Assembly: GCF_900156105.1 (NCBI RefSeq)
Contig: NZ_FTMS01000009.1
Coordinates: 1 to 64,000, forward strand
Reading direction: 5' to 3'
DNA length: 64,000 nucleotides
DNA from: Alkalispirochaeta americana
GTDB lineage: Bacteria > Spirochaetota > Spirochaetia > DSM-27196 > Alkalispirochaetaceae
The notes under the pieces were generated by a model. The model saw nothing but the letters and a program-made list of their open reading frames with translations, searched no databases and was not told the DNA's origin. Shown piece by piece: positions 1-64,000 of the stretch. Both the position numbers and the translations under genes were made by a program. Each line of letters opens with the position of its first letter. Position 1 is the first letter of the stretch.

Positions 1-99
1 CTGCTTCAACTTGTCATTCCCTTTGTCATGTTTTTTGCAGTCGCAAAAATCACGCCAAGCCCTTCGGGCACGGAAATGCAAGTTAAGCAAATGTTCGAA
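1..99 (+). repeat. attC site A (left part cut off)
   Basis: Integron attC recombination site. It starts inside the left L'' arm (TGCTTCAACTTG) and ends with CAAGTTAAGCA and the R' core GTTCGAA at 93-99. The two arms are inverted repeats that differ by one unpaired base, the extrahelical base typical of folded attC strands. The central stem includes a CAAGCCCTTCGGGCA-type loop. The left R'' box lies before the window, so the array continues to the left. Confidence 0.8.
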
Positions 100-132
100 G
101 GACGCTGCGCGCGCAGAGATATGGGCAGAGCA

Positions 133-161
133 TTGACATAATATATATCATGGTATATATT
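133..161 (+). promoter_or_regulatory. sigma70-type promoter of vapBC copy 1
   Basis: TTGACA at 133-138, a 17-nt spacer and TATATT at 156-161 form a good sigma70 promoter inside the cassette, 21 nt before the vapB ATG. The spacer and -10 carry a symmetric ATATAT...ATATAT pattern that could be the VapBC autoregulatory operator. The second vapBC copy lacks 12 bp here. Confidence 0.65.
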
Positions 162-181
162 ATGGTCAGGGGGAAACTATA

Positions 182-412
182 ATGCAAACAGCGAAGTTAT
201 TCCAGAATGGACGGTCTCAAGCTGTTCGACTGCCTAAAGAATATCAATTTTCAGGGGATGATGTTTATATACAGAGACATGGTGATGCAGTATTATTGAT
301 TCCCCATGAAAAAGCCTGGGAAGTATTTTTAGAAGGTTTAAATGGGTTTTCTGATGATTTTATGATTGAAGGAAGAAATCAAGATCTAGATCAAAAAAGA
401 GAAGAACTTTGA
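182..412 (+). CDS. vapB: VapB-type antitoxin, copy 1
   Basis: Antitoxin of 76 aa. It begins with an AbrB/SpoVT-like swapped-hairpin DNA-binding segment (MQTAKLFQNGRSQAVRLPKEY, residues 1-21), the usual VapB N-terminus. The acidic, glutamine-rich C-terminus should bind and neutralise the VapC RNase. The start is set by an AGGGGG ribosome site 9 nt upstream. The stop codon overlaps the ATG of vapC in TGATG, implying translational coupling. It likely represses its own promoter as a VapBC complex. The protein is identical to the copy at 2567-2797. Confidence 0.88.
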   Translation: MQTAKLFQNGRSQAVRLPKEYQFSGDDVYIQRHGDAVLLIPHEKAWEVFLEGLNGFSDDFMIEGRNQDLDQKREEL

Positions 413-810
413 TGTATTTACTTGATACAAATATATGCATCTACGCCATCAAGAAAAAACCTATTTTTGTTCTAGAGCAAATAAAGGAAAAATCCAAACT
501 AGGAATCTATATATCTACTTTAACCATTGCAGAATTAGAATATGGAATTGAGAATAGTTCCAAGATTGAAGAGAACAGAATAGCATTATTAAAATATTTA
601 TCTTTATTTAATATATTGCCGTTTGATGATAAAGATGCAATTCCATACGGAAAACTAAAATCTAAACTTAGAAAAGAAGGGCGAATTATCGGTCCTATAG
701 ATATGCTATTAGCAGCACAGGCATTAAGCAAGGACTTAGTATTTGTTACTAACAATACAAAAGAATTTGAAAGAATTGAAGATCTTAGATTAGAAAATTG
801 GATAGAATAA
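412..810 (+). CDS. vapC: VapC-type PIN-domain RNase toxin, copy 1
   Basis: PIN-domain ribonuclease toxin of 132 aa. VapC enzymes cut tRNA or rRNA using Mg2+ held by an acidic cluster. The cluster is visible: Asp in LLDTNICIYA near the start, Glu in TIAELEYG (about residue 44), Asp in GPIDMLLAAQA (about 99), and the late VTNNTKEF motif. The ATG at 412 overlaps the vapB stop by one base; a TTG at 409 in the same frame is less likely. The gene is AT-rich like the other cassette genes. The protein looks intact and is identical to the second copy. Confidence 0.9.
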   Translation: MYLLDTNICIYAIKKKPIFVLEQIKEKSKLGIYISTLTIAELEYGIENSSKIEENRIALLKYLSLFNILPFDDKDAIPYGKLKSKLRKEGRIIGPIDMLLAAQALSKDLVFVTNNTKEFERIEDLRLENWIE

Positions 811-818
811 ATAGAGAC

Positions 819-927
819 TTCGAACAATCGCTTCAGCCTGACGCGCCTATTGTCATGAAAATTGCAGTCGCTTCGCTCAGCAATTTTCACGCCAATGTAC
901 GGCTCGCAGGTTAAGCGTATGTTCGAA
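819..927 (+). repeat. attC site B
   Basis: It runs from R'' TTCGAAC (819-825) to R' GTTCGAA (921-927). Arms CGCTTCAGCCTG and CGCAGGTTAAGCG pair with one extra base. A central inverted repeat (AAAATTGC...GCAATTTT) forms the loop stem. R'' is complementary to the core at the start of this cassette (93-99), as expected for one mobile vapBC cassette. Confidence 0.85.
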
Positions 928-1003
928 GGACGCTGCGCACAAAAGAATTCAATTGACAACAGGGGTCAATTGCCGTACTATATAAGGACTGCGGAGGTTC
1001 AAA

Positions 1004-1279
1004 ATGTCAATAAATCTTAAGGAAGATATAAAACCAATCTCCTATATCAAAACAAATGCTGCTGATATGATGAAATACATAAATGAAAATCATAATCCAA
1101 TTATAATTACACAGAATGGTGAAGCAAAAGGTGTTCTAATGGATATTGATTCATATCAAGAAATAAAAGACGCATTTGCACTGGTGGGAATTATACAGCT
1201 TGCAGAAGATGATATAAAAAAAGGTCAAGTACAAAGTGCTGATGAGGTGTTTGCTGAATTGGAAAGGAAATACTTCTAA
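1004..1279 (+). CDS. Phd/YefM-type antitoxin
   Basis: Antitoxin of 91 aa related to Phd/YefM/RelB. The N-terminal part (IKPISYIKTNAADMMKYI) and the ITQNGEAKGVLMDIDSYQ stretch are typical of the Phd fold that binds operator DNA. The C-terminal helix rich in Asp/Glu/Lys should wrap the toxin. A GGAGG site sits 6-7 nt before the ATG. The next gene begins 2 nt after the stop, so the pair forms one operon inside one cassette. The partner toxin is ParE/RelE-like. Confidence 0.85.
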   Translation: MSINLKEDIKPISYIKTNAADMMKYINENHNPIIITQNGEAKGVLMDIDSYQEIKDAFALVGIIQLAEDDIKKGQVQSADEVFAELERKYF

Positions 1280-1281
1280 AA

Positions 1282-1617
1282 ATGATCGATAAATATAAGA
1301 TAACAATTCCTTCTGTAGTAAAGCAGGATATTGAAGAAATAATTTTATATTACCAAAAAGATCGCAACGATTATGCTCGACAGGTATATGATAGGCTCGT
1401 ATTCAGAATTCAGACTTTGGAAACATTTCCTGAAAAAGGAAGAATTGTACCTGAATTGCAAAAAAATAATATTATTGGAATAAGAGAAGTAGTTGAGTCC
1501 TATTGGCGTATTATTTATCGCATAGAAAATGATAGTGTAATAATACTTGCTGTTATCGATGGAAGACGTAATTTGGATGATATATTAATACGTAAGTTAA
1601 AAAGAAAATTTGCCTAA
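1282..1617 (+). CDS. ParE/RelE-family toxin
   Basis: Toxin of 111 aa with the ParE/RelE fold. It shows the typical helix with YYQKDRNDYARQVYDRL, the TFPEKGRIVPEL turn, and the final strands REVVESYWRIIYRIENDSVIILAVIDGRRNLDD. This W-R-I-I-Y-R pattern is common to ParE-type proteins, which act on gyrase or, in RelE relatives, on ribosome-bound mRNA. The target cannot be told from sequence. The stop codon lies inside the R'' box of the following attC, as is usual in compact cassettes. Confidence 0.85.
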   Translation: MIDKYKITIPSVVKQDIEEIILYYQKDRNDYARQVYDRLVFRIQTLETFPEKGRIVPELQKNNIIGIREVVESYWRIIYRIENDSVIILAVIDGRRNLDDILIRKLKRKFA

Positions 1618-1719
1618 CAACTGCTTCAACTTGACATTTCCTTTGTCATGATTTTTGCAGTCACAAAAATCACGCCAAGCCCTTCGGGCACGGTAATGCA
1701 AGTTAAGCAAATGTTAAAT
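1612..1719 (+). repeat. attC site C
   Basis: R'' GCCTAAC (1612-1618), arms TGCTTCAACTTG and CAAGTTAAGCA with an extrahelical base, and R' GTTAAAT (1713-1719). It is nearly identical to site A. The R'' does not match the core GTTCGAA at the start of the parE cassette, unlike most other cassettes here. Confidence 0.87.
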
Positions 1720-1818
1720 TGACAAAAACAGATAAGATAATCGCGTCGACTGATTTCAATCCGTTGTCGTGGTGCATTTTCAGTTGACAATGTATATACA
1801 TGACATTACCCTATAATT

Positions 1819-2094
1819 ATGGATATTGTCTGGGACGAGGACAAGAACAATTAGCTCAAGGAAGAAAGAGGGATTTCATTTGAGGAAATCAGCGAGCAAA
1901 TTTTTCATAAAAATTACATTGATATTATCGAAAACCCTACCCGTTCAGATCAGTTGTATTTTGTAATAATGATAGATGATTATACCTGGGTTGTACCCTT
2001 TCTCCTGAACGAGAAAAACCAGATAGTATTGAAGACTGCTTTCAAGAGTCGTAAGTATCATAAGCTATATGTAGGAAATGATAATGAATCATAA
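1819..2094 (+). pseudogene. BrnT-like toxin broken by an early stop codon
   Basis: Reading from the ATG at 1819 gives MDIVWDEDKNN, then a TAG stop at 1852-1854, then an open frame to 2094 (92 codons in all). The rest reads LKEERGISFEEI, later YFVIMIDDYTWVVPFLLNEK and KTAFKSRKYHKLY. That is the BrnT toxin family layout (W-D-x-x-K-N...L-K..RGISFE, and the S-R-K-x-x-K-Y end). A single C-to-T change in a Gln codon would explain the TAG. No frameshift is seen, so the loss looks recent. The downstream antitoxin overlaps its last codons and is intact. Confidence 0.75.
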
Positions 2095-2389
2095 ATTAAC
2101 TAAAGAAGAACAAATAATCGAAGATAATATTGAAAATTTTAAGAGTGTATCGGAAGAAAAGCGCAAGCGTATAGAAAATATTATTGATACAACTCGTAGG
2201 AATAAAGCAATAAGTATGAGAATGTCATCTTTTGATTTGGATCTGCTCAAAGAAAAGGCCCAGCAAGAAGGAATGCCCTATCAGACTTTATTAAATACTA
2301 TAATTCATAAATACGTTACAAACCAATTAATTGATAAGAATGAAGTAATTAAAACAATAAGAATAATGAAATCTAAAGAGGTAATTTAA
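2084..2389 (+). CDS. BrnA-like (CopG/RHH) antitoxin
   Basis: Antitoxin of about 101 aa next to the broken BrnT-like toxin. The C-terminal half contains ISMRMSSFDLDLLKEKAQQEG followed by MPYQTLLNTIIHKYV, the ribbon-helix-helix segment of BrnA/CopG proteins that binds DNA as a dimer. The ATG at 2084 is chosen because AGGA lies at about 8 nt; an ATG at 2078 in the same frame is possible. It overlaps the toxin frame by 11 bp. The stop lies within the following attC. Confidence 0.78.
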   Translation: MNHKLTKEEQIIEDNIENFKSVSEEKRKRIENIIDTTRRNKAISMRMSSFDLDLLKEKAQQEGMPYQTLLNTIIHKYVTNQLIDKNEVIKTIRIMKSKEVI

Positions 2390-2496
2390 CAAGTGCATTA
2401 ATCAGTCTCGCCTACTGTCATGGTTTTTGCTATTCCGGCTGCGCCGGGCAAAAACCACGCCAGCTTAACGGCTTGCAGGTTATGCAAATGTTCGAA
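2384..2496 (+). repeat. attC site D
   Basis: R'' ATTTAAC (2384-2390) is the exact complement of the cassette core GTTAAAT at 1713-1719, so the brnTA segment is one cassette. The right end is GCAGGTTATGCAAATGTTCGAA, with R' at 2490-2496. The inner stem CCGGCTGCGCCGG lies within a GGTTTTTGC...GCAAAAACC inverted repeat. Confidence 0.83.
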
Positions 2497-2566
2497 GGAC
2501 GCTGCGCGCGCAGAGATATGGGCAGAGCATTGACATAATATATATCATGGTCAGGGGGAAACTATA

Positions 2567-2797
2567 ATGCAAACAGCGAAGTTATTCCAGAATGGACGGT
2601 CTCAAGCTGTTCGACTGCCTAAAGAATATCAATTTTCAGGGGATGATGTTTATATACAGAGACATGGTGATGCAGTATTATTGATTCCCCATGAAAAAGC
2701 CTGGGAAGTATTTTTAGAAGGTTTAAATGGGTTTTCTGATGATTTTATGATTGAAGGAAGAAATCAAGATCTAGATCAAAAAAGAGAAGAACTTTGA
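2567..2797 (+). CDS. vapB: VapB-type antitoxin, copy 2
   Basis: Second copy of the 76-aa VapB, with the same protein sequence as copy 1 (AbrB-like N-terminal DNA-binding segment, toxin-binding C-terminus) and the same AGGGGG ribosome site. The upstream DNA lacks 12 bp relative to copy 1. The TTGACA at 2530-2535 therefore no longer has a -10 at 17 nt; a TATAAT lies much closer to the ATG, at wrong spacing. Expression may depend on read-through from upstream cassettes. Confidence 0.87.
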   Translation: MQTAKLFQNGRSQAVRLPKEYQFSGDDVYIQRHGDAVLLIPHEKAWEVFLEGLNGFSDDFMIEGRNQDLDQKREEL

Positions 2798-3195
2798 TGT
2801 ATTTACTTGATACAAATATATGCATTTACGCCATCAAGAAAAAACCTATTTTTGTTCTAGAGCAAATAAAGGAAAAATCCAAACTGGGAATCTATATATC
2901 TACTTTAACTATTGCAGAATTAGAATATGGAATTGAGAATAGTTCCAAGATTGAAGAGAACAGAATAGCATTATTAAAATATTTATCTTTATTTAATATA
3001 TTGCCGTTTGATGATAAAGATGCAATTCCATACGGAAAACTAAAATCTAAACTTAGAAAAGAAGGACGAATTATCGGTCCTATAGATATGCTATTAGCAG
3101 CACAGGCATTAAGCAAGGACTTAGTATTTGTTACTAACAATACAAAAGAATTTGAAAGAATTGAAGATCTTAGATTAGAAAATTGGATAGAATAA
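2797..3195 (+). CDS. vapC: VapC-type PIN-domain RNase toxin, copy 2
   Basis: Second copy of the 132-aa VapC, identical in protein sequence to copy 1. The DNA differs only at a few silent sites (for example ATC/ATT in the CIYAI region, CTA/CTG before GIYIS, GGG/GGA before RIIG). It keeps all PIN acidic residues and the one-base overlap with vapB. Silent-only differences suggest either recent duplication or selection for a working toxin. Confidence 0.9.
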   Translation: MYLLDTNICIYAIKKKPIFVLEQIKEKSKLGIYISTLTIAELEYGIENSSKIEENRIALLKYLSLFNILPFDDKDAIPYGKLKSKLRKEGRIIGPIDMLLAAQALSKDLVFVTNNTKEFERIEDLRLENWIE

Positions 3196-3203
3196 ATAGT
3201 GAC

Positions 3204-3386
3204 TTCGAACAATCGCTTCAACCTGACTCGCCTATTGTCATGAAGGACCAAGGCGGTGCCTGATTTCCCCGCGCTGGTTAGTTTAGTTTGCCGTTTCCAT
3301 TTGTGCACCTCGCTTCGCTCGCTTGCGCACAAACCGCGCCACCCCGCTCCGCTGGTCAGGCATTGCCGGTTAAGCCAGCGTTAGGC
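3204..3386 (+). repeat. attC site E, long and apparently chimeric
   Basis: The left half (R'' TTCGAAC at 3204-3210, then CGCTTCAACCTGACTCGCC) matches attC B. The right half (GCCGGTTAAGCC, R' GTTAGGC at 3380-3386) is of another attC type whose arms do not pair well with the left half. It is about 183 bp against ~108 for its neighbours. A 26-bp segment at 3243-3268 also occurs at 5126-5151. Confidence 0.7.
3243..3268 (+). repeat. 26-bp direct repeat, copy 1
   Basis: A 26-bp stretch beginning AAGGACCAAGGCGG and ending CTGATTTCC is found here inside attC E and again, exactly, at 5126-5151 after the last cassette. The flanks differ at both ends. It marks the point where attC E stops resembling attC B. 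Confidence 0.85.
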
Positions 3387-3466
3387 AGGCCCTGCGGGCG
3401 CCAAAAATCATAATCGAATTGACAGATAGAATATATTCGAATACATTTGAAGCAGGGAGGCAATCA

Positions 3467-3700
3467 ATGTCAAAGACAATTACAGTAAGGCTTGATGATA
3501 ATATTTATGAAATGTTCAAGAAAGCTGCAGAAGGTCAAAAAAGAACAATATCAAACTATGTTGAGTATGCAACCCTCAACTACACAGTGAATGAAACGAT
3601 TGTGGATGATGCTGAAATGACTGAGATCATGGCTTATTCAGATGAGCTACAAAAAGGACTATCTGACATCAACGCTGGAAGGTACACTATTATTGAATAA
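3467..3700 (+). CDS. ribbon-helix-helix antitoxin
   Basis: Antitoxin of about 77 aa. The start MSKTITVRLDDNIYEMFKKAAEGQKRTISNYVE is a clear ribbon-helix-helix DNA-binding domain (strand TITVRL, two helices). The tail (DELQKGLSDINAGRYTIIE) should bind the toxin. The ATG at 3467 is chosen over an in-frame start at 3419 because GGGAGG lies 6 nt upstream and the RHH strand starts at once. The 3' end overlaps the toxin start. Confidence 0.82.
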   Translation: MSKTITVRLDDNIYEMFKKAAEGQKRTISNYVEYATLNYTVNETIVDDAEMTEIMAYSDELQKGLSDINAGRYTIIE

Positions 3701-3965
3701 ATATAAAATTGCCGAGACCGAAACATTCAATAAAAAAATCAAGAATAGGAAATATGAATATCTTTATAAAAAAATTACTGACTACGTCTATCCAATATTA
3801 AGAAACAACCCTTATTTCGGTCCTAATATAAAAAAGCTAAAAGGTGAATATAAAGATATTTATCGATACAGAATTGGGAATTTCCGGCTATTTTATAAAG
3901 TTTCTGATGAAATGGTAATTGTATTCATCATTGATATTGAGGCAAGAAAAGACTCGTATAAATAA
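3693..3965 (+). CDS. RelE-family toxin
   Basis: Toxin of about 90 aa. It has a RelE/YafQ-like layout: a positively charged helical front (FNKKIKNRKYEYLYKKI), NNPYFGPNIKKLKGEYKDIYRYRIGNFRLFYKVSDEMVIVFIIDIEARKDSYK. The K-L-K-G...Y-R-x-R-x-G-x-x-R-L-x-Y pattern is typical of RelE mRNA endonucleases. The start is a TTG at 3693 with GGAAGG about 9 nt upstream, overlapping the antitoxin stop. The exact start is uncertain. Confidence 0.8.
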   Translation: MNKYKIAETETFNKKIKNRKYEYLYKKITDYVYPILRNNPYFGPNIKKLKGEYKDIYRYRIGNFRLFYKVSDEMVIVFIIDIEARKDSYK

Positions 3966-3976
3966 TCACATAATTT

Positions 3977-4084
3977 GCCTAACAACTGCTTTAACTTGTC
4001 ATTCCCTTTGTCATATTTTTTGCATTAGCAAAAATCCCGCCAAGCCCTTCGGGCACAGTAATACAAGTTAAGCAAATGTTATCC
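3977..4084 (+). repeat. attC site F
   Basis: R'' GCCTAAC (3977-3983) is the exact complement of the cassette core GTTAGGC at 3380-3386. Arms TGCTTTAACTTG and CAAGTTAAGCA. R' GTTATCC at 4078-4084. Same family as sites A and C. Confidence 0.86.
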
Positions 4085-4143
4085 GAACGTGAGTAGAAAA
4101 AGAAATGCTGGAAAAATGATAGTATATATGCTATCATCTGAGG

Positions 4144-4581
4144 GTGGTTGTTACGATAGATACAAACGTTTTGTTCCAGGCTTTCTACAGCAGGAGAGGT
4201 GCATCACACCAGATTATTCGATCTGTACGTGACGGAACAATCGTGGCTGCGATTTCGGTTCCGGTGTTTCAGGAGTACCGGGACATTTTGACTCGCGAGG
4301 AGAACATGTCGCAACTCCGTCTGGATGGCGAACAGGTGGACACGATCATGCAGTTCCTGGCAACAGTGGGAAAACCGACGAACATCACATACACATGGCG
4401 GCCTAATCTGCGGGATGAGGGCGACAACATGTTCATTGAGCTTGCTCGCGCGAGCGGGAGCGAATACCTGATTACCAGTAATGTTCGAGACTTTATCCTG
4501 GATTCCGACCTGAATAACAATGATATCCATATCGTGACGCCAGGAGCGTTCATGTATGAGTGGAGGAAACGTAATGAGTAA
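4144..4581 (+). CDS. PIN-domain toxin (COG1569-like)
   Basis: PIN-domain putative toxin of 145 aa. It starts VVTIDTNVLFQAF with the first catalytic Asp. Glu lies in VPVFQEYRDIL, and the DEGDNMFIELARASGSEYLITSNVRDF segment carries the later acidic residues and the TSNxxDF motif. It starts at a GTG with GAGG just upstream. Here the toxin comes first and the antitoxin second, opposite to vapBC. The coding sequence is more GC-rich than the other cassettes, pointing to a different source. Confidence 0.83.
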   Translation: MVVTIDTNVLFQAFYSRRGASHQIIRSVRDGTIVAAISVPVFQEYRDILTREENMSQLRLDGEQVDTIMQFLATVGKPTNITYTWRPNLRDEGDNMFIELARASGSEYLITSNVRDFILDSDLNNNDIHIVTPGAFMYEWRKRNE

Positions 4582-4852
4582 GAGCACATTAACGATACGT
4601 GTTCCCGAGGAACTGAAGGACCGAATAGAGACGCTTGCGGCACAGCAAGGTGTATCGATCAATCAGTTTGCGATGTACGCGTTTACGAAGGAGATCGGAG
4701 AACTCGAGACCGGACAGCTGTTCCGGAATATGCGTCGCGGAATTGACAAGAAAATGATGTTCTCGAGACTCGACACGATACTCGATACGGTTTCGGACCG
4801 GGATGTACCGGATTGGGACCGGGCCGACATCGAAACCGGTAATATCGGATAA
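4574..4852 (+). CDS. RHH-type antitoxin of the PIN toxin
   Basis: Small protein of 92 aa beginning MSKSTLTIRVPEELKDRIETLAAQQGVSINQFAMYAFTKEI, a ribbon-helix-helix/Arc-like DNA-binding domain. The acidic tail ends VSDRDVPDWDRADIETGNIG. GGAGGAAACGTA before the ATG sets the start at 4574, overlapping the end of the PIN toxin by 8 bp. It is the expected antitoxin and autorepressor of the upstream gene. The stop lies in the R'' box of the next attC. Confidence 0.8.
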   Translation: MSKSTLTIRVPEELKDRIETLAAQQGVSINQFAMYAFTKEIGELETGQLFRNMRRGIDKKMMFSRLDTILDTVSDRDVPDWDRADIETGNIG

Positions 4853-4904
4853 CAACCCGATGCACTGGCCGGCTGAACGCCGCCGGTGATCGAAGTCGTT
4901 AGGA
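4847..4904 (+). repeat. attC site G, short
   Basis: R'' GGATAAC (4847-4853) is the complement of the cassette core GTTATCC at 4078-4084, which defines this cassette. A likely R' GTTAGGA follows at 4898-4904. The site is only ~58 bp and the inner arms (GGCCGGC / GCCGCCGG) pair only partly, so the right boundary is less certain than for the other sites. It is the last recognisable attC. Confidence 0.6.
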
Positions 4905-5234
4905 CGCCTGGGGCATCCCGGGCTCCCGAGGACGGCACTCGTTATTCGGAAAGCTGCACGATCCAGGGATTGAAACCGCCTGTTCAAGGGCGATCGGTGA
5001 AGGCAATCTGGTCAGCGAGAAAGTCTTTTCTGCTGGAAAAATCAATATATTCGGCGGATAATGGACCCGGATCATTTTTACTGGATCTGGAAAAGAGGAT
5101 TTCTTTTCAGAAATGCAGAACCAGTAAGGACCAAGGCGGTGCCTGATTTCCTCTGGTGTTCGTTGGATGCTATCGGGGGTCACGGCGGTGTTTGTCAAAA
5201 TAGAAAACCAACGATCCTTGGAAGATGAGTGACG
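4905..5234. other. gene-free stretch, probable mobile-element debris
   Basis: About 330 bp with no coding region I can support. It contains the second copy of the 26-bp repeat (5126-5151) and lies between the last attC and an IS3-type OrfA remnant. I see no tRNA, no attI and no clean IS end. Confidence 0.5.
5126..5151 (+). repeat. 26-bp direct repeat, copy 2
   Basis: Exact copy of 3243-3268 in the same orientation, between the last cassette and the IS3-type remnant. The repeats bracket the RHH/RelE and PIN cassettes. Confidence 0.85.
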
Positions 5235-5323
5235 ATGAGAACGTCAGGGTTTTCAGACCCACAGATTATGGCAATCCTGAAGAAGGAGAAAACAGAATGC
5301 CTGCTTCCGAGATCTGCCAGTAA
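5235..5323 (+). pseudogene. IS3-family OrfA (transposase) N-terminal remnant
   Basis: The ATG at 5235 opens MRTSGFSDPQIMAILKK, which is the highly typical N-terminus of IS3-family (IS407-like) OrfA. After a one-base shift the reading continues as ENRMPASEICQ and stops at 5321. That matches the usual AExGxPVxELCREHG segment of OrfA in a new frame. The rest of the transposase is missing. It is a decayed insertion-sequence stub at the right edge of the integron region. Confidence 0.65.
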
Positions 5324-5367
5324 AACAAGATCCTGCCCTTCGTCTCGACACGTGTGTACACAAGCAC

Positions 5368-5919
5368 CTAAATCTCAGAAAAGAACGTCGCAGAGGTGAA
5401 CTCCAGTTCTTCGATCCGCATCGTTGCAGGGTTTGCGAAAAAAACTGCCCGCACCTCATCAGTCTCTGCCGTCCAGTCCGTTTCTGTTACAATTAACCAA
5501 TAGTGATTGGAATCCTTACCATCAACCCTAGACGGACCGATAGCTAGCCACTCATCCTGAGTTTCTTTTTGAATCACAAGAACATCGGACAAAACCGTCC
5601 TGTTGTTGGCAGTACTGCCAACAAACATGAAGAAGTAATCCTTATATTCAAAAGATTGTCTGACCAAGAAATTCCCGGCATTATTTCTTAGTAAATCGCC
5701 TCTCTCGGAAGTCAGCAACGAGCCAGATAACGGCAGACCAGCTTCCCGTAAAGCCCCTGAGTCTACCGTGTAAGACATAATTCCTTGCGAGATACAACCG
5801 ACGCAATAATTTCTGTCAATCAACCTGTCAAGATCATTGAGGGTTAACGTACCCTCTGCAGATGCGCCCCAGATAAAGAGAGCTCCAAAGACCAGCCCTG
5901 CCACTAATGTCTTTCTCAT
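5368..5919 (-). CDS. secreted hypothetical protein
   Basis: Protein of 183 aa with a clear Sec signal peptide (MRKTLVAGLVFGALFIWGASA, cleavage after ASA). The mature part starts EGTLTLNDLDRLIDRNYCVGCISQG, with two Cys that could form a disulphide, and continues as a mixed alpha/beta domain. The start at 5919 is chosen because AGGGAG lies about 6 nt upstream; an in-frame ATG 21 nt earlier has no ribosome site. I do not recognise the family. It is transcribed toward the integron debris. Confidence 0.6.
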   Translation of the reverse strand: MRKTLVAGLVFGALFIWGASAEGTLTLNDLDRLIDRNYCVGCISQGIMSYTVDSGALREAGLPLSGSLLTSERGDLLRNNAGNFLVRQSFEYKDYFFMFVGSTANNRTVLSDVLVIQKETQDEWLAIGPSRVDGKDSNHYWLIVTETDWTAETDEVRAVFFANPATMRIEELEFTSATFFSEI

Positions 5920-6163
5920 TCCAATCTCCCTAAAATGCAAGAGTTAACAGGCACCCGGTAATCGTGGGCCACCACAGTCAAATACACTCTATTCAAATTT
6001 GCCCAAGGTTTCCACATTCCCCATGTTTTCTCTCGGAATCTGTGGCCCCCCATGTTTTGAGGACTCCGATTTGCCCAAATGCCACAAGAATTCCCCAGGC
6101 CACAATCGAGGAACTTTCTCAACTGGGATGTCCCTCGGGGCCGGGTTACTTAGACCGATCGAC

Positions 6164-6889
6164 TCATGTACCTATCTGCAGTGTGGAACGGCCTCCGTCT
6201 ACGCCGATTATCTGACCGGTAATCCAGCTAGCCTTCTCCGAGAGCAAGAAAACCGTTGCCGCAGCAATATCCTCGGCCTCACCCAGACGCCTGAGGGGGT
6301 GTGCTGATGCAATAGACTCGGCGAGCTTTTGATTGGAGAGTATCCCGCTGGCCAGTGATGTCTGCGTAAGGGAAGGAGCAATCGCATTGACCCGAATACC
6401 CGGGGCCAACTCCGCTGCCAGCGAAACCGTGAGGCCACTCACAGCCCCTTTTGCCATACCGATGGAAGCATGCATCGAAAAACCTTGCCGGGCTGCCACA
6501 CTCGAGTAGAAAACAATGGAAGGATCTGCTTTGCTTTTCTTCAGAGCCGGCAGCACGGCCTTCACGGCGAGAGCTGCAGCTCCAGCATTAACGGTAAAGT
6601 CCTCAACAAAATCTTCCGCTGAAAGTCGATTAAGGGAACGAAGCTTGATTGTGCCGATAGCATACACCAGTCCGTCCACCGCGCCAGCATCCTCGGCGAC
6701 ACGGGCAAAGAGATCGCTTTCTGTGACATCTCCATGGGTGTAACCAGCATCCAGTTCATCGGCGAGCGCACTGAGCTGATCTTCGCTGCGGGCTACGAGA
6801 TGAAGCCTGTATCCCTCCGCATGAAGCTTTCGAGCTGTCGCACTTCCTGTTCCTCCAGTTGCACCATATACAATAATTGTCTTGTTCAT
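6164..6889 (-). CDS. short-chain dehydrogenase-like protein lacking the catalytic Tyr
   Basis: SDR-fold protein of 241 aa. The NAD(P)-binding turn YGATGGTGSA is at residues 8-17, the structural Asn at about 101 (TVNAGAAA), Ser at about 130 (FYSSVAARQG), and the C-terminal WITGQIIGVDGG is typical of classical SDRs. In the YxxxK motif the Tyr is replaced by Ile (HASIGMAKGAV, I143, K147). Some SDR relatives carry this HASI..AK form, so activity may be altered rather than lost. The start at 6889 is inferred from where the Rossmann strand begins; the frame stays open further upstream. Confidence 0.82.
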   Translation of the reverse strand: MNKTIIVYGATGGTGSATARKLHAEGYRLHLVARSEDQLSALADELDAGYTHGDVTESDLFARVAEDAGAVDGLVYAIGTIKLRSLNRLSAEDFVEDFTVNAGAAALAVKAVLPALKKSKADPSIVFYSSVAARQGFSMHASIGMAKGAVSGLTVSLAAELAPGIRVNAIAPSLTQTSLASGILSNQKLAESIASAHPLRRLGEAEDIAAATVFLLSEKASWITGQIIGVDGGRSTLQIGT

Positions 6890-7048
6890 CGCAGGTTTGA
6901 ATCTATGAAAACAGTCAGCCGAAGGCAAGGATAATACGGGAAGTTGGCTCGCCCCGATCTCCTTGCAGGACAAGTGCCGCTGGGAGCGCCGATTGTCAAG
7001 AAATGGACCGTGCCACAGTTCCATCACCAGGGCACTTAAAAACGACGA

Positions 7049-8587
7049 TCAGGAATGTCGAAGCCGATCCATGATTTTGTCTGCAGTTTTCATTCCGTCA
7101 AGGGCGGAACTTACGATACCACCGGAGTAACCGGCCCCTTCGCCCACTGGATAGAGGCCTTTAACAGAAGACTCTCCCTCCTCGTCCCTGACTATCCTTA
7201 CCGGAGAGGATGTTCTTGTCTCTGGCCCAAGAAAAACACCTTCCGATAGAAACCCCCGAATCTTCTTGTCAAAATGCTGCATAGCGTCCTTGATAATTTT
7301 TACTGTGAACCCTGGCAAAATATCATCAAGTTTGGCGGAACAGACACCAGGACGAAAGGAGCAATCGGCCTTTTGAGCATCAAGTCGGTCATTCATGAAG
7401 GAGAGAGCTCTCTGCTGGGGAGCAAAGCCCTTCCCTGATATCTCATAGGCCTTTTTTTCGATTTCCCGTTGCAATTCGATCCCGGAAAGCGGATCAGAGG
7501 AGAAATCCTCCGGGTGAACAGAGACAACAATAGCAGAATTAGAGAATTTACCATCTCTGGCATTGTTGCTCATTCCATTTACGCAGAACCGCTCAAACTC
7601 CGATGAAGAGTTAATCACCTCCCCCCCAGGGCACATGCAAAAGGAGTAGGCAGATCTTTTTCCCGATGGATCGTTATAGACAAGCCTGTAATCGGCAGCG
7701 GGAAGATCTTTATGGAATATCCCGTACTGAGACTCATTAATAAACTCTGATGGATGTTCAATCCGCGCACCAATTGCAAATCCTTTCTTTTCAAGGGAAA
7801 CGTTATTCTTTCTGAGCATCTCATAACTATCCCTTGCTGAATGACCAATCGCAAAAATTATTTTCTCGAAGAAAAGCTCCCTCTTTTTTGATGTCCTTAT
7901 TCCACGGATTGCTCCATCTTTTATCACAAGATCGAGAACCTTCTCTTCAAAGTGGAAAACGCCTCCCAAAGATTCAATCGTTCCTCTCAGGTTTTTCAGA
8001 ACACCCACGAGAAGATCTGTCCCCAGGTGAGGCTTGGAATCATAGAGAATATTCGCTGGTGCGCCGCACATAACAAGACGGTCGAAAATCCATGAGATAC
8101 CTGGTTTGTTCACCCTTGTGGTGAGCTTTCCGTCGGACCAGGTCCCTGCCCCGCCCTCCCCAAAAAGAGCATTGCTTTCGATGTTGAGAAGGCCCTTGTT
8201 TCTCAGAAGAGAGATATCCCTCATCCTCTCATCGACCCTTTTGCCCCTTTCAATCACAACAACCGAGGCTCCCCGCTCGGCAAGGCGAAGAGCAGCAAAA
8301 AGACCGGCAGGGCCTGCACCGACAATGAGCATCGACGTATTTTCTGATCTTGTAAGGACTTGCGGAGAAGGCTCACTCCAGGGATGAAGATTTTTCTTAT
8401 CAATCCCGAGGGGCCCTTCAACTAACACCCGATATTTCCAGTGGACCTTGTTTTTCTTTCGAGCATCAAGCGATTTTTTGAGAATCCGTATGAACTGTAG
8501 TGAAGGATCAACATGTCTAACAATCGAAGAGAGGTTCTCTTCTTCTTCGTGGGGCATTAAAACAACATTTTCTAACTCATATAACAC
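7049..8587 (-). CDS. FAD-dependent dehydrogenase of the COG2509 family
   Basis: Flavoprotein of 512 aa. The N-terminal ~75 residues form a small domain typical of COG2509 proteins (SLDARKKNKVHWKYRVLVE). The FAD-binding GAGPAGLFAALRLAERGASVVVIERG follows at about 91-115. A second signature, NALFGEGGAGTWSDGKLTTR, and the C-terminal GLYPVGEGAGYSGGIVSSALDG close the FAD site. The biochemical role of the family is not established. The start is a GTG at 8587 with AGGT about 8 nt upstream. A Fur-like palindrome lies 257 bp upstream. Confidence 0.85.
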   Translation of the reverse strand: MLYELENVVLMPHEEEENLSSIVRHVDPSLQFIRILKKSLDARKKNKVHWKYRVLVEGPLGIDKKNLHPWSEPSPQVLTRSENTSMLIVGAGPAGLFAALRLAERGASVVVIERGKRVDERMRDISLLRNKGLLNIESNALFGEGGAGTWSDGKLTTRVNKPGISWIFDRLVMCGAPANILYDSKPHLGTDLLVGVLKNLRGTIESLGGVFHFEEKVLDLVIKDGAIRGIRTSKKRELFFEKIIFAIGHSARDSYEMLRKNNVSLEKKGFAIGARIEHPSEFINESQYGIFHKDLPAADYRLVYNDPSGKRSAYSFCMCPGGEVINSSSEFERFCVNGMSNNARDGKFSNSAIVVSVHPEDFSSDPLSGIELQREIEKKAYEISGKGFAPQQRALSFMNDRLDAQKADCSFRPGVCSAKLDDILPGFTVKIIKDAMQHFDKKIRGFLSEGVFLGPETRTSSPVRIVRDEEGESSVKGLYPVGEGAGYSGGIVSSALDGMKTADKIMDRLRHS

Positions 8588-8843
8588 AAAAAATTACCTG
8601 TATAGCGAAGCCTGCGGTCGTTATTATAAAAAATAAAATTCAAACGCTCTTGGTGCACAGATTTTCATGATCGATTTCTGCAGGAATCCCGATCCTGCTC
8701 CATTGACGCAACACCCTTGCCGTCACTATAAACAGCTGCCCGTTTTCAGATCAATCCAGGGCACCGCGCCCCTCCTCAGGATGTCGCGGTCAACAGGTGC
8801 TCCACAGGCAGTCGCTCCTCCAGCACTCTGGACTCCCCAAAAA

Positions 8844-8858
8844 TGATAATAATCATCA
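8844..8858. promoter_or_regulatory. Fur-family-like operator (7-1-7 palindrome)
   Basis: TGATAATAATCATCA fits the 7-1-7 TGATAAT-N-ATTATCA pattern of Fur-family boxes with one mismatched pair. It is flanked by A/T bases as known boxes are. It is far from any start codon, so the controlled gene is unclear; the FAD-dependent dehydrogenase at 8587 is nearest downstream on the minus strand. Confidence 0.45.
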
Positions 8859-8987
8859 GTTTGTCGAGAAATCGGGATGAGGCCATGTCTGAGTCGACTC
8901 CGGAGCTCCGGAACATCCCTCCGCCCTGTCCTTTCGGGCCGGCCTTAAGTATGAACTATCTCAATAATACTCTTCGTGCGATCAGGG

Positions 8988-9017
8988 AAGGGAGTCATGA
9001 AAATCCATGACTCCCTT
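8988..9017 (-). terminator. hairpin after the AraC/GyrI regulator
   Basis: A perfect 12-bp stem (AAGGGAGTCATG / CATGACTCCCTT) with a 6-nt loop lies 9 bp past the stop of the regulator gene. No U-run follows on either strand, so it may be a weak or factor-dependent terminator, or an mRNA 3' stabiliser. Confidence 0.5.
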
Positions 9018-9025
9018 GTCGCGGG

Positions 9026-9946
9026 TCAGCTTTTTTGTACTTCCTTCACAGACCACAATTCAATGTAGCCCCTCCAGCCCTGCGGCTCCAACTGTAACCT
9101 CGGATTATCCTTGTCCCACGCGTAGCCATACAGCTCGGGCCTGAATTTCTTCAGCTGCTCCTGCATGGAGCAGATTGCATCCTCGAAATGGACATCATCG
9201 TAGGGCTCGCCCTGAAACACCATCATTCGACACGCCGGGAGGTCGATGATCTCGAATCCTTCAGGAATGTCCCCATCGTAGGAAGAAGAAACCTCTACCC
9301 CCTGGACGTACTCGCTTCCGCCAGATCTCATGCGGGGTGGCAACCAGATGCCGGCTGGCTCGTGGAGGGCCTCTTTAATGCTTACCAGAAGGCCCCAGAC
9401 ATCGCCGCCGACCTCTTCGCAGTATTCGAAGTAATCGGAAGCTTTCGTTCCTCGCCGCAGAATCAGCTTGCGCGCAGGGCGTTCGACAACCTGTGTAAAA
9501 ACCACACAGACCTTTTCCTGTGCTTTTTCCATGAGAGACTCCTTGTGTCTTTTTTTGTAGAGGTGCTGGAATTCCACGCCGTAGGGCAAGAACAGCTGCA
9601 CGGGTCCGGGCTTTTTTGCATATCGCTTCGGCGTAACGCCAAATTCCCTGCTAAAAGCCCTGGTGAACCCTTCATGCGAGTCAAAGACGAAATCAAGAGC
9701 GACATCAAGGATCCGTCTATCTCCATCCCGCAGGACAAGCGCTGACTTCGTCAGGCGCGCCCTCCTGATGTACTCAAATGGAGGGACCCCGGTCAGTTCC
9801 CTGAACATCCGCGCACAATGGTACGGGCTGTAACAGGCGACAGTCGCGAGCTGCCGCATTGTAATCGGTTCCTGCAAATGCCGCACGATGTAGTCCTGCA
9901 TCCGCTGCACCGCCTTGACTACTTGCTCTTCTTTGTCCCCAGCCAT
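9026..9946 (-). CDS. AraC-family regulator with GyrI-like effector domain
   Basis: Regulator of about 306 aa. The first ~110 residues form two helix-turn-helices of the AraC/XylS type (ITMRQLATVACYSPYHCARMFRELTGVPPFEYIRRARL, then ILDVALDFVFDSHEGFTRAFSREFGVTPKRY). The C-terminal ~150 residues match the GyrI-like/AraC_E_bind small-molecule domain (RKLILRRGTKASDYFEYCEEVG ... PEGFEIIDLPACRMMVFQG). It resembles Rob/SoxS-like drug- or stress-responsive regulators. The ATG at 9946 is chosen because the HTH follows it with a purine-rich site upstream; an upstream in-frame ATG at 10078 adds 44 residues of doubtful character. Its target is unknown. Confidence 0.86.
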   Translation of the reverse strand: MAGDKEEQVVKAVQRMQDYIVRHLQEPITMRQLATVACYSPYHCARMFRELTGVPPFEYIRRARLTKSALVLRDGDRRILDVALDFVFDSHEGFTRAFSREFGVTPKRYAKKPGPVQLFLPYGVEFQHLYKKRHKESLMEKAQEKVCVVFTQVVERPARKLILRRGTKASDYFEYCEEVGGDVWGLLVSIKEALHEPAGIWLPPRMRSGGSEYVQGVEVSSSYDGDIPEGFEIIDLPACRMMVFQGEPYDDVHFEDAICSMQEQLKKFRPELYGYAWDKDNPRLQLEPQGWRGYIELWSVKEVQKS

Positions 9947-10106
9947 TTCGCTTCCGCACCTCCCGAGGCCATCATGCAAGACATTAGGAGGCAAAATCTT
10001 GACCGTCCTTGCTAATCTGTTGTCAGACCCAGTCAGCCTGTCGTATCCAGACGGACAAAGGGCGAAGCAGGTTTCCATAGATGAGAAAAAATACGGTTTT
10101 GACCTC

Positions 10107-11327
10107 TCAGATCAAGCGCCCCTCAACCTCTTGTTCTTCCAGATGCGCTCCAATGGGGTCTTCACATGATGCCAGGAAAGCCGGCCCCTGCTGAAACTCT
10201 TCCTCGGTAACCAGGCACGCCTCCAGGCGAGCCTCGATCTCGGCACGGTTCATCCCGATGCCAATATGTACAATTTCCTGTTTCCGGTCACCCCACTCGC
10301 CCGCAAAGGCCTCACGGATCCTGTCTCGAGACTCGGCATCTTCCGGCCAATCCTTTTTTGGGACCGCCGCCCACCAGTACCCTGCAAGATCAATCTGCTT
10401 CTGTGTTCCTGCCTGCGAGAAGAGAAAGATGTAATCTGGTTGCGTGGCAATCCAGAAGAATCCCTTTGCCCGTATCAGGTTGTCCTGGTCGGCCTCCCAA
10501 TACTTTGTTAGCCGCCCGGGGTGGAAGGGCCTTCTTGCGCGAAAGACAAAGCTGGATATCCCGTACTCTTCAGTCTCAGGAGTATGGTCAGCACGCAGCT
10601 CATCTTTCCAGGCGGCTGTTTCTTCGGATTCTTCAAGATCAAACAGGCCGGTATCAAGGATTTCGCTGAGATCAATCATTCCGTAGGTAGTTTCGATCTG
10701 GCGAGCCGAAGGATTGAGCGCCGCAAGCAGGCAGGATATCTTTCTCAGGGTATCTTCATCGACCAGATCAACTTTATTCAGGACGATCACATCGGCAAAC
10801 TCGACCTGATCGGTGAGCAGATGGGCCACTGTTCGCTCATCGTCGTCTGCAACCTGCTCCTTGCGATCTTCGAGCATATCCTGCGAAGAAAGGTCGTCAA
10901 GAAACCGCGATGCGTCCACAACGGTCACCATGGTGTCAAGCCGGGTCAGCTCGCGAAGACTAATCTGGTTCTCGTCCTCAAAGGTAAAGGTCTGAGCGAT
11001 CGGCAGGGGTTCCGAAATTCCCGAAGACTCGATGAGAAGATACTCAAAGCGGTCTTCCCGCGCCAGACGGGCAACCTCTTTCAACAAATCTTCCCGCAAG
11101 GTGCAGCAGATGCAACCGTTCGACATCTCAACCAGAGCTTCCTCGCTCCGGCTCAGCGCAGCCTCACCACCTCTCACCAGTGATGCATCTATGTTGATCT
11201 CGGACATGTCGTTGACGATGACTGCAACGCGCAGATCCTGCCGATTTGCCAAGATGTGATTCAGAAGCGTTGTCTTGCCTGCACCAAGATAGCCCGAGAG
11301 GACTGTTACAGGGAGTTTTGCCTTCAT
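10107..11327 (-). CDS. CobW/COG0523 metal-chaperone GTPase
   Basis: G3E GTPase of 406 aa. The Walker [10 protein letters not shown] is at residues 12-20, the metal-binding GCICC motif at 71-75 (C72, C74, C75), and the GTP-specificity NKVD in [12 protein letters not shown]. The C-terminal CobW domain starts around [16 protein letters not shown]. Its size and C-terminal [12 protein letters not shown] segment fit the YciC/ZigA-type zinc-linked branch. Such proteins hand zinc (or another metal) to client enzymes and are often made in zinc shortage. A small perfect inverted repeat lies 14 nt before the ATG. Confidence 0.88.
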
Positions 11328-11340
11328 GATGGATTGGTAT

Positions 11341-11360
11341 CACAAGGTATTACTCTTGTG
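11341..11360. promoter_or_regulatory. inverted repeat upstream of the CobW-type gene
   Basis: CACAAG-8 nt-CTTGTG, perfectly symmetric, ends 14 nt before the ATG of the GTPase gene. It could be an operator or a leader hairpin covering the ribosome site. It does not closely match Zur boxes I know. Confidence 0.4.
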
Positions 11361-11417
11361 CAACCATCTCCTCCTCATATTGCCTCAGCGTCTCGGGGCG
11401 ATCCTGCAGGAGCCGGG

Positions 11418-13328
11418 CTACCGGGGGCCTGGATCTCCGGTCTCGTTTACCTCAAACTGGGTTACAAGGGAAGCCAGGCCATCGATAAGATCCTTGTTCT
11501 CAGCCATTTCCGAGGTCACATCGGTGATGGCAGTGTTGATTTCTCCCAAGCCGGCCCTCATTTCCGTCATGCTCTCCTTCACCTGACCGCTGATTTCTCT
11601 CAGGCGGGTAATTTCTTCAAGGACCGTTGCACGACCTGTTCCGATCTCTCCAGCACCAGAGGTTACCTCGGTCATGAGCCCCTTCATTTTTTCAAGGGCC
11701 GTGAGAATCTCGCGGCCTCCGGTATTCTGTTCCTCCAGAGCATGTCGAATTTCCTCCCCCAGGTAGCTCACGGTCATGATCATTTCGAGGACCTGGGCAA
11801 AGGTAGTTTCCGCCTCTCCGGACGTCCCTGCTACACCATCAATAAGGCCCTTTATGCTTTTCAGAGAGGCCCCGGTTGCCTTGGACTGCTGGGTTGTTTT
11901 TTCTGCCAGAGAGCGAATTTCATTTGCCACGACGGCAAAACCCTGCCCGTACTGTCCCGCGTGGGCCGCCTCGATAGCTGCATTCATGGCCAGCAGGTTG
12001 GTTTGCGCTGCAACAGACGAAATTACCTTGTTTGCTTCCAATAGACTTTCCGACTCCAGGGCGACTTTCTGAAGATGGCGATTGACGGCACCGACCTGCT
12101 CTTTGCCGCCCTCAGCTGCCTTAACCAACTCTTTTATTCTTTCGTCCGACTGCCCAACGGTATTACCGATGGAAACAATATTGGATATCATCTCTTCAAT
12201 CGAGGCCGATGATTCCGAAACAGCTCCAGCCTGTTGGGTAATAATCCTTTCAAGCTCGTTAATGTTCCTGTCAATCTGCTCCACGGCCGAGCTTGACTCG
12301 GAAACGCTTGTGCCCTGGCGGTCAATCAACCCCGCGATACTTTCAATGTTCGCCGATATTTCGTTAACAGCGGCCGCCGTCTCTTCCATATTCGACGAAA
12401 GGCTCGCCCCCTGCTCATTCAGTCGGTAGGCTGACTTCCGTATCTGAAGGATCATCTTTTCCAGGGAAGAGGTGAAGAGATTGAAACTTTCGGCCAGCAG
12501 GCCAATCTCGTCGGTGGTGTCCACGGGAATTCGCTTGGTAAGATCACCCTTCCCGCGAGCGGCTTCTTCCAGAGACGCAACGGTGCGGCAAATTGGCTTG
12601 ACGACTCTGGAGGATATAAAGAGCAGAAGCCCCCCCATAAGAGCCAGTCCGGCAATGGCAATAATCGACTGAATCAGAAGAAGCGTGGCGAACCTCTGCT
12701 GCATCTCACGAGCCCGTTCCTCCACCAAGGCATCGATATCATCTGTATAGGCTCCAGTACCGATCGCCAGATCGAAGGGTTCAAAATATATGCTGTAGGA
12801 TCGTTTTGGTTCGGGCTCGGTCTCTCCCATCTTGGGGAAGTAGTAGTTTACAAAATCGCCACCGGCCATGGCCGCTGCAAGAATGTCCTGAATCAGGTAA
12901 TTCCCCAGAGCATCCTGGAGATTGATTCTGCTCTTGCCCTCCACATCCTCCCGTCCGTAAAGCACCACATTAACGCCTTCGCCGGTATCAGCCCAGAAAT
13001 AACCGTCGGCCGTATCCTCAGGGTGGAGAGCGTAGCGGATCTCCCTGAGCAAGGAGACGCCCGTTTCATAAGCAGCCTCTCTGGAAAGAATCCCCTCCCG
13101 GGCAAGGCGATCAAGTTCCTCCAGCATGGTGTAGGCTGTTTCTACCTGAAACCGGATAAGTCTATCAAAGGAGGTTCGAAGTTCCTGATCGAGATCGTCC
13201 AGAGCAGCGCGGTTGCTGTCGGAAATTATAACAAGCGAAGCAAGAGTAATCGCCAGAATAGTGACAAATCCCACCCCGAGAATCCCAACCATCAGAGTTC
13301 TCTTCAAACTCTTCCGTTTTGCTTCCAT
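11418..13328 (-). CDS. methyl-accepting chemotaxis protein with sCache domain
   Basis: Chemoreceptor of 636 aa. A membrane segment (TLMVGILGVGFVTILAITLA) near the start is followed by a periplasmic single-Cache domain (DGYFWADTGEGVNVVLYGREDVEGKSR ... SYSIYFEPFDLAIGTGAYTDD). A second membrane segment (LLIQSIIAIAGLALMGGLLLF), a HAMP domain and a long coiled signalling domain follow. The CheA/CheW-binding hairpin reads [35 protein letters not shown]. sCache_2 domains often bind small organic acids. The ATG at 13328 has AGGAG 6 nt upstream; the open frame upstream of it has no features of a real N-terminus. Confidence 0.93.
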   Translation of the reverse strand: MEAKRKSLKRTLMVGILGVGFVTILAITLASLVIISDSNRAALDDLDQELRTSFDRLIRFQVETAYTMLEELDRLAREGILSREAAYETGVSLLREIRYALHPEDTADGYFWADTGEGVNVVLYGREDVEGKSRINLQDALGNYLIQDILAAAMAGGDFVNYYFPKMGETEPEPKRSYSIYFEPFDLAIGTGAYTDDIDALVEERAREMQQRFATLLLIQSIIAIAGLALMGGLLLFISSRVVKPICRTVASLEEAARGKGDLTKRIPVDTTDEIGLLAESFNLFTSSLEKMILQIRKSAYRLNEQGASLSSNMEETAAAVNEISANIESIAGLIDRQGTSVSESSSAVEQIDRNINELERIITQQAGAVSESSASIEEMISNIVSIGNTVGQSDERIKELVKAAEGGKEQVGAVNRHLQKVALESESLLEANKVISSVAAQTNLLAMNAAIEAAHAGQYGQGFAVVANEIRSLAEKTTQQSKATGASLKSIKGLIDGVAGTSGEAETTFAQVLEMIMTVSYLGEEIRHALEEQNTGGREILTALEKMKGLMTEVTSGAGEIGTGRATVLEEITRLREISGQVKESMTEMRAGLGEINTAITDVTSEMAENKDLIDGLASLVTQFEVNETGDPGPR

Positions 13329-13443
13329 GGATGACTCCTGAACAGCCACTCTGTATCTACGTCTACAAAGTATAGAACCGGCAAAGACGGATTGCAAATG
13401 TACAACTGCTCCCGAAATGGCTGGCCCTGGTTCATGGAACGCT

Positions 13444-14802
13444 TTAGCCAAGACTGAAGGTTCGAAACGTCCTTCGGGAGTTAATTTTCCCGGCGAGTCC
13501 GGGGTTCTTGCGACACAGCTTCTGGAGCACCTCCACGCAGGCCTGTAAATCGGCATCGACTGGCTCAAGATCAGCCTCAAGACCACCGATTACCTCGTTC
13601 AGGTCACGGATCTCCTGATCCTTCTCGTCCAGACTCTCGCTCAGTTTGCGATAATCCCGAACCAGTGTCAGAAAGTCTCGGGTATACAGACCGATGGCAT
13701 AGGCGAAAGAATCACGGTCATTCCGACAGAGTTGACCGGGGTCAACCTCAAAGAGACTCTCGATCCCCTTATAGGAGTCAAGGATTGCCTTGCGATAATC
13801 GTTCAGATAGTCTGTGTAGGTTCGCCCGATCAGACTGGTTGATATCATGGAAAACAGGGTGACACTCACGATGATCCCCGTGACCCAGAGAACGTTATGC
13901 CGACGTTGCGCATGAAACTGGAGGCCTTTCTTCATGAGGATCTCCCAGTCTCCGGCACTCACCACGTAGCTGTTGAGCCCGTTGTACCGCCGCGAAAGCG
14001 AGGTTTCGGCTTCGCTCTCTGACAGGTCCCGGTAATTCTGGCCATAGTTCCGGCGATCACCCCGTTGCAGATAGATCCAGTCTTCTTCCCTGCTGTGTTC
14101 CCCGAGAATCCTGAGGACGTCGCTACTATCAGCGGGATCACGGGCTTCGAGATCCGCCTGCAATCTCTCGCGGGCTCTTTCGCTACTGTCTTGGATGTAC
14201 CCCAGGGGTCCCCAGACTGTCGTGGTGGCGCTGAGCAGAATCAGAATGGCCAGAACGAAAAACCCAAGCCATCCCACGGTAGCCTCGCAAGAAGAAGAAT
14301 CCGATTTGAGCGCAATAAAGCGGAGCATTTTGATGTTACGCAAGAGCCTGAAGAGACGGGTGAGACGCAATGCTCTCAGCAGCTTGGTGGAACGGATGAT
14401 CCCCACCGAGAGCCCCCCGGCAGCCAAAAAATCGGCAACAACAAAGTCAGCCGAACCTGTCAGGGACGCCAGTAGCGATACAACGAGAAAAATGAGAGCC
14501 AGCATACCTGGCAGAGCCGCCAGACTGTCGGTGACAGCGGTAAAGAGTGTGAGCCGCCCCTCCTTCTTCCATGAAATAAAGCGAACGAGCAGAACCAGAA
14601 AAACAAGATCAAAAAAAAGGTTCAAGGTCCCAAAAACAAGCATTGGTTGTGCAGTGAGAGCCAGCTCGTAGGGGATCATCACCAGAATGGAGCAGAGAAT
14701 GAAGGCAAACTCCAGCAGGGAGATGTTGTGTTGTGCTTGCTGATGGATTTCCAGATCTTCGAAGTTTTTCCTGATCTCCTCGTAACGAGCCTCAAGATTC
14801 AT
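13444..14802 (-). CDS. voltage-sensor-like six-TM membrane protein
   Basis: Membrane protein of 452 aa with the plan of a voltage-gated channel subunit. TM segments lie at about 28-48, 57-77, 88-112 (with the S3-like DSLAALPG), 126-160, 176-198 and 303-326. The fourth is a textbook S4: positive residues every third position (R137, K140, R143, R146, R149, R152, R155, K158). Between TM5 and TM6 there is a ~100-residue polar loop instead of a normal pore helix and filter; no TVGYG or TLESW signature is seen. The C-terminal ~120 residues are predicted cytoplasmic and partly coiled coil. The next gene overlaps by 4 bp, indicating an operon. Whether it conducts ions is unknown. Confidence 0.68.
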   Translation of the reverse strand: MNLEARYEEIRKNFEDLEIHQQAQHNISLLEFAFILCSILVMIPYELALTAQPMLVFGTLNLFFDLVFLVLLVRFISWKKEGRLTLFTAVTDSLAALPGMLALIFLVVSLLASLTGSADFVVADFLAAGGLSVGIIRSTKLLRALRLTRLFRLLRNIKMLRFIALKSDSSSCEATVGWLGFFVLAILILLSATTTVWGPLGYIQDSSERARERLQADLEARDPADSSDVLRILGEHSREEDWIYLQRGDRRNYGQNYRDLSESEAETSLSRRYNGLNSYVVSAGDWEILMKKGLQFHAQRRHNVLWVTGIIVSVTLFSMISTSLIGRTYTDYLNDYRKAILDSYKGIESLFEVDPGQLCRNDRDSFAYAIGLYTRDFLTLVRDYRKLSESLDEKDQEIRDLNEVIGGLEADLEPVDADLQACVEVLQKLCRKNPGLAGKINSRRTFRTFSLG

Positions 14803-15929
14803 GCCGTTTCCTCTCGGTGTTTGCGGATTATCTGTTGCACAAGCGCCTGATGTTCCATCAGGAAATCGATAACCTTCCGGTAGTATCGGTCAGGCTGGAG
14901 TTCCCGTTCCATCCCCTGCTTTATTTTACGGCTTCTCAGGGGCGATTCATTGTGTATCAGGGGGAACTCGGAACGAACCGATTCAAGGATTGCCCGTATC
15001 AGGTTTGGAAGCAACGCGGTCCGGGCGGCCTCCCCCCGGGAGGGCCTCATTTGTATCTGCAGAGCCAGATCTGTAGTCTGATCGTCCAGGGTCCACCCCG
15101 GGTCTGTGGTGATTCTTCTGAAACACCCCTGCACCGCAGAGTCGCAAGCTGTCAAAAGTTCGTGCTTTTCGTTTACGTAACCCACATTCGTCTTGCGACC
15201 GACCATCACGATTGCATGGTTATGGATCATGCTTATATAAAACAGTTTTTTCAGATATTCAAAACTGCTCCGAATATTGTCGGTGGTCTTGAGTTTCAAC
15301 CCTAACCGATCAAATTCTTCCCGGATGCTCACGCCGGGATCTGCCGTGGCCGCACCGATCCTGCTCATGAGTCCCAGCAGAACCTCGGTCACCATGGCCT
15401 GATTGAAAAAGCGGAACTCCTGGAGAACGTCGTCGGGGTTCCGTTCGAAACTCAACGTGAAATATTTCAGGGCGAAGGGATAATGCTGACTAAAATTGTC
15501 GGCGTGGATTCCCATGGTGCAGTAGTCCATGGTGAGCATGATTCCGTAGAAATTGGAGCGGGTCATGTTCTTGACCAGAAATCCGGGACGGATCTGGCTG
15601 ATTCTGGTCTTGGGATTCAGCTGAAGGTAGCTCCTCTTGGAAAGCTCGATAAAATCCTGCCATCCCACATCAAAAAAGCTGTTGTCAGTGATCCAGTTCT
15701 CCCGAATCGCCCGATGCAACAGAGGGAAAAGTGGTTTTAACTCCTGCAGAGAGCGTACACTCCGCACTTTGGCAGCGATATCGGGCTTGACCTGCTGGAA
15801 AAGGTCTCCCAGTTGTTTGCACACGAACTTTCTCAGAATGAGGGCCATGACTTCCTGTTCCTTCCGGTTCAAGGGAACATTTTCCCGCTGGACAACATCG
15901 TCCAGGATAACTGAAGGACGCTCACTCAT
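14799..15929 (-). CDS. hypothetical soluble protein coupled to the voltage-sensor-like gene
   Basis: Protein of 376 aa with no signal peptide or membrane segment, probably mostly helical and cytoplasmic. I recognise no domain. Notable stretches are LNRKEQEVMALILRKFVCKQLGDLFQQV near the start and KLFYISMIHNHAIVMVGRKTNVGYVNEKHELLTACDSAVQGC in the middle. Its stop overlaps the start of the voltage-sensor-like gene by 4 bp (ATGA type), and it is transcribed first. That coupling suggests the two proteins act together. The function is unknown. Confidence 0.6.
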   Translation of the reverse strand: MSERPSVILDDVVQRENVPLNRKEQEVMALILRKFVCKQLGDLFQQVKPDIAAKVRSVRSLQELKPLFPLLHRAIRENWITDNSFFDVGWQDFIELSKRSYLQLNPKTRISQIRPGFLVKNMTRSNFYGIMLTMDYCTMGIHADNFSQHYPFALKYFTLSFERNPDDVLQEFRFFNQAMVTEVLLGLMSRIGAATADPGVSIREEFDRLGLKLKTTDNIRSSFEYLKKLFYISMIHNHAIVMVGRKTNVGYVNEKHELLTACDSAVQGCFRRITTDPGWTLDDQTTDLALQIQMRPSRGEAARTALLPNLIRAILESVRSEFPLIHNESPLRSRKIKQGMERELQPDRYYRKVIDFLMEHQALVQQIIRKHREETA

Positions 15930-16209
15930 GCCGGATCTCCTGGAAAGGGCCTTAACATAAGGCGCTCAATTCTCGCACCGTTGAATCTCTCATCATCACA
16001 GGTCCGTCCCCACAGTCTCACCCCCACAGGTGGTCTCACAGGAAACTGCGCGTTTCTTGCGTGCAGGTGTTCTCGGAAGATTTTTCCCATCTACCGACAG
16101 TCTCGAAGTTTTCAGGATCATTATCCAGTTTTTTTATGAAATTCGGAGAAACCTGAAGCTTCTCCTGCCGTGACTGACGTGATAAAACTGACATGATAAA
16201 GTAGCAGTC

Positions 16210-17301
16210 ATGAACGATAACTCTGTCCAATCACCAGGCCGGACCAGGGGATTGGAAATTGAAGCACTCTTTCACCGGCACGTAGAAAGAGACCCAACCA
16301 TACGAAACGCCTATCTGCTGGTACATTCCGATACCTTGGGTATCCATATGAACCTCGCAGCAGGACCAGGAGAGGGACAGGGAGTGTCCCCGCAGCAACC
16401 TGTCTTTATGGCCAGCGTGGGGAAGCTCTTTACGTCGGTCATTCTGGCGACCTTGCATGAACAGGGAGTTCTGTCCTTTCACGATCCCATCGAGCGCTAC
16501 CTTCCCCCGGAAATGATGAAAAACCTGCATGTATGGAAGGGAAAGGATTATTCTTCCAACATCCAGATCCGGCATCTTTTAAACCAGACCTCGGGTTTAC
16601 CCGATAATTTCTTTCCTCTCCTCAAAAAAGTGATGGCCGACCACACTATCTCCATGACGCCGCAAGACGCCGTTGAATGGACAAAAGGGAATTTGACACC
16701 CCGGGCAGCGCCTGGCAAGCGGGCACATTACACCGATACGAACTACCACCTTCTGGGACTGATCGTCGAGGAGGTCTGCGGGGAACCCTTTCATATTGTC
16801 CTGAAAAAGGTAATCTTTGATCCGGTGGGGATGAAAGGGGCTTATATGCTCCATCGATCCGAACCGGCAGCACCTTCCTCCTGCCCCGAGGCGGGCTTCT
16901 ACATCGGGGAAACCAGGCTGAACAATCTAAAGGCGCTCGCCGGTATTGACTACGCCGGCGGTGGCGTGGTGGCACCAATGGAAGATTTGCTTTTGTTCAT
17001 GAAAGCTCTGGTGGGACTTCATCTGGTGTCGAGGGATACGCTGGCGATCATGAAGGACGACAAGGCAAACCTGTACCCCGGCTTTGATTATGGATACGGC
17101 ATCTGGCAGGTGCGGCCTGTTCCGCTTCTTATTCCCCCACAGTATGATTCGTGGGGTGTGCTGGGAGCAACAGGGGCGTACATGTTCTACCATCCAGCGC
17201 TGGAGACCTATCTGATTGGCAGCTTTAATCATACATCATGGCAGAAAAAGTGCGTGCGCTTCATGTTTAAGGTCATGCGCCTGTTGCATGGCCTGAAATG
17301 A
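16210..17301 (+). CDS. serine beta-lactamase-like hydrolase
   Basis: Protein of 363 aa of the class C beta-lactamase / esterase EstB / PBP4* superfamily. The nucleophile motif SxxK is at 69-72 (ASVGKLFTS). The second motif region reads HYTDTNYHLLGLIVEEVCG, where the usual Y-S-N is Y-T-D followed by TNY. A late GGGVVAPMEDLLLFMKAL and SWGVLGATGAYMFYHP match the family C-terminal part. No signal peptide is seen, so it may be cytoplasmic and act as an esterase or peptidase rather than in resistance. The ATG has no strong ribosome site, so the start is moderately uncertain. Confidence 0.8.
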   Translation: MNDNSVQSPGRTRGLEIEALFHRHVERDPTIRNAYLLVHSDTLGIHMNLAAGPGEGQGVSPQQPVFMASVGKLFTSVILATLHEQGVLSFHDPIERYLPPEMMKNLHVWKGKDYSSNIQIRHLLNQTSGLPDNFFPLLKKVMADHTISMTPQDAVEWTKGNLTPRAAPGKRAHYTDTNYHLLGLIVEEVCGEPFHIVLKKVIFDPVGMKGAYMLHRSEPAAPSSCPEAGFYIGETRLNNLKALAGIDYAGGGVVAPMEDLLLFMKALVGLHLVSRDTLAIMKDDKANLYPGFDYGYGIWQVRPVPLLIPPQYDSWGVLGATGAYMFYHPALETYLIGSFNHTSWQKKCVRFMFKVMRLLHGLK

Positions 17302-17401
17302 CGTGAACCACCAAAAGGCCCGCCAGAGGCAGCCCCGCCGGTGATAAATCAGTCCCCCTCTGCCCTTGCACGCACCAGGGGCTGCCGGACATACTGGGGG
17401 G

Positions 17402-19321
17402 GTGACACGGGATCTGCAGAAAGAACTTCGACGAAAATTGAAACACGCCTTTGGCTTCTCAACCTTCAAGGCAAATCAGGAAGAGATCGTTCAGGCCACT
17501 TTGAACGGACGCGATGTATTTGCCGCCCTGCCTACGGGGGGCGGCAAATCTCTGTGCTATCAACTGCCCGCCCTGTTCCGGGAAGGCATCACCGTGGTAG
17601 TGAGCCCCCTTATCGCTCTTATGAAGGATCAGGTTGACGGAGCCCGCGAGAATGGCCTGGCTGCGGCCTATCTCAATAGTAGCCAAAGTTCGGATGCGGC
17701 CAGAACCGTTTGGCGTGATCTTGCCGCTGGACGGGTAAAGCTCCTCTATGTCTCACCGGAACGCCTGGCCGGAGCGGAGTTCCGCGATGCCCTGAAGCAA
17801 TTCGGAGTCAGTGCTTTTGCTGTTGATGAAGCTCATTGTGTCTCGGAGTGGGGTCATGAGTTCCGTCCGGACTACCGAACCCTGCGATGCCTCCGCACGG
17901 AGTTTAACACCGTGCCAATTTCGGCCTTCACCGCTACCGCTACCCAGACAGTACAGGACGATATTGTCACGCAGCTGGAGCTACGGGACCCCCTGATCGT
18001 TCGCGCTGGTTTCAACCGCCCGGAACTCAGCTACCGCGTGGCGCGCAAACACTCAGTGGAGCAGCAGATTCTTGATTTCCTGCAAGACCACCCGGGCGAG
18101 CCGGGGATCATCTACCGTTCCACCCGAAAATCCACCGAGCTGACCGCCGAAAAGCTCCGGGCTGCCGGCATTGATGCCAGGCCGTATCACGCCGGGCTTC
18201 CTGACACGGAACGGGGCCGAGTGCAAGAAGACTTTGTTCGGGATTCCCTGCAGGTTGTGGTAGCTACCATTGCCTTTGGCATGGGCATCGACAAATCCAA
18301 CGTCCGATGGGTTCTCCACGGCGATCTTCCGCGCAGCCTGGAAGGATACTACCAGGAGACCGGCCGGGCGGGACGGGATGGCGAAAAGGCTGATACCTTG
18401 CTGCTCTGGGGCTCCCAGGACATGGCAATCATCCGGCGACATATTGCACATATGCAGGTTGATGAGGAACGTCGAGCGGCAGAACAGCGTCTTTACGAGG
18501 TTCTCCGGTACGTCGAGACCTCCCTCTGTCGCCGAACCAGTCTGCTGTCCCACTTTGACGAGAGTTTTCCCGGCAACTGTGGGGCCTGCGATATCTGCCT
18601 TGGTGAGGTTGAGTTTTCCGACTATACCGTGCCAGCACAGAAAATTCTTTCTGCAGCGGTGCGAACCGGCGAAGTCTTTGGAGCCCATCACCTGATCGAT
18701 ATTGTCACAGGCACCACCACAGAGAGGGTTCTGGAGCGGAGACACCAGGAACTACCCACCTTTGGAGTTGGAAGCGATCATGACCGGCCCTGGTGGCTTG
18801 GCCTCATCCGGGATCTGGAGGCTGCTTATTTTGTCGCTCGCCATGAGGGTGAAGGCGGGCGTCCTGGGGGCTTTTTCTTGACGGGCCGGGGGCGTCGCCT
18901 TCTTCAGGGCAGGGAACACTTTTCCTCCGCAAGAGACTTTGCACCAACCAGTTCGCCACACCCAGGAATGACCATCGGTTCGACGAGGACACTCTCCGGC
19001 GTCTCCCGGAAGAAGTCCGCCAGTAATACCCCGCAACCCCTGCGCCCTCACCAGGAAGAGCTCTTTGTCTGTCTCAAGAAATTCCGCAAAAAACTTGCCG
19101 CCGAGCGAGGAGTTCCTCCCTACATCGTGTTTAGCGATAAAACGCTCCGGGTCATGGCAATGAACAGACCCACCGACGCACAGGCTCTGCTGCGCTGCCA
19201 CGGAGTTGGTGATCGCAAGCTTGAAGCCTACGGAGAGCAGTTCCTTGAAATCATCCGGGGGTTTCTTTCCCCACGGGACGTCTCATCGGAGACCTCGCCG
19301 GAGAATGGAGAAAAATCCTAA
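17402..19321 (+). CDS. recQ: ATP-dependent DNA helicase RecQ
   Basis: RecQ helicase of about 639 aa. The motifs appear in order: Walker A LPTGGGKSLCYQLPA, DEAH box VDEAHCVSEWGHEFRPDY, TATAT motif III, and ETGRAGRDG motif VI. The Zn-binding Cys cluster follows (SLCRRTSLL...NCGACDIC), then the RQC winged helix and a C-terminal HRDC domain (PHQEELFVCLKKFRKKLAAERGVPPYIVFSD). It unwinds DNA in recombination and stalled-fork repair. The start is uncertain: a GTG at 17402 just before RDLQKELRRKLKHAFGF, or a TTG at 17366. Its TAA overlaps the stop codon of the convergent macro-domain gene. Confidence 0.95.
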   Translation: MTRDLQKELRRKLKHAFGFSTFKANQEEIVQATLNGRDVFAALPTGGGKSLCYQLPALFREGITVVVSPLIALMKDQVDGARENGLAAAYLNSSQSSDAARTVWRDLAAGRVKLLYVSPERLAGAEFRDALKQFGVSAFAVDEAHCVSEWGHEFRPDYRTLRCLRTEFNTVPISAFTATATQTVQDDIVTQLELRDPLIVRAGFNRPELSYRVARKHSVEQQILDFLQDHPGEPGIIYRSTRKSTELTAEKLRAAGIDARPYHAGLPDTERGRVQEDFVRDSLQVVVATIAFGMGIDKSNVRWVLHGDLPRSLEGYYQETGRAGRDGEKADTLLLWGSQDMAIIRRHIAHMQVDEERRAAEQRLYEVLRYVETSLCRRTSLLSHFDESFPGNCGACDICLGEVEFSDYTVPAQKILSAAVRTGEVFGAHHLIDIVTGTTTERVLERRHQELPTFGVGSDHDRPWWLGLIRDLEAAYFVARHEGEGGRPGGFFLTGRGRRLLQGREHFSSARDFAPTSSPHPGMTIGSTRTLSGVSRKKSASNTPQPLRPHQEELFVCLKKFRKKLAAERGVPPYIVFSDKTLRVMAMNRPTDAQALLRCHGVGDRKLEAYGEQFLEIIRGFLSPRDVSSETSPENGEKS

Positions 19322-19857
19322 GATCGGACTGTCTTATCGGGCCGATTTTCCCAAGTTTCCTGTGCCATCCGGTACGTATCCAGAACGGTCTGGCTGAAGC
19401 AAACCATTCGCACCAGCCTGGGTTGCTGGTGCGTTGCAAGGAAGGTCTCGATACCATCTACCGCCACAGCCGCTGCCTGATCCAGAGGATACCCGTAGGC
19501 ACCGGTGCTGATAGAGGGGAACGCCATGGTCTCGATCTTCATGGAGCAGGCCAGCTCCAGCGACCGCTGGTAGCAGGAGGCCAGAAGATCAGCCTCGTTC
19601 AGATGGCCTCCGCGCCATATGGGACCTACCGTATGAATCACCCAGGATGCGGACAATTGATATCCCGGGGTGACTTTGGCATCACCCGTGGCACAGCCCT
19701 GAAGGGCCCGGCAGGCCTCGAGCAATTCCGGTCCTGCTGCCCGATGAATGGCACCATCCACCCCACCCCCGCCGAGGAGTGTTTCATTCGCTGCGTTTAC
19801 CAGGGCGTCTACCTTTTGAATAGTGATGTCACCCAGGATAATTTGAAATCGCTTCAC
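19318..19857 (-). CDS. macro-domain ADP-ribose / O-acetyl-ADP-ribose hydrolase
   Basis: Macro-domain protein of 179 aa, close in plan to E. coli YmdB. It has the ADP-ribose-binding NAANETLLGGGGVDGAIHRAAG near the N-terminus, the GDAKVTPGYQL segment, VIHTVGPIW, and the AFPSISTGAYGYPLDQAA phosphate loop. Members remove the acetyl group from O-acetyl-ADP-ribose or reverse mono-ADP-ribosylation. It ends on recQ's stop codon, convergent, sharing 4 bp. The ATG follows no strong ribosome site but begins exactly at the domain start. Confidence 0.92.
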   Translation of the reverse strand: MKRFQIILGDITIQKVDALVNAANETLLGGGGVDGAIHRAAGPELLEACRALQGCATGDAKVTPGYQLSASWVIHTVGPIWRGGHLNEADLLASCYQRSLELACSMKIETMAFPSISTGAYGYPLDQAAAVAVDGIETFLATHQQPRLVRMVCFSQTVLDTYRMAQETWENRPDKTVRS

Positions 19858-19914
19858 CGATTCCTCTCATTTGTTTCCCTCACCGGGGGCACCACTATAC
19901 CGGAGCGTGGGCCC

Positions 19915-21288
19915 TCAAAAATCAGTTCGAACCCCGTTAACCTGAAGGCCGATCATGTTGGGAGGCCCTTCCCATCCCCGCAAAATCCGCGCAGAAACGA
20001 TCACTGCCTTATCAGGGTCATGGGGATGAGGGATTCGTCCAATGGGGCGAATCCCGAGCACCAACCCCTCCATGTTCCGCTCAGCAGAAAATATACGCTC
20101 CCGATTGCCTCGTTGGATCACCATATCATAACCGCTTATTTTCTCAATGCCGAAGGGATGGAGGGATCGGGTTTCGTTTGCTACCCGCACCGTGACAGGA
20201 TCTCCTTCCTTGTACCAGTTTTGGGGGAAAAATGGAGAAAACATCGACTCGGTATAGGTGATTATGCCGAACTCCTCTAATACCGGCGCCATGGTCTTCA
20301 TGGATCTCTGGTAATATTCCATGAAGGCCTCGGGACTCTGTGGCCTGTGACGCGAAGACGACATTCTCTTCAGGGCATCATCTTCATTGTCCCAACGGGT
20401 CCAAACCATCTTGTTTGAGGTACTATCAAATATGTGCCAGGCGTAAAAGACCGCACCGATCCCATCCTGAAAGGACTCTGTTATGTAGGCCATGTAACCG
20501 CCCTGGGACCAGCCGATCAGAAACATCCGGGGCCGTTCCCGATGCGTCTCCCAAGCATAGAAAAACTCGCTCTCCATGGCTCGGGCAAGGCCCATACCGT
20601 GAGGATTTGGCATATAGTAATTTCCGGTGACAATCTCCTGGTACGTTCCTCCCTGGCTTCTCCCGACTGCATAGGATCGCTCAACAACAGGATTCAAATG
20701 GGGTGGAACATCATGATGGAGCAATCGGGATTGGTGCGTGGTGTCGATACGATCTTCCCTGATCCTGGAAAAAAGCCGGGTTTCGGAATCTGAAAACAGG
20801 GCATGGTAGGCAACCCGCAAGGTACTCGCCAATTCTCCCTGGTCGGTGAATTGCAGCAGGTAAAGGGAATATTCCATGACGTCTATACCGGCTATCTCGG
20901 CGATCAGGACGTTTTTTCCAAAGCTCTCATCCTGAATATATCCCCAATACACGTGATGCAAGGTAAATATGGGATCTTCCACAAGAGGAGTCATTGCAGA
21001 ATTGTTCGCAATATGGGCCTGCAAAAAGCGTTGATCCACGGCCTGACCGGTGTATTCCGCAGGGTCAAAGGGCTCAATCGAAAGTTTATTTCCCGCAAGA
21101 AACTCCGGAAGGTTCAGAGCGGTAATATTGTTGTTCCCCGATTGAGAGAAGTGGCGGTCAAGGGAATCGAGCCTCTGTGGTCTGCGGTTTCTCCGGGCTG
21201 ATACTCCGGTGAGGACCGTGAACAAGAGAAAGACAACAAGCAACGAGACAGCGACGCCACGCAGGGGATATTTCGAAGGGACTGTCAT
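19915..21288 (-). CDS. exported hypothetical protein with a GWSQGG motif
   Basis: Protein of 457 aa with an N-terminal signal peptide or anchor (RGVAVSLLVVFLLFTVLTGVSA). The rest is extracytoplasmic, rich in aromatic residues, with VYWGYIQDESFGKNVLIAEIAG and, near the middle, FLIGWSQGGYMAYITESFQD. GWSQGG resembles the nucleophile elbow of alpha/beta hydrolases, but I cannot place a matching Asp and His with confidence. The ATG at 21288 is preferred because AAAGGAG lies 7 nt upstream. I do not recognise the family. Confidence 0.65.
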   Translation of the reverse strand: MTVPSKYPLRGVAVSLLVVFLLFTVLTGVSARRNRRPQRLDSLDRHFSQSGNNNITALNLPEFLAGNKLSIEPFDPAEYTGQAVDQRFLQAHIANNSAMTPLVEDPIFTLHHVYWGYIQDESFGKNVLIAEIAGIDVMEYSLYLLQFTDQGELASTLRVAYHALFSDSETRLFSRIREDRIDTTHQSRLLHHDVPPHLNPVVERSYAVGRSQGGTYQEIVTGNYYMPNPHGMGLARAMESEFFYAWETHRERPRMFLIGWSQGGYMAYITESFQDGIGAVFYAWHIFDSTSNKMVWTRWDNEDDALKRMSSSRHRPQSPEAFMEYYQRSMKTMAPVLEEFGIITYTESMFSPFFPQNWYKEGDPVTVRVANETRSLHPFGIEKISGYDMVIQRGNRERIFSAERNMEGLVLGIRPIGRIPHPHDPDKAVIVSARILRGWEGPPNMIGLQVNGVRTDF

Positions 21289-21322
21289 GAGGGGGCTCCT
21301 TTGGAAAGGCTTGCACAACTAT

Positions 21323-21351
21323 TGTATAGTAGAGCCATCAAGGTCTGTCAA
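21323..21351 (-). promoter_or_regulatory. sigma70-type promoter of the GWSQGG protein gene
   Basis: On the minus strand, TTGACA (21351-21346), a 17-nt spacer and TATACA (21328-21323) lie 35 nt before the ATG at 21288. The geometry is standard. Confidence 0.6.
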
Positions 21352-21498
21352 ATTTCTCCTGAGACTCTTACAAAATACGCCATGATGCGGGCCTGTTTCC
21401 AGGGAGTATTTCCCGAGCGCATCCTGCACCTTCTCCATTTTCGGGTGGAGTTATCTGCCCGAGACAGAGTATCATGAAAGACAGAGGAGGAAACCACG

Positions 21499-22722
21499 AT
21501 GTTTCATGGCGCACAGAACCGCAGAGCAGGGATGGAGATATCACGGAAGGTGATTACAGGGTTACTGCTCTTTGGCCTTTCTTCAGCTCACCTGCTGGCT
21601 TCGGAGATATCAATTAACGTCAGATGGGGCACCTTCAGTCCCACTCAACTAACAGGGGCACTGGTGCTTCCGGAGCAGCTCGATGGCTCCCAGGAGTTCG
21701 TCCAGGGACGGAACGACACCTCTCAAGATGGTCATGTTTCGTCTGGAGGAGGTGATCTGCGAGGCATGTCCATGAACTCCCTCAGCTGGACAATACAACC
21801 AGCCCGACACGGTTTGTACCAGCTCTATTTATTCCCTCAGGCTGAATCGGGAATCAATATGAGGGCCTGGGACAGCCAGGTGGTTGTCGAGGTAGAGATC
21901 GATGGAGAAGTGCACCGCCTGGATCCGCCTTCCAGCAGCAACGGCAACGCCTGGCATGCCCTGACGCTCAACGGTGCAACGGGAGAAATCCACCAGCCCC
22001 AGCGATTTTTCCCGGTGCGCCGAATGATCTATGGAAATGTTCGCAACGCCCAGGATGGTGAGCCTTTGGCCGGTGTAACCGTTCGTCTGACCGACGCGCT
22101 CTCGGGAACTTCCCTGGAGAGCCACGAGACCGTAACGAGCAACACCGGATTCTATGTGATTCACAGTTTCCCCATGGGCCGTTACAACGTGACCTTTGAA
22201 CAAGAGGATTTTATTGCAGCGACATCCTCGGTTGACTTTATGCGCCATGATCTTCCAACGCTTCGGAACGCCCTCCTCTCGCAGGATAACTTGCCCCCCA
22301 GCTCCATCCGGATAGCACTCTCCTGGGGCGCAAATCCTCCTGATCTTGACGCACATCTGAGGGGTCCCGGCGATGACGATACACCCTTCCACATTAGCTA
22401 CCACAACATGAGAATCTACAACGAGCGTCACTATCTGGATGTGGATGCCCGCGAAGGTTATGGGCCGGAGACAATCACCATTAATGGTCTTGATTCAGGA
22501 ACGTACCAATACACGGTCCACGACTTCACAAACAGGCGCAACCGCAACTCCTGGGGACTGGCCGGGAGCGGTGCGCGGGTAACGGTGTACCATGGAAGCC
22601 AACAGGTAGCGGAGTTTCCCGTTCCGCAACGGGAGGGGACCGTCTGGGATGTTTTTACCGTAGACGGAGATACAGGAAACCTCACTCCCGTGAATGACCT
22701 GAGGTTCGCCGAAACCCCCTGA
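21499..22722 (+). CDS. secreted beta-rich protein with carboxypeptidase-like and YfaP/DUF2135-like domains
   Basis: Protein of 407 aa with an N-terminal signal peptide (VITGLLLFGLSSAHLLA). After a first beta domain comes a carboxypeptidase-regulatory-like / Ig-type repeat: MIYGNVRNAQDGEPLAGVTVRL ... TGFYVIHSFPMGRYNVTFE. The C-terminal part has IRIALSWGANPPDLDAHLRGPG and TYQYTVHDFTNRR, the signature of YfaP/DUF2135 domains, which occur in surface and TonB-partner proteins. It is probably periplasmic or surface-located and non-enzymatic. GGAGG 8 nt upstream sets the ATG. A GC-rich hairpin follows the stop. Confidence 0.75.
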   Translation: MFHGAQNRRAGMEISRKVITGLLLFGLSSAHLLASEISINVRWGTFSPTQLTGALVLPEQLDGSQEFVQGRNDTSQDGHVSSGGGDLRGMSMNSLSWTIQPARHGLYQLYLFPQAESGINMRAWDSQVVVEVEIDGEVHRLDPPSSSNGNAWHALTLNGATGEIHQPQRFFPVRRMIYGNVRNAQDGEPLAGVTVRLTDALSGTSLESHETVTSNTGFYVIHSFPMGRYNVTFEQEDFIAATSSVDFMRHDLPTLRNALLSQDNLPPSSIRIALSWGANPPDLDAHLRGPGDDDTPFHISYHNMRIYNERHYLDVDAREGYGPETITINGLDSGTYQYTVHDFTNRRNRNSWGLAGSGARVTVYHGSQQVAEFPVPQREGTVWDVFTVDGDTGNLTPVNDLRFAETP

Positions 22723-22730
22723 CCGAAACC

Positions 22731-22750
22731 CGGGCGCCCTGGGGCGCCCG
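22731..22750 (+). terminator. GC-rich hairpin after the YfaP-like gene
   Basis: CGGGCGCC-CTGG-GGCGCCCG, an 8-bp perfect stem with a 4-nt loop 8 bp past the stop codon. No U-run follows directly, though a pyrimidine-rich stretch lies ~30 nt later. Confidence 0.5.
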
Positions 22751-22896
22751 GCGCAGCTGATCCATCACCCGACAGATCACACTTCTCTTTTCTCTTTCAT
22801 GACCGGCCCGGGGCCAAGAGAGTATTGCCATGGAACCCGAGGGACAAGTTCCGGCAAGACTGACAGGACCACCCCTTTCGGGCTAGACTGCTGGAG

Positions 22897-23928
22897 ATGC
22901 ACAGCCCTGGACGAATCAAAACCACAGTCAACGAGAAATCGTTCCGGAACCAGGCAGGTCCCTCTTCCGCAAAAGAGAGCGATTCCTGGTTCTCCACGCT
23001 CCGCGAAGGCATTGTGCTGGGCTTCCGCACCTTCACGAACCTTGCAACGGTGCTGGTTCCCGCAGGTTTTGCAGTCTTCCTCCTTCAGCTTTCCGGGCTT
23101 CTTGAGGGACTTGCTTCACTGCTGGATCCCCTGATGGCCCTGGCCGGGCTACCCGGAGAGGCTACCCTGGTTGTTACAACCGGTGCCCTGGTTACAATTT
23201 ACCCGGCCATTGGCATGATAACGTCCTTGCAGTTCTCCACGGCCCAAATCACCGTCATGGCCCTGATGATCCTGATCTGCCACAATCTTTTTGTTGAAAC
23301 TGCGGTCCAGGCTCGCGTGGGATCCCACCCGGTACGCATTGTGATGGTTCGCCTTGTAACAGCCCTGGTGGTGGGCATTCTGGCGGGGAGGTTCCTGGGC
23401 CTCCAGACTGAACCAGTCCGAGCAACGGGAGCAGGTTTTTCTCTGGAATTTCCCGGCTGGACCGCTGCGGGGATTGCCCTTCAGAGATGGGTCGTCGATA
23501 CCGCCGGAACCCTGGCCCATATTCTCTGGCTCGTGGTGGTGCTTATGGTCATCCAGCGTTTTCTTCGGTCCAGCGGCATACTCCCGGGGCTGGCACGGCT
23601 CTGCGAACCTCTGGTTGCAGCCTTCGGGCTGCCCCGCAGCACAGCCTTTCTCTGGCTTGCAGGTAATACCCTGGGCCTTACCTACGGCGCTGCGATTATT
23701 CTTGAAGAGCGACACCGGGGCGATCTCGGCCAGGAGGAGGCCGATCTGGTTAATCATCACCTGGCAGTATCCCATAGCCTTCTGGAAGATACGCTGCTCT
23801 TTGTCGCGCTCGGTGCCAGCGCTGTGGTTCTGATCATTCCACGACTCGTGGCAGCCTTTCTGGTGGTACACCTGCGACGCTTTGAGCTTGGTCGCCGAGG
23901 TTTTCCGCCACCCCCTTTATCGCCCTGA
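22897..23928 (+). CDS. nucleoside-recognition (Gate) domain membrane protein
   Basis: Integral membrane protein of 343 aa with about 8 hydrophobic segments in two similar halves. Examples are TNLATVLVPAGFAVFLLQLSGLLEGLASLLDPLMALAGLPGEA and, later, ILWLVVVLMVIQRFLRSSGILPGLARLCEPLVAAFGLPRSTA. The paired L-x-P-L/AFGLP pattern is that of the Gate / SpmA-SpmB / nucleoside-recognition family. The substrate is unknown. The first ~25 residues are hydrophilic and the ribosome site is poorly spaced, so the start is uncertain. The 3' end overlaps the convergent transporter gene by 12 bp. Confidence 0.75.
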   Translation: MHSPGRIKTTVNEKSFRNQAGPSSAKESDSWFSTLREGIVLGFRTFTNLATVLVPAGFAVFLLQLSGLLEGLASLLDPLMALAGLPGEATLVVTTGALVTIYPAIGMITSLQFSTAQITVMALMILICHNLFVETAVQARVGSHPVRIVMVRLVTALVVGILAGRFLGLQTEPVRATGAGFSLEFPGWTAAGIALQRWVVDTAGTLAHILWLVVVLMVIQRFLRSSGILPGLARLCEPLVAAFGLPRSTAFLWLAGNTLGLTYGAAIILEERHRGDLGQEEADLVNHHLAVSHSLLEDTLLFVALGASAVVLIIPRLVAAFLVVHLRRFELGRRGFPPPPLSP

Positions 23929-25335
23929 GCTGGCTTGCTGGCTTGCGGGCTGGCTGGCAGAAGGAACCCGGGGAAGATAGCAAAGCAGGACGGCGCCAGC
24001 CACCAGACAACCCGCTCCTGCCACGAGAAAGGCCGGCCGGTAACTACCCAAAAGCACAGCGTGTTCTGCAACTGCTCCGGCAGATGTTCGAGCCAGGTAG
24101 ACTGCCTCCGCTTCGACCCGCATCAGACGTGCCGCAAGAAAAGGTCCTGCCAACCCGCCCACCCCGTAGGCAGAATACATCCACCCGTAGTTGGCCCCAA
24201 TATTCCTTGTCCCGAACAGATCAGCCGTAACCGCCGGATAGATCGCCAGGTATCCCCCAAAGCACAACCCAACCAGACTGATTCCAAGTAAAAAGAGGGG
24301 ATAGCTCCTCATTCCGTCAAGGAGAAGAAGAACCACCCCGCAAAGCAGAAACATCGCGACCAGGGTGTTTTTTCTGCCGATAGAATCAGAGACTTTTCCC
24401 CACAGGATTCTCCCCGAGGAATTGAAAACTGCCAGGACAGAGACGGCGGTCGTGCCCAGGGCGCTGACGCCCATAAAGGTGATCTCTGGAATTGGCGAGG
24501 CCATCCCGGCCATGCTGAAAGACTCCCATATGGGGGCAACCTTCATGATCACCTGCAAACCGGCGGCGCATCCTACAAGATAGCTGGCCCAAAGAAGCCA
24601 GAACAGCGGCGTTCGAAGCATCTCCGAGGGAGAAAAATCGGGAGTTCCTGTCTCTCCTTGCTCGATATCCCCGGGAGCCCAACCGGGAGGAACGAAACCG
24701 GGCGGCGGATTCCTCAGAAACTGCGCCCCTGTCAGGGTGGAGCAAAAAAAGATCCCCCCCAAGGCAAGGAAGGTCCCGAAGAGACCCAGGTGGGGAAGCG
24801 GGAAAAGACCGACACCAAAAATTTGATAGGCCCCTCCGGAAATCAATCCCCGCGCCAGGGGAGCAAAGAAAAACGCTCCGGCCCCAAAGCCCGCCACGGC
24901 CAGTCCTGTTACAACCCCCCGTTTGTCGGGAAACCATTTTACACATGTCGCGATGGGGCAGACATAGGCCATGCCGATTCCGAACCCACCCAGGAGAGAA
25001 AAACTCCCGATAAGCCAGACCAGCGCCGCCGGAGAAGGAAAGAACTGACTGAACCAGGAGAGAACCAGCCCCAAACCAAGAAGCGCCCCTCCAGCCAAGG
25101 CCACCCTCCTCGGACCAAAACGGTCCTGCAACCTCCCCCCCAGGACAACGGCCAAGGCAAAAAAGGCCAACACCAGCTGGGCCGGAAGTGTCACAGCTGT
25201 CTCCGACCAGTCGGGGAAAGCCGCCATAAGGGGAGTCTGAAAGACGCTCCAAATATACACTGCCCCCAGGCTCACCTGGATAATCAGTGCTCCGACAACG
25301 ACAAGCCAGCGATGTGAGTCTGCTTCCCGATTCAT
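23917..25335 (-). CDS. OFA-type major facilitator transporter
   Basis: MFS transporter of 472 aa with 12 predicted membrane segments. The oxalate/formate antiporter (OFA) branch is suggested by VSLGAVYIWSVFQTPL at the start, GGRLQDRFGPRRVALAGG in loop 2-3, YVCPIATCVKWFPDKRGVVTGLAVAGFGAGAF, and GKVSDSIGRKNTL in the second half. OFA members exchange small carboxylates such as oxalate or formate. A formate link would fit the pyruvate formate-lyase at 48.7 kb but is only a guess. GGGGAG sets the ATG. A short Ser/Gln/Ala tail repeat ends the protein. Confidence 0.87.
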   Translation of the reverse strand: MNREADSHRWLVVVGALIIQVSLGAVYIWSVFQTPLMAAFPDWSETAVTLPAQLVLAFFALAVVLGGRLQDRFGPRRVALAGGALLGLGLVLSWFSQFFPSPAALVWLIGSFSLLGGFGIGMAYVCPIATCVKWFPDKRGVVTGLAVAGFGAGAFFFAPLARGLISGGAYQIFGVGLFPLPHLGLFGTFLALGGIFFCSTLTGAQFLRNPPPGFVPPGWAPGDIEQGETGTPDFSPSEMLRTPLFWLLWASYLVGCAAGLQVIMKVAPIWESFSMAGMASPIPEITFMGVSALGTTAVSVLAVFNSSGRILWGKVSDSIGRKNTLVAMFLLCGVVLLLLDGMRSYPLFLLGISLVGLCFGGYLAIYPAVTADLFGTRNIGANYGWMYSAYGVGGLAGPFLAARLMRVEAEAVYLARTSAGAVAEHAVLLGSYRPAFLVAGAGCLVAGAVLLCYLPRVPSASQPASQQASSGR

Positions 25336-25505
25336 GACCGCTCCCCTGATTCTATTTCACTATTCCTGCTTATCATACCGAATGGATTCTTTTGTATCTA
25401 CATCATTTATTCGAAGGATCATAGCAGGAAATTTACAAGAATGTTCCAAATCTTGGGAATAAAAAGTGATCTCCCTTTATCTAAAACAGTATGTTGGATA
25501 TAGTA

Positions 25506-25534
25506 CGTTGCAACGAGCTGTAAGCAATAATTGC
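25506..25534. promoter_or_regulatory. two palindromes upstream of the DUF1820-marR operon
   Basis: CGTTGCAACG (25506-25515) and GCAATAATTGC (25524-25534) lie 27-55 nt before the first start codon and share the TTGCA/GCAAT theme. They are plausible sites for the MarR protein encoded in the same operon. Confidence 0.4.
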
Positions 25535-25560
25535 ATATTTATAGTGAAGGACATTCAACA

Positions 25561-25884
25561 GTGCCTGAATACAGAATTCATTTTATGTGGCAGGAGAAGC
25601 TTCGGACCCTGAAAGCAAAAGACCTGGACATGACACACCCCTATTTTGTTTCCCTGGAAGATCTTGTATTTCCACCTCCCAGCTCTGTCATCATTGGCCC
25701 TGACGACGACGAGTTGCGAAGAACCTTCGGAGAGGCCCGCAGCATCATGCTTCCCTTTCAGAGTGTCCAACTCATTGAAGTTCTCCAGGAAACAGGCGCC
25801 GGCCCTTCCGGGAAGGTCATCAAGTTCGAGAAACCAGAAAAGAACGTACCAAAAGAACATACGCAGGAAGAAAATGACGAATAA
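25561..25884 (+). CDS. DUF1820-family protein
   Basis: Protein of 107 aa starting at a GTG with GAAGGA about 9 nt upstream (MPEYRIHFMWQ). The pattern YRIxF...YFVSLEDLVFPPPSSVIIGPDDDELRRTFGEARSIMLPFQSVQLIEVL matches DUF1820, a family of unknown function with conserved L-F...V-x-P-x-x-E-x-L-x-x-x-F-x-x-V/A-x-x-x-x-x-P lines. The acidic/basic tail is not conserved. It is first in an operon with a MarR regulator, whose start overlaps its end. Confidence 0.78.
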   Translation: MPEYRIHFMWQEKLRTLKAKDLDMTHPYFVSLEDLVFPPPSSVIIGPDDDELRRTFGEARSIMLPFQSVQLIEVLQETGAGPSGKVIKFEKPEKNVPKEHTQEENDE

Positions 25885-26356
25885 CCTAGACACCAGCACC
25901 TTTGTGCTATCCACGCTACGGAAAATTATCCGGGCCATTGATATACATTCACGCCAGCTCTCAAAACAATACGGTCTGACGGGCCCTCAACTGGTGGTGA
26001 TCAGCGAGATTGGGCAGTACGGGTCCATGACCATCGGGGAGCTGGCCCGCCGCATCAGTTTGAGCCAGGCCACGGTAACAACGATCCTGGATCGCCTCGA
26101 GATAAAAGGGCTGGCCACACGGATGCGCGGAAGCGAGGACAAACGCCGTGTCTACGTGAGTATCACCGAGAAAGCCCAGGAAATACTTGAAACTCACCCG
26201 AACTTTCTGCAAGAAGGTTTTGTAAAGCGCTTCAATGCCCTCGAGGATTGGGAACAAACGCTGATCCTCTCTTCGATCCAGCGCATTGCTGCCATGATGA
26301 ATACCTCGACTCTCCCTCCCGAGGCCTACGACATTGATCCCGATCCGGAAGGATAA
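25874..26356 (+). CDS. MarR-family regulator
   Basis: Winged-helix regulator of 160 aa. It has the MarR plan: a dimer helix, YGLTGPQLVVISEIGQYGSMTIGELARRISLSQATVTTILDRLEIKGLATRMRGSEDKRRVYVSITEKAQEIL, then C-terminal helices. The D-x-R-R-x-x-x-V-x-I-T wing is conserved. It overlaps the DUF1820 gene by 11 bp and is followed 7 bp later by an SDR gene, so it probably controls this operon in response to a small molecule. Palindromes at 25506-25534 are candidate targets. Confidence 0.9.
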   Translation: MTNNLDTSTFVLSTLRKIIRAIDIHSRQLSKQYGLTGPQLVVISEIGQYGSMTIGELARRISLSQATVTTILDRLEIKGLATRMRGSEDKRRVYVSITEKAQEILETHPNFLQEGFVKRFNALEDWEQTLILSSIQRIAAMMNTSTLPPEAYDIDPDPEG

Positions 26357-26363
26357 GGCCGTG

Positions 26364-27218
26364 ATGCAGAAAAACCGGGCCCTCTCAGGTCTGCGCGACC
26401 GGGTATGCGTAGTAACGGGAAGCAGCCGGGGAATCGGAAGAGAAACAGCACGATTCCTCCTGGCCCAGGGGGCGAAGGTCGTCCTGAACGGCCGGACGCG
26501 AGAGGCTCTGGCCGAGACCGAGGCTCTCCTGCAAGCTGATATCCCCCGGACCGGAGGATCTTCGCCGGAACGCCGGCTTCTGGCAGTAGCAGCCGATGTG
26601 AGCACCGAGGAGGGCGCCCGATTTCTTGTCGAAGAGACCCTTAAGGTCTTCGGCCGCCTTGATTACCTTATAAACAATGCCGGTGTATCCATGCGCGGTG
26701 CCATTGAAGATTTACGCGAGCCCGCCCTGGATCGGCTCTATCGGGGGAATCTCCTGAGCGCGGTCCTTCCCACCGTGGCGGCCTTGCCCGAGTTGAAGAA
26801 AACAGGCGGAACGGTTCTCTTTGTCTCCACCGTGGGTGCCCTCTGGGGATTTCCAGGCATCTCCATCTATTCCGCTACAAAAGCTGCGGTGGAGCGATTC
26901 TGCCAGTCCCTGGACGCAGAATACCGTTCGGCAGGGGTCAAGAGCCGGCTGGTCTTTCTTGGCTTTGTGGAAAACGATCCGCACAAGGAAACCCTGGCCG
27001 CCGACGGGACCTCCTTCAGACACAACCGCAAGGCCCAGCAAACCCAGCAGGAGGCGGCTCGGGCAATCGTCTCTGCTCTCACAGGTTCGCGGCAGCGGGT
27101 TATTACCATTCCTGCAGGACGAGCCCTCTCTTGGGCAAAGCGATGCACCCCTTCCCTGGTTGCCCGTATTCTTGCCAGAAACAGGAAAAGTTTTCATCGC
27201 GTTACAAAAAACTCCTGA
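26364..27218 (+). CDS. short-chain dehydrogenase/reductase
   Basis: Classical SDR of about 284 aa. It has VVTGSSRGIGRETARFL (cofactor turn), NNAGVSMRGA, Ser in FVSTVGALWG, and Tyr/Lys in SIYSATKAAVERF, so the full catalytic set is present. The C-terminal part is hydrophobic/basic (PSLVARILARNRKSFHR), as in lipid- or sterol-type SDRs. The substrate is unknown. The start could be GTG 26361 or ATG 26364, with GGAAGG upstream. It is third in the DUF1820-marR operon. Confidence 0.85.
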   Translation: MQKNRALSGLRDRVCVVTGSSRGIGRETARFLLAQGAKVVLNGRTREALAETEALLQADIPRTGGSSPERRLLAVAADVSTEEGARFLVEETLKVFGRLDYLINNAGVSMRGAIEDLREPALDRLYRGNLLSAVLPTVAALPELKKTGGTVLFVSTVGALWGFPGISIYSATKAAVERFCQSLDAEYRSAGVKSRLVFLGFVENDPHKETLAADGTSFRHNRKAQQTQQEAARAIVSALTGSRQRVITIPAGRALSWAKRCTPSLVARILARNRKSFHRVTKNS

Positions 27219-27352
27219 CAATCCAGGCTGGCACCACTACGATTCACAGGCATTACAGAAGCGCAATTTCTGCCGGGTTCTTCCCCTGCTTTCCAGGTAA
27301 ATTCCTCCGTGTCGCAGAGGCGACAGCAAGGCTATACGCAGGAGAATTAACC

Positions 27353-27820
27353 ATGAAAACCAAAACGATGAAAGAACCCGTGACGATCCGACCTTTGGGG
27401 TGGGTGGAGAAAACCGGGGAAGGAGCCTTTGTTCAGCTCCAGGAGGAGTTCCGGGAAGGGTTGCAGGGGCTCGACGAGTTCAGCCACGTGATTATCTTCT
27501 GGTGGGGACAGGGAGATAATCAGAAGGTCCCCATGACGATGGATCTTCCCTACGCTCCTGGTGTGCAGGCGGGACTCTTTGCAACTCGAAGCCCGCTCAG
27601 ACCCAACTCGGTGAACATGACCGTGGCAGGTGTTCTTGCAATTGACTGCCCCAAGGGCCGCATAAAACTGGACGAACTGGATGCCTTCGCCGGGACAGCT
27701 GTGATCGACATCAAACCGTATTACGGCTGTCTTGACCGGGTCCAGGAATACCGTCAGCCCCAATGGGTTCCCTCGGAATGGGGCGAGTGGTATTACCCCC
27801 TTCCCGAAGAAATCTGGTAA
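27353..27820 (+). CDS. TrmO-like tRNA (m6t6A37) methyltransferase
   Basis: Protein of 155 aa of the UPF0066/TrmO (YaeB) family, a SAM-dependent enzyme that N-methylates t6A37 in some tRNAs. Key signatures are GLDEFSHVIIFWW, FATRSPLRPNSVNMTVAGVL (the family's SPxRPNxxxxS motif) and LDAFAGTAVIDIKPY. E. coli TrmO is longer, with an extra C-terminal domain; this is the short form common elsewhere. AGGAG 9 nt upstream sets the ATG at 27353. Confidence 0.85.
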   Translation: MKTKTMKEPVTIRPLGWVEKTGEGAFVQLQEEFREGLQGLDEFSHVIIFWWGQGDNQKVPMTMDLPYAPGVQAGLFATRSPLRPNSVNMTVAGVLAIDCPKGRIKLDELDAFAGTAVIDIKPYYGCLDRVQEYRQPQWVPSEWGEWYYPLPEEIW

Positions 27821-27846
27821 GATCGCTCCATGCGGGCAATGTTCCT

Positions 27847-28353
27847 ATGCAGGTAAATGTACAAACCCTTCCCCCGGTCTACTTGGCCGGGGCCAGCTTT
27901 TTTGGAAACCCCTTCACATCCCACGCTGCCTGGACCGAGGAAAACGAGATCGGGCTCCTCTGGCAACGCTATCTCTCGCTTCTCCGGGAGCAGACTCCGG
28001 TGCCTTCGGGAGAGGAAGCTCCCAGAGGAGAGTTCTTTGAGCTCCACATTCTGCATCCCGGGAGCCGCCTCCGGGGAGAATATGAGGTCTTTGTGGGGCA
28101 TCCGGTACAATTGTCGGAGATATCCCTCTGGCCCTTGCCCTTTTCCCTGAAGATTATCCCCCCCGGGGAGTATGGGATCTTCTGGCTGAGTGGCGCCGCT
28201 GCCGCCGAGGACTGGACCGAAAATCTGGAACTCCCGGCAGGGTACAGCCTTGATTCCTCCTTCTCGGTCCTTCGCTACGACCACCGGTTTCAGGGCATGG
28301 ACCGCCTGGATGAATCTCTGGTGCAGATCCATGCTCCCCTTCTCCGACATTGA
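27847..28353 (+). CDS. GyrI-like effector-binding domain protein
   Basis: Protein of 168 aa consisting of one GyrI-like/SOUL-type small-molecule domain. It has PPVYLAGASFFGNPFTSHAAWTEENEIGLLWQRYLSLL (the front half of these domains) and later IPPGEYGIFWLSGAAAAEDW, the strand that lines the ligand cleft. No DNA-binding part is present. It overlaps by 23 bp a gene for an AraC-type DNA-binding protein, so the two may be the separated halves of an AraC/GyrI regulator like the fused one at 9026-9946. Confidence 0.7.
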   Translation: MQVNVQTLPPVYLAGASFFGNPFTSHAAWTEENEIGLLWQRYLSLLREQTPVPSGEEAPRGEFFELHILHPGSRLRGEYEVFVGHPVQLSEISLWPLPFSLKIIPPGEYGIFWLSGAAAAEDWTENLELPAGYSLDSSFSVLRYDHRFQGMDRLDESLVQIHAPLLRH

Positions 28354-29140
28354 GGAACGCCTGGGGCGGGTATTCCGCCTGGTGGAGACAACGGCGTCGG
28401 GAGGTGAAGCAGAGAATCTTTCCCGGAAGGCCCCTGATGGAGACAGACCGTTCCAGGAGCTGGAACGGTGCACCGTGGAAACCATGGCCCAGGAGGCCTG
28501 TTACTCCCTCTTTCACTTTATCCGTCTTTTCCCCCGGTATACCCTCTACACACCGTATGAATACCTGATACGGCGCCGTCTCTTCCTGGGCCTCCAGGGA
28601 ATGTTCTTTCGCAACCACAGCGTAACCAGAGCAGCGGCGACGGCATCGCTCCAGCCAGACGCCTTCAGCCGGGCCGTACGGCGATGCTGTGGCGCTCCGC
28701 CACGCAGTCTCACACCGGAGGCCCTGCTATTTCTGCCAACCCCCTGGGATTCCCTGCGACTGAGAACCTACCAGCTTTTACTGACCGGCAGCTCTCCCGC
28801 ACCCTGGGAGAGTTACCTTCCGGGAAGTTCCGGTATCTCAGGAACTTCGATCTTTTCGGAGGAAAGCCTGTTCCGGGAACAGGCGGAAGCGCTCACCCGG
28901 GAGTATTTGGGGCAAAGGGGAATTGCTCCTGACCGGTCCATCTCTGCGGAGGATCTCCTGCGGGAGTGGTGCCAGGATCTCTTTCAGAACCACGGGAAAA
29001 ACCCTCCCCGGCATGGGACAGGCCAAGAGAATCAGGCCTACTTCAAATATCTTCAACGACGACTCGCGCTCGCAGACTCCTCCAAGATCTGCAGTAATAC
29101 CGATGCCGGTGGACCAGAAGGGTTTTCCCCAGCCCCCTGA
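28331..29140 (+). CDS. divergent AraC-type HTH protein
   Basis: Protein of 269 aa. Residues ~35-115 read as a diverged AraC double HTH: MAQEACYSLFHFIRLFPRYTLYTPYEYLIRRRLFLG, then SVTRAAATASLQPDAFSRAVRRCCGAPPRSL, with the usual Y-S/P..F-R-x-F and F-S-R-A-x-R-x-x-x-G-x-x-P spacing. The C-terminal ~150 residues are unrecognised. The start at 28331 lies inside the end of the GyrI-like gene. I infer a two-gene regulator; the effector and targets are unknown. Confidence 0.6.
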   Translation: MLPFSDIEERLGRVFRLVETTASGGEAENLSRKAPDGDRPFQELERCTVETMAQEACYSLFHFIRLFPRYTLYTPYEYLIRRRLFLGLQGMFFRNHSVTRAAATASLQPDAFSRAVRRCCGAPPRSLTPEALLFLPTPWDSLRLRTYQLLLTGSSPAPWESYLPGSSGISGTSIFSEESLFREQAEALTREYLGQRGIAPDRSISAEDLLREWCQDLFQNHGKNPPRHGTGQENQAYFKYLQRRLALADSSKICSNTDAGGPEGFSPAP

Positions 29141-29192
29141 TCTGACTATACTCGGAAGCTGGATCAGCACAACAGGTTCAGGAAAAAATGAG

Positions 29193-31145
29193 ATGACCCC
29201 AAAAGGATCAGCAATCGAACTCCTTGCCCCGGCCCGCGATGTGGAGTGTGGTCTGGCAGCGTTGCGCCACGGAGCCGATGCCCTCTATGTGGGAGCCTCC
29301 AGGTTCGGAGCACGCCAGGCAGCAGGAAACAGCCTGGACGATATCTCCCGCCTCATCGAGGCAGCCCGCTTTTACAGCGCCCGAGTCTACGTAACCCTTA
29401 ACACCCTCCTCTTCGACCGGGAACTCCCCCAGATTGAGGATCTTGTCCACCAGCTCTACCAACGGGGAGCAGACGCGATCATCTTTCAGGATATGGCACT
29501 TCTGGAGATGGACCTGCCCCCTATCGCGCTCCACGCCAGCACCCAAGCCGATAACAGGACGCCCGAAAAGGTCCGATTTCTGGAAGAGGCAGGAGTAGAA
29601 CAGGTTGTGCTGGCCCGGGAGCTCTCGCTTGAGGAAATCCGGAAAATCCGGCAGGAGACAAAAAGAATACAACTTGAAGTCTTTGTCCACGGGTCTCTTT
29701 GCGTTTCCTACAGCGGACGGTGTTTTGCCAGTCACCGCTGGGGCGGCCGGAGCGCCAACCGGGGAGTCTGCGCCCAACCCTGCCGATTACCCTACCGCGT
29801 TACCACCCACGAGGGCACAGAGATCCTGAAAGGGAAACATCTTCTCTCCCTCAAGGATCTCTGGAATGGCCCCAATCTGGAGGACCTGCTCCAGGCAGGC
29901 GCAACCAGTTTCAAGATCGAAGGCCGGCTAAAGGACATCTCCTACGTGAAAAACGTCACCGCCTGGTATCGCCAGGCTCTGGACAAACTCCTGGAGAAAA
30001 ACCCTTCCTGGCACCGAAGCTCCTGCGGAACCGAGATTTTCTCCTTTGTCCCTGCCCCGGAAAAAACCTTTTCCCGAGGGTTTACCGACCATTTCCTTTA
30101 CCAACGTCAGAAAGATTCCGCCACCATGGGAACACCCAAGGCGATAGGGGCTCCCCTGGCGAAGGTTCTGACAGTCCGGAAAAACCACTTCACCCTGCCT
30201 GCCCACACAGATCCGGGGAACGGCGACGGCCTCTGCTACTTCAACTCCCGGGGGGAGCTGGAAGGGTTCCGGGTGGATCGGGTAGAAATCGATGCAACGG
30301 GGAACAGCGGAAAGGAAAAATGTTACCGGATCTGCGCCCGCTTTGGTTCAAGCCTGAAGGAGGGAACGCTCCTCTACCGTAATCACCACCAGGCCTTTGC
30401 CCGTCAGGTTGAAAAGAGCCGGGGCGAGCGCAAAGTGGGTCTGAAGATTACCATCGTCGGTACCAGAGACAGCTCGGATAGACCTGTCCTGATAGTAACG
30501 GCCACCGATGAGGAGGGCCTGTCGTCGCAACTGGAACGGACGATTCCCCAAACCGAAGGAGCTCGGGACACCCACGGGACCGCTCGTGCCCGGGAAAATC
30601 TGGAACGGCAGTTTTCACGGTGGGGAAACTCCCCTTTTCACCTGGAGGCACTTCATCAGGACCTTGATCAGAAGCTGGAACCGATCCCCTCTGTGCCGCT
30701 CTCCTGGATGAACTCCCTTCGGAGAGACCTGGCTGAGGTTCACGAAAAAAAGCGGCGTTCCCGACGCCCCCCCGACGTGATTCGCCCCCCCACGGGGACC
30801 ACCCCTTTCCCGACAGCCTCCGAGGAACCATCGCTGAACATTACCAACACCAAAGCCCGGGCCTTCTACAAACGCCACGGCGTGGGAGAAACTCCACCGG
30901 CACCGGATGCGCTGCCCCGGAGAGCTCCTCATGAGGCAGCTCTCCCGAACAAGAAAGAGGAAATGCCGGTCATGCTGTGTCGCTACTGCCTTCGGCATGA
31001 ACTCGACCTCTGTCCCCGGCAGGGCGGCTCCCCGGCCCATCCACTAATTCTGGAGGGAGAACCGGGGACACTGGAAGCCCGCTTTGACTGCGAGCGTTGC
31101 GAGATGCAGCTTTACCTTATTTCCCCACGACCCGCCCCTGGATAA
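29193..31145 (+). CDS. peptidase-U32-family protein, RlhA (YdcP)-like
   Basis: U32-family protein of 650 aa, about the length of E. coli RlhA, which hydroxylates C2501 of 23S rRNA. It has IELLAPARDVECGLAALRHGADALYVG at the start and the Fe-S-type Cys set SGRCFASHRWGGRSANRGVCAQPCRLPYR in the middle. LSLKDLW...GATSFKIEGRLKD follows, and a C-terminal CRYCLRHELDLCPRQ ... RFDCERCEM Cys-rich tail. Despite the family name, RlhA/TrhP members are RNA hydroxylases that use prephenate. The start ATG 29193 is where the domain begins. The end overlaps convergent deoA by 29 bp. Confidence 0.85.
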   Translation: MTPKGSAIELLAPARDVECGLAALRHGADALYVGASRFGARQAAGNSLDDISRLIEAARFYSARVYVTLNTLLFDRELPQIEDLVHQLYQRGADAIIFQDMALLEMDLPPIALHASTQADNRTPEKVRFLEEAGVEQVVLARELSLEEIRKIRQETKRIQLEVFVHGSLCVSYSGRCFASHRWGGRSANRGVCAQPCRLPYRVTTHEGTEILKGKHLLSLKDLWNGPNLEDLLQAGATSFKIEGRLKDISYVKNVTAWYRQALDKLLEKNPSWHRSSCGTEIFSFVPAPEKTFSRGFTDHFLYQRQKDSATMGTPKAIGAPLAKVLTVRKNHFTLPAHTDPGNGDGLCYFNSRGELEGFRVDRVEIDATGNSGKEKCYRICARFGSSLKEGTLLYRNHHQAFARQVEKSRGERKVGLKITIVGTRDSSDRPVLIVTATDEEGLSSQLERTIPQTEGARDTHGTARARENLERQFSRWGNSPFHLEALHQDLDQKLEPIPSVPLSWMNSLRRDLAEVHEKKRRSRRPPDVIRPPTGTTPFPTASEEPSLNITNTKARAFYKRHGVGETPPAPDALPRRAPHEAALPNKKEEMPVMLCRYCLRHELDLCPRQGGSPAHPLILEGEPGTLEARFDCERCEMQLYLISPRPAPG

Positions 31146-32442
31146 GATCCTTCGTTGCAGAAGGGTCCGGGGAAATTTGTACAGCTTCGTATATCATGGG
31201 AAGAACGCTGTGACAGGCCTCTTCGCTCCTGGCATGAACACGCAGGAGCAGATCTCCCTTTTTCACAGGAGCTCCCAGTTCGCAGATGTCAGTCAGTCCC
31301 ACGGCAGGATCAATCTCCTGATCGCTTCGCAAGCGTCCTCCCCCAAGAGCAACCACAGCAAAGCCCAGGGCCCGCGTATCGAAAGCTGCAATATAACCAT
31401 CGTCGGGAACCGGCACATCATGAACTACCGGAGCTGAAGCAAGATGCTTATCAGGATGTTCCAGGAGATCTCCCGGGCCACCCAGAATGGAGACCATTCG
31501 GGAAAATCGCTCAGCTGCAGCACCGGAATCAAGGCCCTTCCGGAGCATTTCCTCTGCTTCCTCCCGGGTTTCGGCAAGCTTTCCCGCCAGAAGTCCTTCT
31601 GTACAGAGAGCCATAACAACACCGTGAAGCCTCTCTGGCCTGGCAACTCCGGTGAGATAGTCCAGGGCACAGCGAACCTCCAGGGCGTTCCCGGCGCAGG
31701 GTGCAAGCGATTGACTCATGTCGGTCAGGAGTGCGCTGATATTCAGGCCAGCCCCGGTACCCACGGCAACGATTGATTCTGCCAAATCCCGGGAGAGTTC
31801 CGGTGTGGGCATAAAAGCCCCGGATCCGACCTTCACGTCCATCACCAACGCGTCCAGTCCAGCCGCCAGCTTCTTGGACAGGATCGACGCCGTGATCAGC
31901 GGGATCGATTCCACCGTGGCCGTCACGTCCCTCGCTGCATATATACGCCTGTCGGCCGGAGCAAGATCACCCGTTTGACCAATAATGGCTGTCCCGGCCT
32001 CGCGAACAGCCTTTGACAACTGCTCCGGTGTCGGGAAGGGGTTATATCCAGGGATGCTTCCGAGCTTGTCCAGGGTTCCGCCGGTGTGACCAAGTCCCCG
32101 GCCGGAGATCATGGGGTTATATCCGCCGCAGGCAGCAAACATAGGCCCCAACATGAGCGAGACTGTATCGCCAACTCCCCCTGTCGAGTGCTTGTCAATA
32201 ATGGGTCCAGGCAGATCCAGACTTGTCCAGTCCATTACTTTTCCGGAATCACGCATGGAGAGGGTGAGAGCGACGCACTCATCGCGGCTCATGCCATTCA
32301 AAAAAATTGCCATGGTGAGTGCCGCAATCTGGGCCTCGCTGATGGAGTTGTCGGTTATTCCCTGGACAAAGCGGGAAATGTCCGCTGCCTCAAGCTCCAG
32401 GTTATCTCGTTTCTTTCTGATAATTTCCTGTGGCAAAAACAT
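31117..32442 (-). CDS. deoA: thymidine / pyrimidine-nucleoside phosphorylase
   Basis: Enzyme of 441 aa that splits thymidine, deoxyuridine (and uridine in the broad-range type) with phosphate, giving base and (deoxy)ribose-1-phosphate. The signature KHSTGGVGDTVSL lies near residue 84, followed by MISGRGLGHTGGTLDKLGSIPGY, DVTATVESIPLITASILSKKLAAG and DVKVGSGAFM. It is last in the minus-strand nucleoside operon, 3 bp after deoB. Whether it is DeoA or Pdp type is not settled by sequence alone. Confidence 0.95.
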   Translation of the reverse strand: MFLPQEIIRKKRDNLELEAADISRFVQGITDNSISEAQIAALTMAIFLNGMSRDECVALTLSMRDSGKVMDWTSLDLPGPIIDKHSTGGVGDTVSLMLGPMFAACGGYNPMISGRGLGHTGGTLDKLGSIPGYNPFPTPEQLSKAVREAGTAIIGQTGDLAPADRRIYAARDVTATVESIPLITASILSKKLAAGLDALVMDVKVGSGAFMPTPELSRDLAESIVAVGTGAGLNISALLTDMSQSLAPCAGNALEVRCALDYLTGVARPERLHGVVMALCTEGLLAGKLAETREEAEEMLRKGLDSGAAAERFSRMVSILGGPGDLLEHPDKHLASAPVVHDVPVPDDGYIAAFDTRALGFAVVALGGGRLRSDQEIDPAVGLTDICELGAPVKKGDLLLRVHARSEEACHSVLPMIYEAVQISPDPSATKDLIQGRVVGK

Positions 32443-32445
32443 GAT

Positions 32446-33624
32446 TCATCCCTCCTGTACGAGTGTATCGGCGAAACTTTCGCCGGCGGGGCCAGACCAG
32501 ACGGCAGGGCCCACCAAAAGATCAACCGCAGACGCTGCGATATCTGCAAAGCTGTTGCGACATCCCAGGGGAACCGGGCTCATCGGTGGTCCTGCGGCCA
32601 AAATCGGCACGTACTCCCGGGTGTGGTCCGTTCCCTTGAAGACAGGGTCACATCCGTGGTCGGCCGTAATCAGCACCGCTTCGTCATTCCGCAACAAAGG
32701 CAGAAGAGCGCCCAGGCGGAAGTCAAAGCTTTCAAGAGCGTCGCGGTAACCCCGCACATCCCGACGGTGCCCATAGACCGAATCGAAATCCACCAGGTTG
32801 ACAAAAACCAGCCCCTTCCCCTCCTGGCGGGCTATTTCCAGGGTTTTATCCATACCGTGATCATTCGATTTGGTTGGCCAGGATTCGTCGATTCCCCGAC
32901 CCGCAAAGAGATCGGCGATCTTTCCCACAGCCACCACGGGACAGCCCTTCTCCTGAAGAGCGTCCAGCATGGTTTTGCCGGGAGCTGGCAGGGCGTAATC
33001 GTGGCGATTGGCCGTGCGCTGCCAGGATCCTTCCTGACCAATAAAAGGGCGTGCGATAACACGCCCCACGGAGAGCGTTTTCCGGGCAATTTCACACCAG
33101 TGATACAGTTTTTCAAGACCCACTACTTCCTCGTGGGCTGCAATCTGAAAAACCGAGTCAGCCGAGGTATAGACGATGGGGAACCCCGTCTCGACGTGCC
33201 GAGCTCCCAGCTCGGCAATGATCTGCGTACCCGAGGCGACCCCGCCTCCCAGGCATTTTCGTCCGATAGCCTCTTCGAAGTCCCGGATTACGGCAGAATC
33301 GATTCCCTGGGGCCACGTGGGAAGAGGTTGGTCTACAGGAACACCGGCGAGCTCCCAGTGCCCTACGGTAGAGTCTTTTCCTTTGGTTCGGGAAGCAGCC
33401 TTTCCCCAGGCACCCCGGGGAGCAGACGCGGGAGATATCCCGCGAACATCCAGAATGTTTCCCAATCCCAGCGATTCCATCACGGGAAGTTTCAGGGGCA
33501 ACGCCTCGGCGATATGGCCCAGGGTGTTCGCTCCCAAATCACCGTACTCCTCAGCATCGGGAAGAGCGCCCACGCCAAGGCTGTCGAGAACGATAATGAA
33601 GAGCCGATCCAGCTTTTTCATCAT
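32446..33624 (-). CDS. deoB: phosphopentomutase
   Basis: Mutase of 392 aa (alkaline phosphatase superfamily) that turns (deoxy)ribose-1-phosphate into the 5-phosphate. It has IIVLDSLGVGALPDAEEYGD (metal-binding Asp), SLGLGNI, GKDSTVGHWELAG with the active-site Thr, FVNLVDFDSVYGHRRD, and VLITADHGCDPVFKGTDHTREYVPIL (metal-binding D-H-G-C-D and H). It has full length. Two adjacent ATG codons (33624, 33621) follow a GGTAAGGA site. It lies between deoC and deoA and links both phosphorylases to the aldolase. Confidence 0.96.
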   Translation of the reverse strand: MMKKLDRLFIIVLDSLGVGALPDAEEYGDLGANTLGHIAEALPLKLPVMESLGLGNILDVRGISPASAPRGAWGKAASRTKGKDSTVGHWELAGVPVDQPLPTWPQGIDSAVIRDFEEAIGRKCLGGGVASGTQIIAELGARHVETGFPIVYTSADSVFQIAAHEEVVGLEKLYHWCEIARKTLSVGRVIARPFIGQEGSWQRTANRHDYALPAPGKTMLDALQEKGCPVVAVGKIADLFAGRGIDESWPTKSNDHGMDKTLEIARQEGKGLVFVNLVDFDSVYGHRRDVRGYRDALESFDFRLGALLPLLRNDEAVLITADHGCDPVFKGTDHTREYVPILAAGPPMSPVPLGCRNSFADIAASAVDLLVGPAVWSGPAGESFADTLVQEG

Positions 33625-33634
33625 TCCTTACCTC

Positions 33635-34345
33635 TTAGTAGGAACCGGCCGGGGAAGGCCTCTCATCGGGCGCTTCTCCTGAGACGATTTCGATCCCGTT
33701 GCTGGTTCCCAGACGGCGAACCCCCAGGGAAATATAGGATCGGGCCGTTGCGGCATCACGGACACCACCCGAGGCTTTTACCAGGGCTTTTCCTTCTACC
33801 GTATCGAGCATGAGCCGAAGATCTTCTGCCACGGCACCACCAGTGCCAAAGCCGGTAGAGGTTTTCACGTAGTCTGCTCCGGCCGCCACAGCCAGGCGAC
33901 AGGCCTGGGCTTTTTCCTCATCCGTGAGATAACAAGTCTCGATGATCACCTTCAGAAGAGCATCGCCGATAGCATTCTTGATCTCCTGAATCTCTTCCTG
34001 GACCTCCTGGTATCGGCCTTCCTTCAGGAATCCCACATTCAGGACCATGTCTATCTCGGCTGCTCCCTGAGAAAGAGCGGTAGCAGCCTCGAAGACTTTT
34101 CCCTCCCGGGACATGGCCCCCAAGGGAAAGCCCACCACTGTGCAGACTTTGACAGAGCTCCCCTCGAGCTCTTCTTTCGCCAAACGAACCCAGCAGGAGT
34201 TCACGCAAACCGAGAAGAAGCGGTGCTCCCGCGCCTCCCGGCAGAGTCTGCGAATGTCTTCGCTTTGGGCGGTAGCCTTCAGTAAGGTGTGATCAATATA
34301 GTGCGCCAGCTCGTGCTGCGCCGAATCAGATTCAGATGATTTCAC
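33635..34345 (-). CDS. deoC: deoxyribose-phosphate aldolase
   Basis: Class I aldolase of 236 aa that cleaves deoxyribose-5-phosphate to acetaldehyde and glyceraldehyde-3-phosphate. It has HYIDHTLLKATAQ at the start, KVCTVVGFPLG, EIDMVLNVGFLKEG, VIIETCYLTDEEK, and the Schiff-base Lys in YVKTSTGFGTGGA, then VKASGGVRDAATA. The start is GTG with AAAGGAG upstream. It lies 87 bp after the last permease gene and 10 bp before deoB. Confidence 0.96.
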   Translation of the reverse strand: MKSSESDSAQHELAHYIDHTLLKATAQSEDIRRLCREAREHRFFSVCVNSCWVRLAKEELEGSSVKVCTVVGFPLGAMSREGKVFEAATALSQGAAEIDMVLNVGFLKEGRYQEVQEEIQEIKNAIGDALLKVIIETCYLTDEEKAQACRLAVAAGADYVKTSTGFGTGGAVAEDLRLMLDTVEGKALVKASGGVRDAATARSYISLGVRRLGTSNGIEIVSGEAPDERPSPAGSY

Positions 34346-34432
34346 AGGATCTCCTTTGATTTATATCTCGTGGTATTATCTCACTGCTACCGTATGTGGC
34401 CCGTAGCGATAGCTCACCTTTCCAGCGCCTCA

Positions 34433-35380
34433 TTAGCGCTTTCCTTTGTCGAAGGGTTCTCCCAGGGCGCGGGGGGCCTGGGTGGTCTTGGAGAACAAAA
34501 TGAGCGCCAGCAACGTCACTACGTAGGGAAAAACCTTCAGAATAATCTCGGGGATCGCCTGCAGAGCAGGCTCTGCCTGGGAGGCATTTGCTATTGTCAT
34601 GGCAAAGCCAAAAAAGAGCGTGGACCCCAGGATTCCCAAGGGCTTCCATTTCCCGAAAATCAGGGCAGCCAGAGCCAGAAACCCCATACCCGAAACAGAA
34701 CCATTGAACTCTCCCGAGTAGGTCACAAGAATGGTGGCCCCCCCTAACCCGGCAAACATCCCCGAGAGCAGAACCCCCGCGTATTGTATTCGGTAGACGC
34801 TCACTCCGGCGGCATCGAGAGCATGAGGATGCTCCCCTGCAGCCCAGAGGCGCAACCCGAAGCGGGTGTAATACAGAATGAACCAGGCCAGAGCAAGAAT
34901 GACCAGGATCAGCCAGGTTGTGCCGTAGCTTTGCCGAAAGAGCAGGGGCCCCACCAGGGGCACTTCGGCCAACAGGGGAATACTGAACCTCGGCAACCCG
35001 TTGCGCAGCTGAATATTTCCCGACCCCGTCATGGTGCGGGCAAAGAACACCGTCATGGAGGCAGCGATCATGTTGATTGCAATCCCGCTGATAACATGGT
35101 TTGCTCGAAGGTTAATGCAGGCAAAGGCGTGGAGAAGCGAGAAAATCGCCCCCGCCGCCATGGCCGCGAGAAGCCCAAACCACAGGGCGCTTCCCCCGAG
35201 AATCGGGTACAGCCGCGATATGAACACCGCCGCCGAGAAGGACCCCACCACCATCAGCCCTTCAAGGCCGATATTGACGACACCGCTGCGCTCGCTGCAG
35301 AGCCCCCCCAGGGAGGTGATCAGGATCGGCATGGTGAAAGCCATAGCGTAGGGAAACAGGTTTACCAAAATATCAAACAT
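34433..35380 (-). CDS. nucleoside ABC transporter permease (second)
   Basis: Membrane permease of 315 aa of the BPD_transp_2 type used by BMP/PnrA-linked nucleoside transporters. It has SLGGLCSERSGVVNIGLEGLMVVGSF near the start, INLRANHVISGIAINMIAAS, and YSGEFNGSVSGMGFLALAALIFGKWKPLGILGSTLFFG, with about 8-10 membrane segments. It overlaps the first permease by 8 bp and is paired with it as a heterodimer. A purine/pyrimidine nucleoside substrate is inferred from the operon. Confidence 0.9.
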   Translation of the reverse strand: MFDILVNLFPYAMAFTMPILITSLGGLCSERSGVVNIGLEGLMVVGSFSAAVFISRLYPILGGSALWFGLLAAMAAGAIFSLLHAFACINLRANHVISGIAINMIAASMTVFFARTMTGSGNIQLRNGLPRFSIPLLAEVPLVGPLLFRQSYGTTWLILVILALAWFILYYTRFGLRLWAAGEHPHALDAAGVSVYRIQYAGVLLSGMFAGLGGATILVTYSGEFNGSVSGMGFLALAALIFGKWKPLGILGSTLFFGFAMTIANASQAEPALQAIPEIILKVFPYVVTLLALILFSKTTQAPRALGEPFDKGKR

Positions 35381-36452
35381 CGGAGTTATCCTCCCCCCGG
35401 CTGAACAGGACCTGGAATCGGCGATGAGCCAGGAAGCGCCGAATCAGCACGCTGGTGGCAGCAAAATAGATGATCGAAGCTATAATGGTATCCCCCACTT
35501 CGGGAGGAATATCTGTCATAGCACCCATGAACCCCTTCCCTGACTGGAGTATTCCAAAGAAGAGGGCCGCCCCCACCACTCCCACAGGAGAGGCTGCTCC
35601 CAGAAGGGCAACAGCAATGCCATCCCAGCCTATGTTGGGCATAATTCCGATCTCCATATTCACAGCGTAGCCTGCGTAGAAAGAAAGCCCCGCCAGACCG
35701 GAAAGAGCCCCGGAAATCATCATGGAGGTCGCAATATTGCGCTGCACGGCGATCCCTGCGTTTTCTGCTGCATAGCGGTTGAACCCCACCGCCTTGAACT
35801 GGTATCCCCAGACAGTATTGTTCAGAATCACCGCGACCAGAGCCACCGCCGCCAGAGCAAGGAAGATACCCAGGTTAACGTAGGATCCCTGAAAGAGCTC
35901 CGTGAGCCACGTTACCCGCAGGGACGCCATCGCACCAAGGCGCCGCGACTCCGTAGCAAGACCAGCGCTGCTGAAATGAATCCTGATTGTATAATAGGTG
36001 ATCCAGTAGGCGATCCAGTTCATCATGATACAGGCCACCACCTCGTGCACGTTGAACCGGGCCTTCAGGTATCCCGGAACGAACCCCCAGAGAGCACCTC
36101 CGGTGATCGCTGCAACGGTCATGACCGGCAGAAGAATTACCTTGGGCAACCCCAGGGTAAGACCCAAAATGGTAGCCAAGAGCCCTCCCATCAACACCTG
36201 ACCGGGTGAACCAATATTAAAAAGGCCGGTACGAAAGGCAAAGGCTACAGAGAGTCCCGTCAATATCAGAGGGGTGGCAATGGCCAGGGTGTTCCCGAAG
36301 CGTTCCACATTCATGAGGCTTCCCCTGAAGAGATACCGGAACCCCTGAAACGGATTGTTGCCGGTAAGGGTCATCAAGATCGCCCCCGCCACAAGCCCCA
36401 AAAGAACCGTCACAAGACCCACCACAAGTTCCCGATTGAGTCTGAACCGCAT
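35373..36452 (-). CDS. nucleoside ABC transporter permease (first)
   Basis: Membrane permease of about 359 aa. The conserved permease loop reads SVAFAFRTGLFNIGSPGQVLMGGLLATILG. FNVHEVVACIMMNWIAYWI and VGFNRYAAENAGIAVQRNIATSMMISGALSGLAG are also typical of NupP/YufP-type subunits. The ATG at 36452 overlaps the ATPase stop (TGATG) with GGAGG 7 nt upstream; this is better than the adjacent GTG. It pairs with the second permease. Confidence 0.9.
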   Translation of the reverse strand: MRFRLNRELVVGLVTVLLGLVAGAILMTLTGNNPFQGFRYLFRGSLMNVERFGNTLAIATPLILTGLSVAFAFRTGLFNIGSPGQVLMGGLLATILGLTLGLPKVILLPVMTVAAITGGALWGFVPGYLKARFNVHEVVACIMMNWIAYWITYYTIRIHFSSAGLATESRRLGAMASLRVTWLTELFQGSYVNLGIFLALAAVALVAVILNNTVWGYQFKAVGFNRYAAENAGIAVQRNIATSMMISGALSGLAGLSFYAGYAVNMEIGIMPNIGWDGIAVALLGAASPVGVVGAALFFGILQSGKGFMGAMTDIPPEVGDTIIASIIYFAATSVLIRRFLAHRRFQVLFSRGEDNSDV

Positions 36453-37999
36453 CACAGGTCCTCCTTATGGACACCGGTCATCATGAGTCCCACTTCCCGC
36501 TCGTTTGTAGAGGAGGCATCGACAATTCCGATGAGTTCGCCGTGATTTATAACAGCGATCCGGTCTGAAAGATCAAGAATCTCGTCCAGCTCCAGCGATA
36601 CCAGAAGAATGGCCTTTCCAGCATCCCTCTGGGCTACCAGGCGCTTGTGAATATAGGCAATGCTCCCCACATCAAGCCCCCGGGTCGGCTGAACCGCCAC
36701 GAGAACCTCTGGATCCAGATCGATCTCGCGGCCAACAATTGCTTTCTGCTGGTTTCCGCCGGACATGGACCGGGCTATCGTCGAGGCGCCCTCACCCGAT
36801 CGCACATCAAAGGCCCGGATCACCTTCTCGGCGTGGGCCCGGATCGCGGCGGGTTGCAAAAACCCTCTCCGGGAATAGGGCTCTTTTCTGTGCGTCGCCA
36901 GCACAAGATTGTCCTGCACCGAATAATCCAGTACCAGGCCGCGCTTTTGCCGGTCCTCGGGAATATGAGCCAGCCCCGCCTCTATGCGCTCCCCGATCGA
37001 ACGATCGGTAACATCCTGGCCTGCCAGAAAAATCTTTCCTGCCTCGGCCTTTCGCAACCCCACCAGAGCTTCCACCAGCTCGGTTTGGCCGTTTCCGTCC
37101 ACGCCGGCAAGACCCAGAATCTCCCCGTGACGCAGCTGCAGAGAAAAGTCTTTCACTGCCGGGGTCTTTCGTGAGTTCAAGACCTGAAGATTCTGGATAT
37201 CAAGAGCAACCTCTCCTCGTTTCGCAGGTCCCTTCTCCACAGAGAAACTGACCTCCCGACCCACCATCATCTCGGCCATTCGAGCCTCGCTGGTCTCCTT
37301 TACATCGACCGTGCCGACCAGCTTTCCCCGGCGGATCACCGTACATCGATGAGCAATCGCCTTGATCTCTTTCAGCTTGTGGGTGATCAGCACAATCGAC
37401 TTTCCTTCGTTGATCAAGTTTCCCATGATGCTCAGGAGATCCTTGATTTCCTGGGGAGTAAGGACTGCTGTAGGTTCATCGAAGATCAACACATCGGCCT
37501 TGCGGTAGAGCATTTTGAGGATTTCCACCCGTTGCTGCATACCCACGGAGATATCGTCTATCCTCGCATGGGGGTCAACTTTCAGCCCGTACCGTTCCGA
37601 GAGCTCCTTCACCCGCAGGGCCGCTCCTTTTCTGTCCAGCACGGGCCCGCGGAGTGATTCCATCCCGAGGATGATGTTTTCCGTGACGGTGAAGTTATGG
37701 ACCAGCTTGAAATGCTGGTGGACCATACCAATACCCAGATCATTGGCCACGGTGGGATTATCGATCGTCACTTCCTTGCCCTGAACCCGGATTATTCCCG
37801 CGTCGGGCTGGTAGAGACCAAAAAGAATACTCATGAGCGTGGACTTGCCGGCGCCGTTCTCTCCGAGCAGGGCAAGAACCTCTCCCTGCCGGAGCTCGAG
37901 AGTTACGTCGTCGTTGGCGCGAATCCCGGGGAACTCCTTGGTGATGTTGAGCATTTCCACCACATGGTTCATCTCAGGGGTCGAAGCCATCCCACTCAT
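36452..37999 (-). CDS. nucleoside ABC transporter ATP-binding protein (two ABC domains)
   Basis: Tandem ABC ATPase of about 515 aa. The first domain has Walker A LLGENGAGKSTL, signature DDISVGMQQRVEI and Walker B VLIFDEPTAVLTPQE. The second has a degenerate P-loop GVDGNGQTEL, signature SMSGGNQQKA and VLVAVQPTRGLDVGS. This asymmetric pair is standard in nucleoside and sugar importers (NupA/YufO, RbsA-like). The start ATG 37999 has GGAGA upstream and follows the phosphorylase stop by one base. Confidence 0.94.
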   Translation of the reverse strand: MSGMASTPEMNHVVEMLNITKEFPGIRANDDVTLELRQGEVLALLGENGAGKSTLMSILFGLYQPDAGIIRVQGKEVTIDNPTVANDLGIGMVHQHFKLVHNFTVTENIILGMESLRGPVLDRKGAALRVKELSERYGLKVDPHARIDDISVGMQQRVEILKMLYRKADVLIFDEPTAVLTPQEIKDLLSIMGNLINEGKSIVLITHKLKEIKAIAHRCTVIRRGKLVGTVDVKETSEARMAEMMVGREVSFSVEKGPAKRGEVALDIQNLQVLNSRKTPAVKDFSLQLRHGEILGLAGVDGNGQTELVEALVGLRKAEAGKIFLAGQDVTDRSIGERIEAGLAHIPEDRQKRGLVLDYSVQDNLVLATHRKEPYSRRGFLQPAAIRAHAEKVIRAFDVRSGEGASTIARSMSGGNQQKAIVGREIDLDPEVLVAVQPTRGLDVGSIAYIHKRLVAQRDAGKAILLVSLELDEILDLSDRIAVINHGELIGIVDASSTNEREVGLMMTGVHKEDL

Positions 38000-38000
38000 C

Positions 38001-38828
38001 TCAGTCTCCCAGCTCTCGCAGAACATCTGCTACCAGACGACAAAAGCGATCGGTTGCTCCCTGGGCCGTTTTGAGCACCTCCTGGTGGGAGTGCTTTTCT
38101 TTGGCAAGACCCGTCGCCATATTGGTGATACAGGAGATTCCCAATACGTCCAGCCCCAGATAACGGGCGGTCATCGCCTCGGGAACAGTGGACATCCCCA
38201 CCGCATCACCACCGATGGACTGCATGAAGCGTATCTCGGCTGCCGTTTCGTAGGCTGGCCCGGAAAGCCCCACATAGACCCCTCGTTTCAGGGAAAATCC
38301 CTGGGCTTCGGCGCTCTTCTCGGCCAAGGCGATCAGCGAGGGAGAATAAAGTTTCGTCATGTCGGGGAAACGGGGCCCCAGACGCTCGTCGTTCAGCCCT
38401 ATCAGGGGATTATCAGGGAAAAGGTTGATATGATCGGTGATCGCCATCAGATCCCCCGGCACAAAGGAAGGATTCATGCCACCAGCGGCATTACTGACCA
38501 TCAGGGTGGTTACGCCCATCATCTTCATAAGGGCGATTGGATAGGCCAGGGAGCGCATGGCATGACCTTCGTAATAGTGGAGCCGCCCCTGCATGGCCAC
38601 AATTCTGGTAGAACCGAGAGACCCGAAGACGAGTTTTCCCGCATGATCAGCCACGGTGGAGACAGGAAAGTGAGGAATATCCTGGTAGTCGATCACCGTC
38701 TCTACCTGAAGATACTCCACTAATCCTCCCAGACCGGAGCCGAGGACTACCCCGACAGAAGGAGTCATGTCTGTTTTTCCCTGAACCCAACCACGTGTTT
38801 CCTCTAATTGATCGTATAAACCCTGCAT
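38001..38828 (-). CDS. purine nucleoside phosphorylase (trimeric PNP type)
   Basis: PNP of 275 aa of the PunA/DeoD-2 trimeric class acting on inosine/guanosine. It has VVLGSGLGGLVEYL (phosphate loop), HFPVSTVADHAGKLVFG, MQGRLHYYEGHAM, LMVSNAAGGMNPSFVPGDLMAITDHINL, GPAYETAAEIRFMQSIGGDAVGMSTVPEA, and Asn in GISCITNMATGL. It releases base and (deoxy)ribose-1-phosphate for DeoB. The ATG at 38828 directly follows the upstream stop (TAGTATG) with a G-rich site before it. Confidence 0.93.
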   Translation of the reverse strand: MQGLYDQLEETRGWVQGKTDMTPSVGVVLGSGLGGLVEYLQVETVIDYQDIPHFPVSTVADHAGKLVFGSLGSTRIVAMQGRLHYYEGHAMRSLAYPIALMKMMGVTTLMVSNAAGGMNPSFVPGDLMAITDHINLFPDNPLIGLNDERLGPRFPDMTKLYSPSLIALAEKSAEAQGFSLKRGVYVGLSGPAYETAAEIRFMQSIGGDAVGMSTVPEAMTARYLGLDVLGISCITNMATGLAKEKHSHQEVLKTAQGATDRFCRLVADVLRELGD

Positions 38829-38829
38829 A

Positions 38830-39462
38830 CTAGCGTCCCCCCACATGTTTTTCGTAGATATTTTCTTTTTTCAGAAATCCCATTCGTTCCAGATACTGAT
38901 CATGTTTGCTTCCGCATACCGGTGCCTGAAGTCGCCGAATACCTCTGGTGTGAAAAAACCCTTCCGGGTCGTAGGTAAAGTTACCCATTCTGAAATCGCG
39001 ATAGGCAGGCCGGACAAAATCAAGATCGATACAAAAGGTTTCCTCATCGACGGCGTGGCCTGCCAGGATACCGATCGGAACGGCGTTCTTCACCAGATAA
39101 AACACTTCCAGCTGAGGCAGCGACGCCTTCTGAAAGAGAGGGAAGAGCTCGTTAATCTCTTCCTCGTGCGCCTCAAGAAAGCACGCCACGTACTGATCAG
39201 ACCCGGAGAGTTGAATAATCTTGAAATCATCCCGCTCCTGATACATTTTGACCAGGTAGAAAATGTTCGTGAGCGCGATAAAGAGATTGAGCAACGCCAC
39301 AGGAAAGGACCCGATGATGAACCCATACGTGGCAAAGAGGGTAGCACCCGCCAGATTCACCCACCGGAGCCGCACAATCGAGCTCATGGTGAGGGAAAGG
39401 GCCACCAAAACCGAGGCCAGATAGCCAAACCATTCTATTAAAGGCAGACCAAAATAAACCAT
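38830..39462 (-). CDS. YgjV-like small membrane protein with C-terminal domain
   Basis: Protein of 210 aa. The first ~80 residues hold three to four short membrane helices (WFGYLASVLVALSLTMSSIVRLRWVNLAGATLFATYGFIIGSFPVALLNLFIALTNIFYL), matching the Imp-YgjV type and reminiscent of SemiSWEET half-transporters. The C-terminal ~125 residues are soluble and cytoplasmic, with ELFPLFQKASLPQLEVFYLVKNAVPIGILAGH..., which looks like part of an acetyltransferase-type fold; that is uncertain. Its place inside the nucleoside operon suggests a transport or signalling link. Confidence 0.6.
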   Translation of the reverse strand: MVYFGLPLIEWFGYLASVLVALSLTMSSIVRLRWVNLAGATLFATYGFIIGSFPVALLNLFIALTNIFYLVKMYQERDDFKIIQLSGSDQYVACFLEAHEEEINELFPLFQKASLPQLEVFYLVKNAVPIGILAGHAVDEETFCIDLDFVRPAYRDFRMGNFTYDPEGFFHTRGIRRLQAPVCGSKHDQYLERMGFLKKENIYEKHVGGR

Positions 39463-39502
39463 GTAATTCCTTTCTTGGACGTCCCTTTCCTCAGGGGATT
39501 CC

Positions 39503-40519
39503 TTACATCTGAGGACAGGGAGCCGTGCTGTCGCGGAGACGGAACGAAAAGGGCATGAATGTCTCCTGTGGCTCCGCCTGTGTTCCGTTTATTCTATTAA
39601 TTATCATCTGCCCCGCCGTTACCCCTGCCCGATTGTAATCGAAACCCATGGTGGTCACCCGGGGCTGGGTATACGAAAGCAATACGGGGTCATCTATGCA
39701 GGCAACGGAAATATCCTCCGGCACCCGGTATCCGTTGCGCTGAAGCCATCCTGAAGCAGCAACGGCCAGACGATCGGTGATGCAGAAAATGGCCGTGGGG
39801 CGATCGGCCTTGTCAGGGATCGACATCAAGGCCGCAGCCCCCCGTTCTCCCCAGGGATACTCAAAATCACCGATTGACATAAGACGCTCATCAAAGGCGA
39901 TGCCAGCCTCTTCCAAAGCCGAACGATAGCCCTGTTTGCGATGAGTACTGATATCGACATCGTGGTCGGGAACGGCGATACAACCGATACGACGATGTCC
40001 CAGCGTGATGAGGTGCTGCACCATGGCCTTGGCAGCACCAAAGTTCTCCAGCCGCACCGCCGAACAGGAAAAAGCCTCGCCGGAATGACCCAGGACAACC
40101 AGGGGCATGCGAATCTGCTTTACCAGCCGGACATGATCCTCGGTAATTCCCGTTGCGAAATAGATGACTCCATCGACGCGTTTCTCGTAAAAAAGCTGGA
40201 AATACTTCAGCTCGTCCTCATGCTTGTCCCGGGTGTTGGCCAGGAGAATATTATACCCGTTCTGATTAAGGACGTCGGTGATCCCTTCGAACATCGCTGC
40301 AAAGGTGGGCAGATCGATCCTGGGAAGGAGCACACCAATTGTATCGGTTTTGTTTCTCAGAAGGTCCTTGGCCAAAGAGTTTGGCCGATACCCCGTCTCG
40401 GTGATGATCGCCTCCACCCGCTCGCGGATCTCGGGACTTACATAGGCAGAGTTATTGATAACCCGCGAAATCGTCGAGATGGACACTCCTGCACGCCTGG
40501 CAAGCTCCTTGATGTTCAT
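39503..40519 (-). CDS. LacI-family repressor of the nucleoside island
   Basis: Regulator of 338 aa. The N-terminal HTH and hinge helix MNIKELARRAGVSISTISRVINNSAYVSPEIRERVEAII ... YRPNSLAKDLL are textbook LacI/CcpA. The periplasmic-binding-like core follows (DTIGVLLPRIDLPTFAAMFEGITDVLNQNGYNILLANT). GAGGGAA upstream sets the ATG. It lies between the BMP gene and the YgjV-like gene in the same direction. I infer that it senses a nucleoside or sugar phosphate and binds the palindrome at 41925-41956. Confidence 0.92.
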   Translation of the reverse strand: MNIKELARRAGVSISTISRVINNSAYVSPEIRERVEAIITETGYRPNSLAKDLLRNKTDTIGVLLPRIDLPTFAAMFEGITDVLNQNGYNILLANTRDKHEDELKYFQLFYEKRVDGVIYFATGITEDHVRLVKQIRMPLVVLGHSGEAFSCSAVRLENFGAAKAMVQHLITLGHRRIGCIAVPDHDVDISTHRKQGYRSALEEAGIAFDERLMSIGDFEYPWGERGAAALMSIPDKADRPTAIFCITDRLAVAASGWLQRNGYRVPEDISVACIDDPVLLSYTQPRVTTMGFDYNRAGVTAGQMIINRINGTQAEPQETFMPFSFRLRDSTAPCPQM

Positions 40520-40708
40520 GGTTCCCTCACTTTACCGATGCCACAATGGTTTGCTTATTATACCCGTGATTATACCCGGGAAGAGGGTTCCCGCAGAAAA
40601 GTATTTTTCTGCACCACAGCTTCTTCGCCCCGAACTCATCCGGCAGGACCGACCCCCCCGGGTCGACCCGCATCCTCAGGAATGGCTCAGATGAAGCAAT
40701 CACCACGG

Positions 40709-40771
40709 GACCTGTTGTTATTGACACGACCACTATCGACAGCCACATACGGCGGCCAGTAACAACAGGTC
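40709..40771. other. long-loop inverted repeat between BMP and lacI-type genes
   Basis: GACCTGTTGTTA (40709-40720) and TAACAACAGGTC (40760-40771) are perfect 12-bp arms 39 nt apart, starting 14 bp after the BMP stop. It may end or process the abundant lipoprotein message, leaving less transcript for downstream genes. Two TATAAT hexamers on the minus strand near 40557-40578 could restart transcription for the regulator. Confidence 0.5.
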
Positions 40772-40784
40772 TTTCAGAGACAGC

Positions 40785-41888
40785 TTATCGAATGAGATCG
40801 CCCTGCTGAGCCGACACAACAATCTCGCCGCTCTGAATCCTTGCCAGAACCTGGGCTACACCTTTTTCGGTCTCAACACTCAGGTTGGGATTTTCATCGG
40901 GGATGCCCACACCGTTGGAAGCAGCGTTGAACATGAGGGTCTCTCCTCCGGGAAAGTTTCCTTCCAGATGCGCTGCGATCATGTCGTAGGCAGCCACATC
41001 GACGCCCTTCATGGCCGAGGTGAGGATAACCGACTTTCCGGCAGCATAGACGCCTTGCTCGTACTGATCAGAATCAACTCCGATAATCCAGGCTCCGTCG
41101 GCAGCGCGGTTTTTCGCTTCGTTGATAGCTCCCACCCCGACACCGCCGGCGGCACAGAAGATCGCGTCGATTCCCCTGTCGAACATCTGAGCCGCGATTT
41201 GCTGACCTGCAGCGACGTTGTCAAAAGATCCCTGATACAGGACATCCCGGGGATTCAGGGAAATTGAGGTGCCAAGATGCTCGTTGGCGTAGGTAATCCC
41301 CTGCTGGAATCCCCAGTTGAACCGCTGGACGGGAGGAATTTCCATACCTCCGATAAATCCGAACGCACCCTCACCGATCTCCAGGGCAGAGGCGACGGCC
41401 GCCAGAAATCCTGCTTCGTGTTCTGCAAAGAAGATTGAGACCGTGTTGGACCCTACCCTCTCGGAACGATCATCGCCAAAGACACCGTTGTTGGGAACTC
41501 CATCGATAAGGACAAAATTCACCTCGGGATAGCGTTCCTGCATCTGGTAGACTGCGGTTTCGAACTTGAACCCTGGGGTGATGATCAGAGGGAACCCGGC
41601 ATCCCGGAGGTTTGTTATTTCCCGAATGTAATCGGCCTCGGTGGTTCCCGAGGGCATGAGGTAGCGCCGGGTAAGGTCAAACTCATCGGTGGCCCGCACA
41701 ATTCCTTCCCAGGTTCCCTGGTTAAACGATCTGTCATCGATCGTGCCTGCATCGGTCACCATTCCAACCCGCAGGGCCGCGTCGCTCTCGTCTGTGCCAG
41801 ACCCGCCGCACCCGGCCAGCATAAAGACCATTGCCAGGAGAGCAACCGGCACCATCATCCGAAAAGAACCAATCCCGAATCTCTTCAT
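40785..41888 (-). CDS. BMP/PnrA-family nucleoside-binding lipoprotein
   Basis: Substrate-binding lipoprotein of 367 aa. The signal peptide ends in lipobox MLAGC with Cys27. The core has RVGMVTDAGTIDDRSFNQGTWEGI (the family's VTDxGxIDDxSFNQ ligand loop), LIITPGFKFETAVYQM, FVLIDGVPNN, and IGVDSDQYEQG. PnrA (TmpC) of Treponema pallidum binds purine nucleosides. It delivers nucleosides to the ATPase/permease set encoded downstream. It has its own upstream operator and likely promoter and is first in the island. Confidence 0.94.
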   Translation of the reverse strand: MKRFGIGSFRMMVPVALLAMVFMLAGCGGSGTDESDAALRVGMVTDAGTIDDRSFNQGTWEGIVRATDEFDLTRRYLMPSGTTEADYIREITNLRDAGFPLIITPGFKFETAVYQMQERYPEVNFVLIDGVPNNGVFGDDRSERVGSNTVSIFFAEHEAGFLAAVASALEIGEGAFGFIGGMEIPPVQRFNWGFQQGITYANEHLGTSISLNPRDVLYQGSFDNVAAGQQIAAQMFDRGIDAIFCAAGGVGVGAINEAKNRAADGAWIIGVDSDQYEQGVYAAGKSVILTSAMKGVDVAAYDMIAAHLEGNFPGGETLMFNAASNGVGIPDENPNLSVETEKGVAQVLARIQSGEIVVSAQQGDLIR

Positions 41889-41924
41889 TTCCTACTCCTT
41901 TACAGATGCGAAGAGCTCTCTTCT

Positions 41925-41956
41925 TCAAGAAAACCTTTTCGCAAAGCTTTTCTTGA
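41925..41956. promoter_or_regulatory. 32-bp palindrome, LacI-type operator candidate before the BMP gene
   Basis: Arms TCAAGAAAA (41925-41933) and TTTTCTTGA (41948-41956) are perfect. The inner part CTTTTCGCAAAG has the central CG of LacI-family sites; about 28 of 32 positions are symmetric. On the minus strand a TTGACA (41984-41979) and a weak TAGCCT -10 (41961-41956) precede it, so the operator would cover the transcription start. Confidence 0.65.
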
Positions 41957-42131
41957 GGCTATGACGGTTTTTTGCTGCTGTCAAGTTTTTTTTGCCTTTT
42001 CACACCAGAGGGAACCAGGCCCTATGAAGGGTCGTTCCGGGGAAGCGTTGCGTAAGGATTCCGTGCAGGTGGAAGGCCGGGATGCCATCCCGAGAGAGGC
42101 CCTCCGGGAAAGGCATGGAGGAGGAAAGGCC

Positions 42132-42893
42132 CTATTCGTAGGCGAAGGCGGTACCCGGTCTGAGATCTTCATGAAATGCTTCAATGTGAGCTTCCATGGC
42201 CCTCCGGGCAGCATCCTTGTCTCGGGATTTCAGGGCGGCAACAATGTCCGCATGCATGACCAGCACCTTCCTGCACATGGCTTGCTGGGTCTTCATATCC
42301 AGCTCAGCCATCCGCTGCTCCAAAAGTGCTACCATGGAGATAGCCAGGATCTGCGACAAAAGATAGGCCACAGTGTTCTTGGAGGCCTTGGCCAGGGCCG
42401 CGTGGAACAGAGGATCATATTTTATAAATTCCCCGGGATCATCTACCGATTCTCGAGACTGCTCCAATATTTTATCCAGGGCCTCAAGATCCTTGGCGGT
42501 CCGGCGTTGCGATGCCCATTCCACGATCGCTGTCTCGTTGAGGTGTCGATATTCCCAGACTTCGGAAAGGGAGAGGGCCTGAGTCTGGATCGCTGTCTCC
42601 AGCGCCTGTTCAACTGACCGCGTATTTGGCTTTTGCACGATTGCTCCGTTCGATCCCGCCACGGTACGAATCAGGCCAGTTCGCTCAAGCATCCGTAAAG
42701 CCTCCCTGATGGTAGGGCGGCTACGACTCAGCATTTCCATCATTGCTCGTTCCGAGGGCAACCGGTCGCCCGGCTTGAGCCGTCCCGAGGTGATCATCTC
42801 TTTTATCTGGTCGTAGATCACCTCGCTGGCCCGCTTGGTTTCAACAGGTTTGAGATCGAGAAGACTACCCAACAAATTGTTCTTTGGTTCCAA
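42132..42893 (-). CDS. FadR-subfamily GntR regulator
   Basis: Regulator of 253 aa. The N-terminal winged helix reads RASEVIYDQIKEMITSGRLKPGDRLPSERAMMEMLSRSRPTIREALRMLERTGLIRTVAG. The all-helical FCD effector domain follows, with His/Asp ligand positions in FHAALAKASKN and MHADIVAALKSRDKDAARRAMEAHIEAF. No good ATG exists; a TTG at 42893 with GGGAG 6 nt upstream is the best start. It overlaps the YczE-like gene by 29 bp at the end of the acd-etf operon. FCD regulators usually sense organic or fatty acids, and TGGTAAGACCA sites nearby fit the FadR-type operator pattern. Confidence 0.85.
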   Translation of the reverse strand: MEPKNNLLGSLLDLKPVETKRASEVIYDQIKEMITSGRLKPGDRLPSERAMMEMLSRSRPTIREALRMLERTGLIRTVAGSNGAIVQKPNTRSVEQALETAIQTQALSLSEVWEYRHLNETAIVEWASQRRTAKDLEALDKILEQSRESVDDPGEFIKYDPLFHAALAKASKNTVAYLLSQILAISMVALLEQRMAELDMKTQQAMCRKVLVMHADIVAALKSRDKDAARRAMEAHIEAFHEDLRPGTAFAYE

Positions 42894-43608
42894 TATTCGC
42901 TCCCGGATCCTTCGAAGTTTTCCGTGATATCGGCGATGAGCAAAGTCTCTGGAACCAGGGCAGAAGGGGCTTCTGAATCCATCCAAGGGCCTTGCCGGCC
43001 ATGATTGCGGTTATTACGGTTCCCTCGCGTATACCGTGAACATCGCCAATAAAGACGAGGGACAGTATAGCACCCGTTCCGACAACAAGGCAATCAACGA
43101 GAACCTTCAGACGATGGAGCTCAAGGCGGCCCCGGGACCTGGCAACGAGCGCGCCCAGAAACCCCTCGGCAGGCATGGGGACCAGGCGAGCATTCAGGTA
43201 GAGGGCTAAACCCAAGCCGATCAAAAAAATACTGATTCCCAGCATGCACAACTGGCCTGCATAGCCGGGAAGGGAAAAGTCCCCCACCACCAGACGCGCA
43301 AAATTTACAAAATACCCAAAAATCGTACTAAATAATATCTGGAAAAGATGCAGGGGGTTGAAATCCCTGCGGAGTATCAGAACCTGCAGGAGAATGTAGA
43401 AACAGAAGAAGGCAGTCACCCCCGCCCCGAGCGTCAGGGTAGATTCGGGGAACCGCGAGAGAATGATACGGTGAATAACGTAGGGAAAGGAGTTCACCGG
43501 CGAGACGCCCAAGCGGGAGTTGATACTGAAAACCACGGAAAAGGCTAGCGAGAGAAGCCCCAGCGCGTAGATCGCAACCCTGAGGCCGAATCGATACCAT
43601 TTGTTCAT
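42865..43608 (-). CDS. YczE/YitT-like integral membrane protein
   Basis: Membrane protein of 247 aa with five to six hydrophobic segments. It has FGLRVAIYALGLLSLAFSVVFSINSRLGVSPVNSFPYVI at the start, the YczE/YyaS signature (G-L-G-V-S-P...P), and later VPMPAEGFLGALVARSR. The family's role is unknown; transport or anchoring is guessed. It overlaps the acyl-CoA ligase gene by 4 bp and the regulator gene by 29 bp, so it is firmly in this operon. Confidence 0.75.
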   Translation of the reverse strand: MNKWYRFGLRVAIYALGLLSLAFSVVFSINSRLGVSPVNSFPYVIHRIILSRFPESTLTLGAGVTAFFCFYILLQVLILRRDFNPLHLFQILFSTIFGYFVNFARLVVGDFSLPGYAGQLCMLGISIFLIGLGLALYLNARLVPMPAEGFLGALVARSRGRLELHRLKVLVDCLVVGTGAILSLVFIGDVHGIREGTVITAIMAGKALGWIQKPLLPWFQRLCSSPISRKTSKDPGANIGTKEQFVG

Positions 43609-45215
43609 TTTGTACCTGCTACTGAGAGAAATTGAGCCAGGATGTAACGTCTCAGCTCACCGGTGCGAACCTTTCCCACCGGAGTTTTGGGGAAATCATC
43701 AAAATAGAAGACGAAGCGAGGCACCTTGAAGGATGCCAGCCGTGAGCGAACCAGCCTACGCACCTCATCAGCCTCCGGAACCTGGCCCTCCCGAACTACA
43801 AGACATGCCGCGATCTCTTCTCCGTAATGATCATCGGGAACCCCGATGACTTTGACATCAGCTACCCGAGGGTCCTGCCGGATCACTCCCTCCAGCTCTG
43901 CGGGACTGATGTTTTCCCCTCCCCGTATTATCAGATCCTTCAAACGCCCCGTAAGGCAGAGGTATCCTTCTTCATTCATATAACCGCAATCACCGGTATG
44001 AACCCATCCGTCCGAATCGAGAACGTGCTTCGTGGCCTCGGGCTGCTTGTAATAACCTTGCATAGCAAGATACCCCCGGACCACAATCTCTCCGGATTCT
44101 CCCGGAGCAACCTCCAGACCAGTGACAGGATCGATTATTTTCCCTTCCACGTGGTCCATGAATCTCCCCACTGTGGCAGCTCGCAGCTCCAGAGGATCAT
44201 CAGGGTCACAGATCGTCAGACCGGCGGTGCACTCAGTCTGGCCGAGACTGGACAAGAGAGTCATACCCATCTTTTCTTCAATCATCACAAACAGTTCAGG
44301 ACTATAGAGAGCCCCCCCTATCAGGCCAAGTCGCAGCGATGAAAGATCGAAATCATTGAAATCCCGACGCGAAATCAGAGCATTAAAAAGTGTTGGCACC
44401 GCATGAAGCACAGTGCACTGACCTCTTTGAAGAGTTTCAAGAATAGTCAACGTCCTCCTGTTCGGAGGAAAATGAAGGGATGCTCCCACGGAGAAGGCCG
44501 CCAGAATGTTTACGGAGAGGCTGAAACAGTGAAACATGGGAAGGGCCACACAAATTCTGTCACTTGAGGACAACCTCATGTCATGGGCCTGTTGGATGGC
44601 GTTGTTAACCCGGGAGAAATGACTTGATTTTACAGCCTTCGGCCTGGAGGATGTTCCCGATGTAAAGAGAATTGTGGCTGTACTCTCTGGATCGATCTCC
44701 ACATGATCCCGTAATGCAGGATTCCCCGACAATCCTGCCTGGCCGGCCTCAATAAGTCTGTTCAGACTGACCATAGACGGGAGCTTGCCAGGGTCCCGTC
44801 CCAAGTAGAATACTTCATCCAGAGCAGGAAGTGGCCCGATCTCCTCGAAAAGAGAGATGAAGTCAATATCCTTATACCCCTCTCCAAGAGCAAGGTATTT
44901 CACATCAGAAAAAACCAGCAAGTCCTTCAGCTCCTTCGACTGAAGACTGGTGCATAGCATGACCGCCACGGCCCCAATCTTCATGACAGCGCAAAAGAAA
45001 AAGAGCGTCTCTGGCTGATCTTCAGCGAGGATGCCAACATGATCTCCCGGCCGGACTCCCCGGGAAAGCAGGCCCGATGCAATGAGGTCACTGCGCGCGC
45101 CCAGATCGGCATAGCTCCAGGAGCGCCCACCGCAGTGAACAGCACAAAGGGACGAGAACCTTTGGGTTGCTCGGGAGATGTACTCACCGAGATGTATGTT
45201 TTCCAGAGGAATCAT
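43605..45215 (-). CDS. AMP-forming acyl-CoA synthetase (CarB-like position)
   Basis: ANL-family ligase of 536 aa that activates a carboxylic acid with ATP and CoA. Motifs are TILFTSGTSSRPKAVKSSH (A3), SLGQTECTAGLTICDP (A5), DGWVHTGDCGYMNEEGYLCLTGRLKDLIIRGGENISPAELE (A7-A8) and the catalytic Lys in PKTPVGKVRTGELRR (A10). The substrate is not known; an aryl- or branched acid is possible. It follows the ferredoxin-fused etfA by 144 bp, the same gene set as caffeyl-CoA synthetase and reductase in Acetobacterium. Confidence 0.9.
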   Translation of the reverse strand: MIPLENIHLGEYISRATQRFSSLCAVHCGGRSWSYADLGARSDLIASGLLSRGVRPGDHVGILAEDQPETLFFFCAVMKIGAVAVMLCTSLQSKELKDLLVFSDVKYLALGEGYKDIDFISLFEEIGPLPALDEVFYLGRDPGKLPSMVSLNRLIEAGQAGLSGNPALRDHVEIDPESTATILFTSGTSSRPKAVKSSHFSRVNNAIQQAHDMRLSSSDRICVALPMFHCFSLSVNILAAFSVGASLHFPPNRRTLTILETLQRGQCTVLHAVPTLFNALISRRDFNDFDLSSLRLGLIGGALYSPELFVMIEEKMGMTLLSSLGQTECTAGLTICDPDDPLELRAATVGRFMDHVEGKIIDPVTGLEVAPGESGEIVVRGYLAMQGYYKQPEATKHVLDSDGWVHTGDCGYMNEEGYLCLTGRLKDLIIRGGENISPAELEGVIRQDPRVADVKVIGVPDDHYGEEIAACLVVREGQVPEADEVRRLVRSRLASFKVPRFVFYFDDFPKTPVGKVRTGELRRYILAQFLSVAGTK

Positions 45216-45359
45216 ATTCCCTTCTCTCTTGATAAACCCCCGGCTGATCCCGGCAAGGAAGCCTTTTCAGAACCGGGGCACGCCATCCGAAGCAAAACCA
45301 GCGAGTCCTCGCCTGGCGTCTCAGCTCCGGATGGATCTGCGCTACAATGGCAGCCCCTG

Positions 45360-46538
45360 TCAGTTCAGGGCATTGATCAGCTCGGGGATAATCTGGTAGA
45401 GATCCCCCACAATTCCGTAATCGGCAACCTCAAAAATAGGAGAGCTCTCGTTCTTGTTAATCGCTACGATATACTCCGAGCCCTGCATTCCGGCGATATG
45501 CTGAATTGCTCCGGAAATACCGCAGGCAAAATAGATCCGCGGTTTCACGGTTGTACCGGTCTGGCCAACCTGCCGACTGTGATCGATCCACCCGGCATCA
45601 ACAGGAGCCCTGCTGGAGGCAACAATCCCTCCCATCTTTTCTGCCAGGTCCTTGAGAAGATCAAATCCTTCAGCTTTGCCAAGCCCCATACCACCAGCCA
45701 CAATTATTTCGGCATCGGTGAGAGAAACTTTTTCTTCCAGACTTTTTATCACCTCCAGCACCTGCATCCGGATGTCAGCGGGCGAAAATTCCACCTGAAG
45801 CTGAATAATTTCTCCGCGACGCCCCTTCTGAACCTCCGGTTTATCCATAACCCCGGGACGTACAGTTGACATCTGGGGACGGTGGTTGGGACAGACGATC
45901 GTTGCCATGAGATTTCCCCCGAAGGCGGGGCGGGTCTGTTTAATTTTCTTGTCCACGGGATCGATCTCAAGCTTTGTACAATCCGCAGTAAGCCCGGTAT
46001 TGCACTTCACCGCCAGACAGGGGCCAAGATCCCGTCCGATGTGGCTGGCCCCAAGGAGAACTATCTCCGGTTTATAGTCCTCAATGGCCTGCACAATAAC
46101 CTTGCTGTAACCATCGCTGGTGTAATTTGCCAGTTCCGGAGCATCTGCCACATAGACAGAATCAGCACCGTGCTCGAAGAGATCCCCCGTCAGGGCTGAT
46201 ACCTTTTCCCCGCACAAGATTGCAGAGAGGCTGCATCCTATCTGATCAGCGAGTTTCCGTCCTTCTCCGAGCAATTCGAAAACTACCGGCTGCAGGACAC
46301 CCCCCCGCTGTTCAGCGAAAACCCAGACGCCGCTGTAATCGGCTATGTCGATGCAGCCGTTTTTTTCTTCTTCCAGGAGAATTGCCTCAAAGGGACAAAG
46401 ATCCAGACAGGCTCCGCAGTTGGTACAACCCGACTCGATAACAGCAATCTTTCCTTCCATGACAATCGCGTCAAAGGGACAGCCCTTCACACAGAGCCTG
46501 CAACCACGACACTTTTCATTAATTATTTTGATAGCCAT
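45360..46538 (-). CDS. etfA: electron-transfer flavoprotein alpha subunit with N-terminal 2[4Fe-4S] ferredoxin domain
   Basis: EtfA of 392 aa. The first ~55 residues are a two-cluster ferredoxin (C10, C13, C16, C20 and C38, C41, C44, C48). The alpha ETF domain follows ([27 protein letters not shown]). The C-terminal FAD domain has [45 protein letters not shown] and [16 protein letters not shown]. The ferredoxin fusion is known from CarE of the electron-bifurcating caffeyl-CoA reductase. It would pass electrons between ferredoxin, NADH and the acyl-CoA dehydrogenase. It starts 16 bp after etfB. Confidence 0.95.
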
Positions 46539-46554
46539 ATTGTCTTTCTCCCTC

Positions 46555-47355
46555 CTAGAGCGCGTGGGACTTTCTGAGCCGGTTAATCAACAGAGATACC
46601 ACCTCGCCAGGACCTCCCTGGAGAATCTCGCCGGGATCTTTGGGAGGCGGGGTAAATGAACGAAATACCTGGGTTGGGCTCGCCTTGAGGCCACATTTAT
46701 CAGGACTGACTTCCACAGCGACATCATCCCAAATCACTATTTCCTGGCTGTAGGCGTTAACAATCCCCTTTACCGTCATGTACCTGGGCTGGTTCAGCTC
46801 CTTAACCATGGTCAGAACGCAGGGCGACTGAACTTCGACGACTTCGAAACCATCTTCAAGCTGTCGTTCCACGATAACCGACGAAGGTTTCAGTTCCCGG
46901 ATACTCTGAACATAGCTAACAACAGGAAAATTCAGTCTCATTGCAACCTGGGGACCTACCTGGGCAGTATCCCCATCAATGGCCTGCCGACCCGCAAAGA
47001 CAAGATCGGCCTTTCCCGAGACCTCTTCTATTTTCTTTATTCCCGCAGCAAGAGTTGTAGATGTAGCGTACGTGTCAGCACCTCCGAAAACCCTGCTTGA
47101 AAGCAAATAGGCTACATCCGCCCCCATGGCCAGACATTCCCGCAACATCGCTGTTGCCTGGGGAGGCCCCATGGAGACCACGCTCACCTTTGTGCCTTCT
47201 ATCGAATCTTTTAGTGCTAAAGCTCCTTCCAGAGCATTGGCGTCATCGGGGTTCAGTATGCTGGGCACCCCGTCCCGGATAAGTGTTCCCTTTACGGGAT
47301 CTATACGAACTTCGTTGGTATCCGGCACCTGTTTTACGCAGACAATGATATGCAT
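46555..47355 (-). CDS. etfB: electron-transfer flavoprotein beta subunit
   Basis: EtfB of 266 aa. It has [18 protein letters not shown] at the start, [18 protein letters not shown], and [18 protein letters not shown], the loop found in bifurcating (NADH-binding) ETFs. The start ATG 47355 has GGAGAGGAAA upstream; an in-frame ATG at 47373 is less likely. The gene begins 14 bp after the acyl-CoA dehydrogenase stop. It forms the ETF heterodimer with the ferredoxin-fused EtfA. Confidence 0.95.
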
Positions 47356-47369
47356 AGTTTTCCTCTCCC

Positions 47370-48506
47370 TCATTTCAACAGCTGATTAGCGATCACCAAC
47401 TGCTGTATCTGACTCGTCCCCTCGTAGATTGTAAAAACCCTGCAGTCACGGTAGAGGCGCTCCACACGATAATCCTTGATAAACCCGTAGCCCCCGTGAA
47501 TCTGAACAGCTTTCCCGGCAATCTCATTGCATATTTCGGCGGCATAATACTTGGCCATGCTGGCGGCCATGCTGGCATCCCTGTTCTGATCCTTCAGGAC
47601 TGCTGCGTTATAGACGAGTTCCTTTGCTGCAGCCAGTTTTGTGGCCATATCGGCCAGCATGAAGGAGATCCCTTGAAAATCGGCTATGCGCTTCCGGAAC
47701 TGCTTCCGTTCTTTTGCGTATTTTATTGCTTCATCCAGACAAGCCTGGCCTACACCTATGGATTGAGCAGCTACTCCAATTCGACCCACGTCCAGGGTCT
47801 TCATGGCGTTGATAAATCCCTTCCCTTCCTCACCCAGAAGATCCTCTTTATGAACCCTCACATTCTCCAGAATGATATCGCTCGTTGCACACCCCTTGAG
47901 GCCCATCTTGTTCTCGGGTTTGCCGCAGGAAACGCCGGGGAGGTTCATGTCCACAATGAAGGCGGAGATTCCCTTGCTACCCCTGGATGGATCAGTTTTT
48001 GCGTAGATGATCGCGTAATCAGACAGGGGGGCCATGGTAATAAAGGTTTTCCGGCCGTTTAGAATGTAATGGTCGCCATCGGGCTGGGCTGAGGTGGTCA
48101 TGCTCCCGGCATCTGATCCTGCACCAGGCTCGGTAAGGCCAAAACAGAGCATTTTCTCTCCCCGGGCAACGGGTTTGAGGTACTTTTCTTTCTGCTCGTC
48201 GTTCCCCGAGAGGAGCAACGGACCACCGGAAAGACTGTTCGGGCTGGAAACATAGAGACTTGCTACGGGGCTCACCCGGGCTATCTCTTCCATGACAATT
48301 GCGTAGGCCAGGGTATCACTGCCTTGCCCCCCCAGCTCCAGAGGCACCTTGATTCCGTAAAAGCCGGCATCACCCATTTTTTTAAGCAGCTCCGGGGGAA
48401 AGACCGAGCTTTCTTCAACCTCATCGAGAATCTCGGAAGAAAACTCTTTCTGGGCGAACTCCCGGGCCAGCTTGCGTATCAACTCATACTTTTCTGCAAA
48501 GATCAT
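47370..48506 (-). CDS. acyl-CoA dehydrogenase (enoyl-CoA reductase of a bifurcating complex)
   Basis: Flavoprotein of 378 aa. It has FAD/substrate signatures CFGLTEPGAGSDAGSM and GYGFIKDYRVERLYRDCRVFTIYEGTSQIQ, with catalytic Glu at 362 as in butyryl-CoA dehydrogenase. With EtfAB it should reduce an enoyl-CoA to the saturated acyl-CoA while moving electrons to ferredoxin (CarC/Bcd/AcdB type). It is first in its operon, with GAGGAG before the ATG. It would act just after the 2-hydroxyacyl-CoA dehydratase encoded at 56-58 kb. Confidence 0.93.
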   Translation of the reverse strand: MIFAEKYELIRKLAREFAQKEFSSEILDEVEESSVFPPELLKKMGDAGFYGIKVPLELGGQGSDTLAYAIVMEEIARVSPVASLYVSSPNSLSGGPLLLSGNDEQKEKYLKPVARGEKMLCFGLTEPGAGSDAGSMTTSAQPDGDHYILNGRKTFITMAPLSDYAIIYAKTDPSRGSKGISAFIVDMNLPGVSCGKPENKMGLKGCATSDIILENVRVHKEDLLGEEGKGFINAMKTLDVGRIGVAAQSIGVGQACLDEAIKYAKERKQFRKRIADFQGISFMLADMATKLAAAKELVYNAAVLKDQNRDASMAASMAKYYAAEICNEIAGKAVQIHGGYGFIKDYRVERLYRDCRVFTIYEGTSQIQQLVIANQLLK

Positions 48507-48683
48507 TGCATCGGCTCCTCAATCCAGAAGATTTTACCGGGAAATCCTACCACACCTAGTATACTAAGTAAACCGTTTTTTAAAAATACTCGTGGTCTTT
48601 GTATCGATATCTAAAACCCGGACCTCCTTCACCTGGTTCCTGGAGAATTATCGAGCTTCCCCGGTAATTTCTGATATATCCGG

Positions 48684-48712
48684 TTTACTTCAGGGCAGAA
48701 GATTTGTACTAT
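48684..48712 (+). promoter_or_regulatory. likely pflBA promoter
   Basis: TTTACT (48684-48689), a 17-nt spacer and TACTAT (48707-48712) precede the pflB start by 46 nt. A 13-bp perfect palindrome begins 9 nt after the -10. Confidence 0.5.
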
Positions 48713-48720
48713 TCCCAAAA

Positions 48721-48733
48721 GTGGTAAGACCAC
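48721..48733. promoter_or_regulatory. palindromic operator GTGGTAAGACCAC before pflB
   Basis: A palindrome with perfect 5-bp arms around an AAG centre that fits the FadR-type GntR consensus TNGTNNNACNA. The same core (as its complement, CGGTCTTACCA) lies next to the -10 of the dehydratase operon at 55205-55215. It overlaps the expected transcription start, which suggests repression. Confidence 0.6.
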
Positions 48734-48758
48734 AAATAACGCAGGATGAGAGGATTTC

Positions 48759-51035
48759 ATGACTCCCACAGCTCCCATACGTGCAAAAACTGCTCCGGCA
48801 GAATGGACAGGCTTCAGGTCAGGCCGCTGGGTTAATCACATTGATGTGAGAGATTTTATACAGCAGAACTATACACCCTACGAGGGCGATGAGAACTTTC
48901 TCGCGGGTCCTACGGAGGCAACAAACAGACTCTGGGAAGAGGTTCTGGAGCTTCTTAAAAAAGAGCAGGCTGCCGGAGGAACTCTCGATGTGGATGCCTC
49001 GACGATCTCCACCATCGACTCCCACGGCCCCGGATATATCAATCGGGAGCTCGAAAAAGTTGTGGGACTTCAGACCGACGCCCCCCTCCGCAGGGCTATC
49101 ATCCCCAATGGCGGGATCAAGGTTGTGCAGAATGCCTGCAAGGCCTACGGCCACGATCTGAATCCCGGGGTGTGGGATATTTTCACACGCTACCGAAAAA
49201 CCCACAATGACGGTGTTTTCGATGCCTATACTCCGGAAATGCGGGCCGCCCGGAGCGCGGGAATCATCACGGGCCTTCCCGATGCCTACGGACGAGGACG
49301 AATTATCGGAGACTACCGCAGGGTTGCTCTCTACGGGGTCGATCAACTTATCCGGGACAAGGAGGAGCAGAAGAGCTCTGTCGAGATCGGTTCTCTGGAA
49401 GAGGAGGCTATCCGGCTTCGGGAAGAGCTTTCGGAACAGATTGCCGCCCTGGGAGAACTCCTTCTCATGGCAGAAAACTACGGCTTCGACATTTCCCGTC
49501 CCGCCTCAACCGCCCGGGAGGCAATTCAGTGGCTTTACTTTTCCTACCTGGCTGCGGTGAAGGAGCAGAACGGCGCAGCCATGAGCCTGGGCAGGGTTGC
49601 TACCTTCCTGGATATCTACATCGACCGGGACATTTCCCGGGGAGCACTGTCCGAACCGGAAGCCCAGGAGCTGATCGACCATTTTGTCATGAAACTGCGC
49701 CTGGTGCGCTTTCTCCGCACCCCCGAGTACAACGAACTCTTCTCCGGAGACCCTACTTGGGTGACAGAAGTCCTGGGAGGGATGGGAACCGACGGCAGAA
49801 CCCTCGTAACGCGAACATCCTACCGATTTCTCCATACACTTTATAATTTGGGCGCGGCACCGGAACCCAACCTTACAGTACTCTGGTCCCGGAGTCTGCC
49901 TGAACCGTTCAAGCGATATACAGCGAAGGTCTCTGTGGATACCAGCTCGATCCAATACGAGAATGACGATCTCATGCGCCCCTACTGGGGTGATGACTAC
50001 GGAATAGCCTGCTGTGTCTCGGCCATGCGCCTGGGAAAACAAATGCAATTTTTCGGAGCTCGCTGCAATCTTGCCAAAGCTCTTCTGTACGCAATCAACG
50101 GAGGACGCGATGAGACCAGCGGCACTCAGGTTGGCCCTCGTTTTGAACCAATCCTTGGGAAATACCTCGACTACAACGAGGTGATGGAAAAATTCGATTT
50201 TTTCCTCGACTGGATAGCGAACCTTTATATCAACACCCTGAATGTCATTCACTGCATGCACGACAAGTACAGTTACGAACGAATTCAGATGGCTCTCCAC
50301 GACCGGGATGTATACCGGACCATGGCCTGTGGCATCGCTGGTCTCTCGGTCTGTGCAGATTCACTTTCAGCGATCAAATACAGCAAAGTCCGCACCATCC
50401 GCGATGAAACCGGCATGGTGGTGGACTTCGCCATCGAAGGACCTGACGCAGAAAACTGGCCCAAGTTCGGAAACAATGATCCCGCCGTGGATGACATTGC
50501 TATTGATCTGGTTGAGCGGTTCATGAAAAAACTCAAGAAAAACCGCACGTACCGCAGTGCCGATCCTACCCTTTCGGTTCTCACCATCACCTCGAACGTG
50601 GTGTACGGAAAGAAAACCGGCAATACTCCCGACGGAAGGAAGGCAGGCGAGCCCTTTGCACCAGGAGCAAATCCCATGCACGGCAGGGATACCCAGGGTG
50701 CGCTGGCCTCACTCAGCTCTGTGGCAAAGCTTCCCTACGAGTTTTCCCAGGATGGAATCTCTTATACCTTCTCTATCGAGCCCCAATCTCTCGGCAAGGA
50801 CCACAACACCAGGGTGAGCAATCTCTGCGCACTCCTGGACGGCTACGCCGCTGAGGGGGGACATCACATCAACGTGAACGTCCTGGACCGGGAGATGCTT
50901 CGTGATGCCATGGAACACCCCGAGCATTATCCACAGCTGACGATCAGGGTATCGGGTTACGCCGTGAACTTTGTCAAACTGACCCGGGAGCAGCAGCTCG
51001 ATGTGATCAACCGGACCTTCCACGCGCGGATCTGA
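48759..51035 (+). CDS. pflB: pyruvate formate-lyase
   Basis: Glycyl-radical enzyme of 758 aa converting pyruvate and CoA to acetyl-CoA and formate. It matches E. coli PflB along its length: the catalytic C418-C419 pair in [37 protein letters not shown]-like [38 protein letters not shown]. The glycyl-radical loop RVSGYAVNF has G733. The tight match argues for pyruvate rather than another glycyl-radical substrate. It is followed at once by its activase (stop/start overlap ATGA-type), and an operator candidate lies upstream. Confidence 0.97.
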
Positions 51036-51847
51036 TGGGGGGAACAATAATCGGGGGAGGCCTCTCCGGGGCCACCCCCGAAGCAGGCCAAACGATTCGA
51101 ATCCATTCCGTGGAGACCTTCGGCACCGTCGATGGACCCGGGATCCGCTACGTTGTCTTCCTGCAGGGATGCCCCCTGCGGTGCGCCTACTGCCATAACC
51201 GCGACACCTGGGATCAAGGGGGCGGAACGGTTACGGGCGTCACCGACCTGGCCATCGACATCGAGCGCTATACAGGATTCCTGCGCCCCTCCGGTGGCGG
51301 CGTCACTGCCACGGGTGGAGAGCCCCTGCTTCAGGCCGGCGCAGTGAAAGATCTTTTCTCTCTGGTACGCACCATGAATCTGACCACCGCGCTGGATACC
51401 TCGGGATATGTAACGGTCACCCCTCTTGTCAGGAAGGTTCTGGAACTTACCGATCTGGTTATCCTTGACCTGAAACAGGGGAACGACAGAGCTCATCAAG
51501 AGCTTACGGGGGTGTCCTCCAGGAAGATCAGAGCTTTCGCCGAGACAGTTTCCCATTTGGGAAAACCCCTATGGATACGGCACGTTGTTGTCCCGGGGCA
51601 CACCACCCGGCCAGCTGACGTGGAGAACCTGGCGACCTTCGTATCCAGGCTCGCAGGGGTTCAACGGGTCGAACTACTGCCGTACCACGAGCTGGGGAAA
51701 CATAAGTGGGAGGCTCTGGGAGAGACCTACCCGCTGAACGGTGTACCACCTCCGTCAAAAGATGAGATGAAGAAGGTTGCCTCGATCTTTCTCGACAAAA
51801 ATCTTCCCCTTCATTATCCTGACAAGCTGCACACAGAGTCCTCGTGA
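51035..51847 (+). CDS. pflA: pyruvate formate-lyase activating enzyme
   Basis: Radical-SAM protein of 270 aa that makes the glycyl radical on PflB. The cluster motif CPLRCAYC has C46, C50 and C53. The N-terminal VETFGTVDGPGIRYVVFLQG and the later GGVTATGGEPLLQ and LDLKQGNDRAHQELTGV are typical of PflA. It has about 18 extra N-terminal residues compared with E. coli. The ATG overlaps the pflB stop by one base. A GC-rich palindrome follows before the convergent chemoreceptor. Confidence 0.95.
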   Translation: MGGTIIGGGLSGATPEAGQTIRIHSVETFGTVDGPGIRYVVFLQGCPLRCAYCHNRDTWDQGGGTVTGVTDLAIDIERYTGFLRPSGGGVTATGGEPLLQAGAVKDLFSLVRTMNLTTALDTSGYVTVTPLVRKVLELTDLVILDLKQGNDRAHQELTGVSSRKIRAFAETVSHLGKPLWIRHVVVPGHTTRPADVENLATFVSRLAGVQRVELLPYHELGKHKWEALGETYPLNGVPPPSKDEMKKVASIFLDKNLPLHYPDKLHTESS

Positions 51848-51874
51848 GAAGCCCCCCGGGGGGGAAGGGATGTA

Positions 51875-53743
51875 CTACAACGTGTACGCCTCAATATTAC
51901 GTACTGCGTCCTGAAGACTTTCCCGAGTAGCGCCGGTCTGGGAGTCGATCGCTGCGATAGCATCGCGAATAACAGCAACACCCTGATCGATTTGTATCAT
52001 TGCCTCTCGCACTTCTTCGCTAATACCGGACAAGGATGCGGCAGCAGAAAGAATATGAGACGATCCATCGGTCATCTCGCGAGATCCCTGGTGAACTCGC
52101 TGTGTAATGTTGTTTATATCGACCAGGGAAGAGCGGATTTGGGTTCCCGCTGAACTCTGTTCATCCATTCCTTGTTTTATCTCGCCCACAAGCTCACTAA
52201 CGGATCCTACATTCTCCTGGATTGCCGCGAAGCTCCCGGCCGTCGCCCGGGTTGCTTCCACGACGGATCCTACGATGTCGATCTCCCGCTTCAAATTACG
52301 GGCAATCGCCTTGGACTGATCTGCCGCGGCCTCGGCCAGCTTTCTGATTTCCTGAGCCACAACGGTAAAGCCCAGACCTGACTCACCGGCATGGGCGGCC
52401 TCGATTGCTGCGTTCATGGCCAACAAATTTGTTCTGGCCGATATCTCTGCGATCAGCTTGTTTGCCTGCTGCAGATTTTCCGAGTTATCGCTCAGGAGGT
52501 GAATCTCTTCCAGGGCAGAATCAAGCGATATTTTTCCCGCATGAGCAACCTGGACCAGTTCATGAACGGCAGTTTCAGCCCTGTTATTCGATCTGCGCAG
52601 GGAATCAACACTGGAGATCATCTCTTCGATGGCCGCGCTGGATTCTGTTACACCCGATGCCTGGGACTCAATAGCTTGATCCAGGCTCTTCACACTGGAG
52701 ACTATTTCCTCGATCGACGACGATGTCTGATCCACGCTCTCCACCTGGGTCTCCATCTGCTGCCTGGTCGAGGCGGTGTGGGCCACAACCTGGTCAATAG
52801 CCTGCACCATGGCGCGAACGCTGGAGAGCAGTATGCCGCTGGACTCCTCCACCCGTGCCACAATTGACCGGATTCCTCCAAGACTGGAATGCAGTGAAGT
52901 GGCCATGTGATTGAATGCCTCCAGGGCAACACCAATCTCGTCGCGAAGGCCGGGTTGCAACCGCACCGTGAGGTCCCCTGTTGCCGCTGCATTGATAGCT
53001 CCCAGAAGAGACCTCAGGGGTCGCAGGATTGTTGTATAAAACTGGAAAGACGTAATGATCGTTCCGAAAGCAAGAAACAGGACGGGCACGGTATTCCGGA
53101 GGAGCATGGGGCGAAGGCCCTCCTCCACCAGACCCCTTGCCTGGGCAACGCCCAAATCCAGATTGAACCCGACCACGAGCAAGGCACCAACCAGAGCAGG
53201 AGCCAGCGAGACGATCGCCGTTTTCCATCCAATGCTGATAGTACGTCCCCGGGCGGTAACAGGAAACCAGTCTGCTGAACGCTCAAGCCGGTTGCTTATG
53301 GCAATACCCAAGGGCAAAACGACCAAAGCGATCAGACCTGCCCCCACAAGAACCCCGCCTACAAGAATATGGGGATCATCAGGAAAAAATATCCCTGTGA
53401 GAAGAGCAGGCCCTGCAACAATATTCACTGCGCTTGAGGCAGTAAAGAGAGGAAGAACCCCTCTGAGTGCCCGCACCACGACCAGGCAACTCTCCGGGTC
53501 ATGACTGCCCCGGTGGTCTTCGATCCGCCTCCGGACACGTTCTACGCCCAGAAAAGCCACAACAAAACAGAGCATACTTATCAGGGGTGTCACCGGGTGC
53601 AGGACCATTCGATACACCGTAACGGGATCAAGAAGTCCCGAGGCAAAGCGCAGGAGTAACCATATCGGTGGCGGCAAAAGAAAACCCGCCACCACTAATC
53701 CACGAACCCCCGGGCAGCCCGGCTTTTTTTTATTCTCTCTCAT
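51875..53743 (-). CDS. methyl-accepting chemotaxis protein with six-TM N-terminus
   Basis: Chemoreceptor of 622 aa. Instead of the usual two membrane segments around a periplasmic domain, the first 240 residues hold six hydrophobic segments (about 14-33, 47-66, 93-118, 126-148, 170-193, 218-238) with only short loops. A HAMP domain follows ([32 protein letters not shown]), then the signalling domain with [40 protein letters not shown]. It may sense within the membrane or through a partner. No good ribosome site is seen at the ATG. Confidence 0.9.
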
Positions 53744-53772
53744 CTGTTATGGTGTCCCGCTTTCTGATGAAC

Positions 53773-53791
53773 GGGCCGCACCGGGCGGCCC
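53773..53791 (-). terminator. hairpin after the divergent CoA-transferase gene
   Basis: GGGCCGC-5 nt-GCGGCCC, a perfect 7-bp GC stem 30 bp beyond the CoA-transferase stop and before the chemoreceptor start. No U-run is seen. Confidence 0.45.
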
Positions 53792-53820
53792 TTGATATTA
53801 CGGAATAATAATACATCACC

Positions 53821-55035
53821 TTAGAGATCGTCTGCAAAGACACCCCTGGACTTCATCTGATCGAAGGTTTCGGGATCGTAGCCCAGAACGTCGCAGACAA
53901 CATCCCGGTTATGCTCTCCCAGTATGGGCGCAGGCCCCTTGATATCGGTTTCGGCTTCCGAATATTTGATGGGACAGTTGTTGATTCGGACCTCTCCCAG
54001 AAAGGGCTGCTCAATACGGGGAGCCATGTTCCAGAACCGGGTCTGCTCTGACTCAATGACATCCTTCACGGTGCAGAGCTTTCCCCGGGGCAAACCTGCG
54101 GCATCCATCATCTCTGCGATCTCATCGGTGGTATGGCGGGATGTCCACTCCTCAATTATTTCATCGATCCTGTCCATGTTTTCAAGCCGTTCGAGACCCG
54201 TCGAGAGCCCCTCGGCCTTCTCCAGATCGGGACGCCCCATGATTGTAACCAGCTTTTTCCAGAGGAAATTGTTTATGGCGATGATGTTAATGTAGCCGTC
54301 CCTGGTCTTGTACAGGTTATGAGGACTAGCCGAAGGGTGTCGGCTCCCTACGGTTCCTGCAATTACCCCCTCCATATCGTACCCCGGGATAGCATCCTCC
54401 AGCACCGTGACTCCGCTGTTATAGAGACTGATGTCCACGTGCTGCCCCTGACCGGTTCTTTCCCGATAATGAAGCGCTCCCAGGATCCCTATGACCAGAT
54501 CCCGTCCCGAAAGGTAGTCCAGAACAGAGAACCCCACGCGGTGAGGCTTCTCTCCCCAGGGCCCGTTCTGCGCGGCAATACCACACTCCGACTGGACGCA
54601 GATGTCGTAAGCCCCCCTCTGTGCCCAGGGGCCTTTCTGGCCATAGCCGGAAATCTCCCCGTAAATGATTCCGGGCTTCAGATTTCTGATAGTCTCGTAG
54701 TCGATCCCGAACTTCGCCAGCGTGCCGGGCTTGAAATTTGCGATCACCACATCGGCCCACTCCAGAATGAGCTTACGGGCGATCTCCTGTCCCTCTTCCG
54801 TCCTGAGATCCAGGGCCATGGACTTCTCACCGCAGTTCAGGGCAGTGAAAATACCACTTTGGAGCTTCCCCCGGTTATCCTTCTTCACCGGTCTGATCAT
54901 CCGCATGGTGTCACCCTGATGGGGCTCTATCTTTATAACCTCGGCCCCCAAGTCGCAGAGCATCCGGGCAGCACTCGGCGCCGATATAACCAAACCGAAA
55001 CTGACAACTCTCAGTCCTTCCAGAACTCGTTTCAT
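53821..55035 (-). CDS. family III (CaiB/BaiF) CoA-transferase, divergent copy
   Basis: CoA-transferase of 404 aa. It has VVSFGLVISAPSAARMLCDLGAEVIKIE, DLRTEEGQEIARKLI, ISGYGQKGPWAQRGAYDICVQSECG, the likely catalytic Asp in FSVLDYLSGRDL, and YRERTGQGQHVDISLYNS. Members (HadA, FldA, CaiB) move CoA between a product acyl-CoA and a 2-hydroxy or other acid. It is divergent from the dehydratase operon and shares its 270-bp promoter region. A second, different family member ends that operon, so the two may serve different acids. AAGGAG sets the ATG. Confidence 0.9.
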   Translation of the reverse strand: MKRVLEGLRVVSFGLVISAPSAARMLCDLGAEVIKIEPHQGDTMRMIRPVKKDNRGKLQSGIFTALNCGEKSMALDLRTEEGQEIARKLILEWADVVIANFKPGTLAKFGIDYETIRNLKPGIIYGEISGYGQKGPWAQRGAYDICVQSECGIAAQNGPWGEKPHRVGFSVLDYLSGRDLVIGILGALHYRERTGQGQHVDISLYNSGVTVLEDAIPGYDMEGVIAGTVGSRHPSASPHNLYKTRDGYINIIAINNFLWKKLVTIMGRPDLEKAEGLSTGLERLENMDRIDEIIEEWTSRHTTDEIAEMMDAAGLPRGKLCTVKDVIESEQTRFWNMAPRIEQPFLGEVRINNCPIKYSEAETDIKGPAPILGEHNRDVVCDVLGYDPETFDQMKSRGVFADDL

Positions 55036-55175
55036 TGCTATTCTCCTTCATGTGATATTCGTTTATATATATTTTTTTACCTTTTTAACAAACATTCCTC
55101 CCCTTCTTTCTTCCTTCGCCCCCTCCTCCTTCCGGATTTCCTCTCATGAAACCCCGCTATATTGATAATTAATTA

Positions 55176-55204
55176 TTGACACCCCACTATAGCACGACTA
55201 TAAT
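55176..55204 (+). promoter_or_regulatory. consensus sigma70 promoter of the dehydratase operon
   Basis: TTGACA (55176-55181), exactly 17 nt, TATAAT (55199-55204): a perfect consensus promoter. It leaves a leader of about 95 nt before the activator ATG. Such a strong promoter normally needs repression, and a palindrome touches its -10. Confidence 0.8.
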
Positions 55205-55215
55205 CGGTCTTACCA
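55205..55215. promoter_or_regulatory. operator CGGTCTTACCA adjacent to the -10
   Basis: Directly after TATAAT. It is the complement of TGGTAAGACCG, differing by one base from the pflB site TGGTAAGACCA at 48722-48732. It fits the FadR-type GntR pattern, and the position suggests repression. Confidence 0.6.
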
Positions 55216-55306
55216 GTTCACTAGGTTAACAAAATTGCCCAGTGCGTTCAACGGAATCTTTCCTGAATGAAGCTGGATAACACCTCAGTTGGTGAAGGAC
55301 AAAAGA

Positions 55307-56089
55307 ATGTACAGCCTGGGAATCGACATAGGATCGACCACGTCTAAAGGAGCCATTCTTGAGGATGGTCGGCGAATAGTTTCCACATCTCTCAGGAAAG
55401 CGGGCATCGGAACGGATGGCCCCAGGGAAGTGGTGCAGGACCTCCTGAGAGCGAGTGATCTGGACGAGGGACAGATTGGTGTCACCGTCGCAACAGGGTA
55501 CGGACGCACCCTGTACCCCGGAGCTCATTACCGGGTGAGCGAGCTGACCTGCCACGCCCTGGGAGCTCATTTCATCTTCCCGGGAATTCGAACGCTTATC
55601 GATATCGGAGGGCAGGACGCAAAAGCGATCTCCCTGGATGGATCGGGTCGAATGAGCAATTTTCAGATGAACGACAAATGCGCCGCAGGAACAGGCCGTT
55701 TCCTGGACGTTATGGCCGGAATACTTCAGCTTCACGCCGGTGATCTGGCAGGAGAAGCAGCTTTGGCCGAGTCGATCTGCCCCATCTCCAGCACCTGCAC
55801 TGTTTTTGCAGAATCGGAGGTTATATCGCACCTGGCGCAAGGGGTGAACCGGAAGGATCTGGTTGCGGGAATATGCGAATCCGTAGCCACCCGGACAGGC
55901 TCCCTCGCCAAACGTGTCGGGGTTACCCCTCCCCTGGCAATGAGCGGCGGAGTTGCCCTGAATGAGGGAGTCCGCGGCGCTCTTTCCCGATATCTGGAGG
56001 TCGAAATTCTCTTCTCTCCCCTGGCTCAGTTTTTTGGCGGCCTCGGCGCAGCCCTGTACGGTTACCAAACATATAACAAGGAGAATTGA
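55307..56089 (+). CDS. 2-hydroxyacyl-CoA dehydratase activator (HadI/FldI/HgdC-type)
   Basis: ATPase of 260 aa (ASKHA fold) with one [4Fe-4S] cluster held between two subunits. It injects one electron into the dehydratase with ATP hydrolysis. It has GIDIGSTTSKGAIL (phosphate 1), DIGGQDAKAISLD, the cluster ligands C125 (NDKCAAGTGRF) and C164 (PISSTCTVFAESE), MSGGVALNEGV, and FFGGLGAALYG. GAAGG about 8 nt upstream sets the ATG at 55307. It is first in the operon. Ferredoxin reduced by the bifurcating ETF could supply its electron. Confidence 0.95.
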   Translation: MYSLGIDIGSTTSKGAILEDGRRIVSTSLRKAGIGTDGPREVVQDLLRASDLDEGQIGVTVATGYGRTLYPGAHYRVSELTCHALGAHFIFPGIRTLIDIGGQDAKAISLDGSGRMSNFQMNDKCAAGTGRFLDVMAGILQLHAGDLAGEAALAESICPISSTCTVFAESEVISHLAQGVNRKDLVAGICESVATRTGSLAKRVGVTPPLAMSGGVALNEGVRGALSRYLEVEILFSPLAQFFGGLGAALYGYQTYNKEN

Positions 56090-56091
56090 CC

Positions 56092-57327
56092 ATGGCAGAA
56101 GAAGTCAGAAAAAAACCCGCCCCCCCCGATCCTGATTCGGCACGATTCAAGCTCGGGGCAATTATCGAAAAACACTATCGGGAAGTTCACGAAGCAAAAG
56201 CCCGGGGAGAAAAAATCGGATGGTGCGCCAGCAACTTTCCCCAGGAGATCTTCCAGACCCTGGGAGTCAAGGTGTGTTATCCCGAGAACCAGGCGGCGGC
56301 AATCGCGGCCCGTGGCGCAGGACAGAAACTCTGCGAGATAGCCGAGAGCGAGGGATATTCAAACGATATCTGTGCCTACGCCAGAATCAGTCTGGCCTAT
56401 ACCAGGGTGAAGGATGTACCCGAGCAGAATATGCCTCTGCCCGACTTTCTGCTCTGCTGCAACAACATCTGTAACTGCATGATTAAATGGTACGAAAATC
56501 TCGCGGAAGACCTGGATATCCCGCTTATCCTCATCGATATCCCCTTCAATACCGCTTATGAGCCGGGTCCGGACCAGATTGCCTACGTCAGGGCCCAGTT
56601 CATGGATGCCATCAGCCAGCTCGAGAGGATCACCGGAACCACCTGGAGCGAGGACCGTTTCAGGCAGGTCATGGAAATATCCAACCGGAGCTCCAGGGCC
56701 TGGCTGGAAGCAACAGGCTATACCCGCTACAAACCGAGCCCCCTGAGCGGCTTCGATCTTCTGAACCACATGGCCGTTGCTGTCTGCGCACGGGGAACCG
56801 TGGAGGCTGCCGAGGCCTTTGAAACGCTGATAGAGGAATATAAAGAGGCCGTTGAGAAGGGAACCAGCACCTTCCGGGCTGAAGAAAAACATCGTTTCAT
56901 GTTTGAGGGAATCGCCTGCTGGCCCCATCTGCGAACCACTTTTTCTGCGCTGAAAAACAGGGGGATGAACATGGTAGCCACCATATACGCAGACGCCTTT
57001 GGCCAGGTGTATCAGGATCTGGATGGACTGATCCGGGGGTATTGCTCGGTACCAAACGCGGTAAACCTCGAAAAAGCCCGGGACACACGCATCGGGATTG
57101 TCAAGAAGACCGGCGCCGAGGGACTTCTGGTTCATACCAACCGCTCCTGCAAACTCTGGAGCGGTTTCATGCAGGAAATGAGCAAGCAGATAGGCGAGAG
57201 TTGCGACATTCCGGTGGTCTCCTTCGACGGAGACCAGGCAGATCCCAGAAACTTCTCGGCGGCTCAGTACGAGACCCGCGTTCAGGGGCTCGCAGAACTC
57301 ATGGAAGTACGGAAGAAGGGGGAATGA
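56092..57327 (+). CDS. 2-hydroxyacyl-CoA dehydratase subunit (HadB/FldB-type)
   Basis: Protein of 411 aa, HgdB-like family. Cys ligands for a [4Fe-4S] cluster are visible: C81 and C94 (CEIAESEGYSNDICAYARIS), C122/C123/C127/C129 (LLCCNNICNC), and a late NRSCKLWSGFM. It dehydrates an (R)-2-hydroxyacyl-CoA to (E)-2-enoyl-CoA by a ketyl radical route, together with the next subunit. AAGGAG before the ATG, 2 bp after the activator stop. The exact substrate (lactate-, leucine-, glutamate- or phenylalanine-derived) cannot be told here. Confidence 0.93.
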   Translation: MAEEVRKKPAPPDPDSARFKLGAIIEKHYREVHEAKARGEKIGWCASNFPQEIFQTLGVKVCYPENQAAAIAARGAGQKLCEIAESEGYSNDICAYARISLAYTRVKDVPEQNMPLPDFLLCCNNICNCMIKWYENLAEDLDIPLILIDIPFNTAYEPGPDQIAYVRAQFMDAISQLERITGTTWSEDRFRQVMEISNRSSRAWLEATGYTRYKPSPLSGFDLLNHMAVAVCARGTVEAAEAFETLIEEYKEAVEKGTSTFRAEEKHRFMFEGIACWPHLRTTFSALKNRGMNMVATIYADAFGQVYQDLDGLIRGYCSVPNAVNLEKARDTRIGIVKKTGAEGLLVHTNRSCKLWSGFMQEMSKQIGESCDIPVVSFDGDQADPRNFSAAQYETRVQGLAELMEVRKKGE

Positions 57328-57331
57328 CACC

Positions 57332-58492
57332 ATGACGAACCAGGAAATACTCTCGGTCTTTGCAGAGGCAGCCGGGAATCCCAAGAAACAACTCCACCAT
57401 CATCTCAGTCAGGGACGCAAGGTAGTCGCCCTGGCACCGGTCTATGCTCCGGAGGAGCTCATCCATTCCCAGGGATTTGTACCCATGGGTGCCTGGGGAG
57501 CAGATCTGGAACTACAGGAGGCAAAGGCATTCTTTCCGGCCTTTATCTGTTCCATAACTCAGTCCATTGTGGAGCTGGGCATCCGGGGTGCTTACGAGGG
57601 AATAAGCGCCATGGTCATTCCAACGCTCTGCGATTCCCTGAAAGTCCTGACCCAGAACTGGAAGCACGCGGTTCCCTCCATTCCCCTTATCGTCACCAGT
57701 TACCCCCAGAACAGGGGTATTCCCGCGGCACAGGAATATCTGAAATCGGGTCTTGTACAGATTTCGGCAGAGCTGGAAGGGCTGGGGGGCTCGCCCCTTT
57801 CGGAAGAGGCCCTCGCGGAATCGATCGATCTTTACAACCGCCACCGGAAAGCCATGAGGGATCTTTCCAGGATTCTGGGAGAACATCCCCGGATCAGCGC
57901 CCGAGAAAGAAGCAACATTTTCAAGAGCGCCCACTTTATGAGAAAAGAGGATCATCTGAAGCTGGTTGAGGGACTCATCGAGGGGTTGTCCGGCCAGGAA
58001 GCCCAGAGTTTGCCCGACCAGAAGGATGATGGCCCCGCCTCCAGAACCAGAGTGATCACCACCGGAATACTGGCTGATCACCCCCGGTTGCTGACCATTC
58101 TGGACGAGGCGGGGTTTCATCTGGTGGCCGATGACCTGGCCCACGAGTCAAGACAGTACCGGACCGATGCTCCCGCCGGGGGCGACCCCCTGAACGCGCT
58201 GGTAGAGCGCTTTTGCAATCAGCAGCATTGCTCTGTCCTTTTTGACCCCCGAAAGGGAAGAGCCTCCTACCTGGCCGACCTCGCTACCCGGGAGAACGCT
58301 CGGGGCGTGATCTATTTCATGACCAAATTCTGTGACCCCGAAGAGTTTGATCTTGTGCCGGTCAAGAGGAACTGCGATGCAGCGGGGCTTCCCTTTCTCT
58401 CCATAGAGGTTGATAGACAGATGTCGAACTTTAGCCAGGCCAGAACGGCTCTGGAAACCTTTAAAGAATTGATAGAACAGAGGAGAATGTAG
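57332..58492 (+). CDS. 2-hydroxyacyl-CoA dehydratase second subunit (HadC/FldC-type)
   Basis: Protein of 386 aa in the same superfamily. It has VVALAPVYAPEELIHSQGFVPMGAWGADLELQEAKAFFPAFICSITQSIVELGIRG and MVIPTLCDSLKVLTQNWKHAVP, where the Cys residues bind the second cluster. SIEVDRQMSNFSQARTALETFKELIEQ near the C-terminus is typical of the small subunits. It starts 4 bp after the first subunit. Heterodimers of this kind are the catalytic core of the HadBC and FldBC dehydratases. Confidence 0.92.
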   Translation: MTNQEILSVFAEAAGNPKKQLHHHLSQGRKVVALAPVYAPEELIHSQGFVPMGAWGADLELQEAKAFFPAFICSITQSIVELGIRGAYEGISAMVIPTLCDSLKVLTQNWKHAVPSIPLIVTSYPQNRGIPAAQEYLKSGLVQISAELEGLGGSPLSEEALAESIDLYNRHRKAMRDLSRILGEHPRISARERSNIFKSAHFMRKEDHLKLVEGLIEGLSGQEAQSLPDQKDDGPASRTRVITTGILADHPRLLTILDEAGFHLVADDLAHESRQYRTDAPAGGDPLNALVERFCNQQHCSVLFDPRKGRASYLADLATRENARGVIYFMTKFCDPEEFDLVPVKRNCDAAGLPFLSIEVDRQMSNFSQARTALETFKELIEQRRM

Positions 58493-58494
58493 TT

Positions 58495-59667
58495 ATGATC
58501 ACCAAGGACAAGTTTCCCGTTGTCATCGGGGTTGCTTTCGTCTGGTTCACCACGCAGTTTGGCGGCGGTTTTGCCTCGGGGGCGCAGCTCAAGGCCTTTT
58601 TCCTGAACTATGGAATCTGGTGCCTTATCATGCCCGTGATTGCCCAAGGTATAGGGGCTATCTATCAGTGGTACGCACTCCGCTACGCCCACAACCACCA
58701 GGTGTACGATTACCGGAGCTTTAACGACAGTTTTTACGGAAAGTTCGCGCCGGTTTTTTCCAATCTCTACGAGCTTCTGTACTTTGTGCTGCTCTGCGTG
58801 GCTCCTTCCGTTGCCTTTGCTACGGGTGGCGCCACGATGACGGCCCTTCTGGGAATCCCCTACTGGATATGTACCGTCATTATCGGAGGGTTCATCTTTA
58901 TTGTGGCTGTGTTCGGCACAAATATCGTGCGGAAAGTTGCCTCAACTCTCTCGGTCCTGATTATCACGGGACTCCTGTTAATCTTCATCCCAAATATCTT
59001 TGCCCAGTGGTCGAATATCAGGGAGAATCTTTCCGTAACCGCCGCAGCATCAGCTCCGATCGGCCCTGCCTTGTGGGCCTGCTTTGTCTACGCCTGTTTT
59101 CAGCTGGCCTCGATTGGCCTCATGCCGCAGCACGCAAAGCCCTTCCGGGATCAAAGCGATGCCCGAAAGAGCATGATCTGGGGATTCTGCGTGAACAGCG
59201 TCATCGTCATGTTATCCACCCTGGGACTTATGGCTGTTCTGCACCTCCCCGAATACGCCACCTCGGCTGTACCCGTGCTTCTCCTTGTCCAGACGGGGGT
59301 TGGCGCACCGATTCTGACGCCGGTCATCAGCACTCTGATCATTCTGGGGGCCGTTTCCACGGCCGTGAACATGATTGCCGGGGTTACAGCCCGGGTATGT
59401 AACAAGTTCCAGCCCGGAGAGTTCTCTGCAAGCGAGACCTCGGGACGCCCCACAAAGATGGCAATCCTGACAACCCTGGCCTTTACCTTGCTCGCCCTGG
59501 GGATATCCCAGTTTGGTCTGCTGGCGCTGGTTGCAAAGGGATACGGCTACCTGGGATACCTCACCATACCCATCGTCATGATCCCCTACGTGGTGCATAT
59601 GGTTGTGACAAAGGGTGATACCGTCAGACCCGCACCCATGGCAGTCATGGCAGAGGAACAGGCATGA
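58495..59667 (+). CDS. YkvI-like membrane transporter
   Basis: Integral membrane protein of 390 aa with about 10 hydrophobic segments. It has VVIGVAFVWFTTQFGGGFASGAQLKAFFLNYG at the start (unwound TM1-like Gly-rich stretch as in LeuT-fold carriers), ALWACFVYACFQLASIGLMPQHAKPFRD, and VTARVCNKF later. It matches the YkvI family, often found with amino-acid or hydroxyacid genes. It probably imports the substrate acid or amino acid, or exports the reduced acid. It lies 2 bp after the dehydratase subunit and overlaps the next CoA-transferase by 4 bp. Confidence 0.8.
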   Translation: MITKDKFPVVIGVAFVWFTTQFGGGFASGAQLKAFFLNYGIWCLIMPVIAQGIGAIYQWYALRYAHNHQVYDYRSFNDSFYGKFAPVFSNLYELLYFVLLCVAPSVAFATGGATMTALLGIPYWICTVIIGGFIFIVAVFGTNIVRKVASTLSVLIITGLLLIFIPNIFAQWSNIRENLSVTAAASAPIGPALWACFVYACFQLASIGLMPQHAKPFRDQSDARKSMIWGFCVNSVIVMLSTLGLMAVLHLPEYATSAVPVLLLVQTGVGAPILTPVISTLIILGAVSTAVNMIAGVTARVCNKFQPGEFSASETSGRPTKMAILTTLAFTLLALGISQFGLLALVAKGYGYLGYLTIPIVMIPYVVHMVVTKGDTVRPAPMAVMAEEQA

Positions 59668-60893
59668 AGAATCATCAAAGGCCCCTGGAGAATGTGAAGG
59701 TCGTCGAACTGGCGACCTTTATCGCAGCTCCTTGCTGTGCTCGCTTCCTCGCCGATATGGGAGCCGAGGTCACCAAAGTGGAATCCTTCGAGGGAGATCC
59801 CCTGCGCTACACTGCCGTCAACGAAGGGCGTCCGGCAGGCGAAGAGGAGAACACCAGCTTTGACCTGGAGAACTGCAACAAGATCTCCGTCTCCCTGAAC
59901 ACAAAGAGCCCCGACGGCCGGGAGGCCCTGGAAAAGCTCATTGCCGGGAGCGACATCTTCATAACAAACTGGAGACAGAGCGCCCTGGAACGGGCAGGAC
60001 TGGACTACGAGGGGCTGAAGAAAAAATACCCCTCCCTGATCATGGGGTACGTAAGCGGCTACGGCGAGACAGGCCCCGACAAGGATCTCCCCGGTTTTGA
60101 CTTCACAGCCTTCTACGCTCGGGGAGGAATACTGGGGACCATGTTCGACAAGGACCATGTGCCCATGAACACCATCCCCGGTTTCGGAGACCAGCAGGTA
60201 GGGATGTATCTGGCAGCGGGTGTACTGGCCGCGCTCTACCGGGCCAGGGAAACGGGTCGCGGCGAGAAGGTGACGGTCAGTCTCTTCCATACAGCTATCT
60301 GGGACATCGCCATCATGTTGCAGAGCTCGCAATACGGCCATCCCTCAACGCAGTTTCCTCTCTCCAGAAAACATCTGGCAAATCCGTTGAACGTGGCCCA
60401 CAAGACACGCGATGGCCGGTGGATACAGATTGCCATGCCCCGGTACGACTACTTTTATGATCGTTTCATGGAGATCCTGGGAGTTCCCGAGCTGAAAGGC
60501 GATAACCGGTTCTTTCCCCAGGCCCGGCTCCAGGACAACCTGGAAGAGTTCTATGAAATACTCGAGGGGCGTTTTGCTACTCGTGATCTGAACGAATGGG
60601 TGCAGGCCTTGAAAGAGGCCGATATTCCCTATGCGGTAGCCCAGACCTGGAACGAACTGCTCCAGGACCGGCAGGCCTGGGAGAGTAACTGCTTCCACGA
60701 GATGGCCTACCCCACGGGAAATTCACGGACCCTGGTGCGAAGTCCCGTAATGTTTACCGAGACACCCTTGCCGGAATACAACCGGGGTCCCTACCTGGGT
60801 GAGCAGACCAGGGCCGTTCTGGAAGAGCTGGGATATTCCCGGGAACAGATATCGGCCATGATCGAGGCAGGAGCGGCTCAATCCCGAAGCTGA
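59664..60893 (+). CDS. family III (CaiB/BaiF) CoA-transferase, operon copy (HadA-like)
   Basis: CoA-transferase of 409 aa. It has VKVVELATFIAAPCCARFLADMGAEVTKVESFEGDPLR, SLNTKSPDGREALEKLI, GYVSGYGETGPDKDLPGFDFTAFYARGG, and the likely catalytic Asp in IPGFGDQQVGMYLAAGVLAALYRARETGRGEKVTVSL. It belongs with the dehydratase: it should load CoA on the (R)-2-hydroxyacid from the saturated acyl-CoA product. The ATG overlaps the transporter stop. It differs clearly from the divergent copy at 53.8 kb. Confidence 0.92.
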   Translation: MKNHQRPLENVKVVELATFIAAPCCARFLADMGAEVTKVESFEGDPLRYTAVNEGRPAGEEENTSFDLENCNKISVSLNTKSPDGREALEKLIAGSDIFITNWRQSALERAGLDYEGLKKKYPSLIMGYVSGYGETGPDKDLPGFDFTAFYARGGILGTMFDKDHVPMNTIPGFGDQQVGMYLAAGVLAALYRARETGRGEKVTVSLFHTAIWDIAIMLQSSQYGHPSTQFPLSRKHLANPLNVAHKTRDGRWIQIAMPRYDYFYDRFMEILGVPELKGDNRFFPQARLQDNLEEFYEILEGRFATRDLNEWVQALKEADIPYAVAQTWNELLQDRQAWESNCFHEMAYPTGNSRTLVRSPVMFTETPLPEYNRGPYLGEQTRAVLEELGYSREQISAMIEAGAAQSRS

Positions 60894-60926
60894 TCCGCCC
60901 CCCACCCCTCAGGTAACAGGAGACCA

Positions 60927-60958
60927 GGGAGAAGGTCAGCCACGGGCTGCCTTCTCCC
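60927..60958. terminator. bidirectional hairpin between convergent genes
   Basis: GGGAGAAGGTCAGCC (60927-60941), a 3-nt loop and GGCTGCCTTCTCCC (60945-60958) form a 14-bp stem with one bulged T. It lies between the stops of the CoA-transferase and the MATE gene and could end both transcripts. No U-run is seen. Confidence 0.6.
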
Positions 60959-60961
60959 GCC

Positions 60962-62416
60962 TCAAACCGCCTCTTTGCGTGGATGACAACTACCGGATTC
61001 AACCCGTACATCAAGCCAGCGGCCGCGCACAAAGCCTGCTGCAAGAAAGAGGGCATGAAACACCTGGTACAGGCCAAAGGAAAACCAGGCCCACAGGATC
61101 TGGTGGGGATAGAAAAACCGCGCCACCAGGGTTGCTCCCAGAATGAAAACCAGATTTGTGACAACCTCGCTCACCAGGACATAAGAACCAAACCCGTTTC
61201 CCGTAAAGACAATCTCGAAGGTGAAGCCCAGGGCTTCGAGAAAGAAGAAACCCGTAAAAAAGAGCAACCCCAAGCGGAGAACATCCTGCGTGGCGGGATC
61301 GTTGGTGAAAAATGCAGCGATTGTTCCACGAGCCCCCAATACGAAGAGAGCCACCGCCAGGGCAAAGCACCCTCCCAACAGAATCGCGGCCCTCATCACC
61401 GCCTGAGCTTCGGCCCTGTCGCCCCGGCCCAGGGCATTTCCGACGGCGATCGATGCAGCTCGGGCAAACCCTCCGATCAGGGTCTTGTTCAGGCGCATGA
61501 AAGAGAAAATACTGTGCGTAGCAGCAAGATAAACCGCACCGTAACTCTCTACCAGGGTCTGAAAGACCAAAAAAATCAGGAGCGCCACGGCGTTCTGCAC
61601 CGCCTGTGGCCAGGCAACCCGCAGGATATCCGCCTGGACCCTTTTATCAAGGACGCGAAACCGGAAAACACCGTATTCACGGCGCCCCTCCCCGAGCAGA
61701 AGGACGATCATAAGATATAAAGCAGCAATAGCCGTAGAAAAGACCGTCCCGAGAGCTGCACCCCGCACTCCCAGCGCGGGAAAGCCGAAACGGCCAAAGA
61801 TCAAAAGCCAGTTCAAAAAAATATTCAAAAGATTGCTCAAAACCCCGGCATACATCACGGCCCGAGTTTTGTTGATCGCACCGAGAAATCCCTGGCATAC
61901 AAGAAAGAACCCCATCGGGAGCAACCCGAAACGGATGATCGAGATATACTCAAGAGACAAGGCCAAAACCTTGGGAGAATCCACCAATCGGCTCAGGATT
62001 GGCCCGAAGACACCGCTTCCTCCGGCTGCGATCGCTCCGGCGCAAAAGGTCACCACAAGACCATTATCGAGAACCTGGCCGGTGCGAAAGCGATCGTTTT
62101 TGCTCTCCCGGCGTTCCCTGCCGTAGCGCCTGCTGGCAAGAGCCTGAACTCCCGAGGAAAGAGGCCAGAGGAGGGTCATGAGAATCCACGTGGCAAGCCC
62201 GGCGATCCCTACCGCAGCCAGTTCCAGGCTGTCGTCCCCAAAATGGCCCAGCATCGCCGAGTCAGCGATTTGATGGAAATAATGCGTCACTTGCCCCAAA
62301 AGGAGCGGTCCGCCGAGGAGAATTATCTTTCGTGCGTGCGAGCCGATCCCCTGCGGGGAAGCCAAAGCCCCCCCGCAGGGTACCAATCGGCGATAGAAAA
62401 TCCTGTTGCGTATCAT
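60962..62416 (-). CDS. MATE-family efflux transporter
   Basis: Membrane protein of 484 aa with 12 predicted segments in two homologous halves. It has IILLGGPLLLGQVTHYFHQIADSAMLGHFGDDSLELAAVGIA, WPLSSGVQALASRRYGRERR, and in the second half SIAVGNALGRGDRAEAQAVMR. MATE carriers expel cationic drugs or metabolites using Na+ or H+. The first ~25 residues are not typical and the ribosome site is weak, so the real start may be later. Its substrate is unknown. Confidence 0.9.
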   Translation of the reverse strand: MIRNRIFYRRLVPCGGALASPQGIGSHARKIILLGGPLLLGQVTHYFHQIADSAMLGHFGDDSLELAAVGIAGLATWILMTLLWPLSSGVQALASRRYGRERRESKNDRFRTGQVLDNGLVVTFCAGAIAAGGSGVFGPILSRLVDSPKVLALSLEYISIIRFGLLPMGFFLVCQGFLGAINKTRAVMYAGVLSNLLNIFLNWLLIFGRFGFPALGVRGAALGTVFSTAIAALYLMIVLLLGEGRREYGVFRFRVLDKRVQADILRVAWPQAVQNAVALLIFLVFQTLVESYGAVYLAATHSIFSFMRLNKTLIGGFARAASIAVGNALGRGDRAEAQAVMRAAILLGGCFALAVALFVLGARGTIAAFFTNDPATQDVLRLGLLFFTGFFFLEALGFTFEIVFTGNGFGSYVLVSEVVTNLVFILGATLVARFFYPHQILWAWFSFGLYQVFHALFLAAGFVRGRWLDVRVESGSCHPRKEAV

Positions 62417-62569
62417 CTTTACTGTCCGGCCTGCACAGTATCACCGGAACGCATAAATATCTACGCTCCGAAAAGTGGTCTCCGAAGAGGGATTGCCGTG
62501 GCCGGAGGCCCTCCGTTCACAGCGAATCCCTGGAGACGGGGGTCTTGCGAGCGGGATCGGGACTCGTCG

Positions 62570-63892
62570 CTATTCACCGCTTTGAAGAAACTCCAGGCGG
62601 GTTCCCCGGGGAACCTCGGGGAAAGACGCAACCTGATCATCATCACCAGGCTGTTCCCGAAGAAAGCGGGTCATCGAAGCGTCACCCTTCAGCTCCTGGC
62701 CGAAGAAAGCTGCCACAAAATGCTGGGCAATGTTGTTCATTGTGACCGTATCCCAGACGGGATCAGCGTAATGACCAAATCCGGTTCTGCCAGCCCATAC
62801 CCAGGCAGGGACGGGAATGGGGGCAGCCACAGCGTGACCAGCCAGTTCGTAGGAGAGAAGATAGCGCGAGGTTGCCCTGGTTTTCAGAAACGCAGCCCGG
62901 GGCCCCTCCTGATAACCCGAGACAGAATCGCTGGTGCCTGCCATGAAAAAGAGGGGGACGCTGATCTTCTCAAAGGAGGGAGCATCCCAGAGTCCTGCCT
63001 GAGCCCCCCAGGGAGCAATCACTACAGCAGCCCGGATTCTGGGGTCTATGGTCTGTGCGTACTCAGGATGAGAGGCCAGCCGCTCGTCCAGAACACCCGG
63101 AAGGGAAAAATCAGCGTCCAGAACACGATCGCTCAACCCCGCACCGAGGGCATTGAGCGCTCCGTAGCCACCCATGGAGTAGCCAATGAGACCCGTTCTA
63201 TCAGGATCGGCTAATCTTTCCAGGAAACTTCCCGACCCCTCTTTGCTCAGTCTGGCCGTTTCCTGGAGAACAAAAACCTGATCCAGGGCGCGATTGCGCA
63301 GAGTTCCTGCGAAAGCTCCCTGATCGGTATAGGTGCTGTCCTTGTGGTCGATAGAAACCACCACGTAGCCAAGGCCCGCGAGAAACTCCCCAAAATGGCT
63401 CATGAGAAAGCGGTTTCCCGGATAGCCGTGGGAAAGAATCACCAGAGGAAACGGCCCTCGGGAATAATCTGCGGGAGCATCACGATGAGCAGCCCCCCGA
63501 AGAAGCAGAGGATCCCCGTCTCGTCCGGTCACCTCGTACACGGTGTTTCCCTCTCTCCTGGCAGCAGGATACCAGATCTCCACCGGAAGGATGCGATCCG
63601 ATCGCTCCCCGATGTTTCCCCGGCTCACCTCCTCTACATCCAGCTGATCGGGGTTGCTGAACTCCAGAGTCCGAACCCCGACGAACCCGCGTTGAAGCCG
63701 GGCCAGCTCGGGCGCATCGGACCGCACCGTATCAATCGGAACGGCTTCCATCCTCTCCTGACTTCCAGGGATCTCTCTCCCAACATGACGAAAGAGCAGC
63801 ATCGCCACCAGGAAGGCCAAAAGCGCAACAACACAAAGGATTACCAGACTCACCCAGACGCGCAGAGTAATGCATTTCACAAACCAGGCCAC
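62570..63892 (-). CDS. membrane-anchored alpha/beta hydrolase
   Basis: Protein of 440 aa with one N-terminal membrane anchor (LRVWVSLVILCVVALLAFLVAMLLF). The exported part has VEIWYPAARRE, PFPLVILSHGYPGNRFLMSHFGEFLAGLGYVVVSIDHKDST (oxyanion region), and the nucleophile elbow GLIGYSMGGYGALN. FFMAGTSDSVSGYQ is a possible acid residue and ELAGHAVAAP the likely His. The plan resembles PAF-acetylhydrolase/dienelactone-hydrolase-like esterases. A GTG at 63892 with AAGGAG 6 nt upstream is a better start than the in-frame codon at 63922. Confidence 0.82.
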   Translation of the reverse strand: MAWFVKCITLRVWVSLVILCVVALLAFLVAMLLFRHVGREIPGSQERMEAVPIDTVRSDAPELARLQRGFVGVRTLEFSNPDQLDVEEVSRGNIGERSDRILPVEIWYPAARREGNTVYEVTGRDGDPLLLRGAAHRDAPADYSRGPFPLVILSHGYPGNRFLMSHFGEFLAGLGYVVVSIDHKDSTYTDQGAFAGTLRNRALDQVFVLQETARLSKEGSGSFLERLADPDRTGLIGYSMGGYGALNALGAGLSDRVLDADFSLPGVLDERLASHPEYAQTIDPRIRAAVVIAPWGAQAGLWDAPSFEKISVPLFFMAGTSDSVSGYQEGPRAAFLKTRATSRYLLSYELAGHAVAAPIPVPAWVWAGRTGFGHYADPVWDTVTMNNIAQHFVAAFFGQELKGDASMTRFLREQPGDDDQVASFPEVPRGTRLEFLQSGE

Positions 63893-64000
63893 ATAAAACT
63901 CCTTGGCGATACTATGCAACACACCCTCGGCCCAGGGTCAACCGGGCCCAGGGATATTTCGGAAAAACTGATAAAAGAACTTTGCTTTTTCTTGACTTCG

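Follow-up and report, generated by a model that had tools for sequence, protein, structure and literature searches.

In the 64,000-nucleotide stretch of Alkalispirochaeta americana DNA analyzed here (the window), one of two overlapping genes on the reverse strand encodes P0001, which is probably a pore-less receptor: a Kv-type voltage-sensor domain (VSD) followed by a transducer with the order TM5, periplasmic module, TM6 and HAMP-like tail, which would signal to the soluble protein encoded directly upstream, P0002. Comparative anatomy (the plan and gene contexts of relatives across the spirochaetes) supports this reading of P0001 as a voltage-sensor receptor that signals to a soluble partner. 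The features to which we refer are the following:

13444..14802, minus strand: P0001, 452 aa, voltage-sensor receptor (putative)
14799..15929, minus strand: P0002, 376 aa, soluble putative partner without detectable relatives
14799..14802, minus strand: overlap of the two genes (ATGA, 4 bases), translational coupling likely
14314..14715, minus strand: S1-S4 VSD of P0001, residues ~30-163 (Pfam Ion_trans 29-167), with S2 Phe68, S3 Asp92 and Pro98
14320..14394, minus strand: S4 charge ladder, residues 137-161, nine R/K at i+3
14194..14292, minus strand: TM5, residues ~171-203, from hydropathy
13897..14193, minus strand: periplasmic module, residues ~204-302, selectivity filter absent
13828..13896, minus strand: TM6, residues ~303-325, from hydropathy
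13657..13827, minus strand: HAMP-like tail, residues ~326-382, diverged in P0001, D331 and Y373 retained
13507..13656, minus strand: C-terminal end of P0001, residues ~383-432, predicted from its sequence pattern to be a coiled coil (single-sequence model of low confidence)
11418..13328, minus strand: flanking gene for an sCache_2-HAMP-MCPsignal chemoreceptor, ATG at ~13328, probably a separate transcription unit
13369..13398, minus strand: promoter-like site of the chemoreceptor gene (TTGCAA-17-TATACT), in a stretch partly conserved in the closest congener (genome G001)

The first-pass annotation had described two open reading frames here, that of P0001 being overlapped by a 376-aa gene; its coordinates are exact, and the overlap is 4 bases. 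Both look like genuine genes; their codon bias is in-frame, their GC3 is the same as that of the neighbor genes, and Shine-Dalgarno-like sequences are present for both. NCBIfam has no family for either protein, and AlphaFold2 single-sequence models of P0001 and P0002, each alone, have a mean pLDDT of 40 (low confidence).

Pfam Ion_trans covers residues 29-167 of P0001 alone, at 22.9 bits slightly under the cut-off of 25, and the hydrophobic segments fit S1-S3, TM5 (169-203) and TM6 (302-328) by hydropathy. The basic residues of S4 are at positions 137, 140, 143, 146, 149, 152, 155, 158 and 161; the strict three-residue spacing noted at first pass is correct, and the charges number nine, not eight. 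P0001 retains the family-invariant residues F68, D92, P98, R146, R149, R152, R155, K158, D331 and Y373, the first three of which are invariant columns in alignment A4 (P0001 numbering); the S2 acid is lost, its site being occupied by V. P0001 has the S1-S4 voltage sensor of the voltage-gated ion channel superfamily; the pore helix and selectivity filter that also characterize that superfamily are not found in it.

With P0001 alone as the query, the genomes of the order yielded six distant relatives (E-values of 1e-5 to 1e-3), which have the same plan; several of them are accompanied by a conserved gene upstream. Profile A1, built from five sequences, was searched against 393 genomes of the phylum; the family profile has matches in 122 of these, about 60 of them full length, and sixty gene contexts were retrieved and scored. 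Three ordinary K+ channels that the profiles also caught (L107, L109 and L113) were set aside as an outgroup. The relatives share a common plan, that is, a VSD, TM5, a periplasmic module of ~90 aa, TM6 and a HAMP-like tail, and most have the S2 Phe-x-x-Glu/Asp, the S3 Asp and an S4 with 7-10 charges. When profile A4 (18 sequences) was compared with the PDB, the matches were confined to the VSD part of Kv3.1, Kv1.2, Cav, Nav and HCN channels. Residues 32-323 of P0001 align with the type I profile at 43 bits, versus 4-5 bits for types II/III, and grouping by VSD sequence places P0001 with type I (90/93) on a very long branch. By these comparisons P0001 belongs, as a strongly diverged member, to an unnamed family with representatives throughout the phylum of the spirochaetes; because the branch is so long, we are unsure of its exact place beside type I. 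The host genome also encodes a shortened type I paralogue (L059, 7273-8178; C1:250269-251132 region) with several S4 charges missing and no tail or partner, and the congener likewise holds a shortened type I paralogue.

The first-pass annotation had read the S5-S6 region as a polar linker of ~100 residues without a filter and had suspected that the protein is not an ion channel, a view against which a filter in homologues would count. Residues 204-302 of P0001 are indeed polar, and the K+ filter motif [TSV]-[VIAT]-G-[YFW]-G is found in 0 of the 52 sequences tested (P0001 and 51 aligned relatives); in one subgroup the linker is almost gone, with ~15 residues separating TM5 and TM6 in L090 (genome G111), so a pore loop cannot fit there. 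The TM6/tail profile of the relatives matches the HAMP regions of histidine kinases, an MCP and a SpoIIE-type protein (e.g., residues 188-247 in L111, where Pfam places HAMP at 186-236); the type I tail profile also matches bona fide HAMPs, although Pfam HAMP itself stays below its cut-off in type I proteins. Given these matches and the absence of a filter, the ‘S5-linker-S6’ is better read as a TM5-periplasmic-TM6-HAMP-like receptor module. A PDB profile search with the periplasmic module gave no convincing match (best E-value, 0.043).

In 35 of the 44 type I contexts, a conserved gene for a ~308-aa partner lies at position -1 on the same strand, and its distance from the VSD gene ranges from -52 to +47 bases (one mis-set start excepted). 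The four type I proteins that have no tail (L059, L060, L068 and L114) all lack the partner, which is present with 33 of the 39 tailed type I proteins (Fisher p 0.0017 for tail versus partner, a value behind which there are about three events because the counts are not phylogenetically independent). This co-loss, together with the retention of both tail and partner in L090, points to coupling of the tail to the partner. Members of a second subfamily (L069 and L099-L102) have a coiled-coil tail and a different conserved upstream partner family without a Pfam match. In one assembly, a single 576-aa chain (L106; G119:C715, 4585-6315) has the order VSD-TM-periplasmic-TM-HAMP-like-HD-GYP (Ion_trans 1e-17, HAMP weak, HD_5 7e-25); this is the single example of a fusion to an HD-GYP (c-di-GMP phosphodiesterase-type) domain, and its motifs HDLGK and HHEKIDGSGYP look intact.

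Other neighbors are less regular. Thirteen of the 44 type I contexts contain a convergent cluster of neighbors that we read as ComFB, confirmed by Pfam for L003 alone; ComFB binds c-di-AMP and c-di-GMP (PMC12313861). These neighbors are convergent and recur in some of the type I contexts, so they hint only weakly at a second-messenger link. The VSD proteins L077, L082 and L098 are without the usual partner and are flanked by an upstream gene (with a caspase domain in L098) and, downstream, by a polysaccharide-deacetylase-domain gene (Pfam in L077 and L082).

An alternative that we consider unlikely, if still credible, is that these proteins are receptors for periplasmic ligands, in which the S1-S4 bundle is an inherited anchor or oligomerization module and signaling to the partner is real, not voltage-driven. 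TM5-periplasmic-TM6-HAMP is the classic input plan of chemoreceptors and kinases, P0001 itself is missing the S2 acid, and S4 charges or counter-charges are lost with the partner retained in L070, L094 and L110. More generally, the Borrelia-like, L110/L112 and L140-142 lineages have kept the partner or tail after losing S4 charges or S2/S3 acids, which implies that voltage sensing is not under selection in every lineage. (L140, L141, L142 and L150 form a further subfamily with a degenerate S4 and a HAMP-like tail.) However, the S4 ladder, the S2 Phe and the S3 Asp are retained in the great majority of the family despite very large divergence, and L090 has lost the periplasmic module yet retains the VSD, the tail and the partner.

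A second alternative, which we judge rather improbable, is that the overlap is incidental: P0002 would be an orphan gene without any relation to P0001, and P0001 would work by itself or be degenerate. P0002 contains no hydrophobic segment and no membrane segment and belongs to no Pfam family; no relative was found in 46 genomes of the order, 393 genomes of the phylum, a GTDB pattern scan, or viral, phage and plasmid collections, so the 376-aa protein is as unplaceable as it first appeared and no homologue with an unrelated role came to light in these collections. HHalign detected no similarity of P0002 to the ~308-aa type I partner family or to the partner family of the second subfamily, and the canonical ~308-aa partner is missing from both the host genome (G000) and the congener. 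In addition, the congener lacks the pair at the syntenic site, where its chemoreceptor and hydrolase genes are adjacent (370 bases, compared with 2.9 kb with the pair); the pair was therefore either gained in the host genome or lost in the congener. Against an orphan, P0002 and P0001 overlap translationally, both have normal codon bias, and P0002 occupies the upstream, same-strand position in which the conserved type I and type II partners are found. With no homologue and no similarity to either partner family, it is this position that suggests P0002 as the partner, and the two proteins may make contact. The coupling to a soluble protein proposed at first pass is supported for the family (by the upstream partner, the tail-partner co-loss and the HD-GYP fusion) and, for P0002 itself, has its position in its favor; as to whether the two genes always co-occur, most type I genes have an upstream partner gene, and no relative of P0002 was found in the genomes searched.

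It is very improbable that P0001 is a voltage-gated channel with an unconventional path, e.g., proton flow through the VSD as in Hv1, because, although its VSD is homologous to those of channels and isolated VSDs such as Hv1 can conduct protons, there is no filter, the P0001 S4 contains no Trp and so does not match the Trp-containing S4 motif of Hv1, P0001 has two TMs beyond the VSD, unlike the VSD-only Hv1, and the HAMP-like tail, partner gene and HD-GYP fusion indicate signaling.

For the preferred reading, a voltage-sensor receptor with a soluble partner, we infer the voltage response, the direction of signaling and the downstream output from the anatomy described above. When the membrane potential changes, or a periplasmic ligand acts, or both, S4 would shift together with the TM5/TM6 bundle. 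The HAMP-like/coiled-coil tail would then alter its conformation, and the soluble product of the gene immediately upstream (P0002 in the case of P0001) would read this alteration. Elsewhere the reader would be the ~308-aa family (most relatives), the other family (second subfamily) or the fused HD-GYP domain (L106). More tentatively, and short of calling it probable, we propose that membrane-potential receptors occur phylum-wide, in which a Kv-type sensor acts via a HAMP-like transducer on interchangeable cytosolic outputs (two or more partner families, the orphan partner of P0001 and one HD-GYP fusion), making voltage a direct input to bacterial signaling and possibly to motility.

The gene that follows P0001 does encode a chemoreceptor, as first described, with sCache_2, HAMP and MCPsignal domains. 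We considered and rejected an operon that includes it and P0001: the congener keeps the chemoreceptor gene in synteny without the pair, and the promoter-like site lies between the genes. With this site ahead of the chemoreceptor gene, a shared operon is unlikely, and the same two observations leave the connection to motility that had been suggested through this neighbor weak and unsupported. A different lead, and only a lead, to motility comes from two Borrelia-like genomes (L070 and L096), in which the partner-VSD pair adjoins genes for CheA, CheW-CheR, CheX and a response regulator (cheY-type); these che genes are convergent to the pair (opposite strand), and S4 is degenerate there. We take this neighborhood to be the BB0669-BB0676 region of B. 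burgdorferi. Elsewhere in the window (19318-19857, minus strand), a gene that overlaps the end of a RecQ-like gene encodes what reads in sequence as a macro-domain-like protein.

Bacteria may read membrane voltage as a signal. If our reading is correct, the family is a concrete means, accessible to genetic tests, for bacteria to sense their own voltage and to drive second-messenger or other cytosolic outputs. It would also suggest what conserved genes that lack a known function do in Borrelia and other spirochaetes. To our knowledge, voltage sensors coupled to something besides a pore are represented mainly by eukaryotic examples. Non-channel voltage sensors include the voltage-sensing phosphatases (VSPs), SLC9C1 and Hv1 (PMC13095418). 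A search of the open-access literature (subscription journals were outside its scope) found no relevant paper on bacterial voltage-sensor receptors of this sort.

Among known systems, the voltage-gated K+ channels Kv3.1 and Kv1.2 (PF00520) share with P0001 the S1-S4 sensor, the charge ladder and the S2 Phe/S3 Asp; in contrast to them, P0001 has no selectivity filter and has a periplasmic module between TM5 and TM6 and a HAMP-like tail. Chemoreceptors and histidine kinases with a periplasmic Cache-type domain and a HAMP have the same TM-periplasmic domain-TM-HAMP order, and their HAMPs are matched by the TM6-tail profile; however, P0001 has an N-terminal VSD, and a kinase or MCP signaling domain is absent from its chain. 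The HD-GYP c-di-GMP phosphodiesterases provide the type of output domain found in the homologue L106 alone; P0001 has none. Functionally, the closest is the voltage-sensing phosphatase Ci-VSP, an analogy in manner of working, in which a VSD drives a cytosolic effector, not a pore; P0001, which is bacterial, does not belong to the VSPs, having no PTEN-like phosphatase domain detectable by Pfam and adding TM5/TM6, a periplasmic module and a separate partner.
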